In this document: positions 1-33,188 of the stretch, piece by piece
Layout: each line of letters begins with the position of its first letter
Position numbering within the stretch: position 1 is the first letter of the stretch
Assembly: GCA_022566415.1 (NCBI GenBank)
Contig: JADFIY010000008.1
Location: forward strand, 1 to 33,188
DNA length: 33,188 nt
Origin: Acidobacteriota bacterium
Lineage (GTDB): Bacteria > Actinomycetota > Acidimicrobiia > Spongiisociales > UBA5794
Direction: 5' to 3'
Made by a program: the position numbers and the translations under genes
The notes under the pieces: model-generated
Seen by the model: the letters and a program-made list of their open reading frames with translations, nothing else
Database searches by the model: none
What the model was told of the DNA's origin: nothing

Positions 1-29
1 AGTATGACTCATTTGTTCACTCTTTAGGC

Positions 30-938
30 TTACTGTCCCTTAAATGCTCGAAGTATATCGTTATACGTTACAAATATTATCAGGGTAAATAAAAGTACCA
101 TCCCCACTTGTTGAGCAATTCCACGCACTTTGACAGACAGAGGCGAACCCTTTATTTTTTCTATAGCCAGAAATACCAGATGTCCGCCGTCAAGAATCGG
201 AATGGGCAAAAGATTCAAAATGGCCAGGTTGACGTTGATCAGCACAAGGATGTAAAGAAACCACCTGATGTCGTTTAAGGCCGTCTTGTAAAGGACGTCG
301 AAAATACCCACGGGTCCGCTCAATTTGTCCAGACCGATATCCGAATGGCGGCTGAAAAGTGCGCCCAAAACATTTACGGTCATTACCACGACATCGTAGA
401 CTTGATTTAATGGGTTGATGTACTCGAGCCATAATTTTCTCTCGATAACTAAACCGAAACTTGGTGTCGTATCCCCTTCGGTGGTGATTACAACACTTTC
501 CGGTTTCATAGGAAATCCGATTTTCTCTCCGTCGCGTTCAATCGTTACCTCGATTAACTTTTCGGGATACTTTTCGAGGTAACGGGAAATTGCGTAGGAC
601 GTATATATGGCCGCTCCGTCCAATGCCAGGATTCTATCGCCAGAGAGCAGGCCGGCGCGAGCGGCGGGGGAATTTTCATAGAGGCGGTCTATTACCATCT
701 GTTCGGCTGGAATTACGCCGATTTTGCGCAATTTATCTGCGCCGGAAAGCAGCGGGATGATCTCGATGTCCAAAACCTGGTTGTCGCGCTCGACCTTGAG
801 TATCGTTTGCGGTTTTCCGTCAGGTGTGCGGCCTGATCCGGTGACAAGCGCTTGCTGCAAGTCGGTCCAGAATCTGATAGGGTTGCCGTCGATTTGCAAA
901 ACGCGGTCTCCGGCCAATAGACTCGACTGGAGAGCAGG
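30..938 (-). CDS. RseP-type site-2 protease, C-terminal part only (chimeric with nrdJ)
   Basis: This is the C-terminal ~303 codons of an intramembrane zinc metalloprotease of the RseP/YaeL (M50) family. Two PDZ-like modules are visible, each with a GDR[VI]L-[QA]-[IL]DG motif. They are followed by a membrane helix, a GPVGIF segment, and the family's C-terminal metal-site motif LLPIPILDGGHL with a last membrane helix. The N-terminal HExxH helix is absent because the reading frame runs straight into ribonucleotide reductase sequence. Base composition is much lower in GC and richer in A/T-ending codons than anything else in the window. RseP cleaves anti-sigma or signal-peptide substrates in the membrane, but this fragment could not do so without its catalytic His pair. 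It stops at a TAA. It probably derives from another organism through misassembly. Confidence 0.8.
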   Translation of the reverse strand, partial: PALQSSLLAGDRVLQIDGNPIRFWTDLQQALVTGSGRTPDGKPQTILKVERDNQVLDIEIIPLLSGADKLRKIGVIPAEQMVIDRLYENSPAARAGLLSGDRILALDGAAIYTSYAISRYLEKYPEKLIEVTIERDGEKIGFPMKPESVVITTEGDTTPSFGLVIERKLWLEYINPLNQVYDVVVMTVNVLGALFSRHSDIGLDKLSGPVGIFDVLYKTALNDIRWFLYILVLINVNLAILNLLPIPILDGGHLVFLAIEKIKGSPLSVKVRGIAQQVGMVLLFTLIIFVTYNDILRAFKGQ

Positions 939-1463
939 GGACTCGACGTTCTCGCCTGTCTCCGGATCCACGAACCAGAAACCTTGCGCCGTACCCTCGA
1001 TGCCGTACTGATGGTGGAGCCCGGTGTTGAACCACTGCGGCGAGTTCGGTGCCGCCATCTGGTGCAGAAGCATGTAGGCGATCTCGTCCTCGAATGCCTT
1101 GGCATCGTCCGCCCCGGCGAAGTACCCGTGCTGCTCTCCCCACCAGCGCCACGTGGTCGCCAGCCGATTGATGACCTGACGCGCCGAGGTCTCCGGACCG
1201 ACCACCGGGTTTCCTTCATCGTCGACAATGGGCTCACCATCTTCGTCGAGGTGGGGAACGCCCGCCTTGCGGAAGTACTTGGAGACCATGATGTCGCCGG
1301 CGACCTGTGACCAAGCAGCGGGAATCTCGGCATCCTCCATCTCGAAGACCACCGATCCGTCCGGGTTGGTAATCCGGGAGTCCCTTGTCAGCCACTCGAC
1401 GTTTTGGTAAGGGTCCTCGCCGGCATTCGTAAACCGGCGCTCGATCTGCAACCCCTTGTTCAT
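939..1463 (-). CDS. nrdJ: Adenosylcobalamin-dependent ribonucleotide reductase (class II), N-terminal fragment
   Basis: These are the first ~175 residues of a vitamin B12-dependent ribonucleoside-diphosphate reductase, which makes deoxyribonucleotides independently of oxygen. Recognisable parts are the GSVVFEMEDAEIPAAWSQVA opening, the WWGEQHGYF region, and the MAAPNSPQWFNTG block with a following VDPETGE strand; all are typical of actinobacterial NrdJ. The start is the ATG at 1463, preceded by GGGAGG at good spacing; an upstream GTG at 1505 is less likely because it lies within the leader. The real protein is usually over 900 residues, so the active site, including the cysteines, is missing. 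The frame continues into an RseP-like fragment at about 936-945. Its control region is intact: promoter, two NrdR boxes and a DnaA box. Confidence 0.88.
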
Positions 1464-1495
1464 CGGTCCTCCCTCGGCCGGGGCTTCGCCCGGTG

Positions 1496-1504
1496 TTATC
1501 CACA
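1496..1504 (+). promoter_or_regulatory. Perfect DnaA box in the nrdJ leader
   Basis: TTATCCACA, the consensus DnaA 9-mer, lies 32 bases upstream of the nrdJ start codon and downstream of the NrdR boxes. DnaA is known to control ribonucleotide reductase genes such as E. coli nrdAB; applying this to nrdJ here is inference. Confidence 0.5.
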
Positions 1505-1517
1505 CAATTACCCACCA

Positions 1518-1533
1518 CCACTAGATGTTGGGG
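1518..1533 (-). promoter_or_regulatory. NrdR box 1 (start-proximal)
   Basis: The core CTAGATGTTG fits the NrdR box pattern CWANATNTWG. It is the second of a tandem pair, 32 bp start-to-start from the other box (16 bp between them), which is the three-helical-turn arrangement known for NrdR operators in front of ribonucleotide reductase genes. It lies in the transcribed leader of nrdJ. Confidence 0.7.
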
Positions 1534-1549
1534 TAGGGAAGCGAAAGAA

Positions 1550-1565
1550 CCCCTAGATCTAGCGT
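1550..1565 (-). promoter_or_regulatory. NrdR box 2 (promoter-proximal)
   Basis: The core CTAGATCTAG is a perfect palindrome that fits the NrdR consensus. It sits at or just after the predicted transcription start, so bound NrdR would block RNA polymerase. It pairs with the box at 1518-1533. Confidence 0.72.
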
Positions 1566-1573
1566 GCTACACG

Positions 1574-1602
1574 AGTGTAATTACACGCGTGTGTTCCGTC
1601 AA
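1574..1602 (-). promoter_or_regulatory. nrdJ promoter
   Basis: Reading the minus strand, TTGACG (1602-1597) is followed after exactly 17 bp by TACACT (1579-1574). This is a good match to a housekeeping sigma promoter. The predicted start is near 1567, giving a leader of about 100 nt that contains both NrdR boxes and the DnaA box. Confidence 0.65.
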
Positions 1603-1760
1603 CTACTTCATTCGCTCCTGTGACGCGACTGCCCCGGCCGATGTTTCCGCCGGTCGGGGAAGCTGCACTATTTGTAGACCACGCGCTCGCTGTGGGCAAG
1701 CGGATACGCTCGGTGTTTTTCGCGATGGCGAGAACGTTTTCGCGACCAGGCCTTTGCGCC
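1603..1760. other. Non-coding stretch between the nrdJ promoter and the repeat tract
   Basis: No credible gene is seen here. Together with the repeat tract that follows it fills the space between nrdJ and the end of the MFS gene. The GC-rich inverted pair CCGGCCGA...TCGG near 1633-1660 is the only structure noticed. Confidence 0.4.
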
Positions 1761-1904
1761 GGCCTCCGGCCTCCGGCCTCCGGTCTCGGGCCAGCGGGAA
1801 CTCCGGATTCGGGATTCGGGAGCTGGGAGCTGGGAGCTGGGAACTGGGAACTGGGAACTTGCGACTTGCGACTCGTGACTTGCAACTCGTGACCCGCGAC
1901 TCAC
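1761..1904. repeat. Heptad repeat tract A
   Basis: First come three GGCCTCC units (1761-1781) and a variant. From 1807 to 1904 there are fourteen consecutive 7-bp units in unbroken register that drift in sequence: ATTCGGG x2, AGCTGGG x3, AACTGGG x2, AACTTGC, GACTTGC, GACTCGT, GACTTGC, AACTCGT, GACCCGC, GACTCAC. The last unit includes the stop codon of the minus-strand MFS gene. The period is conserved while the unit changes. Confidence 0.92.
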
Positions 1905-3331
1905 ACTCTCGCTTCCCTGGCGCGCTCTTCGAGTATGCCTTCGATCTCGACGATGTCGCCGGGGCAGGTTTGCGACGCCTTCCAGTAGCAGAACCCGGTG
2001 GGGAGGAAGAACACCTGGAAGACGGAAAGACCGAGCGCCCAGTTGAACGGTGGAGGCACCGCCCGCTCGATCGCCGTCGCGGTGGCGGCGGTGGCGGCGG
2101 CACCCAGCGAGCGGCCAAGCCCGTTGACCAGGTTCCCCATCCCGTAGACCGTGCCGCGGTGCTCCGGCAGGTTGACGTCGGTGATCAGCGCAAACCAGTT
2201 GGGAGAGTCTGCCGAGGTCAAGGCGAGAGCGAGGATCGCAGCGGCGAAAGCGGCACCCACCCAGGGGTTGGTCACCAGGCTGCGCAACACCTCGCCGATG
2301 AGGACCACCGTGCTCGCTCCTTCGGTCACCTCGAGGCCGCGCAGCGGGATCCAGAAAAACGCAAGGAAGAAGGGGATCGCGGCGAGGATGCCGAAGGCGG
2401 ACAGGAGGGCGCGCCCGCGCAATGTCCGCCGTTGGAGCCGGTCACCGAGATGCCCGAACAGGATCGAGAACAAGGCCCCCACGGTGAACAGCGTCGCAAA
2501 CAGGCCGCCGACGCGCGTGCCGGTTGCTGGGCCGTAGCCCTCGGCGATGACCTTTTGCTGGTAGAGGAGCGGGACCCAGATCAGCGAGCCGTAGGCGATC
2601 TGAGCGGTGAGGCCCTGCAGGATCAACCACAGGTTGGTTCGGCGTTGCAGCAAGGAGGGGAGTTGCGAGCGATCGATGTGGTACTCGTAGTCGCCTCCGG
2701 CCTCGTAGAGCGCGGCCAGCGCCGGCTCCTTGTAACCGCGCGGGGCCTCGAAGGTCGGGATGTACAAGAGGGCGAACAGGAACCCGGCGGCTGCGATTAC
2801 GACCAGCGGGATCCGGAAGTTCTCCGCACCCAACTGGGAGGCAAGCAGTGCGCCGACCACTCCCCCCACCCCCTGCGAGATGCCCCAGAAGCTCATCGCA
2901 AAGCCCCGTCTTGCCGGTCCAATGAAATCGGAGATGACCGAGAATGCGATAGAGGCGATCGACCCGAGCCCGACGCCGACCACCATTTGCCACAGCGCGA
3001 GTTGCCAGATGTTGTCCGCCGTAGCCGATAGCAGGGTTGCCCCCGACCAAATGATCGTTCCCCAGAACAGGAGTGGCTTTCGCGATCGAGCGTCCCCCGC
3101 GTAGCCCCAGACGACTGCGGTGAGGGCGGTGACGAGGATGGTTACTCCCGATAGCACGCCGATGGCGACCGCCGACGTGCCAAGGGAGTCGGAAACCGGC
3201 AGCACCATCGACGGCAGCATCACCAGCGCCGCGTTGTCCAGCGAGGCGAGGATGACGAACACGACGACCGTGTACGCGACGTGTGTAGGACCGCCCCACC
3301 AGCTGGGATGTCGAATTCTCACGGTGGCCAC
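1901..3331 (-). CDS. MFS transporter
   Basis: A 476-residue major facilitator superfamily permease with about twelve hydrophobic segments. The loop after the second segment carries GYAGDARSRKPLL, the DxxxRR/K-type signature between helices 2 and 3, and the second half has a matching GHLGDRLQRR. A long soluble loop after helix 6 contains an EYHIDRSQLPSLLQRR stretch. The substrate cannot be told from sequence. It is the last gene of a three-gene minus-strand unit, after an exported protein and a small membrane protein. The start is taken as the GTG at 3331; a GTG nine bases further in is possible, and neither has a clear ribosome site. A perfect hairpin (3332-3348) sits directly in front, which may couple its translation to the upstream gene. 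The C-terminus runs into a heptad repeat at the stop codon. Confidence 0.88.
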   Translation of the reverse strand: MATVRIRHPSWWGGPTHVAYTVVVFVILASLDNAALVMLPSMVLPVSDSLGTSAVAIGVLSGVTILVTALTAVVWGYAGDARSRKPLLFWGTIIWSGATLLSATADNIWQLALWQMVVGVGLGSIASIAFSVISDFIGPARRGFAMSFWGISQGVGGVVGALLASQLGAENFRIPLVVIAAAGFLFALLYIPTFEAPRGYKEPALAALYEAGGDYEYHIDRSQLPSLLQRRTNLWLILQGLTAQIAYGSLIWVPLLYQQKVIAEGYGPATGTRVGGLFATLFTVGALFSILFGHLGDRLQRRTLRGRALLSAFGILAAIPFFLAFFWIPLRGLEVTEGASTVVLIGEVLRSLVTNPWVGAAFAAAILALALTSADSPNWFALITDVNLPEHRGTVYGMGNLVNGLGRSLGAAATAATATAIERAVPPPFNWALGLSVFQVFFLPTGFCYWKASQTCPGDIVEIEGILEERAREARV

Positions 3332-3348
3332 GACCCGGTGTCCGGGTC
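3332..3348 (-). promoter_or_regulatory. Perfect hairpin between coupled genes
   Basis: GACCCGG and CCGGGTC flank a TGT loop. The 7-bp stem spans the stop codon of the small membrane protein gene and ends one base from the MFS start. It could couple or attenuate translation; there is no T-run, so a simple terminator is unlikely. Confidence 0.5.
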
Positions 3349-3604
3349 AGCTTGTGGGACCGGACTCGGGGCTCTCTGGATCCATCGACTCGACCGGGGG
3401 TGACGTGACCGGCGCCGGTTGCTCTGACGTCTTGCCGAACGGAGCCCACCAGGCCATCACAAGGCCGAGAACGATCCCGAGCAGCGGCAGGATCCATAGG
3501 AAGTCGCTGTGCAGCGGGATCACCCCCCACAGGAACAGCGAGATACCGAGTAGGAAACCGAAAAGGAACCCGGAGATCACGCCGAGGATGGGTCTGCCCT
3601 TCAC
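3347..3604 (-). CDS. Small two-helix membrane protein
   Basis: An 85-residue protein, not recognised. Two strongly hydrophobic segments are separated by a short polar turn: roughly residues 5-27 (ILGVISGFLFGFLLGISLF) and 35-53 (LWILPLLGIVLGLVMAWW). A Pro/Glu/Ser-rich tail of about 30 residues follows, probably cytoplasmic. The start is a GTG that overlaps the stop of the upstream exported protein gene (GTGA), with GGAAGGAG at good spacing, so the two are translationally coupled. This points to a joint role at the membrane with the exported protein and possibly the MFS permease. Confidence 0.72.
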   Translation of the reverse strand: MKGRPILGVISGFLFGFLLGISLFLWGVIPLHSDFLWILPLLGIVLGLVMAWWAPFGKTSEQPAPVTSPPVESMDPESPESGPTS

Positions 3605-4155
3605 GGCTTTCTCCTTCCTGCGGCCAGGGTACCGGCGCCGGCGAGAACCGTGACGGCAGCAGCACCGACAGCGACGCCGCCGGGACTCCCGGAGATGGAA
3701 ACGGTGACGACTGCTTCGCAGACGGTCCCGCCGTGGTTGTGCCAGGCGGTCACTTGCATTCCGCCGGTTCCTTGTGGGGTGAAGTCCGGCAGGTCGTAGG
3801 TGTACTCGCCGCCGGCGCTGACCTCTTTCGTGGCTCCGACCCACCCCACGATCTGCCAGGAAAGGCGGGGTAGCCGGATCACCACGCCGCCCTCGAAGGG
3901 GATCTCCTCGTCGCTGGGTTCGGCGGCGGGGCCGAGGTCGCCGCTGTAGCCAATGGTCGCCGACAGCGGTGCCTCGAAAACGTCGCTCCTGGGGCGGGCG
4001 GCGTCGAGGATCCTGTCGGTGGACTTGTCGGGGAACGTGGCCGAGCCGCGGCAATCGCCCCGAGTTATCTCGGCCACCGCCGGCATCGCCAGGACGCCGA
4101 CCAAGACGACGCTGAGCATCCCGAGGACCAATACGGTGGCTGCACGTCGGTGCAT
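3601..4155 (-). CDS. Exported, C-terminally anchored protein of unknown function
   Basis: A 184-residue protein. Residues 1-28 form a signal peptide (positively charged MHRR, hydrophobic core, AVA-E cleavage-like site). The mature part is a predicted beta-rich domain of about 120 residues with one early Cys and one late Cys. A hydrophobic C-terminal helix (GVAVGAAAVTVLAGAGTLAAG) ends in RRKP, as in sortase-like or tail-anchored surface proteins, but no LPxTG motif is present. The ATG at 4155 is chosen because GGAAGG lies six bases upstream and the signal peptide follows directly; longer frames upstream are not signal-like. It opens the minus-strand unit with the small membrane protein and the MFS gene, divergent from the acyl-CoA synthetase gene. 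No family was recognised. Confidence 0.72.
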   Translation of the reverse strand: MHRRAATVLVLGMLSVVLVGVLAMPAVAEITRGDCRGSATFPDKSTDRILDAARPRSDVFEAPLSATIGYSGDLGPAAEPSDEEIPFEGGVVIRLPRLSWQIVGWVGATKEVSAGGEYTYDLPDFTPQGTGGMQVTAWHNHGGTVCEAVVTVSISGSPGGVAVGAAAVTVLAGAGTLAAGRRKP

Positions 4156-4231
4156 GGCTACCTTCCGATCTTCCGCCTGGGACGACTCTACGGCTTGGCG
4201 CCCTCCGCTGCCGGTATTCTCCGCGGCGCCT
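4156..4231. promoter_or_regulatory. Divergent promoter region
   Basis: These 76 bases separate divergent start codons, so promoters in both directions must lie here or inside the genes. A TATTCT (4215-4220) 11 bases before the plus-strand ATG could be a -10 element for a nearly leaderless transcript. No ribosome site precedes that ATG. Confidence 0.35.
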
Positions 4232-6037
4232 ATGGACGAGCTCACCCCATCGTGGCAGCCGACCCAAGCCATGATCGCCAATGCCAACGTGACCGCGTTG
4301 ATGGCCGATGCGGGCTTCAGGTATTACGAAGAGTTGCACCGCTGGTCGGTCCTTGACCCGATGGGGTTCTGGGGAACGGTCATCGACCGCCTCGGGATCG
4401 TGTTCAGCCAGTCACCGGACACCATCGTGGACGGTACTGCCGAGCATCCGATCTGGCTTGGCGGAGCCCGGATGAACATCGTCGACTCGTGTTTCACCGC
4501 GGGGTCCGATCGCACCGCGGTTGTGTACCGCCGGGACGGAGAGAACAACGGGGTCAGTTATCAAGAGCTACAAGCCGAAGTGGCACGATTCGCCAACGGT
4601 CTCTCCGACCGGGGAATCGAGCCGGGGGATCGGGTGGCGTTGGCGATGCCGATGACGATTGAATCCGTCATCGCCTATCTGGGCACGGTTGCCGCCGGAG
4701 GGGCCGTGGTCTCGATCGCCGACTCGTTCGCCGCCGACGAGATCCGCACCAGGCTCCGGCTCACCGACCCGGTGTTGATGATCACCCAGGACCAGCTGAT
4801 CCGCACCGGTCGCGTGTTTCCCATGTACGACAAGGTCGTGGAGGCAGGCGCCGATCGCTGTGTCGTGGTAGAGACCGGCGCAGACGTTCGTCTTCGCCGA
4901 CAAGACATTGCGTGGAGGCACTTCCTGAGCGACGACGCAACGCTCACCACCGTGCAGCAACACCCGGCCGCCCATACCAACATCCTGTTCTCCTCTGGCA
5001 CCACCGGGGAGCCGAAGGCGATCCCGTGGACCCACGTCACCCCGATCAAGGCAGCCATGGACGGGAGATACCACCAGGACATCCACGCCGCAGACGTCGT
5101 TGCGTGGCCAACCAACCTGGGATGGGTGATGGGGCCATGGCTGATCTACGCCACGCTGATAAACGAGGCCACCTTTGCGCTGTACGACGACGTGCCCACC
5201 GGGCGTGGCTTCGTCGAGTTCGTCGCCGATGCCGGTGTCACCGTGCTCGGGCTGGTCCCTTCCATCGTCTCGGTGTGGCGATCTACCGGCGTGCTCGACG
5301 ACGCGCCCTGGTCCGATGTCAGGGTGTTGTCGTCGACCGGAGAGGCGTCGGCACCTGACGACTACGACTGGCTGATGAACCAAGCAGGGGGTGTCCCTGT
5401 CATCGAATACTGCGGTGGCACCGAGATCGGCGGAGGGTATATCACCGGCACGGTGATCCAGGATGCCATCGCCGCCACCTTTACCACGCCGACGCTCGGC
5501 ATCGACATCCGCATCCTCGACGATGCAGGAGCCGAAGCCGATACCGGGGAGCTGTTTCTGGTCCCACCGTCGATCGGGATGTCGCAAGATCTGCTCAACC
5601 GTGACCACGACGCGGTGTACTACGAGGGAGTCCCACAAATCGACGTGCCGCTCCGGCGTCACGGCGACCACATGCGCCGGCTACCCAATGGGTACTACCG
5701 GGCCCTTGGCAGAGTCGACGACACCATGAACCTGAGCGGGATCAAGGTTTCGTCTGCCGAGATCGAGCGGGCGATCTCCGAGATCGACGGTGTGGCCGAA
5801 ACCGCCGCGATCGCCGTCTCGCCGCCCGACGGCGGTCCGAGCCGGCTGGTGGTGTATGCGGTCCCGGCCGACCCGGCCGCTGCCGACGCCGACCGGTGGA
5901 AGCAAGAGATGCAGGAGGCGATCCGGTCGCAGCTGAACCCGCTGTTCAAGGTCAGCGAGGTGGTGATCATCGATGAGCTGCCCAGGACCGCGTCAGCCAA
6001 GGTGATGCGACGGTCATTGAGGGAGTCTCACCAATGA
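4232..6037 (+). CDS. Acyl-CoA synthetase (AMP-forming), ACAS/AAE17-like
   Basis: A 601-residue member of the ANL adenylate-forming superfamily, which activates a carboxylic acid through an acyl-AMP to the CoA thioester. The N-terminus carries an acetyl-CoA-synthetase-type region (WSVLDPMGFWGTVIDRL). The P-loop A3 motif is SSGTTGEPKAIPWTH, followed by YCGGTE (A5), a GRVDDTMNLSGIKVS hinge (A8) and the C-terminal PRTASAKVMRR with the catalytic lysine (A10, with Ala for the usual Gly). Overall it resembles the peroxisomal AAE17/18-type enzymes and acetoacetate/propionate-CoA ligases; the substrate cannot be decided. The ATG at 4232 is chosen because it precedes the first conserved block. The stop overlaps a tiny ATG frame. 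A serine/threonine dehydratase-like gene follows, so a small amino/keto acid route is possible. Confidence 0.88.
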   Translation: MDELTPSWQPTQAMIANANVTALMADAGFRYYEELHRWSVLDPMGFWGTVIDRLGIVFSQSPDTIVDGTAEHPIWLGGARMNIVDSCFTAGSDRTAVVYRRDGENNGVSYQELQAEVARFANGLSDRGIEPGDRVALAMPMTIESVIAYLGTVAAGGAVVSIADSFAADEIRTRLRLTDPVLMITQDQLIRTGRVFPMYDKVVEAGADRCVVVETGADVRLRRQDIAWRHFLSDDATLTTVQQHPAAHTNILFSSGTTGEPKAIPWTHVTPIKAAMDGRYHQDIHAADVVAWPTNLGWVMGPWLIYATLINEATFALYDDVPTGRGFVEFVADAGVTVLGLVPSIVSVWRSTGVLDDAPWSDVRVLSSTGEASAPDDYDWLMNQAGGVPVIEYCGGTEIGGGYITGTVIQDAIAATFTTPTLGIDIRILDDAGAEADTGELFLVPPSIGMSQDLLNRDHDAVYYEGVPQIDVPLRRHGDHMRRLPNGYYRALGRVDDTMNLSGIKVSSAEIERAISEIDGVAETAAIAVSPPDGGPSRLVVYAVPADPAAADADRWKQEMQEAIRSQLNPLFKVSEVVIIDELPRTASAKVMRRSLRESHQ

Positions 6038-6084
6038 AGCCGATCGCGGTCGTGAGCAACGACTTGACCGTTGGCGAGTCGTGA
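6034..6084 (+). CDS. Tiny ORF overlapping the synthetase stop (possible gene remnant)
   Basis: A 16-codon frame opening with ATGA overlap on the preceding stop, the usual sign of translational coupling. Its sequence MKPIAVVSNDLTVGES reads like the first beta-strand of a real enzyme and then hits TGA. It may be the stub of a deleted downstream gene or just chance. Low certainty. Confidence 0.25.
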   Translation: MKPIAVVSNDLTVGES

Positions 6085-6088
6085 GCCG

Positions 6089-7030
6089 ATGACCGAGAGC
6101 GGCATGATCTCTCGGGAGGCGATCGAGAGCAGCTACCGCGTCATCCAAGGACATATCCGGCGGACTCCCACGATCGGCCTTGATCCAAGCGACCTCGACG
6201 TCGCCGCCAAACAGATCACACTCAAGCTCGAGCACCTGCAGCACACGGGATCGTTCAAGCCCAGAGGCGCCTTTGCCAATCTGTTGCTTCGAGACGTGGG
6301 TTCAGCCGGTGTCGCCGCCGCATCCGGAGGCAATCACGGCGCTGCGGTCGCTTACGCTGCCCGCAAGCTCGGGATCCCGGCGCATATCTTCATTCCATCG
6401 GTATCGCCACAGGCCAAGGTCGATCGGATCCGCGGCGAAAGGGCGAAGCTGACGATCGTCGGCGACCGCTACCACGAGGCGCTGCGGGCCTGCGACGAAT
6501 TCGTCGCCGAGACGTCTGCTCTCAGCGTCCATGCCTACGACCAACGGGAGACGATCCTCGGGCAGGGTTCGATCGGCCTCGAGCTCGACGAGCAGGTTCC
6601 CGACCTCGACACCTTGCTCGTATCGGTGGGCGGCGGCGGTCTCATCGCCGGTATCGCCGCCTGGTTCACCGGCAGCGTCAGGGTGATCGGGGTCGAGCCG
6701 CGCCTCTCTCCGACGCTCGCGATGGCTCTGGAAGCGGGGGCGCCCGTGGATGCTCCGGCCGACGGTGTCGCCGCCGACTCGCTGGCACCGCTTCGGGTTG
6801 GGGAGCTGGTGCTCCCGATCGCCCAGGCCCATGTCGCCGAGGTGATCCTGGTCGACGACGAGGAGATCATCGCCGCCCAAAAGCGGTTGTGGGACGTCGC
6901 ACGTGTGATCGCTGAACCCGGCGGCGCCGCAGCTGCTGCTGGGTTGCTGTCGGGCGGGTACACACCGGAGCCGGACGAGCACGTCGGCATCCTGGTCAGT
7001 GGCGCCAACACCGACGCCGTCGCCTTCTGA
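6089..7030 (+). CDS. PLP-dependent serine/threonine dehydratase-like enzyme
   Basis: A 313-residue fold-type II pyridoxal-phosphate enzyme close to threonine/serine dehydratase and serine racemase. GSFKPRGA holds the Schiff-base lysine, ASGGNHGAAVAYAA binds substrate and carboxylate, and VGGGGLIAGIAAW is the glycine loop that binds the cofactor phosphate. It is short and lacks the ACT-like regulatory domain of biosynthetic IlvA, so a catabolic or racemase-like role is more likely. The expected products are 2-oxobutanoate or pyruvate plus ammonia. The ATG at 6089 is chosen; an ATG at 6104 is an alternative, and neither has a strong ribosome site. It is co-directional with the synthetase, about 50 bases downstream. 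Confidence 0.83.
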   Translation: MTESGMISREAIESSYRVIQGHIRRTPTIGLDPSDLDVAAKQITLKLEHLQHTGSFKPRGAFANLLLRDVGSAGVAAASGGNHGAAVAYAARKLGIPAHIFIPSVSPQAKVDRIRGERAKLTIVGDRYHEALRACDEFVAETSALSVHAYDQRETILGQGSIGLELDEQVPDLDTLLVSVGGGGLIAGIAAWFTGSVRVIGVEPRLSPTLAMALEAGAPVDAPADGVAADSLAPLRVGELVLPIAQAHVAEVILVDDEEIIAAQKRLWDVARVIAEPGGAAAAAGLLSGGYTPEPDEHVGILVSGANTDAVAF

Positions 7031-7033
7031 CAC

Positions 7034-7249
7034 CTACTCGTCCTCCTCCGGACCGGCAAGACGAAGTCTTTCGACGAGGTCGCCGAAGTGGTCCGGCTGG
7101 TTGATGAGCTCAGCCGTAAAGTCGGGGCTTTGACGGTGCCGGTCGGGATGCTCGTTGGTCTCCGGCCAGCCTATCGAGCTGCGGATCGTGCTGCCTGACC
7201 GGGCGCTCCCGTCAGGGAAGAGTCCGCCGTAAGGCGGGATGAGGATCAT
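7034..7249 (-). CDS. Possible small hypothetical protein
   Basis: A 71-codon frame with high third-position GC from the ATG at 7249; the part of the same frame upstream of that ATG loses this bias. It ends in an acidic LRLAGPEEDE tail and converges on the dehydratase gene three bases away. There is no clear ribosome site and no recognised family. The rest of 7031-7353 holds only the 5' side of the next gene. Confidence 0.38.
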   Translation of the reverse strand: MILIPPYGGLFPDGSARSGSTIRSSIGWPETNEHPDRHRQSPDFTAELINQPDHFGDLVERLRLAGPEEDE

Positions 7250-7353
7250 GGATGGTGGTGACTTGGACCACTTGGGTGCACTTCGAAGTCCGACTGGTCG
7301 GCCAAACTGAACCGCGCTCATAGGATGGGCGCACAGGAAGGAGGCCGGGGCAA

Positions 7354-8238
7354 GTGACCGATCGTCCGTACGCGGCTTTGCGCGATCGGCTCGTTGGGTT
7401 CAGCGGTGTCGTCATGCTGCTCGGCATGGCGGAGACGGGAAAGACCGAGCTTGCCAAACTGATCGTCGCCGACGCGATCGCCTCCGGCACTTCGGTCGCC
7501 TTCGTCGACGGGGACGTTGGATCGAACGTGGCCGGTCCTCCGGCGACGACGGGGCTCAAATACGTTTCCGACGTCGCTGATCTCGATCCTTCGGTTGCGC
7601 CCGTCGAGATGAGATTCGTCGGGTCGACGACGCCTCAGGGGGTGGTGCTACCACACGTGGTGGCCGTAGCGACGTTGGTCGAAGTGGCTAGACCGAACGC
7701 TGAGCTGATCGTTGTCGACACATCTGGAATCGTGGCCGGGGTCGTCGGGCAGACCCTCAAATACCACTTGTGGGAGCTGATCCGCCCCGACCTCGTGATC
7801 GCGCTGGAGCGCGGGGAAGAGCTGGAGCCCATCATCGGGATGCTGCGCAGGTTCCTTTCGGCGAGAATCGCCACCGCCGAACCCGCAGGCGAGGTCATTG
7901 CTCCCTCTCCACTCGAGCGCCGGGAGCGGCAATCCAAAGCGTTCGCCGCCGCCCTGGCGCCACCGCTGCAACGGTGGCGGGTGCAAACCACGGTCTTTGC
8001 CCCGACGCTCCCCGACGGGTTCGATCCGTCCCGGCTGGATGGGATGCTGGTTGGGGTGCTCGATGATCAAGGCCGGTGCCTTGGCCTCGGCGTATTGGAA
8101 CACGACGATGACGTCCTCAGGGTGGCGACACACCACGGCGATTCCATGCGCGGCCTCAGACTCGGATCAATGCGAGTCGATCTGGAGACCTTCGACACGC
8201 AGCGGGTCCGGCTCCGCCAGCTCATCTTCGGGATTTGA
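7354..8238 (+). CDS. Clp1/Grc3-type P-loop protein (putative polynucleotide 5'-hydroxyl kinase)
   Basis: A 294-residue NTPase. The Walker A loop is GMAETGKTE (about residues 25-33), followed by the family's DxDxG element as VDGDVGSNVAGPP, then Walker B as LIVVDTSGIVAG and the segment LIRPDLVIALERGEEL, which fits the Clp1/Grc3/Nol9 RNA-kinase core well. A small C-terminal domain of about 90 residues ends in RVRLRQLIFGI. Known relatives phosphorylate 5'-OH RNA or DNA ends; a bacterial role in RNA repair or processing is inference. The start is GTG with AAGGAGG ten bases upstream. It is a lone plus-strand gene, and its stop codon merges into heptad repeat tract B. Confidence 0.78.
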   Translation: MTDRPYAALRDRLVGFSGVVMLLGMAETGKTELAKLIVADAIASGTSVAFVDGDVGSNVAGPPATTGLKYVSDVADLDPSVAPVEMRFVGSTTPQGVVLPHVVAVATLVEVARPNAELIVVDTSGIVAGVVGQTLKYHLWELIRPDLVIALERGEELEPIIGMLRRFLSARIATAEPAGEVIAPSPLERRERQSKAFAAALAPPLQRWRVQTTVFAPTLPDGFDPSRLDGMLVGVLDDQGRCLGLGVLEHDDDVLRVATHHGDSMRGLRLGSMRVDLETFDTQRVRLRQLIFGI

Positions 8239-8322
8239 GAGTCACGAGTCGCAAGTCACAAGTCGCAAGTTCCGAGTTATCCGGTGGCCGGTTGCCGGTG
8301 GCCGAGTTTCCAGTTCCCAACT
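8237..8322. repeat. Heptad repeat tract B
   Basis: It starts inside the TGA stop of the Clp1-like gene: GAGAGTC, ACGAGTC, GCAAGTC, ACAAGTC, GCAAGTT, CCGAGTT. A two-base slip follows, then CCGGTGG, CCGGTTG, CCGGTGG, CCGAGTT, TCCAGTT, CCCAACT. Every unit is 7 bp. Confidence 0.92.
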
Positions 8323-8347
8323 GATTCGATCGACCCACTGCCAAAGG

Positions 8348-8427
8348 GGATGGCCCAAGTTACCCTTGCAGTCGGTCCCCGCACTTCCCCGAACGAGGTA
8401 TGGCTGCTCCGGCACCTTGGGCCATCC
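8348..8427. repeat. 12-bp perfect inverted repeat around a 56-bp centre
   Basis: GGATGGCCCAAG (8348-8359) and CTTGGGCCATCC (8416-8427) are exact reverse complements. The layout (12-bp arms, unrelated centre) resembles the palindromic elements at 22.83 and 23.09 kb but shares no sequence with them. It could form an RNA stem between two convergent genes. Confidence 0.7.
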
Positions 8428-8555
8428 ACCGACGACCATACGGATTGGCGGCCGCCGGTTCAAGCACCCTGTTTTAGTCAAAGACGGGCTGATTTCTGTT
8501 CGCGGCGTTGTTCACTTGAGCCTCGATGGACCTAGCTGGGTGTCGGGGACCGAGG

Positions 8556-8596
8556 TTCTCCACATACCCACAGCAATCCACAGGTCCTTGTGCACA
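8556..8596. promoter_or_regulatory. Cluster of DnaA-box-like 9-mers
   Basis: TTCTCCACA (8556), CAATCCACA (8574) and TTGTGCACA (8588) lie within 41 bases and differ from TTATNCACA by one or two bases each. No dnaA, dnaN or AT-rich unwinding region is near, so this is not a convincing origin. A DnaA-titration site or chance are both possible. Confidence 0.3.
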
Positions 8597-8619
8597 ACAC
8601 CATGTCGACAAGTTCTTCA

Positions 8620-8639
8620 GACCGCTTTTTCGCGCGGTC
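8620..8639. terminator. Hairpin between convergent genes
   Basis: GACCGC and GCGGTC flank the loop TTTTTCGC. It could act as a weak terminator for either convergent gene; no T-run follows the stem. Confidence 0.3.
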
Positions 8640-8659
8640 GCCCGGGCGGGGCGCAGCCA

Positions 8660-8699
8660 GAGCGGGAAAAATGCTCAACTTCTGTCAAGACGACCGGTC
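8660..8699. repeat. Dispersed 40-nt element, copy 1
   Basis: About 85% identical to 22921-22960. Shared blocks are GAGCGG, AAAAATG, CTC, TTCTGTC and AGACGACCGGTC. Both copies sit in intergenic DNA next to other repeats; the copy here runs directly into heptad tract C. Confidence 0.75.
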
Positions 8700-8700
8700 G

Positions 8701-8779
8701 CCGGCCTCCGGCCTCCGGCGACGGTCAGTCGGCAAACTGGGGATGGGCAACTGGGAACTGGGAACTGGGAACTCGGCAC
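8701..8779. repeat. Heptad repeat tract C
   Basis: CCGGCCT x2 and CCGGCGA, then after a spacer GGGAACT units in register up to the stop codon of minus-strand mshA. Confidence 0.88.
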
Positions 8780-10021
8780 CTATCTGTCCGCGCTCTTCGC
8801 GATGTCTTCGTAGAGATCGCGTAGCCGATTAGCGGCGGCCGGCCAGGAGAAACGCTTGGCGAACTTCGCGGCTCCGTTTGCTAGCTCTGCCTTGAACCTG
8901 GGGTGGTCGAGGATGGCGGTGATGGCGGCCGCAAACGATTTTGGCTCGTGGCCATCTACCAGGAGTCCGGACTCGGTATCGGCGACGGTATACGCCAGCC
9001 CCCCGACTCGGGCTGCTACCACCGGCAGACCACACGCCTGCGCTTCGACCGCCACCAGGCCGAACGATTCGGACCGCGACGGCATCACCAGCACGTCGGC
9101 GGCCCGGTAGAAGTCGGCGAGCTGATCGTGGGGTTGCGGTGGGACGAAATGTACGCGGTCGGAAAGGCCGAGATCGACGGCCAGGTCGCGGAGGTGGTCG
9201 ACTTCTTCGGTGCCGTCCTCCCCGCTGGGACCGCCTACGATCACGAGTTGGGTTTCGCCCTCTCCTGCGGCCACCGCCGATGGGATCTCGCAGAGCATCC
9301 GCACCGCGATGTCGATGCCCTTGTGCGCCTGGATCCGTCCTACAAACAGCGCGATGGGCTCGGCACCGAGCCCGATGCGGAGCCGGGCTAGGTCACGATC
9401 TCCTGGTGTGAACAGTCGATGATCGACCCCAGGGGGGGAAACGAACAGCCGCTCCGGGCTGGCGCCGTAGTGCTCGAGGAGATCATCGAACTCATACGGG
9501 GTGGCGGCGACCACACAGTCGGAGAGAGCGATGACCTCATCCTCGGTGCGCAGTCGCGCCGCGCTCGACCGCGGCTCGTCGGTCCCATGCGCGGCATCCT
9601 TCACCCGGCCCAGCGTGTGGAACGAGTTAGCCAGCGGAAGGCCAAGCGCTTGTTTGACCAGCACCCCCGCCCAGCCCGACAGCCAGTAGTGGGAGTGCAC
9701 CACATCGAGTCGCTTCCGATTGCGCCTCGTCCAGTCGACGATCCCGTCCCCAAAGGCGCCGACGTGTTCGATGAGTTCCGCGATCGGCAAAGGCTGTCGG
9801 GGACCGGCATCGATGTGGACGACGCGGTAGCCGGGCACCGGTTGCACCACCTCCGGTTGGTTTGGATCGGTGCGGCGGGTGAACACGACCGCGTCTATGC
9901 CCATCGAAGCCATGGTCGCGGCCAGCTCGTCCACGTAGACGTTCATTCCGCCGGCGTTGCCGATCCCCGGCTGGTTGAGCGGCGAGGAATGCATGGCAAC
10001 AAGGGCGACCTCCCTGATCAT
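8780..10021 (-). CDS. mshA: D-inositol-3-phosphate glycosyltransferase (mycothiol pathway)
   Basis: A 413-residue GT4-family glycosyltransferase. GNAGGMNVYVDELA near residue 21 is the MshA donor-side loop, HSHYWLSGW and ANSFHTLGRVK follow, and ESFGLVAVEAQACGLPVV is the E-x7-E nucleotide-sugar motif. MshA transfers N-acetylglucosamine from UDP-GlcNAc to inositol-3-phosphate, the first step of mycothiol synthesis in actinobacteria. Sucrose-phosphate-synthase-like GT4 enzymes are similar, but the N-terminal loop favours MshA. Its ATG overlaps the stop of the GNAT gene (ATGA), so it is the coupled last gene of an operon with asparaginase II and the GNAT protein. It ends in heptad tract C. Confidence 0.85.
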   Translation of the reverse strand: MIREVALVAMHSSPLNQPGIGNAGGMNVYVDELAATMASMGIDAVVFTRRTDPNQPEVVQPVPGYRVVHIDAGPRQPLPIAELIEHVGAFGDGIVDWTRRNRKRLDVVHSHYWLSGWAGVLVKQALGLPLANSFHTLGRVKDAAHGTDEPRSSAARLRTEDEVIALSDCVVAATPYEFDDLLEHYGASPERLFVSPPGVDHRLFTPGDRDLARLRIGLGAEPIALFVGRIQAHKGIDIAVRMLCEIPSAVAAGEGETQLVIVGGPSGEDGTEEVDHLRDLAVDLGLSDRVHFVPPQPHDQLADFYRAADVLVMPSRSESFGLVAVEAQACGLPVVAARVGGLAYTVADTESGLLVDGHEPKSFAAAITAILDHPRFKAELANGAAKFAKRFSWPAAANRLRDLYEDIAKSADR

Positions 10022-10923
10022 GCGAATGTCCCTTCGATGCGGTAGAGCGGTCTGGGTGCTGCGCCCAGTCGGAACTTATAGGCCTCATCTCCTTTGAGCA
10101 GATCGAGTCGCACGGTTTGTCCTGCGATCAACGTCTCGATGACCGTTGCCAGCAACACGATGCCAGGGGATGCCACCGCCGCCTCTGGTGTGTAGGCCGA
10201 GTTGTACAGGAAGTATCCGTCGTCGCGGTCGAAGGCGAAGGCGGCGGCGACCGGCCCTCGCTTGGTGACCAGGAGGTCGATCGTGGCTCCGGCGTAGCCG
10301 ATGAGGTCGGCGAAGAACGCCTCTCGCTCCTTCGACATGAACCCGCCCTTGCTACCAGGGGCGCTGCGGTGCATCTCGGCGAACAAGGTCACGGCTGCCC
10401 GGTCGGATCGTCGCTCCAGCGAGGCCTCTCCCAGGATCGCCGAGAACCGGCGCCGTTTCCTTCTGACCTCGTGGCGGTCCTTCTTTGGCAAAGCGGCGAG
10501 CCACGCCTCGGGATCGTCTGGGAGGTCGATCACCGAAGTCATGGACTCGCCGGCGGAAGTGAAGCGATGACCCCCTGCCTTCAGGGCGTCGCGCAGAACC
10601 GAAGCAGCCTCCTCCGGAAGGCTGTCGAACGAAAATCGGTGTCCCGGAAAAGCCTCCGAGACGGCCTCCAGTGCCACCCGCGGGTCGCCAAGAGGGCTGT
10701 GGTAATCGGTTAAGTCGGCGTCGCCACAGAACATCACCGTGCCGTCGGAAACTCGGAGTGGCAGACCCCCCGTTGCTGCGGCGGCCAGCGCCAGGCGATC
10801 GGCGCCGGCCTGGTGGCGCCACCAGGTCTCCAAAAAGGCACTTTCGGGGAAGGGACCTGTGCCGACTGCGATCGGGGGGTGCGTGAACGGCTCGTTGGTC
10901 CACTCGCTGGACACGGAGGTCAT
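10018..10923 (-). CDS. GNAT-type acyltransferase (FemAB/CelD-like Acetyltransf_6)
   Basis: A 301-residue protein of the GNAT fold seen in CelD/BioF2-like proteins. The N-terminal half carries an LALAAAATGGLPLRVSDG module. The C-terminal half has the KKDRHEVRRKRRRF segment typical of Acetyltransf_6 proteins, then GPVAAAFAFDRDDGYFLYNSAYTPE and the terminal LLKGDEAYKFRLGA, all conserved in that group. The acceptor is unknown. Both ends are coupled: its ATG overlaps the asparaginase stop and its stop overlaps the mshA start (ATGA at both). It does not look like MshD, which has two GNAT domains, but a role in mycothiol or a related thiol or aminosugar is worth testing given that link. Confidence 0.75.
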   Translation of the reverse strand: MTSVSSEWTNEPFTHPPIAVGTGPFPESAFLETWWRHQAGADRLALAAAATGGLPLRVSDGTVMFCGDADLTDYHSPLGDPRVALEAVSEAFPGHRFSFDSLPEEAASVLRDALKAGGHRFTSAGESMTSVIDLPDDPEAWLAALPKKDRHEVRRKRRRFSAILGEASLERRSDRAAVTLFAEMHRSAPGSKGGFMSKEREAFFADLIGYAGATIDLLVTKRGPVAAAFAFDRDDGYFLYNSAYTPEAAVASPGIVLLATVIETLIAGQTVRLDLLKGDEAYKFRLGAAPRPLYRIEGTFA

Positions 10924-11846
10924 GCGCGGATGACCGCGCCGACCGGCCTCCCCCCTCCGAGCACCGTCGCCTCGGCGACCTCCGACAACGCCTCGCGCGT
11001 TGCGTCGGAAATGAGACCCAGCTGGTCGGCGGCGGATACGGCAGCCGCCACTGCAGCACCGTTGTCTCCGGTACGCGCCTTGGTGGCAATCCCGACGCCG
11101 TGGCGGCCGAGACCGATCGTCCCTAGGGCGCCGACCTTGACCGGTCCACCCCACCAGCGGCCGAGTAGGCCTTCGGGACGCTCGTTGTCCGCAACCAGCG
11201 AGGGAAATCGGGCGACCGCATCTGCGGCCATGGCGAACCGGTTGTCGACGGTCAGCCTGGCAAACGCCAGTGCCAGGCCCTTGACGGTTCCCCTCGCCGC
11301 TTGCGCACCGCAGTGGTCGACCCCCGCCGGAGTGGCGGGGACGCCGGTGACGTCGGCGATCAACTCGACGATCCCGACCTGGAGAGGATGGTCGGGCTCG
11401 AGGTAGGTCTCCGTCGGCCAGCCGGCTGCGACGCAGGCTGCGAGCATCCCTGCATGCTTGCCGGAGCAGTTGTGAAAGATCGATCGCGGGTGGCGAGCGC
11501 CCCGTTGTTGCCGTAAGGCCGTAGCGCCCACGGAGAACGGCCACGCCGGCGGTGTCTGCAGCGCAGCCTCGTCGAGCCCTGCTGTCCCGAGGATGGCGCG
11601 AACGGTGGCGAGATGCACCGGCCAGCCGCCGTGGCTGGCACAGACGACCGCGAGGTGCTCGGGTGGGATCTGGAGCCCGGCTTCAATAGCGATTGTCGCC
11701 TGGAAGGGTTTGACCGCGGATCGGTAGTACATGGGGTGATCGGGGTCGCCAGAGCTCAGCAGCTCGTTGCCGGCCGCATCCACTGCGTACACGTCGACGT
11801 CATGGATCGCTTCGCCCAACCCGGATCGGACGATGACGAGGCGCAC
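10920..11846 (-). CDS. L-asparaginase II-type amidohydrolase
   Basis: A 308-residue protein of the Rhizobium-type asparaginase II family, unrelated to the bacterial type I/II enzymes used in therapy. Signature blocks are RSAVKPFQA near residue 43, CASHGGWPVHL, FHNCSGKHAGMLAAC and VDHCGAQAARGTVKGLA. The Ser-x-x-Lys pair, the Lys in SGKHAGM and the Cys pair of the metal-like site are present. It would hydrolyse asparagine or a related amide to the acid and ammonia. GTG start, five bases after the RsiG-like gene stop, with AAGGAG inside that gene's end. Its stop overlaps the GNAT gene start. Such genes are not usually partners of mshA. Confidence 0.82.
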   Translation of the reverse strand: MRLVIVRSGLGEAIHDVDVYAVDAAGNELLSSGDPDHPMYYRSAVKPFQATIAIEAGLQIPPEHLAVVCASHGGWPVHLATVRAILGTAGLDEAALQTPPAWPFSVGATALRQQRGARHPRSIFHNCSGKHAGMLAACVAAGWPTETYLEPDHPLQVGIVELIADVTGVPATPAGVDHCGAQAARGTVKGLALAFARLTVDNRFAMAADAVARFPSLVADNERPEGLLGRWWGGPVKVGALGTIGLGRHGVGIATKARTGDNGAAVAAAVSAADQLGLISDATREALSEVAEATVLGGGRPVGAVIRA

Positions 11847-11851
11847 CGCGG

Positions 11852-12394
11852 CTACCGCTCCTTGAGGACGTCCCCGGCGTCGACGAGGCCTTCCTTGTAT
11901 CGACGCGTCACCTCAGCGCTGATCACGTCGTAGACGTCGTACACGCTGCGTCGCTCCCGAGAAACCATGCGCTCGGCGTCGGTCAGCGTCGCCTGGATGG
12001 TGATCAGCTCAGCATCGTCCAGCGAGGGCAGGTGGGCGAGGAAGTCATCTTGCAGGATGAGGTCGACCGGATGCCGCTCGTCTCCACCCGAGTCCGGAGG
12101 CTCCAGCGAAAGCTGCTTGGGGATCGGGCTCCGGTGGGTGCCGCCCACCTCTTTGGCGAGGATCTGTGGCAACGCTTCGATCAGTGATCTGGTCTCTTCG
12201 CCGGAGCGGCGTCGCAGCTCGAAGGAGAGCAGATCCATCCTGCCGTGAAGCATCCTGCGGTAATAGGAGAGTTCGGTGTCGAGGTCGTCGAGCACAGCTC
12301 GTCGTTCCCGGAGCTGGTCCATTGAGAGCGATTCGAGATCTGCGATGTAGGCCGGATCGACGACTTCGTCAACGCGGCGTCGGCGCGGTTCCAC
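11852..12394 (-). CDS. RsiG-like anti-sigma factor / c-di-GMP sensor homolog
   Basis: A 180-residue, mostly helical protein. Two antiparallel-helix segments match the RsiG family of actinobacteria, where RsiG with c-di-GMP binds sigma WhiG. The published ligand motif is E-x3-S-x2-R-x3-Q-x3-D. The N-terminal helix here reads D39-S43-R46-H50-D54 and the C-terminal helix E141-S145-R148-Y152-D156, so both copies keep the exact spacing with conservative changes at the E and Q positions. Context such as LSYYRRMLHGRMDLL and a following ELRRR is also family-like. GTG start with GGGAG upstream, 22 bases after the M23 peptidase gene. No sigma factor gene is adjacent, so the target is unknown. Confidence 0.72.
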   Translation of the reverse strand: MEPRRRRVDEVVDPAYIADLESLSMDQLRERRAVLDDLDTELSYYRRMLHGRMDLLSFELRRRSGEETRSLIEALPQILAKEVGGTHRSPIPKQLSLEPPDSGGDERHPVDLILQDDFLAHLPSLDDAELITIQATLTDAERMVSRERRSVYDVYDVISAEVTRRYKEGLVDAGDVLKER

Positions 12395-12416
12395 TGCTCG
12401 ACTCCCTTTCCGATTA

Positions 12417-13565
12417 TCAGGAACAGTAGTGGCGGACGGTCGGGTAGGGGTTCACAGCCACCCCATTCGGCCGGATCTCGAAGTGGACATGCGGTGAAGT
12501 GAAGCGGGCGTTGCCGCTGCTGCCGAGGTAGCCCACGATCGTTCCGGCGCTGACCCGTTGTCCGGATGAGATATTGGTGGGATGGCTCTCCAGATGGGCG
12601 TAGTAGTAGGTGATTCCGTCGTCCCCGTACACGTGGGTAGACACACCGCCGAGGCTGTTGGACGAGAAGCGCACCGTGCCATCGACGACCGCGACGAGGG
12701 GAGTGTTGCGGCTGTTGAACATGTCGACGCCCTTATGTGTTCGCCCCCCCGAGCGCGGCGCCCCCCAGGTGTTGATGAACGAAGCCCCGCCTAGCACCGG
12801 GCACTGGAAGCCGGGGGTTGCCTCGGGAGGGAGACCCCCGGCTTTTCCGCTCTGGCCGGCCACGCGTGCGGCTTCCTCGGCTCTGCGGCGGGCTTCGGCC
12901 GCCTGGAGCTCCCTGCGCTCCTTGGCAAGGCTATCGATGGCCGCCCTTTCGGCGGCGGTGGCGCTGGCGTACGTGGCGCGGGCCTGCTCGGCCAGCTCGC
13001 CGGTGCGTTCGACGAGCACGGCCGTCTCGGCCTCGAGGGCTTCTACCTCGATGCGCTGTTCGTCGAGGTCGAGGCTGAGCCGATCCATCTCGCGAGACAC
13101 CGACTGGAGGCGGTCGAGATCGGCGAGGTCGCGGCTCGCCGCGTTATCGATGAGGACCTGGGAGATGAGCAGATCCTGGATCGAACCAACCTCGAATGCG
13201 GTGGTCACGATGGTGCGGCCTCCCGAGATGTAGGCCTCGATGACGAGATCTCTGGCGATGACCTTGAGTTCGGCGACCTCGCCCTGATAGGCCTCGATCT
13301 TGTGCTCGAGGAGGCCGATCGTGTACACGAGGAACTCCCTCTGGGAAGTGACCTCCTCGAGGGCGAGCAGCGCTGCCTCCAGGTCATCCTGTGACTGTTC
13401 CCAGGCGCCCAGGGCGTGCCCCGCCTCGTGTCGAGCCGTATCCAACCGGTCCTCGGCGCGTTCCACATCTTGCTCGGTCTGCGCAGACGCGCCAATCGGG
13501 ACGGCCGCCATCAGGGCGAACATCACGGCGACCACCACGGCGCGCGAAAAGCGCGAAATCATCAT
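12417..13565 (-). CDS. M23 peptidoglycan endopeptidase with coiled-coil (EnvC/NlpD-like)
   Basis: A 382-residue exported protein. Residues 1-29 form a signal peptide ending in ASA. A long coiled coil with heptad Leu/Ala and many Glu/Arg follows to about residue 240, with a short helical interruption near EAYISGGRT. The C-terminal M23 domain (about 265-375) has THKGVD and SPHVHFEIRPNG, giving the His-Asp-His zinc site plus the catalytic His; it is expected to cleave peptide cross-links or to activate amidases at division. Actinobacterial relatives work in cell separation with FtsX-type partners. ATG start at 13565 or 13562. It is followed by the RsiG-like gene and preceded by the MoaD-CdsA-like gene, probably one operon. 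Confidence 0.88.
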   Translation of the reverse strand: MMISRFSRAVVVAVMFALMAAVPIGASAQTEQDVERAEDRLDTARHEAGHALGAWEQSQDDLEAALLALEEVTSQREFLVYTIGLLEHKIEAYQGEVAELKVIARDLVIEAYISGGRTIVTTAFEVGSIQDLLISQVLIDNAASRDLADLDRLQSVSREMDRLSLDLDEQRIEVEALEAETAVLVERTGELAEQARATYASATAAERAAIDSLAKERRELQAAEARRRAEEAARVAGQSGKAGGLPPEATPGFQCPVLGGASFINTWGAPRSGGRTHKGVDMFNSRNTPLVAVVDGTVRFSSNSLGGVSTHVYGDDGITYYYAHLESHPTNISSGQRVSAGTIVGYLGSSGNARFTSPHVHFEIRPNGVAVNPYPTVRHYCS

Positions 13566-13617
13566 GCGAGCCCTCAGGCTACAACTCGGCCCGAGAAATA
13601 CGGCATGCCACCACCGG

Positions 13618-14607
13618 CTAGGACAACAGGAGCACGCTCATCCAGAACAGCGGCGCAGACAGGAAGACCCCGTCGATCGGGCTGAGATGTCCGGGAGCGC
13701 GTTCGGTGTGGACGACTGCGCCGGCCCGGATCAGTGATCCGAAAGCGCGCCCGGCAATGAGACCGACCGCAGCAGCAACGGAGGAGAAGAGGCCGGTGGC
13801 GAGGTCGATCTCCGGTGCGAGCAGCCCGATCAGCACTCCTGCGACGATCGATCCGACAAGGGTTCCGACGTTGGGATCGAGCGTTTGGCCACCGTATAGC
13901 GTGGTGGCCAGCGCAGCGAGGATGCCTGCGGCGACCACGAAAGTGAAGGCGAGCACGGTCATCGTCGAGATCATGCGCAGCAGCACGAGGGCGCCGGTGC
14001 CGGTGGCTGCGATGACGGCAACGGTTGCTGTTGCGCCGATGGCGGTGACATCGCGCTGGTTCTGGTCGAATATGGGCCAGGCGACGGAGACGACCATGGC
14101 AGCCGCCACGGCGCCGGCCCACCCGGCGAGGCCCCATGCGTATGTGGCAACGCCGGCGGCCGGTGGCGCGATGATCAGCGCGTAGACGTTCAGCCGGGCC
14201 TGGTTGCGGTCGTCCGTCTCCGCCAGATCCCAGATCCAGGCAAGTGCTCCGCCGACAGCGACCACGACGAACCATTCGATTGAGATCCAGGTGGCGATGA
14301 AGAGAGCGGCCAGAAGGATGAACGACAGCACGTTCTCTGCGGGATCGGCGGCCGCCCTCTCTGCCACGTACTCTCCACCAGACACCGGGGGGATGATGGC
14401 GACTTCGTCGCCGGCGCTCACCTTGGTGGCCTTGTCGGCCGGTTCGCCATTGACCCAGACCCGCGCTGCGGCCAGCCCGTCGGCGAAGTCCGCTCCATAG
14501 TTGGCGACCGCCTGGTCGAGAACCTCGCCCACCGTCGTGGCGTCGACGGTGACCTCGGACACGCCTGCGCTCTCTCGGAGCCCGGCAAAGAGCCGGAGTG
14601 TTGCCAT
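13618..14607 (-). CDS. MoaD/ThiS-like domain fused to a CdsA-like membrane domain
   Basis: A 329-residue protein in one unbroken frame. Residues 1-78 are a MoaD-type ubiquitin fold: FAGLRESAG start, VWVNGE middle and the end motif AIIPPVSGG. In MoaD the Gly-Gly is the C-terminus that becomes a thiocarboxylate or adenylate; here EYVAERA and about eight membrane helices follow. The membrane part resembles phosphatidate cytidylyltransferase (CdsA), most clearly at its end: GRAFGSLIRAGAVV, then APGHLSPIDGVFLSAPLFW in the position of CdsA's GD-x2-ES, KD and PGHGG-x-LDR-x-D blocks. Key acidic residues of those blocks are changed, so CDP-diacylglycerol synthase activity is doubtful. The ATG at 14607 is chosen because it begins the MoaD strand. 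Heptad tract D starts 13 bases upstream. Confidence 0.75.
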   Translation of the reverse strand: MATLRLFAGLRESAGVSEVTVDATTVGEVLDQAVANYGADFADGLAAARVWVNGEPADKATKVSAGDEVAIIPPVSGGEYVAERAAADPAENVLSFILLAALFIATWISIEWFVVVAVGGALAWIWDLAETDDRNQARLNVYALIIAPPAAGVATYAWGLAGWAGAVAAAMVVSVAWPIFDQNQRDVTAIGATATVAVIAATGTGALVLLRMISTMTVLAFTFVVAAGILAALATTLYGGQTLDPNVGTLVGSIVAGVLIGLLAPEIDLATGLFSSVAAAVGLIAGRAFGSLIRAGAVVHTERAPGHLSPIDGVFLSAPLFWMSVLLLS

Positions 14608-14620
14608 GGCCGGAAGGGTA

Positions 14621-14740
14621 GTGAGTCGCGAGTCGCGAATCGCGAGTCGCGAGACAACGAGTCGCAAGTCGCAAGTCGCAAGCCGCACGTCGCACGTCGC
14701 ACGTCGCACGTCGCACGTCGCACGTCGCACGTCGCACGTC
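14621..14740. repeat. Heptad repeat tract D
   Basis: GTGAGTC, GCGAGTC, GCGAATC, GCGAGTC, GCGAGAC, one 8-base unit, GCAAGTC x2, GCAAGCC, then GCACGTC eight times without error (14685-14740). It is the cleanest and most homogeneous tract, pointing to recent expansion. Confidence 0.95.
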
Positions 14741-14757
14741 GAGAGGTTTCGCCTCTC
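14741..14757 (-). terminator. Hairpin after fahA
   Basis: On the minus strand, GAGAGG, loop CGAAA, CCTCTC: a 6-bp stem about 70 bases past the fahA stop, next to tract D. No T-run. Possible weak terminator. Confidence 0.35.
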
Positions 14758-14828
14758 CAACGTGGAGGCGGAGGAAGCTCAGGGAGCCGGAGTGGCTTGA
14801 TGAGCTCACCTGGCGGGCAGACGAGAAA

Positions 14829-16088
14829 CTATCCCACGGTTCCCGTGCACTCGCCGAAACCAATGGTCGGGGCGCCCTCGGATGCGCAGCGACCCCGGAT
14901 GATGACCGTGTCGCCGTCTCCGAGGTAGGTGAGCTCGGAGCCGTCGGCGAGCGTGATCGGCTCGTTCCCGTTCTTGGTGATCTCGAGCAAGCTGCCGAGC
15001 GTGCCCGGCTCCGGCCCGGAAACGGTCCCAGATGCGAACAGATCGCCGGCGCGGACGGTGGCTCCGTTGACTGTGGCGTGAGCGAGTTGCTGTGGCATCG
15101 TCCAGTACATGGCTGCGAAGCCGGTGCGGGTCACCACGGTCCCCCCCTCGGCGCCGTTCGGGATGACCTCGACCTCGAGCCGCAGATCGACCCCGGTGTG
15201 CCCATCGGTGCGTAGATAGTCCAGCACATTCGGCTCCTGGTGCGGGGGGTCCACTCGATACGGGGCCACCGCATCTAGCGGAACGATCCACGGCGAGATC
15301 GACGTCGCAAAGGACTTGCCGAGAAACGGTCCAAGCGGCTGGGACTCCCATGCCTGGATATCACGGGCCGACCAGTCGTTGACCAGGCACATCCCGAAGA
15401 TGTGCTCCTCGACGTCGCGTGCAGCCAGCGGCTCGCCGAGCGCGTTGCCGGTGACGAACCCCACCTCGAGCTCGAAGTCGAGTGCGTTCGAGGGACCAAA
15501 GGCCGGAGGTCCACCATCCGGGCCGCGACGCTGTCCGGTGGGTCGGCTGATCGGCGTGCCGGAGACGACCACGGTGCCCGCCCGACCGTGGTAGCCGACG
15601 GGGAGGTGACGCCAATTGGGGAGCAGGGGCTCAGCATCCGGTCGAAACAGTCGGCCGACGTTGGTGGCGTGGTGGATCGACGAATAGAAATCGACGAAAT
15701 CACCGACCTCAATCGGAAGGTGCATGGTGACCTCACGTTGGGCGACAAGGGCCGTGTCGGCGATACCGGTCCCTGCGACCTCCTCGTTTCCTTGACCGAG
15801 GAGCTCCGCAACCCTGGTGCGTACCGCGGTCCACGCCGGTCGACCCAGAGCCAGGAAGGGGTTGAGGGACGGGGCCGAGAACACTCCATCGGGCAGAGCG
15901 AGGGCGTCGAGCAAGCCCGCTCCGGCTACTTCATTGAGGTCGAGGATCGACTCGCCGATCGCCACCCCGGGCCGAGGTTCGCCATGTTCGCCGCTGAACA
16001 CCCCGTATGGCAGGTTTTGGATCGGGAAGCCGGAGCCCTCCGGCACCTGCACCCACGATCGGGCGCTCGCCGGTACGACGTAGGTCAC
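14829..16088 (-). CDS. fahA: Fumarylacetoacetase
   Basis: A 419-residue enzyme that splits fumarylacetoacetate into fumarate and acetoacetate, the last step of tyrosine/homogentisate breakdown. DFYSSIHHATNVGRLFR contains the catalytic His region; HLPVGYHGRAGTVV, LDFELEVGFV with metal-binding Glu residues, and VNDWSARDIQAWESQPLGPF are all as in full-length FAH. Length is normal. The GTG start overlaps the stop of the upstream unassigned gene (GTGA). The order hmgA, unknown, fahA on the minus strand with hpd divergent makes an almost complete homogentisate pathway; only maleylacetoacetate isomerase is unaccounted for. Confidence 0.92.
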   Translation of the reverse strand: MTYVVPASARSWVQVPEGSGFPIQNLPYGVFSGEHGEPRPGVAIGESILDLNEVAGAGLLDALALPDGVFSAPSLNPFLALGRPAWTAVRTRVAELLGQGNEEVAGTGIADTALVAQREVTMHLPIEVGDFVDFYSSIHHATNVGRLFRPDAEPLLPNWRHLPVGYHGRAGTVVVSGTPISRPTGQRRGPDGGPPAFGPSNALDFELEVGFVTGNALGEPLAARDVEEHIFGMCLVNDWSARDIQAWESQPLGPFLGKSFATSISPWIVPLDAVAPYRVDPPHQEPNVLDYLRTDGHTGVDLRLEVEVIPNGAEGGTVVTRTGFAAMYWTMPQQLAHATVNGATVRAGDLFASGTVSGPEPGTLGSLLEITKNGNEPITLADGSELTYLGDGDTVIIRGRCASEGAPTIGFGECTGTVG

Positions 16089-17047
16089 GGGAGGTAGCCG
16101 AGCTCGGCCAGCTCTTCGACCGGCTGCTCGAATTCGCAGCTCCCGTAGGCGACCAAACCGTGGCTGCGAGTCTCGCCGATCGTGTTCGGGCCGATCCGCT
16201 TCCCCTGCCACACGACTCCGGCGAAGCTGACCTCGAAGGAACCGGGCTCGGTGTCGGCGATGATGGCCTCGACTGTCGGTACACCCGCTCCCTCCCTGGC
16301 GGCGACAGAGGCGGTCAGCAGGTTGACGAATCCGTGGCGCATCATGTCGAGGTTCTCGTCGTAGTGCCGAATGGGGTGGTGGAGTCCTGCGGTCGTCTTG
16401 AACGGCAGATCGTGTTCGGTGCAGGCGACGATGAACCCGGCGACCTCGTCGGTGGATGGAAAGTCCTCAGGGGACAGCCCGCCACAGCGCAGCTTGGCCC
16501 CACCCGGGCGAAGCACCTCGCTCACGACCGCAGCGATGGCGCGCACGGTCGCCGGGATCGAGCCGTCGCGAGGGACCTCCAGAAACGGGACGACGGTTTC
16601 GGCGATCGAGGCTGCCGTGGTGAACAGCCGTTCGATCGCTTCGATGTCGGACCCAGCCGCGATCCGTGCTTCGGCAAGGTCGACTGTGGCAGCCGGCTCC
16701 ATCTCGGCGTGGAACGCCGCTGCCGCGGCGGCCGACGCGGCCGGGTCGGTGTCGAACACGACCCCGATCGGCCACGGCGCCTCGCCGCGGTCCATCGTCG
16801 CAACGAGGACCCCGGCGAGTTCCTCGAGCCGGGTGGCAGAGCACAGGAAGCGCCCGGCGATCCATCCCTGCGCCGAGGCGCGGGCCGCCCGGTAGCCGGC
16901 CACAGCATCGGCCATGTCGCGCGAGGCCGGTGGGAACAGCCCGGCATAGTCGATCAGGCCACGGAACATTTCTTGCCGGGCGTCTGGGATGAGAACCGTC
17001 ACCACCGCCACCCCAACCGTTCCTGCGGACATATGAGCAGTTGGCAT
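16085..17047 (-). CDS. Unassigned protein between hmgA and fahA; candidate maleylacetoacetate isomerase
   Basis: About 320 residues, no family name recognised. Conserved-looking blocks are LIDYAGLFPPASRDMADAV near the N-terminus, FLEVPRDG, GGAKLRCGGLSPEDFPS, PFKTTAGLHHPIRHYDE, MRHGFVNLLTASVAA and the C-terminal IGPNTIGETRSHGLVAYGSC. Repeated strand-then-helix order with Lys, Arg and His at strand ends suggests a TIM-barrel-like enzyme. It is translationally coupled to fahA (GTGA) and starts just after hmgA. The pathway step between their products is the cis-trans isomerisation of maleylacetoacetate, normally glutathione-dependent; no GST-type or DinB-type isomerase is visible here. The start is uncertain: ATG 17047, ATG 17032 or a GTG slightly further in. 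Confidence 0.7.
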   Translation of the reverse strand: MPTAHMSAGTVGVAVVTVLIPDARQEMFRGLIDYAGLFPPASRDMADAVAGYRAARASAQGWIAGRFLCSATRLEELAGVLVATMDRGEAPWPIGVVFDTDPAASAAAAAAFHAEMEPAATVDLAEARIAAGSDIEAIERLFTTAASIAETVVPFLEVPRDGSIPATVRAIAAVVSEVLRPGGAKLRCGGLSPEDFPSTDEVAGFIVACTEHDLPFKTTAGLHHPIRHYDENLDMMRHGFVNLLTASVAAREGAGVPTVEAIIADTEPGSFEVSFAGVVWQGKRIGPNTIGETRSHGLVAYGSCEFEQPVEELAELGYLP

Positions 17048-17060
17048 CGGACAGGCACGG

Positions 17061-18227
17061 TCACCGGCCGCCGAGCCAGGTCCAGGCGTAGTCGTCCTCC
17101 TCGGCGTCCCGCCCACCCGGGCCAAGCTCGAGGGGTCGGAAGGTGTCGATCATGACGGCCAGCTCTTCGGTCGCCTCGGCTCCGAGGCTGGCTTCGACGC
17201 TACCGGGCTGGGGGCCATGGGTGTGGCCCGCAGGGTGCAGCGAGATCGACCCGGCCTCGATCCCGGATCCCTTGCGCGACATGAAGCTGCCGTCCACGTA
17301 GAAGATCACCTCGTCGCTGTCGACGTTGGCGTGGTTGTACGGCGCCGGGATCGCCTTTGGGTGATAGTCGAACAGACGGGGCACGAACGAGCACACCACC
17401 ACATTCGGCGCTTCGAACGTCTGATGCACCGGCGGGGGCTGGTGAACTCGTCCCGTGATCGGCTCGAAGTCGTGGATGGAAAACGTGTATGGGTACAGGC
17501 ACCCGTCCCAGCCGACCACATCGAAGGGGTGGTTCTTGTACACGAACCGCGTGGTGCCGGTCTTGGTCTTGACCAGTACGTCGACGTCCTCGCCCTCGAC
17601 CTCGAGGAGGTCGTTGGGTCCGTGCTGGTCGCGCTCGCAGTACGGAGAGCGCTCCAGAAACTGGCCATTGCGCGACAGGTAGCGACGAGGCGGCCCAATG
17701 TGTCCCGTCGACTCCACGATAAGCGCCCGCATCGGCTCTTCCGCATCATCGATCACCCAGCGGTGGATCGTGGACGCTGGAATGATCACATAGTCACCGG
17801 AGGTGAACGGTACGGTCCCGAAGGTGCTCTCCAGCGTGCCGGAGCCCGCTTCGACATACACCAACTCGTCACCGACGGCGTTCTTGACCAGTGGGCTGTC
17901 CTCGCTTCCTGTGAAGTAGGAGATGCGAACGTCGCCGTTCGCCAGCACAGTGTGACGCGAAGTCACGGGGTCGCCGCCCGCCTTGAGCTGATGGGTGCGG
18001 AAGTGGCGTGGCTTGAGCGGGTGGTTGGGGGTGAGCTCTTGGTCTTCGATGTCGACCGGTTCAATCGCCTGCAGCGCGGTCGGTAGATACTTGTGGTAAA
18101 GCAGCGATGAGTCGAAGCTGAACCCCTCTTCGCCCATCAACTCCTCGGCAAACAGGCCACCGTCGGGGTTGTTGAACTGGGTGTGCCGCTTCGGTGGGAT
18201 CTCCCCGACACTGCGGTAGTAGGGCAT
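17061..18227 (-). CDS. hmgA: Homogentisate 1,2-dioxygenase
   Basis: A 388-residue cupin-fold, non-heme iron enzyme opening the homogentisate ring to maleylacetoacetate. The N-terminus MPYYRSVGEIPPKRHTQF is typical. The iron site is visible late in the protein: DYHPKAIPAPYNHANVDSDE gives His and Glu, and HPAGHTHGPQPG the last His. The ATG at 18227 has GGAG eight bases upstream. It is the first gene of the minus unit hmgA, unknown, fahA, divergent from hpd. Confidence 0.9.
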   Translation of the reverse strand: MPYYRSVGEIPPKRHTQFNNPDGGLFAEELMGEEGFSFDSSLLYHKYLPTALQAIEPVDIEDQELTPNHPLKPRHFRTHQLKAGGDPVTSRHTVLANGDVRISYFTGSEDSPLVKNAVGDELVYVEAGSGTLESTFGTVPFTSGDYVIIPASTIHRWVIDDAEEPMRALIVESTGHIGPPRRYLSRNGQFLERSPYCERDQHGPNDLLEVEGEDVDVLVKTKTGTTRFVYKNHPFDVVGWDGCLYPYTFSIHDFEPITGRVHQPPPVHQTFEAPNVVVCSFVPRLFDYHPKAIPAPYNHANVDSDEVIFYVDGSFMSRKGSGIEAGSISLHPAGHTHGPQPGSVEASLGAEATEELAVMIDTFRPLELGPGGRDAEEDDYAWTWLGGR

Positions 18228-18365
18228 CGTGATTCTCCTGTTGCGTCTCTCCCCCACAGGGGAGGGCGGCTGTTCTCGAGCGCCATGGTACGCAGCCGTC
18301 GCCGGCCCGAGACCCTGCTGCGTTGGGGGGTGGCATAATCGGGGAGAACTCGCGTGGAGGAGCAC
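18228..18365. promoter_or_regulatory. Divergent hmgA/hpd promoter region
   Basis: This 138-base spacer must drive both tyrosine-catabolism directions. CATAAT (18334-18339) is a candidate -10 for hpd. A 6-bp hairpin, CTCCCC/GGGGAG (18249-18264), lies in the hmgA leader. No clear operator was recognised. Confidence 0.4.
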
Positions 18366-19475
18366 ATGGACGCCGATCTCGAGGTCAGAGCCAAGGAATT
18401 CGCCGCCAAGGACCCGTTTCCCTTGCAGGGTTTTTCTCACCTCGAGTGGTGGGTCGGCAACGCCTACCAAACGGCGATGTTCTTCAGAAACCTGCTCGGG
18501 TTCTCCATCGTCGGTTACCGTGGACCGGAGACCGGAGTCGCTGAGACCAGCTCCTACCTGGTCGAGTCGGGCGCCATCCGTTTCATCGTCACCGGCGCCC
18601 AGGTTCCGGAGCACCCCGTCGCCGAGCATGTCCTTCTCCATGGTCCTGGCGTCAAGGACGTGGCGTTCCTGGTGCCAGACGCCGAGGAGGCGTTCGAGCT
18701 TGCTCTGGATCGCGGAGCCGAGGTCGCCTACAAACCGTTTGTCACCGAGAGCGATCGTGGCAGGGAGGTTGCCGGCGGCATCAAGGCCTACGGCGAGACC
18801 ATTCATTCGCTTGTCGAGCGCGACGGGCTGTTCCCCGACTTCGAACCCCGCGACGACCCTATCGCGGTCTCGGCGGGGTTGCACACCATCGACCACGTGG
18901 TGGCCAACGTCGAGAATATGAATGAGTGGGTCGACTGGTACGAGCAGATCTTCGGCTTCACCATGCTCAAGCACTTCGATGATGAGGCGATCTCGACCGA
19001 GTACACCGCCCTCATGTCCAAGGTGATGTGGGACGGGGAGGGGATCATCAAACTCCCAATCAACGAGCCGGCAGCTGCCAAGAGGCGGTCCCAGATCGAG
19101 GAATACTTGATGTTCTACCGCTCCGCTGGGGTCCAGCACATTGCGATGGCGACCGACGATCTGCAGACGACGATGGAGGATGTGCACGCCCGCGGATTGG
19201 AGACCATCCACGTACCGGATGGGTACTACGACGAAGCCAAGGTCCGAGTCCCCGACCTCGATGCCGACTGGGACCGGATCATGGCCAATCGGATCCTCGT
19301 CGATGCGGACGAGGGCGGGCAGCTGCTCCAGATGTTCACCAAGATGCTCCAGGACCGGCCCACGGTGTTCTTCGAGCTCATCGAGCGGCGTGGTGCCACC
19401 GGATTCGGCCTCGGCAACTTCAAGGCGTTGTTCGAGGCGATCGAACAGGAGCAAGAGAAGCGGGGAAATCTGTGA
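18366..19475 (+). CDS. hpd: 4-hydroxyphenylpyruvate dioxygenase
   Basis: A 369-residue two-module VOC-fold iron dioxygenase that converts 4-hydroxyphenylpyruvate to homogentisate. The C-terminal module carries the iron triad: His in LHTIDHVVANV, His in AGVQHIAMATDD and Glu in PTVFFELIERRG. LLQMFTKMLQDRPT and the end GFGLGNFKALFEAIE are family hallmarks. The ATG at 18366 is preferred over the GTG at 18354 because GGAGGAG then sits directly in front. It is divergent from hmgA, followed by a strong hairpin and then the HMG-CoA lyase gene. Confidence 0.93.
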   Translation: MDADLEVRAKEFAAKDPFPLQGFSHLEWWVGNAYQTAMFFRNLLGFSIVGYRGPETGVAETSSYLVESGAIRFIVTGAQVPEHPVAEHVLLHGPGVKDVAFLVPDAEEAFELALDRGAEVAYKPFVTESDRGREVAGGIKAYGETIHSLVERDGLFPDFEPRDDPIAVSAGLHTIDHVVANVENMNEWVDWYEQIFGFTMLKHFDDEAISTEYTALMSKVMWDGEGIIKLPINEPAAAKRRSQIEEYLMFYRSAGVQHIAMATDDLQTTMEDVHARGLETIHVPDGYYDEAKVRVPDLDADWDRIMANRILVDADEGGQLLQMFTKMLQDRPTVFFELIERRGATGFGLGNFKALFEAIEQEQEKRGNL

Positions 19476-19494
19476 GCGACGCCTCCGGCGTCGC
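19476..19494 (+). terminator. Strong hairpin at the hpd stop
   Basis: GCGACGCC, loop TCC, GGCGTCGC: an exact 8-bp stem beginning at the base after the TGA. It is followed by CGTGTT, a poor T-tract. Likely a terminator or 3'-end stabiliser. Confidence 0.5.
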
Positions 19495-19495
19495 C

Positions 19496-19543
19496 GTGTT
19501 ACGCAGTGCGTGTTACGAATTCGTGATACCTAATACGTAGGAC
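19496..19543. repeat. Heptad repeat tract between hpd and the lyase gene
   Basis: GTGTTAC, GCAGTGC, GTGTTAC, a 6-base GAATTC, GTGATAC, CTAATAC, GTAGGAC. This is the same 7-bp period with a different unit from the other tracts. Confidence 0.7.
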
Positions 19544-19568
19544 GCACCAAGCAGCTCGATCGGATCAC

Positions 19569-20480
19569 ATGGCAGCCGAAGATCAACCGTTCATTGAGAT
19601 TGTCGAGGTCGGGCCTCGCGACGGGCTGCAAAACGAGGATGCGATTCTCGACGCGCCGACCAAGGTGGAGTTGATCCGTCGTCTTGTAGCCGCCGGGACG
19701 TCGCGGATCGAAGTGGCATCATTCGTGCACCCCGATCGGGTGCCGCAGATGGCAGACGCAGAGACGGTCGTTGACGGGCTCGGTCCCAGCCCCGATGGGG
19801 CGTCCTACATCGGGCTGGTTCTGAATCGCCGCGGCCTGGATCGTGCTCTCGCCACCACGGTCGACGAGGTGAACTTCGTGGTCGGGGCGTCGGAGGGGTT
19901 CAACGCCGCCAATGCCGGGGTGTCGCCGAACGAGACGATGCGGGACATCGAAGCAATGCTCCCAGATGCCAGCGACGCCGGGAGGACGACGAGTGTCACG
20001 ATTTCGGTCGCATTCGGTTGCCCATTCGACGGGGAGGTGTCGGTCGACGCTGTGGTCGAGCTGGCTCGTCGGGCCGCGGAGAGCGGAGCCGGCGAGATCG
20101 CGCTCGGCGACACGATCGGCGTCGCCGTCCCCACCCAGGTGACCGCCACCATCGAGTCCATCCGACCGGTTGTCGGCGATGCGGTGTTGCGCTGCCACTT
20201 CCACGACACTCGCAACACGGCCACAGCCAACGCAGTGGCCGCGTACCAGGCGGAGATCTCGGTGCTCGACGCCTCGGTGGGCGGTACCGGGGGCTGCCCG
20301 TTTGCCCCCAATGCGACCGGCAACGTGGCAACGGAAGACTTGCTGTACCTGTTCGAGCGGATGGGGGTCTACACCGGTATCGACCACGAGGCGACGATTG
20401 CCACCGGCCGCTGGCTCGGCGAGCAGCTCGGCAAGGACCTGCCCGCCGCGGTGGCACGGGCAGGCTGGTGGCCGGAGTGA
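19569..20480 (+). CDS. mvaB: Hydroxymethylglutaryl-CoA lyase
   Basis: A 303-residue TIM-barrel lyase of the HMG-CoA lyase/isopropylmalate synthase family. EVGPRDGLQNE at the N-terminus, IEVASFVHPDRVPQMAD, the metal-binding HFHDTRNTATAN and the glycine/cysteine loop GGTGGCPFAPNATGNVATED are the lyase signature. It would split HMG-CoA to acetoacetate and acetyl-CoA (leucine breakdown). Placement after hpd suits acetoacetate-yielding amino acid catabolism. ATG start at 19569. The stop codon merges with a short heptad tract. Confidence 0.88.
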   Translation: MAAEDQPFIEIVEVGPRDGLQNEDAILDAPTKVELIRRLVAAGTSRIEVASFVHPDRVPQMADAETVVDGLGPSPDGASYIGLVLNRRGLDRALATTVDEVNFVVGASEGFNAANAGVSPNETMRDIEAMLPDASDAGRTTSVTISVAFGCPFDGEVSVDAVVELARRAAESGAGEIALGDTIGVAVPTQVTATIESIRPVVGDAVLRCHFHDTRNTATANAVAAYQAEISVLDASVGGTGGCPFAPNATGNVATEDLLYLFERMGVYTGIDHEATIATGRWLGEQLGKDLPAAVARAGWWPE

Positions 20481-20497
20481 GTCGCGACTCGTGAGTC
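20477..20497. repeat. Short heptad tract E at the lyase stop
   Basis: GTGAGTC, GCGACTC, GTGAGTC. The first unit includes the TGA stop of mvaB. Confidence 0.7.
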
Positions 20498-20702
20498 CGT
20501 CTCCTGGTCCGTTCTGAGCTCGACCATCTCGCATGATGACGAGTTCGCGAAGGACCTCGTGATCTTCAAGGTCGCCAGGGTCTCAGGGGGGTCATCGACC
20601 GGGACGTTCAACCTCTCGCCGGGGACCTACCAGGTCATCTGCACGATCCCGGGTCATTTCGTCGTCGGCATGGAAGCGACGCTCCACGTCGTCGAGGGTT
20701 GA
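20481..20702 (+). pseudogene. Cupredoxin (plastocyanin-like) C-terminal remnant
   Basis: A 73-codon open stretch directly after the mvaB stop, in the same frame, ending in TGA at 20700. Its second half is clearly a type I copper domain end: TFNLSPGTYQVICTIPGH then FVVGMEATLHVVEG, with Cys, His and Met ligands spaced C-x4-H-x4-M. The upstream part SHDDEFAKDLVIF may hold the first His. There is no good start codon and no signal peptide, and the 5' end dissolves into heptad repeat sequence, so the gene has lost its N-terminal half. It converges on the selenoprotein gene 16 bases away. Confidence 0.75.
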
Positions 20703-20718
20703 CTTCGATCCGCCTCGG

Positions 20719-21756
20719 TTACCCAACCGGGAGGGGCAGGTAGTAGGTGTGGCCGAGCGTCAACCATTCCGTGACCATCTCGCGGAACTCGGGCCCGAAC
20801 GGATCAGACCCCCGAAGGCGCATCGTGCCCCGTCGGATCATGAAGTCATCGGGAGCCAGTTCCCCGCCGATCCGGAACTGATGCTCGGCGGCGTCGGTGT
20901 ATCCGGACTGGTACAGCCACCAACCCAACCCGAAATGGGCGCGGGCGGCCTGGGACCCTGTCGACGCTGGGGCCACCTGCGCACGCAGCACATCTTCAGG
21001 CTTTGGTGGCAGCTCCCCCCGCACCCAGCTGCGCAGCAGAGCCATCTGCTCGTCGGTCGAAACGTCGGCGTATTTGCCGCCCTTCTCGGTCGTGAACGCA
21101 ACGTCGTTTGGTCGGGCGATTCGCCCTTCCTCGTCGATCCACACCACGGTCGGGACATTCACCATGTTGTAGAGCTCGCCGAGGCGGTGCTCTTCGTCGA
21201 TCAGGCTCGGGTGTGTGGGCGACGCCCGCTCGATCCACGGTCGGGCATCGGCGGCCCGATCCACCGCGGCGGTGATCACCACGAGCCCTTCGTCATCGAG
21301 CTCCGAATACAGAGCCTGCCACCCGGGCAGGTCGTAGCGGCAGCCTCACCAGGACGCCCACGCCGCCAGCAACACCTTCGATCCCCGGTGCTCCGACAAT
21401 GAGTGGAGTTGGCCGTCGAGGTCGGGGAGCGTGAAGTCCGGAGCCTGCAACGCTCCGACGGTCTGGTCATAGAGATCGAGCGGCGGGCCGAGGTAGGCGG
21501 CACCGTGCTCCTTGGATAGCGCCAACGGTCGCCGCAGCAGATCCGCCAGAGTTTCCAAGTGCATTGCCCCATTGCTCACCAGGCCTTGATGGTCGGCGAT
21601 TGGGATGCACACGTCATCCTTGCAGAGGCCCTCCGGCTTCAACTCCCAGCCCAGGGCTGCCTCGACACCCGCGGCGCCGATCCAGACACCGTCTTGATCG
21701 ATCGTGGTCTCGACCTCCGTCGGGCGGCCGACATCGAGCAGCATGAACGAGGTCAT
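20719..21756 (-). CDS. ResA/TlpA-like redoxin with in-frame UGA (probable selenoprotein, WAxxUGC type)
   Basis: A 345-residue protein if the TGA at 21346-21348 is read as selenocysteine. The thioredoxin-fold region has APDFTLPDLDGQLHSLSEH, then LLAAWASW, the TGA, then GCRYDLPGWQ: the stop falls exactly where the first redox Cys of a TlpA/ResA protein belongs. The frame stays open on both sides with no shift, and VNVPTVVWIDEEGRI (cis-Pro loop) follows. The N-terminal ~100 residues form a separate small domain and the C-terminus is a TPR-like helical pair (HFGLGWWLYQSGYTDAAEHQF). A hairpin fitting the bacterial SECIS pattern lies 14 nt past the UGA. I recall a ResA-like WAxxUGC family. The ATG at 21756 is preferred over the GTG at 21759. 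A stop-codon mutation is the alternative. Confidence 0.85.
21315..21331 (-). promoter_or_regulatory. SECIS-like hairpin after the in-frame UGA
   Basis: On the minus strand, CCTGCC, loop CGGGT, GGCAGG: an exact 6-bp stem whose loop begins 21 nt after the UGA and has G at its second position. Known bacterial SECIS elements have the loop about 16-37 nt downstream with a G in the first two loop positions. It lies within the coding sequence, as expected in bacteria. Confidence 0.65.
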
Positions 21757-21800
21757 CACCTGATCCTACGATCTGCACCCCGAGACGCCGGAGTGGGAAC

Positions 21801-21909
21801 TGGGCTGGCCCCGGCTACCGGCCACCGGCCTCCGGCAGGCCGGAAGGAGACGAGCTGCGTCGGGTCGGGCCGGTGACCGGGACTTGGAAACTGGGAACTC
21901 GGAACTCCC
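21801..21909. repeat. Heptad repeat tract F
   Basis: ACCGGCC x2 and TCCGGCA (21817-21837), a non-periodic stretch, then GACCGGG, ACTTGGA, AACTGGG, AACTCGG, AACTCCC in register (21875-21909). It lies between the divergent starts of the redoxin and SAM hydrolase genes. Confidence 0.85.
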
Positions 21910-21962
21910 CCAGGATGGGTGGAGAAACGGAGGGAGAACCGGATACAACTACCCTCCGATCC

Positions 21963-22814
21963 ATGCCTCTCCCTATCTCGTTTCTTTCTGATTTCGGGCA
22001 CGACGACGAGTTCGTTGGTGTGGTGCACGGCGTCATTGCTCGCATTGCCCCCGATGTTCTGGTGATCGACATCGGGCACGACTTCCCGAGGGGCGACGTG
22101 CAGACGGCCTCGCTTGCTCTGCTGCGATCGGTCCAATACCTGCCTGAGGGAATTGCCCTTGCCGTCGTCGACCCAGGGGTGGGGACGGATCGGCTGGCGA
22201 TCGCGGCAAGGACACCGTGGGGCGTCTTCGTGGGACCCGACAACGGGGTGTTGGCGCCGGCCGTGGCGATGGTCGGAGGCGCCGATCTCATCGTTTCTAT
22301 CGAAGCGGCCGAGTTCCGTCTGCCGGTGCACGGCGCCACCTTCGACGGGCGTGACGTGTTCGCCCCTGCGGCTGCGGTGCTCGCCTCAGCAGAGGCGGAG
22401 ATCACCGATCTGGGTCCGTCGGTCGATCCAGGCCAGGTGGTGCCGATGATGATCCCGCTGGTCGAGGAAGACGCCTTCGGCGCCATCCAGGGTGAGGTTT
22501 TGTGGGTCGACCATTTCGGCAATGCCCAGACCAACGCCACGCCGGACGATCTTTCTTCGATCGGGCTCGAGTCGGGATCTGAGGTGAGTGTGATCATCGC
22601 CGGCGCCGAGCAACGTTTGCCGTGGGTCGACACATACGCCGATTCGCAACCGGGCGACGCGCTCCTCCACGTCGACTCGTACGGACAGATCGCAGTGGCG
22701 GTGAGGGATGGACGCGCCGACGAGACCTTCGGCCTCGGGGTGCGGACATCGGTGACCTTCCGCAAGCCCGTCGACGACGACGAGCTCCATATCGTCGCCG
22801 CTGACGACGACTAG
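21963..22814 (+). CDS. S-adenosyl-L-methionine hydroxide adenosyltransferase (SAM hydrolase, DUF62)
   Basis: A 283-residue member of the SAM hydroxide adenosyltransferase/fluorinase family, cleaving SAM with water to adenosine and methionine. SDFGHDDEFVGVVHG opens the N-terminal domain. D70 and R77 in VVDPGVGTDR and H123 in PVHGATFDGRDVF form the Asp-Arg-His triad that defines the water-using enzymes; GPDNGVL and the C-terminal DHFGNAQTN complete the family pattern. No halogenase-type insertion is evident. The ATG at 21963 is chosen at the start of homology; there is no ribosome site, so it may be leaderless. It stands alone, followed by a repeat-rich 480-base gap. Confidence 0.88.
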   Translation: MPLPISFLSDFGHDDEFVGVVHGVIARIAPDVLVIDIGHDFPRGDVQTASLALLRSVQYLPEGIALAVVDPGVGTDRLAIAARTPWGVFVGPDNGVLAPAVAMVGGADLIVSIEAAEFRLPVHGATFDGRDVFAPAAAVLASAEAEITDLGPSVDPGQVVPMMIPLVEEDAFGAIQGEVLWVDHFGNAQTNATPDDLSSIGLESGSEVSVIIAGAEQRLPWVDTYADSQPGDALLHVDSYGQIAVAVRDGRADETFGLGVRTSVTFRKPVDDDELHIVAADDD

Positions 22815-22829
22815 CACCCACGACCGACC

Positions 22830-22900
22830 AGAGGCTCCGCAAAAAATAGGGAGCGATCCGGTGTGTGTTGGAAAGGCCGTTGCGGAGCCGTGGCCTGAGC
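22830..22900. repeat. Palindromic element, copy 1
   Basis: GGCTCCGCAA (22833-22842) and TTGCGGAGCC (22880-22889) flank a 37-bp centre. About 85% identical to 23092-23161 over its whole length, in the same orientation. Confidence 0.88.
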
Positions 22901-22920
22901 GGCCCGCCGCGAAGCGGCAT

Positions 22921-22960
22921 GAGCGGAAAAATGGCTCCATTTCTGTCGAGACGACCGGTC
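22921..22960. repeat. Dispersed 40-nt element, copy 2
   Basis: Partner of 8660-8699 with the same block order ending in AGACGACCGGTC. It contains the exact palindrome AAATGGCTCCATTT, which on the minus strand is followed by two more T, a possible weak terminator for the small membrane ORF. Confidence 0.72.
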
Positions 22961-22976
22961 ACCAATCGGTGCGGCG

Positions 22977-23072
22977 CTACGGCGCCAACCCTGTAGTTGC
23001 CAGCTTCACGGCAAACGCAGCAACGATCAGGACCACCAACCCGAGGACGACGAAAGCGGTGAACGGCCGCAT
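22977..23072 (-). CDS. Tiny single-pass membrane protein
   Basis: A 31-residue ORF, MRPFTAF then a strong hydrophobic segment (VVLGLVVLIVAAFAVKLA) and a short TTGLAP tail. Codons and composition are protein-like. The in-frame residues just upstream (AIVAE) look as if they continue the protein, and palindromic copy 2 begins 20 bases upstream, so the N-terminus may have been cut off by that element. No clear ribosome site. Function unknown. Confidence 0.5.
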   Translation of the reverse strand: MRPFTAFVVLGLVVLIVAAFAVKLATTGLAP

Positions 23073-23091
23073 CTCGGCGACGATAGCCCTT

Positions 23092-23161
23092 AGAGGCTCC
23101 GCAAATAGGGCACGATCCGGTCTGTGTCGGCGAAGGCCATTTGCGGAGCCGTGGCCCGAGC
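23092..23161. repeat. Palindromic element, copy 2
   Basis: GGCTCCGCAAAT (23095-23106) and ATTTGCGGAGCC (23139-23150) form an exact 12-bp stem around a 32-bp centre. It is a direct repeat of copy 1; the two copies bracket the tiny membrane ORF and the 40-nt element. Confidence 0.9.
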
Positions 23162-23163
23162 GT

Positions 23164-23263
23164 CTTCAGTCTTCAGCCCTCAGCCCTCATCAAGACAAGA
23201 GGTCCCTCGCCGGTCGACCCCGACTGACGACCCTTGACTGATGACTGTCGACTGATGACCGGC
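23164..23263. repeat. Heptad repeat tract G
   Basis: CTTCAGT, CTTCAGC, CCTCAGC, CCTCATC, then a spacer, then GACTGAC, GACCCTT, GACTGAT, GACTGTC, GACTGAT, GACCGGC (23222-23263). The 7-bp period is kept. Confidence 0.85.
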
Positions 23264-23273
23264 CTGCCGACTT

Positions 23274-23290
23274 GAGGCGCCAAGCGCCTC
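23274..23290 (+). promoter_or_regulatory. Hairpin in front of rex
   Basis: GAGGCGC, loop CAA, GCGCCTC: an exact 7-bp stem ending 4 bases before the first possible rex ATG. It could control access to the start. It does not match the known Rex operator. Confidence 0.45.
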
Positions 23291-23306
23291 GGTAATGTGT
23301 CCGACG

Positions 23307-23930
23307 ATGGCAAACATCCCACCTGCGACCGTCGCCAGGCTTCCCCTATACCTGCGGAGTCTCGCCTCGCTCCCGTCCGACCGGCCGACCTGTTCATCGG
23401 AAGAGCTCGCCCAGATCGCAGGGGTACAGTCGGCTCAAGTGCGCAAGGACCTCTCCCTGGTCGGGCTTCGGGGTGTGCGCGGCGTCGGCTACGACATCGA
23501 CGGGCTCCGCCTCCAGCTCACCAGGCTCCTCGGGCTCGACCACGAGGTTCGAGTCGTCATCGTGGGTGCCGGCAATCTGGGAAGGGCCCTCGCCGATTTC
23601 GCCGGCTTCCGTGAGTGGGGGTTCACCATCGTGGGTCTCGTCGACAACGATCCCGCCAAGATCGGCACCACGGTGGCGGGCGTACCCGTCAACGCCCTGT
23701 CCGACCTCGATCGCGTCGTCGGCGACGGCGAGGTGTCTATCGGCATCATCGCCACCCCACCCGGCGCCGCCCAGGACGTTGCACAGCGGCTTGCCGATAC
23801 CGGGATCCGCTCCATCCTCAACTTCGCCCCGACCGTGTTGCGTGTCGATGGAATCGAGGTGCGCCGTGTGGACCTGTCATCCGAGTTGCAGATCCTGGCC
23901 CACCACCTCCACGGACCAGGTGCACTCTGA
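23307..23930 (+). CDS. rex: Redox-sensing transcriptional repressor Rex
   Basis: A 207-residue NADH/NAD+ sensor. The winged-helix N-terminus is IPPATVARLPLYLRSLASL, then SSEELAQIAGVQSAQVRKDLS and the wing GLRGVRGVGYDI. The Rossmann NAD-binding motif is VVIVGAGNLGRALADF. IGIIATPPGAAQDVAQRL, SILNFAPTVLRV and the C-terminal VDLSSELQILAHH domain-swap helix complete the family pattern. Rex normally represses fermentation and respiratory genes when NADH is low. The ATG at 23307 is used; an ATG at 23295 is also possible. The neighbouring respiratory genes are plausible targets, but no TTGTGAA-N4-TTCACAA operator was found in the window. Confidence 0.92.
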   Translation: MANIPPATVARLPLYLRSLASLPSDRPTCSSEELAQIAGVQSAQVRKDLSLVGLRGVRGVGYDIDGLRLQLTRLLGLDHEVRVVIVGAGNLGRALADFAGFREWGFTIVGLVDNDPAKIGTTVAGVPVNALSDLDRVVGDGEVSIGIIATPPGAAQDVAQRLADTGIRSILNFAPTVLRVDGIEVRRVDLSSELQILAHHLHGPGAL

Positions 23931-23948
23931 GAGCTCTGATCGACTCGA

Positions 23949-24422
23949 CTACTCGGCGACGTCTCGCTCGTAGCGGTCGAGGGCGAGGACGAACATGACG
24001 AAGAGGATGAACGCCGCGATGGCCATCGCGATGGCCGGTACCCGCACCTGCAGGGCGTTTAGGCCTTCGATATCCGCGGGGCGGATCCCGCGAGGCGCGT
24101 AGACGGTGAACAAGATCCCTCCGATTGTCAGCCAGCCAAAGGCAGCGGCGCCGACGACGAGGAACCCCAATCGGGATCCCAGGTTGGTGGATAGCACGAG
24201 CCAGATGGCACCGATGAAAGTGGCAACGGCCGCGATCGCAACGGTCACCCCCCGCATCATGACCGAGAAGTCGGTCAGCTCACCGGCGTCGTCGACCCGG
24301 TTGTAGACCCTGCCAACGAGTTCTTGCGCGGTCTCCCGCACGAACGGGATCATGGCAAGCAGAATCGCGAGCAGACCGAGTAACGCCAGCCACTCGAGCC
24401 TGCTCGCTCCACGTTGGTTCAT
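23949..24422 (-). CDS. Four-helix membrane protein of the bc operon
   Basis: A 157-residue protein with four hydrophobic segments: about 10-27, 57-78, 84-108 and 131-150. There is a soluble loop with RVDDAGELTDF after the first, and a cytoplasmic tail DRYERDVAE. No cofactor motif is visible and no family was recognised. Its ATG overlaps the stop of the cytochrome c gene (TGATG), so it is the last gene of the bc-type operon and probably an accessory or assembly subunit. Confidence 0.68.
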   Translation of the reverse strand: MNQRGASRLEWLALLGLLAILLAMIPFVRETAQELVGRVYNRVDDAGELTDFSVMMRGVTVAIAAVATFIGAIWLVLSTNLGSRLGFLVVGAAAFGWLTIGGILFTVYAPRGIRPADIEGLNALQVRVPAIAMAIAAFILFVMFVLALDRYERDVAE

Positions 24423-26044
24423 CACAACGTCCTCTCGTACAGGGCGATCAGCAAGATGTCATCCGCAGTCAGCGAGGCTCCCCAACCCGGCATTCGTCCA
24501 GTGCCGATCCCGTTGACACCGTAATTCGCCGCACTTGCCGATCCCTCGATGACGAACTCGACATGATCTTCGAGGGCCGGGAACTGCACGAGGGTGCGCC
24601 CGTCGTTGATGGCTGGTGCCCAGGCGCCCCGACCGGGGCCGACCTCGAACGTCGAACCGGCGCTGTAACCACCGGTGTGGCACCGGGCGCAAGTGCTGTT
24701 GAACAACCCGACGGCCCGGGTGGCGTCCTCCACGGAAACCGGCGCACCGGCCCGTTCACTCATGGCGGCAGCAACCTCGTCGAAGTCGACGGACCACGGC
24801 ATCAGCTCGGCGGACTGGTTCAGGAATTCGAGGCCCTCGAGCAATGGCTCGAGAAAGTCATCCTCCTTGTCCGCCTTGATTTGGATGAGCAGCAGGTCGC
24901 CCTTGAGAGCTTCAAGCATCCGTTCGGCAGCGTCGAGGTCCGGGATCGGGATGCCGGCGTCGTCGGTGTTGGTAAAGGCGTTTGTCGGATCGAAGGCAAT
25001 TTCGTATGCCTGTTGCTGGATGCGGTTCGCAGTTCCGTCGGCGTTGAACGCCAGCTCGGTGAGCTGCTCGTAGGAGATGTCGGCGATTTCGGTCAGACGC
25101 GGCTCGATGCCATCGGTGAGCCCATCGCGATCGGTGTCGAGGCCGGGCTCGTCGCAGGTGGTGAGGGCGAGCTTCGCCGACTCCGGTGTGCAGGTGCCTG
25201 CTCCTCCCATCAGGTCGAGCATCTCGTCGGTGAGGCCGCCGGTGACCTCGATGATGGCCTTGGCGTCGGTGACGTCGTCGATCCGTGCCTGCTGACGGTT
25301 GATGCGCACCTGGGTGGCTGTTTCTCCGGTCTCGACCCGCAGCACCGCCGCGGTTACCCGTTTGTCGGTCTTGGCAACGACATCAGCCTGCGGAATCTGC
25401 CTGGAGCGGATGTAGGCGATCACCTGATCTATCTCCTGCGATGTCATCGCGCCGCCCCCGAGGAGGCCGTTCGCCGGCATCGGGGTGCCCCGGCGCCCGT
25501 ACTCGACCACGAACTCGACCTCGCTCTCGTCGAATCGGTACAGCACGTCGTTGAGGGACGGCACCAACCAGGCCGACTCCACCCCGCTGCGTGGCTCGAC
25601 AAACTGGAAGACTCCGCCACCAAGGTCTTCGCCGTGGCATTCGAAGCACTCGAACTGATGGAACCACCTGTCGCCCTCGTCGATGTCGAGCTCGCTGAGC
25701 GTTTCGATCGCATCCGCCTGGCGATTGGCTTCGTTGAACGCGTACCACGGCAGCAAGATGGCCATGCCGGCTGCGGCGATCACCGCTGCCCGCAGCACTC
25801 TGGTGGTGTGCACGTTCTCCAACTCGTCGTCGGACATATACGGCGTCTGATTCAGCGGCAGACGCTCGCCGGTCGCAGACCGAGACCGGCGGCTGTTGAC
25901 GAACAGGTATGCCAACCAGGCGAGAAGTGCCACCATCACGAGGATGAGGACAACCGCCCCGATGCCGAAGCCGCCGCCCGTCGACGTAACTTCCGGTTGA
26001 GCCGCGGCGAAGACGATGAGGCGTGAGTTCAGCGCCTCAGACAC
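24422..26044 (-). CDS. Membrane-anchored cytochrome c with two CxxCH sites
   Basis: A 540-residue protein. Two membrane segments (about 26-49 and 86-102) precede the first heme site C133-F-E-C-H137. A region of about 290 residues with a calcium-loop-like DTDRDGLTDGIE follows, then the second heme site C452-A-R-C-H456 with RMPGWG as a candidate Met ligand. It would carry electrons out of the Rieske/cytochrome b complex. GTG start; it overlaps the end of the Rieske gene by 8 bases. The large spacer between the two heme domains is unusual for a bc-complex cytochrome and may bind a partner. Confidence 0.85.
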   Translation of the reverse strand: MSEALNSRLIVFAAAQPEVTSTGGGFGIGAVVLILVMVALLAWLAYLFVNSRRSRSATGERLPLNQTPYMSDDELENVHTTRVLRAAVIAAAGMAILLPWYAFNEANRQADAIETLSELDIDEGDRWFHQFECFECHGEDLGGGVFQFVEPRSGVESAWLVPSLNDVLYRFDESEVEFVVEYGRRGTPMPANGLLGGGAMTSQEIDQVIAYIRSRQIPQADVVAKTDKRVTAAVLRVETGETATQVRINRQQARIDDVTDAKAIIEVTGGLTDEMLDLMGGAGTCTPESAKLALTTCDEPGLDTDRDGLTDGIEPRLTEIADISYEQLTELAFNADGTANRIQQQAYEIAFDPTNAFTNTDDAGIPIPDLDAAERMLEALKGDLLLIQIKADKEDDFLEPLLEGLEFLNQSAELMPWSVDFDEVAAAMSERAGAPVSVEDATRAVGLFNSTCARCHTGGYSAGSTFEVGPGRGAWAPAINDGRTLVQFPALEDHVEFVIEGSASAANYGVNGIGTGRMPGWGASLTADDILLIALYERTL

Positions 26045-26900
26045 AGAACGGGCCCTGCGGGTATTGCGCCGTCTTGTTCTTGGAACGAGCGGTCTCGACG
26101 ATCACTCCGGTCTGGATGATGAGGTCGCCGGCGTCGTTCACTTCGACTCCGAATCGGTCGAGGTTCCTCGGGGCCGGTCCTGCTTCATATTCCCCGTGGA
26201 TGTTGTACTTGGAGCCGTGGCAGGGGCACTCGAAGCCCTGCGATGGAACGCAGCTCGGCACCCGGCAACCAAGATGGACACACTTCTGCCACAAGGCCAT
26301 GACGCCGACGCCGTCGGCTTCGCCACCGGCAATGACGAACGGGGTGTTTTCGAACGAGGACCCTTCGAGCTGGTCGAGATCGAAGGTGACGAGCCAGGAT
26401 TGGGCGGACGCCCTGAACAGCGGGACGACGGCGCCGGCGACGCTGATCTCTCTCTTGATCTCCTCGAGGTTGCCGACGTTGACCGGTGAACCGAACCCAC
26501 CCCTCAGCTTCGGCCAGATGAAGGCAAGGGAGGCGAGCGCAAACTGGAGAAGGAACAATCCGAACACGGCGAGGAGCGCCCGGTTGAAGAACTGCCGTCT
26601 GGTGACGTTGTATTCAGCGACGGTGACTTCGATTTGATCGGTGAGCGGGTCGGCCGTTGCCTCCGGTGGCGCCTCGACGACGGTGGCAACGGCAGCAACC
26701 GTGACTTCGTCGTCGGCGGCCTGTTGCTCGGCCTTCATGGCTCGCGACGCCTCGTCGGCCTGTCTCGCCTTGACGTCGAGCTCTTCGACGGTAACCGGCC
26801 CTGCCGAAGGGTCGCGCCTGAAGGCGACCGCGAAGATCCCGAGCACGGCGAGCGCTCCGGTGATGAGGATGCCGATGATGAAGATGCTTGTTGCGTCCAT
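26037..26900 (-). CDS. qcrA: Rieske iron-sulfur protein of a cytochrome bc complex
   Basis: A 287-residue protein. One N-terminal helix (5-27), a charged and Ala/Glu-rich linker, then a second helix after TRRQFFNRA (about 106-130), as in actinobacterial QcrA with extra helices. The [2Fe-2S] motifs are CVHLGC and CPCHGSKY, with two further cysteines (PSC) nearby for the disulfide. It transfers electrons from menaquinol to cytochrome c. ATG start, three bases after the subunit IV stop, and it overlaps the cytochrome c gene. Gene order b, IV, Rieske, c matches bc complexes of the actinobacterial/Chloroflexi type. Confidence 0.92.
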   Translation of the reverse strand: MDATSIFIIGILITGALAVLGIFAVAFRRDPSAGPVTVEELDVKARQADEASRAMKAEQQAADDEVTVAAVATVVEAPPEATADPLTDQIEVTVAEYNVTRRQFFNRALLAVFGLFLLQFALASLAFIWPKLRGGFGSPVNVGNLEEIKREISVAGAVVPLFRASAQSWLVTFDLDQLEGSSFENTPFVIAGGEADGVGVMALWQKCVHLGCRVPSCVPSQGFECPCHGSKYNIHGEYEAGPAPRNLDRFGVEVNDAGDLIIQTGVIVETARSKNKTAQYPQGPFCV

Positions 26901-26903
26901 GTC

Positions 26904-27830
26904 CTAGTCGAGAATCGTCAATAGGTCGTCGAAGAAAATGCCGTCTCGCCATGGGAACACGAAGTTGAACCCGGGTCCCCTGAAGAAGGAGCCGAAGATG
27001 GTGAGGATCGCCGCCGCGACAATGAAGAAGGTGAAGATCATGATGGCCAGCTTGCGGTCGGAGGGCCGGATCGACGGGTTTCGGTCCACATAGGGGATGA
27101 ACATCAGCGCGATCAGGCCGAACGTTGGGATGAACACTCCTGCCACCATCGGGTCGAAGTAGGCCAGCAGCTCCTGAAGCCCGAGGAAGTACCACGGCGC
27201 CTTGGACGGGTTCGGCTGCTCATTGAAGTTGGCGAACTCGAGGAGCGGTGCGTCGACGAAGATCGAAACAGCAGTCAGGACCACCAGGATCACAAGCAAC
27301 GCCACAAACTCGATCGCCAGCAGATGTGGCCAGACGCTCACCTTGTCCGTCGGTTCCCGCTTGACCTGCTGGATCGCTCCCGCTTTGACGACGGTGAGCA
27401 GGCGCTGGGTGCGAACTCCCTCGGGAACCGCGGGGGCGGGAGCGGGGGCTGTGGTGGTCGGCGGCGGGGCGGTGGCAACCGCGGTTCCCCCACCGGCAGG
27501 GGTGGCGATGGTCGGGTCTGGTAGCCCGTCGTGCTTGGCCCTTGCCCGCGTCGCGCGCAGCAATATTGCCTCCGGCACCCCGGTCTCTACAGACAAGGCA
27601 GCGACGTCGATGCCGCCGTTACCTGATGCAACCGGCGGCGCTGCCGGTGCGGTCTCGGGAGGGGCAGGGGCAGGAGCTGGTTCGGTTTCCGCAGGAGCCG
27701 GTTCGGCCGGCGACGATGCTGCAGGAGCTTCCCCGGTCATCTCGGCGAGTACCTCTTCGACCGGGCGACCTTCCGCCTTCGCTCTGGCCTCTGCCGAGCG
27801 CCGCAGGATGTCTTCTGGGATGTCGGCCAC
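26904..27830 (-). CDS. Cytochrome b/b6 subunit IV with N-terminal repeated helical motif
   Basis: A 308-residue protein. The C-terminal ~160 residues are subunit-IV-like (PetD/C-terminal cytochrome b): WPHLLAIEFVALLV, NPSKAPWYFLGLQELLAYFDP with the Qo-site-like region, and two more helices. The N-terminal ~150 residues are an Ala/Pro-rich extension carrying two copies of a short helical motif: IPEDILRRSAEARAKAEGR (from residue 4) and VPEAILLRATRARAKHDG (from about residue 82). The same motif occurs twice in the CcoP-like protein at 31760. GTG start with GGAGGAG overlapping the cytochrome b stop, a tight operon arrangement. The extension is probably a docking arm. Confidence 0.88.
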   Translation of the reverse strand: MADIPEDILRRSAEARAKAEGRPVEEVLAEMTGEAPAASSPAEPAPAETEPAPAPAPPETAPAAPPVASGNGGIDVAALSVETGVPEAILLRATRARAKHDGLPDPTIATPAGGGTAVATAPPPTTTAPAPAPAVPEGVRTQRLLTVVKAGAIQQVKREPTDKVSVWPHLLAIEFVALLVILVVLTAVSIFVDAPLLEFANFNEQPNPSKAPWYFLGLQELLAYFDPMVAGVFIPTFGLIALMFIPYVDRNPSIRPSDRKLAIMIFTFFIVAAAILTIFGSFFRGPGFNFVFPWRDGIFFDDLLTILD

Positions 27831-27840
27831 GGGCTCCTCC

Positions 27841-28617
27841 TTAGAGCGGACCGGATACGCCGCCGTCTTTACGCACCCGCCAGAAGTGCACGGACATGAA
27901 CAGCACGATGATGAACGGGAGGAACAACACGTGGAGCACATACCACCGCAGCAGCGTGTCCGCTGAGATCTGCACCCCCCCGATCAGAGCGAAACTGACG
28001 CTATCTCCGAACACCGGCGCATACGACCCCATCGTCGAACCGACGGTGAAGGCCCACAGCGCCAGCTGATCCCACGGGAGTAGGTAGCCGCTGAACGACA
28101 GCAGCAGCGTCAGCAGCAACAGGATGACGCCGACGACCCAGTTGAACTCCCGAGGTGGCTTGTAGGCGCCGTGATAGAACACTCGCGTCATGTGGAGGAA
28201 CACAGTCAGCACCATGAGGTGCGCTCCCCACCGATGCATGTTGCGCACGAACTGGCCGAAGGCGACGTCTGTAGCAAGCGCCTGGATGTCGATGTACGCC
28301 TGGGGCGACGTTGGCCGGTAGTAGAACATGAGGAAGATCCCGGTGATGGTCAGCACCACGAACAGGAAGAACGACAGGCCCCCGAGGCACAGGGTGTAGG
28401 ACAGGCGGACCCCATGCCGCTTCACCTTGACCGGGTGCAGGTGGTACATCACGTTGTTCATCACCACGTAGGAGCGGTTCCTCGGTGTGTCCGAGTACCC
28501 ACCTCGAAACGGTGAGCCGGGCCGGAAGATCGAGGTCCACACCTGGCTGGAGCGAAACTGCTCGGACAAATCGTTGAGCAGCCCGGTGATCCCTCCGTTG
28601 CCGTTACCTTCCGCCAC
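27841..28617 (-). CDS. Cytochrome b6-type subunit of the bc complex
   Basis: A 258-residue protein with four helices and the two heme-b His pairs: [20 protein letters not shown] in helix B/C and [25 protein letters not shown] in helix [14 protein letters not shown] is the Qo-site loop. It is the short b6 form, with the C-terminal half encoded by the next gene. GTG start with GAGGGA nearby. The N-terminal ~50 residues ([20 protein letters not shown]) are a soluble extension. Confidence 0.92.
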
Positions 28618-28650
28618 CTGTTCCCTCTCTGGTTCCTGGCTGTTTCACGT

Positions 28651-29097
28651 TCAAGTCCGCAATCCGTACGCGTACCCGTTCTTGAAGTCTCGTTGCCCGG
28701 TATCCAATTCCCATGGTGCGTTGGTGAATTCGACCGCATTCTCGGCGAGCGAGCCGGCGAACTTACCGAGGCTGATCACCCCGGTCGGGCAGCGGTCGAC
28801 GCACAAGGCGCACCGGGTGCATTCGTCCTCGTCGACGATGAACACGCCTTGGTTCTCTGCGTCGTCGGCCGGGTTGTCGACGTTCGCTGCCTCGGCGATC
28901 ACGTCGACGGACAGGTAGTGGATGCACTTCCATGGGCAAATGTCGACGCAGCCCTCGCAGAGGATGCATTCGGCCTCATCGATGTGCAGGAACTGCTTTG
29001 GTTTCACCGCCGCGGTCAGGTAGTCCCCTTCGACGGCGGCGAGCTGATAATCGTCGCGCATCGGCGGTATCTCGAACCAAACATCACTCTTCGCCAT
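28651..29097 (-). CDS. 2[4Fe-4S] ferredoxin-type protein of the bc operon
   Basis: A 148-residue soluble protein with two cluster motifs, CILCEGCVDICPWKC and CTRCALCVDRCPTG, separated by about 35 residues. This is the spacing of a 2[4Fe-4S] ferredoxin with an insert. A 35-residue N-terminal arm and a 35-residue C-terminal tail lie outside the fold. It sits between a membrane protein and cytochrome b in the same operon (TGATG overlap upstream), suggesting that it feeds or taps electrons at the bc complex. Ferredoxins are not standard bc-complex subunits. Confidence 0.9.
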   Translation of the reverse strand: MAKSDVWFEIPPMRDDYQLAAVEGDYLTAAVKPKQFLHIDEAECILCEGCVDICPWKCIHYLSVDVIAEAANVDNPADDAENQGVFIVDEDECTRCALCVDRCPTGVISLGKFAGSLAENAVEFTNAPWELDTGQRDFKNGYAYGLRT

Positions 29098-29681
29098 CAG
29101 TCCTCCACGCGGATGGGTCGGCCGTATTCGGAGATTCGCTGCGGCTTCGGCTGGTCCTTCTTCTTGTCATAGTTCTGCCAGAGGACCATGGCGGCGGCCA
29201 CCACGATCAGGGTCGTGAACGCGTACCCGCCGACGACCATGTCCTTGAACGTCTCGTAGGTGATCGTGAGCTCATTGCCGAGCACGAGGACGGGCGGGAT
29301 GGTGAGGAGGGTCCTCGCCGATGTCCACTCCAGCGGACCTTGCGCCAGCGTCAGCATCTGATTGGGGATGACGCCGAACACGATGATCATGAGAGCGGTG
29401 AACAGGCCGGCACCCAGGGTCGCCGTCACCCAGGTCAGCGGGCGATCGTAGACAAAGGCCAACGTGGCCCCAGCCATGGCAAGCAGCACCCCGCCCAGCG
29501 CGATGTTCTGGGCGATCGTTACCCATAACCAGCCGCGTGGGACCAGCGAGTACACCTCGGCTCCGAGGTCGTCCAGCACCGGCGCCTCGGTGGCATGCAC
29601 GAGCCATGAGCCGACGATGACGGTGACTAGGCCAATCGCAATCGCGGCCAAACCGATGCCGAGCTTCACTCGATCGCTCAG
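29097..29681 (-). CDS. First gene of the bc operon: four-helix membrane protein
   Basis: A 194-residue protein with four hydrophobic segments (about 9-27, 52-76, 84-106 and 155-174 from the CTG) and a Lys-rich cytoplasmic tail ending in SEYGRPIRVED. Not recognised. The start is debatable. A GTG at 29669 has no ribosome site at good distance, while a CTG at 29681, four codons earlier, has AGGAGGAGG five bases upstream and gives MSDRVKLG; I use the CTG. The stop overlaps the ferredoxin start. As the leading gene with a ferredoxin next, it may anchor that protein to the complex. Confidence 0.7.
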   Translation of the reverse strand: MSDRVKLGIGLAAIAIGLVTVIVGSWLVHATEAPVLDDLGAEVYSLVPRGWLWVTIAQNIALGGVLLAMAGATLAFVYDRPLTWVTATLGAGLFTALMIIVFGVIPNQMLTLAQGPLEWTSARTLLTIPPVLVLGNELTITYETFKDMVVGGYAFTTLIVVAAAMVLWQNYDKKKDQPKPQRISEYGRPIRVED

Positions 29682-29706
29682 TGGATCCTCCTCCTGGTCT
29701 GTGCCA

Positions 29707-29714
29707 ATTGTATA
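29707..29714 (-). promoter_or_regulatory. -10 element of the bc operon
   Basis: On the minus strand, TATACAAT lies about 25 bases before the CTG start and about 12 bases before the ribosome site, giving a short leader. The -35 region is weak. The spacer to the divergent ccoNO gene (29682-29812) must also hold the opposite promoter. Confidence 0.5.
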
Positions 29715-29812
29715 GCCGGTTCGAAGCAGCGGAAATCATCGGCACACTCTCGGTCCACGCGAGGCTCGCGGCTAGGCTTTCGCCCGCCGCGATGGAGCCG
29801 GAATGAGACGAC

Positions 29813-31756
29813 GTGGAGGGCAGCGGGCACGTGACCGCGGACATCGACGCTGGAGAGAGCGCAACCGGGTCGATGGATTCCGGTGAAGACGGCGCAGGTG
29901 GTCGCGTCGTCGGAGCCCACCTGACGCTGGCGATCCTGTTCTTCATCGTCGCCATCATCGGGGCGACCATCGCCGCCTACCAGCTCGCCGTTCCCGGGTC
30001 CCTCGACGGCATCGCCTTCCTGTCCTATGGCCGGCTCACCCCGATCGTGACCAGCCTGTTCCTGTACGGATGGTTGACCCTCGGCTTCCTCGCCGCCGTG
30101 CATCACGTACTCCCTCGCGTCGCCGGACGGCCGCTGGTCGCCACGATCACGGCGCACCTCTCGATGGCGCTCATCGCTATCGGCGTGGTGGTCGGCTCGA
30201 TCGGCATCGCCTTCGGCCAGAGCGAGGGCCGCCCCTACCTCGAGATGCCGCTCTACGCCGACGCCCTCATCATCGTCGGGTTGGCCCTCGCTGCGTTCGT
30301 GGCGACGAGGAACGTGGCGCCAAGCAGAGAACATATGGTTCCTGCTCAGTGGTACATGCTCGCTGCTACGTGGTGGGCGGTGCTCGCCGTCCTGATCGGC
30401 AACGTGCCAGGAGTCACCGGATTCGCCGGTGCCATGCAAACCGGATTTTTCCGGGCTGCCATAACAGGCTTCTGGTTTGCCGCAGCCGGAATCGGGCTCA
30501 TCTACTACCTCATTCCCCGCATCGTCGGCACCCCCGGCCCGATGCGGGCATCGTCGTTATCCGCCCTTGGGTTCTGGTCGCTCGCCGTGGTGTGGGCATC
30601 CACGGGTCCTGTCATGTTCATCTACGGCCCAGGGCCCGGCTGGTACGAGACCGTTGGCGTCGCCTTCTCGATTGGCCTGCTCGTTCCGGTGCTGATCATC
30701 GTGGCCGACTTCTTTGTTGCTATGCGCGGCCAGTGGCTCCACGTCACCGAGCGGGGGCTCCTCTCCTTCATCCTTCTCGGTGCTTTCCTCTTCGTGCTCA
30801 TCCCGGTACAGAACCTCACCCAAGCACTGCGCACGTCGAGTGCCGCCGTCCAATTCACCGAGTGGGTACCCGCCGCCGATACCCTCGCCTACGTTGGCGC
30901 TTTTTCGCTGTGGCTGTTCGCGCTCGCCTACGACATCAAGGGACCCGGTGCCGCCGGCACCGAGAGAGCAACCTGGCATCTGCGATTGTCGCTGGTCGGG
31001 CTGTTCATCATTCTTGCTGCGATGTGGATGGGCGGCGCCGTCACCGGATTCACCTGGGCGGCCGGGGCCAATTCGGGGGAGTTCACCTCGTTCGGTGACG
31101 GATGGGCGCAAGTCGACAACGCCCTTGCTCCGTATCTCAGCATCCGGGCTATCGGTACCGGTTTCTTTGCCTTTGCGCAGATCCTCCTCCTTTCCGTCGT
31201 CATCGGGCGCTCTAGGAAGGACGCCCCGCTTGCGGTGACCGAGGTCCCGCCGCTCGATCTGGATATCGCGGGCGAGCCCGGGTCGCCGTCGTGGATATCG
31301 TTGCGATTCGGTGTGGTGGCGCTGTTCTTCTTGGCCCTCGTGTTGACGGTGCTGCTCCCCTCCTTCGACCCCGAGGTGGATAACGGTACGGTCCTCGGCG
31401 ACCGTGATCGGGTGTACCCCGAGGGCTCTACGGTTGCCGCGGGGCGCGCCGTCTACATCCAGGAAGGGTGTTATTACTGCCACACCCAGGAGGTGCGGCC
31501 GATCATTACCGATGTCGGGCTGGGCCAGGTGAGCCGGGCCGGCGACTATGTCCACGAGACGCCGGCGCTCCCAGGTGTGGAGCGTCTCGGGCCCGATCTC
31601 ATGCACGTCGCCGGCCGCTACTCCAACGCCGGCGTGCTGAAGTCCCGGCTCATTGATCCTCGCGGATCGCGCTCGTGGTCGATCATGCCGTCGTACGAGC
31701 GGTTGTCCGACGAGGATCTTGATGCCCTGACCACTTATCTGATGTCGCTGAGGTAG
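29813..31756 (+). CDS. CcoN-CcoO fusion with a ligand-less CcoN half
   Basis: A 647-residue protein. The first ~485 residues align helix for helix with cbb3 oxidase subunit I (GRLTPIVTS, MQTGFFRAAITGFWF, IYYLIPR, WASTGPVMFIYGPGPGW, VQFTEWVPAAD), but every canonical His is gone. The low-spin heme position is V79. The CuB positions are A215, V267 and M268. The heme b3/b pair is A355 and T357. The last ~110 residues are CcoO-like with a c-heme site C553-YY-C-H557, then EVRPI, GPDL and VAGRYSN, and MPSYE as Met ligand. So it should carry one c heme but no oxygen-reducing centre. GTG start at 29813; a GTG at 29831 with GGAGGG is an alternative. The CcoP-like gene follows after 3 bases. Confidence 0.87.
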   Translation: MEGSGHVTADIDAGESATGSMDSGEDGAGGRVVGAHLTLAILFFIVAIIGATIAAYQLAVPGSLDGIAFLSYGRLTPIVTSLFLYGWLTLGFLAAVHHVLPRVAGRPLVATITAHLSMALIAIGVVVGSIGIAFGQSEGRPYLEMPLYADALIIVGLALAAFVATRNVAPSREHMVPAQWYMLAATWWAVLAVLIGNVPGVTGFAGAMQTGFFRAAITGFWFAAAGIGLIYYLIPRIVGTPGPMRASSLSALGFWSLAVVWASTGPVMFIYGPGPGWYETVGVAFSIGLLVPVLIIVADFFVAMRGQWLHVTERGLLSFILLGAFLFVLIPVQNLTQALRTSSAAVQFTEWVPAADTLAYVGAFSLWLFALAYDIKGPGAAGTERATWHLRLSLVGLFIILAAMWMGGAVTGFTWAAGANSGEFTSFGDGWAQVDNALAPYLSIRAIGTGFFAFAQILLLSVVIGRSRKDAPLAVTEVPPLDLDIAGEPGSPSWISLRFGVVALFFLALVLTVLLPSFDPEVDNGTVLGDRDRVYPEGSTVAAGRAVYIQEGCYYCHTQEVRPIITDVGLGQVSRAGDYVHETPALPGVERLGPDLMHVAGRYSNAGVLKSRLIDPRGSRSWSIMPSYERLSDEDLDALTTYLMSLR

Positions 31757-31759
31757 TCG

Positions 31760-32857
31760 ATGGCCGAATCATTCGACGAACTCGAATCCAGCATCGGCGT
31801 ACCCGCTGATCTCCTGCAACGCGCCGCCGCCGCCAGGGCAGAGGCAGACGGTAGGACGACGGAGGCGATCATCGCCGAGTGGTCGGGCGGAGAACCTCCT
31901 GTCGCGGCGCCTGCACCGGCCGCAGGCGGAGAGACCGAACCGACCGCGGATGCGGCCGGATTGCCGTCGGCCGAGTCGTTGATCGGCGAGGCGCTGGTGA
32001 CGGCGGCCGCCGAAGCCAAAGGGATCCCTGCGTCGTTGACGGAACGATCTGCCAGGGCGCGGGCTGAGGCAGACGGCGTTTCGGTGGAACAGGTCATGCG
32101 GGACTGGGTTGTGGAGGCCGGGTTGGCGACGGCCGAAGTTGCCGCAGCTGCGCCGGCTCCAACGACGCCGGAGCCGGCGGCGACCCCAGCTGTGGCTCCG
32201 GCATCGCCCGCCGCAGCAACCCCCGCAGTGGAAGAGCCCGCCGCGCCGGCTGTCGAAGTGCTGCCACCGACGGTGCCGGTCGATGAGGCAGCCGACGAGG
32301 AGGAAGTGGAGCAGCGCATCAGTCGATACCCAGCCTGGCTGGCGGCGGTGCTGGTTGTAATTCCGCTGCTGGCGGCGCTGTACGTCGTTGTGGTTCCGAA
32401 CCAGCCGATTTGCGGAAGCGCCGGTCAGCTCGCCGTCGATCCGGCAACTGGGCTCGCCGCCAACTGTGACGGGTCGGCGTTCGGCGAGCACGAGGCCAGC
32501 AACGTCCGGTTCGGCGCCGAGATCTTCGCGGCCTCCTGTGCCGTCTGTCACGGCGCCACGGGGGCCGGCGGGGCAGGCCCAGCGTTGGCCGGCGGCGCCG
32601 TGCTCGAGACCTTTCTCGAAGGTGCGTGCCAGTCGCACATCGAGTGGGTGACGCTGGGCTCTGCCGGCTGGCCCGATGCAACCTACGGGGCGCAGAACAA
32701 GCCGGTCGCCGGCGGAATGCCTTCGTTTGGGCGCCTCACCGAGACCGAGTTGGCCCAGGTGGTGCTGTACGAACGGGTTGCGCTCGGTGGCGAGGACGAG
32801 GAAGCTGCCGAAGAAGAATGCGGATTCGCCGAAGAGGGCGAAGCCGCCACAGGCTGA
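31760..32857 (+). CDS. CcoP-like membrane cytochrome c with repeated N-terminal helical motif
   Basis: A 365-residue protein. The N-terminal ~180 residues are Ala/Pro/Glu-rich and contain two copies of the helical motif also seen in subunit IV: VPADLLQRAAAARAEADGR (from residue 14) and IPASLTERSARARAEADG (from about residue 91). A single membrane helix (about 191-211) follows, then one cytochrome c domain with C260-AV-C-H264, and GGMPSFGRLTETELAQVVLY as the Met-ligand and C-terminal helix. An acidic tail ends the protein. It pairs with the ccoNO fusion, three bases upstream. The stop is followed at once by heptad tract H. Confidence 0.87.
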   Translation: MAESFDELESSIGVPADLLQRAAAARAEADGRTTEAIIAEWSGGEPPVAAPAPAAGGETEPTADAAGLPSAESLIGEALVTAAAEAKGIPASLTERSARARAEADGVSVEQVMRDWVVEAGLATAEVAAAAPAPTTPEPAATPAVAPASPAAATPAVEEPAAPAVEVLPPTVPVDEAADEEEVEQRISRYPAWLAAVLVVIPLLAALYVVVVPNQPICGSAGQLAVDPATGLAANCDGSAFGEHEASNVRFGAEIFAASCAVCHGATGAGGAGPALAGGAVLETFLEGACQSHIEWVTLGSAGWPDATYGAQNKPVAGGMPSFGRLTETELAQVVLYERVALGGEDEEAAEEECGFAEEGEAATG

Positions 32858-32858
32858 T

Positions 32859-33034
32859 CGCAAGTCGCAAGTCGCAAGTCGCAAGTCGCAAGTCGCAAGT
32901 CCCAAGTCGCAAGTCCCAAGTCGCAAGGGATCAGTGACCCAAGCCCGGTAACTGGGAACTGGAAACGAACTGGGTTTCCGGCCACCGGCCACTCGGAAGT
33001 GGGGACTGGGAACTGGCAACTCTGCACACCGAGA
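32859..33034. repeat. Heptad repeat tract H
   Basis: Starting two bases after the stop codon: CGCAAGT six times, CCCAAGT, CGCAAGT, CCCAAGT, CGCAAGG, unbroken (32859-32928). Further on come AACTGGG, AACTGGA (32950-32963), a CCGGCCA pair and GGACTGG/GAACTGG units, the same unit types as tracts B, C and F. Confidence 0.94.
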
Positions 33035-33068
33035 TACGGGTGCCCAGCCGGCATCTATTCTCGTCACT

Positions 33069-33188
33069 ATGAACCCGCAGGTCCTCGTCGTTGGAGGCGG
33101 TCCCTCAGGAGCGTCCTCCGCCTACTGGCTGGCCGACCGCGGCGTGGATGTCCTTCTCGTTGAGAAGAAAACCTATCCGCGCGAAAAG
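33069..33188 (+). CDS. Geranylgeranyl reductase-like flavoprotein, N-terminal fragment
   Basis: Forty codons up to the window edge. VLVVGGGPSGASSAYWLADR is the Rossmann FAD-binding GxGxxG/A motif, and VLLVEKKTYPREK is the ribose-binding acidic residue followed by the YPR[ED]K of geranylgeranyl reductases and related halogenases. In an actinobacterium this would reduce polyprenyl chains such as menaquinone, or act in another FAD-dependent reduction. Truncated by the window. Confidence 0.85.
   Translation, partial: MNPQVLVVGGGPSGASSAYWLADRGVDVLLVEKKTYPREK

Follow-up and report, generated by a model that had tools for sequence, protein, structure and literature searches.

A conserved CcoN-like protein that lacks the metal ligands of cbb3 oxidase is a candidate membrane scaffold between complex III and an aa3-type oxidase

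Annotation of heme-copper oxidases rests on homology to subunit I, and a ccoN gene is taken as a sign of high-affinity oxygen respiration. What is to be made, then, of a ccoN homolog whose product has none of the histidines that hold the metals? One such gene lies at positions 29813-31756 (+ strand) of the window, by which we mean the whole stretch of 33,188 nucleotides that was analysed, and the question is whether its product could still be an oxidase, and if not, what such a protein may be for.

The gene is an intact open reading frame encoding a CcoN-CcoO fusion of 647 amino acids (a GTG a few codons downstream of 29813 may be the true start). Pfam and NCBIfam searches, alignment to 3mk7 and an AlphaFold2 model divide it into a CcoN part, approximately residues 30-465, and a monoheme CcoO part, approximately residues 490-647. 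Pfam assigns the N-terminal part to COX1 (3.5e-26) and the C-terminal part to FixO (6.6e-23), while the top NCBIfam model is the CcoN/CcoO fusion PRK14485 (2e-56, with a score far under the model cut-off), and the CcoN half aligns with cbb3 subunit I over its full length. In the cbb3 oxidase, residues H60, H207, H257, H258, H345 and H347 are the ligands of low-spin heme b, heme b3 and CuB, and Tyr251 is the active-site tyrosine. A HMMER alignment to the reference CcoN of P. stutzeri (3mk7_A) places V79, A215, V267, M268, A355 and T357 of the window protein at the six ligand positions, in that order, and a tryptophan at the position of Tyr251. With zero of the six histidines, and with no tyrosine at the active site, the protein lacks the residues expected of a cbb3 oxygen reductase and also those of a NorB-type nitric oxide reductase, the positions homologous to the histidines for heme b, heme b3 and FeB being empty. 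The CcoO half, recognizable by its FixO match and its heme site CYYCH, is that of a monoheme CcoO and also retains its Met motif. The original prediction, made from the letters of the sequence, had claimed this kinship of the N-terminal half to cbb3 subunit I, the same six substitutions, and the heme site and Met motif of the CcoO half, and all of these are borne out. A structure prediction agrees: the AlphaFold2 model of the fusion, built from an alignment of 23 relatives (pLDDT 81, pTM 0.88), has as its closest PDB matches by Foldseek the CcoN chains of cbb3 oxidases (3mk7/9g83), with TM-scores of 0.84-0.86 normalised to the target. Because the predicted fold matches CcoN and the ligand positions are substituted, the subunit I fold is, according to the model, retained in the window CcoN and the metal sites are lost.

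This loss is no peculiarity of a single genome. Within the family, 38 of 50 genomes carry the gene, representing 19 of 20 genera, and matches are found in 115 of 138 genomes of the order and in 92 of 296 genomes of the class sample. The search for the same six-site loss covered 128 distinct CcoN-like proteins from the class, of which 125 lack all six histidines and the other three keep a single one, and the active-site tyrosine is kept in none of 127. Two architectures occur in the class, the fused CcoNO and separate CcoN and CcoO proteins, and the unfused CcoN is equally ligandless; the fusion stressed by the original prediction is thus incidental, and is ruled out as the key feature. The dN/dS ratio of the CcoN half is about 0.09 between the window protein and that of a congener, and about 0.12 for another congeneric pair, so by this measure the CcoN-like family is under purifying selection. 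The original prediction had taken the ligandless CcoN to be conserved, which it is, and had named two findings that would have undone its reading: other histidines at the heme sites, and relatives with restored ligands that mark this copy as a decayed gene. No replacement histidine emerged: only the histidine of the CcoO heme c is invariant in a 23-row family alignment, and within the CcoN half there is no alignment column in which a majority of the class rows have a histidine. Ligandless relatives occur also in other classes of the same phylum and true six-histidine CcoN in still others; the intact relatives form separate lineages.

Some genomes of the class deserve mention on their own account. 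Five loci (L098-L102) from genomes of about 1 Mb, probably marine and Actinomarina-like, retain the module, its ligandless CcoN having diverged strongly. One genome (G034) has two ligandless modules (L013 and L279), and so has another (G127), with one fused copy of the type of another family (L053 and L103 being the two loci) and one split copy, which suggests either transfer or a binning error.

The neighborhood of the gene is conserved as well. The next gene (31760-32857, +), a conserved neighbor that the original prediction called a CcoP-like cytochrome, does encode a membrane-anchored, CcoP-like cytochrome c (Pfam Cytochrom_C, 3e-09), with two 32-residue repeats at its N-terminus and a single CxxCH motif (CAVCH) where the CcoP of cbb3 is diheme; it scores far below the ccoP cut-off. 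On the opposite strand, beginning about 140 bases upstream of the fusion gene, is an operon with cytochrome b, a Rieske protein and a c-type cytochrome, the components of a cytochrome b/Rieske complex of the bc1/b6f type. Its first gene (29097-29669, -) encodes a conserved membrane protein of 190 residues and four helices; it is followed by a two-[4Fe-4S] ferredoxin-like subunit (28651-29097, -; Fer4 6.4e-12, two cluster motifs), a b6-like N-terminal half of cytochrome b (27841-28617, -; Cytochrome_B 3.2e-46), a C-terminal half of cytochrome b (26904-27941, -; Cytochrom_B_C 2.7e-07) whose N-terminal extension bears two 32-residue repeats and whose true start is probably near 27841, a Rieske [2Fe-2S] protein (26037-26900, -; Rieske 6e-08, b6f-type Rieske model 2.7e-16), a membrane-anchored diheme cytochrome c identified by its motifs CFECH and CARCH (24422-26044, -), and, at the end of the operon, a membrane protein of 158 residues conserved in this position (23949-24425, -). 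Next comes a Rex-like redox-sensing repressor (23295-23930, +), assigned from the Pfam domains Put_DNA-bind_N and CoA_binding and from synteny, and adjacent to the operon in most loci that extend that far. The CcoN(-O)-CcoO-CcoP genes diverge from the bc operon in the loci of the class that were examined, including those from genomes of about 1 Mb, with a few kb inserted between the CcoN-side genes and the bc operon at two loci (L093 and L094). Five genomes have an orthologous cytochrome b and no CcoN-like gene beside it, an absence explained by contig ends, as the contig stops at that point in all five. The 190-residue protein, whose gene opens the bc operon in every case, belongs to no known family: no Pfam family scores above cut-off, and a good model (pLDDT 90), compared with the PDB for a fold match to a known heme or quinone protein, found none.

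The two gene sets are also joined by the 32-residue repeat, whose consensus is GIPEDLLRRSAEARAKAEGVPVEEVLAEWAGG. In a whole-genome search its copies in the CcoP-like protein are at 31796-31891 (+, E 2.0e-16) and 32021-32113 (+, E 2.9e-16), and those in the C-terminal-half protein of cytochrome b at 27729-27824 (-, E 6.4e-18) and 27489-27581 (-, E 5.2e-14). These four are the only copies in the genome, the next match having an E value of 0.47; the repeat belongs to no Pfam family, and in related loci it is confined to cytochrome b (36 loci), CcoP-like (40) and CcoO (20) proteins. We looked for it in the aa3 locus, where it is absent. The usual topology of cytochrome b and CcoP subunits would put their N-termini on the cytoplasmic side, and because the N-termini that bear the repeat would share that side, the repeat may be read as a possible docking element joining the bc and CcoNOP gene sets.

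Three further observations concern the window as a piece of assembly. Tandem arrays of a heptamer of the CAAGTCG type stand at 1854-1882, 8245-8273, 14658-14735 and, just past the CcoP-like gene, 32861-32924; a 15-mer of the array has 24 matches against 0.08 expected, on both strands and mostly between genes or at gene ends. In a single open reading frame at 30-1505 (-), the start of a class II ribonucleotide reductase runs into a PDZ/M50 site-2 protease, and GC content drops to 0.42 in the first 300 bases; a contig misjoin is very likely. Another contig (L003) is 98% identical to that of the window.

If the window protein reduces no oxygen, some other oxidase should be expected in the host, and the original prediction had proposed to look for one. 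The genome has one other COX1, accompanied by COX2 and COX3, on a contig other than that of the module. More generally, among genomes of the order that are at least 90% complete, an aa3-type COX1 is present in 65 of 66 with a CcoN-like gene vs. four of 12 without (Fisher 1.8e-7), and for all 138 genomes of the order the counts are 102 of 115 vs. 10 of 23 (p 7e-6), kinship not being corrected for in either test. One genome (G048, 95% complete) has the module and no COX1 match. The COX2 of the window genome carries a cytochrome c domain of its own, and this, together with the location of the aa3 genes on another contig, makes the link to aa3 weaker here than in the Verrucomicrobiota.

There, a protein search of genome contigs found loci in which ActB-ActC-ActD-ActE-ActF (alternative complex III, or ACIII; Act names assigned from the sequences and the gene order), CcoN-CcoO-CcoP and COX1-COX3-COX2 occur in succession. 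ActBCDEF-CcoNOP loci that keep all six histidines have no adjacent COX1 (7 of 7). Two loci show partial ligand loss (HHQHFI and HHQQFI), and both have COX1-COX3-COX2 directly downstream; the remaining loci keep one, two or zero of the six. Altogether COX1-COX3-COX2 is downstream in 8 of 13 loci with partial or near-full loss vs. none of the seven intact ones (Fisher 0.015, kinship ignored), and five ligandless modules have no COX genes within the stretches analysed, which are of up to 19.5 kb. In all eight COX2 proteins of these loci the CuA motif is complete and heme c is absent, and CxxCH is kept in every CcoO and CcoP there, making the CcoO/CcoP hemes the obvious donors. Every verrucomicrobial genome tested that has a ligandless CcoN has an A-type COX1, and the only two genomes without an A-type COX1 are ones with a six-histidine CcoN. 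In a tree built from 57 CcoN parts after masking of the ligand columns, true CcoN sequences lie between the ligandless proteins of the actinobacteria and those of the Verrucomicrobiota, and a single clade of all ligandless rows is rejected (delta lnL 143.6, p-AU 7e-29), which rules out a single ancient loss. The ligands were therefore lost at least twice, each time in a module encoded with a quinol-oxidising complex; within the Verrucomicrobiota there may have been one loss or two (support 70/55).

One verrucomicrobial case involves a cultured methanotroph. The only CcoN match of Methylacidiphilum kamchatkense Kam1 (G762), whose genome also has PmoA-family genes, adjoins alternative complex III, with aa3 genes directly downstream, and has S, E, S, H, F and V at the ligand positions, so that five of the six ligands are lost. 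Two such ACIII-linked "cbb3 oxidase" genes of Methylacidiphilum lacking five of six ligands stand at L189 9063-10526 and L229 7775-9301, one being that of Kam1 and the other fitting SolV (G652). The Kam1 genome paper names the gene a cbb3 oxidase and invokes it for high oxygen affinity and low-oxygen growth (PMC6688271), the same annotation appears in a review, and a cbb3 type is one of the three terminal oxidases that a 2023 study attributes to these methanotrophs. The Kam1 sequence does not support an oxidase.

Taken with the ligand loss, the purifying selection, the linkage to complex III, the restricted repeat and the co-occurrence with aa3, all of them features of sequence and gene content, the recurrence of the loss leads us to a reading that we hold to be fairly likely: the window CcoNOP is a former cbb3 oxidase whose CcoN is kept as a metal-free scaffold for a c-heme relay from complex III to an aa3-type oxidase. 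The gene set at 29813-32857 would derive from a cbb3 (C-family) heme-copper oxidase, as a CcoNOP module in which subunit I, having lost the tyrosine and the residues that bind heme b, heme b3 and CuB, would be heme-free and retained in the membrane as a scaffold. The cytochrome b/Rieske complex encoded on the other strand would take electrons from quinol and send them through its diheme cytochrome c to the CcoO/CcoP hemes and on to the CuA center of a separate oxidase of the aa3 type, the dead CcoN keeping this relay within a complex III-IV assembly. Catalysis would have passed from a cbb3 oxidase encoded with complex III to an aa3 oxidase, and what preserved the module would be the bridge between complex III and the oxidase that its c-type cytochromes and their membrane anchor still provide. 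The direction and path of electron flow and the physical association are suggested by gene order and co-occurrence, and contact of the module with both complexes is pointed to indirectly by gene linkage and the shared repeat. The original prediction had proposed a scaffold that carries c hemes for another acceptor and is not an oxidase; ligand loss and purifying selection favor that, and its reading as a whole is supported in part, the bc operon on the opposite strand, the shared repeat, the tie to aa3 and the separate verrucomicrobial loss being what this analysis adds to it to give a mechanism.

It is unlikely, in our estimation, that the dead CcoN instead has a chemistry of its own, cofactor-free proton or ion conduction or quinone binding coupled to complex III in the manner proposed for NrfD-like proteins; proton or quinone chemistry was the second option raised by the original prediction. 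Such a role would account for the retained fold and for membrane-part residues invariant in the 23-row family alignment (e.g. E144, P146, W180, P199 and D299), and NrfD-like membrane subunits are described in PMC8076601 as interacting with quinones and having no redox cofactor. Against it, no histidine is conserved, the positions of the old pocket vary freely where a shared new site should be conserved, and the chemistry would have needed at least two origins. That the c hemes pass their electrons to an acceptor other than aa3, be it another reductase or something extracellular, seems to us rather unlikely: the COX2 of the window genome, with its fused cytochrome c, could accept electrons directly, and module and aa3 are unlinked in that genome, but the strong co-occurrence with aa3 and the direct operon linkage in the Verrucomicrobiota speak for aa3, and no other reductase family was noticed recurring beside the module. 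A bolder version of the scaffold reading, to which we give a small chance, would make dead oxidase subunits the obligate metal-free core of a repeatedly evolved supercomplex that adds a proton- or quinone-dependent energy-conserving step of its own. It is very improbable that heme or copper is still bound through other residues in an unusual but active oxidase or reductase; a few class rows do have isolated histidines near the old sites, but no alternative histidine is conserved, and the substitutes at the six sites differ between lineages (the H207 site being occupied by A, S, G, T or N), which argues against a new shared metal site. Decay of an oxidase gene or an assembly error, for which one might cite the probable misjoin at the other end of the window, is ruled out by conservation, with open frames in more than 100 genomes and dN/dS near 0.1.

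The c-heme scaffold that we favor has partial parallels among known systems. The cbb3 (C-family) CcoNOP oxidases share with the window module the fold and length of subunit I, the monoheme CcoO, the N-O-P gene order and even the fusion (as in PRK14485), and differ in having the six ligands and Tyr251, in the number of heme motifs in CcoP and in not being tied to complex III genes. The operons of verrucomicrobial methanotrophs and Opitutaceae that combine ACIII with a C-type oxidase (PMC6688271, PMC8498564) likewise set CcoNOP beside a quinol-oxidising complex, and the Methylacidiphilum copy is ligandless, as in the window; unlike the window module, they have been published as active high-affinity cbb3 oxidases, and the complex III of the window is a cytochrome b/Rieske complex beside which the loss was independent. 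Supercomplexes of complexes III and IV include bc1-cbb3 with cytochrome cy in R. capsulatus, ACIII-aa3 in F. johnsoniae and bc1-aa3 in mycobacteria (PMC8361435). They have a heme c relay between quinol oxidiser and oxidase, the role proposed for the window module, although their anchor is a single helix or a fused cytochrome rather than a dead oxidase subunit of about twelve helices. NrfD-like subunits are, like the window CcoN, cofactor-free membrane subunits that hold redox partners, and belong to a different family, the window protein being of heme-copper oxidase descent. We found no description of a ligandless CcoN in the literature searched, most subscription journals being outside its scope, so that the term "not described" is provisional.

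A large actinobacterial group and an independent group in the Verrucomicrobiota thus keep a ccoN gene without metal ligands, and Kam1 provides a concrete case of one published as a cbb3 oxidase with five of the six ligands gone. If the reading is true, published annotations that name a ligandless CcoN an oxidase would be wrong. The loci from intact through partly lost to fully lost ligands would show, as a natural series, how an oxidase turns into a scaffold after a second one has entered the operon, and this can be tested in cultured species, some of which have a ligandless CcoN.
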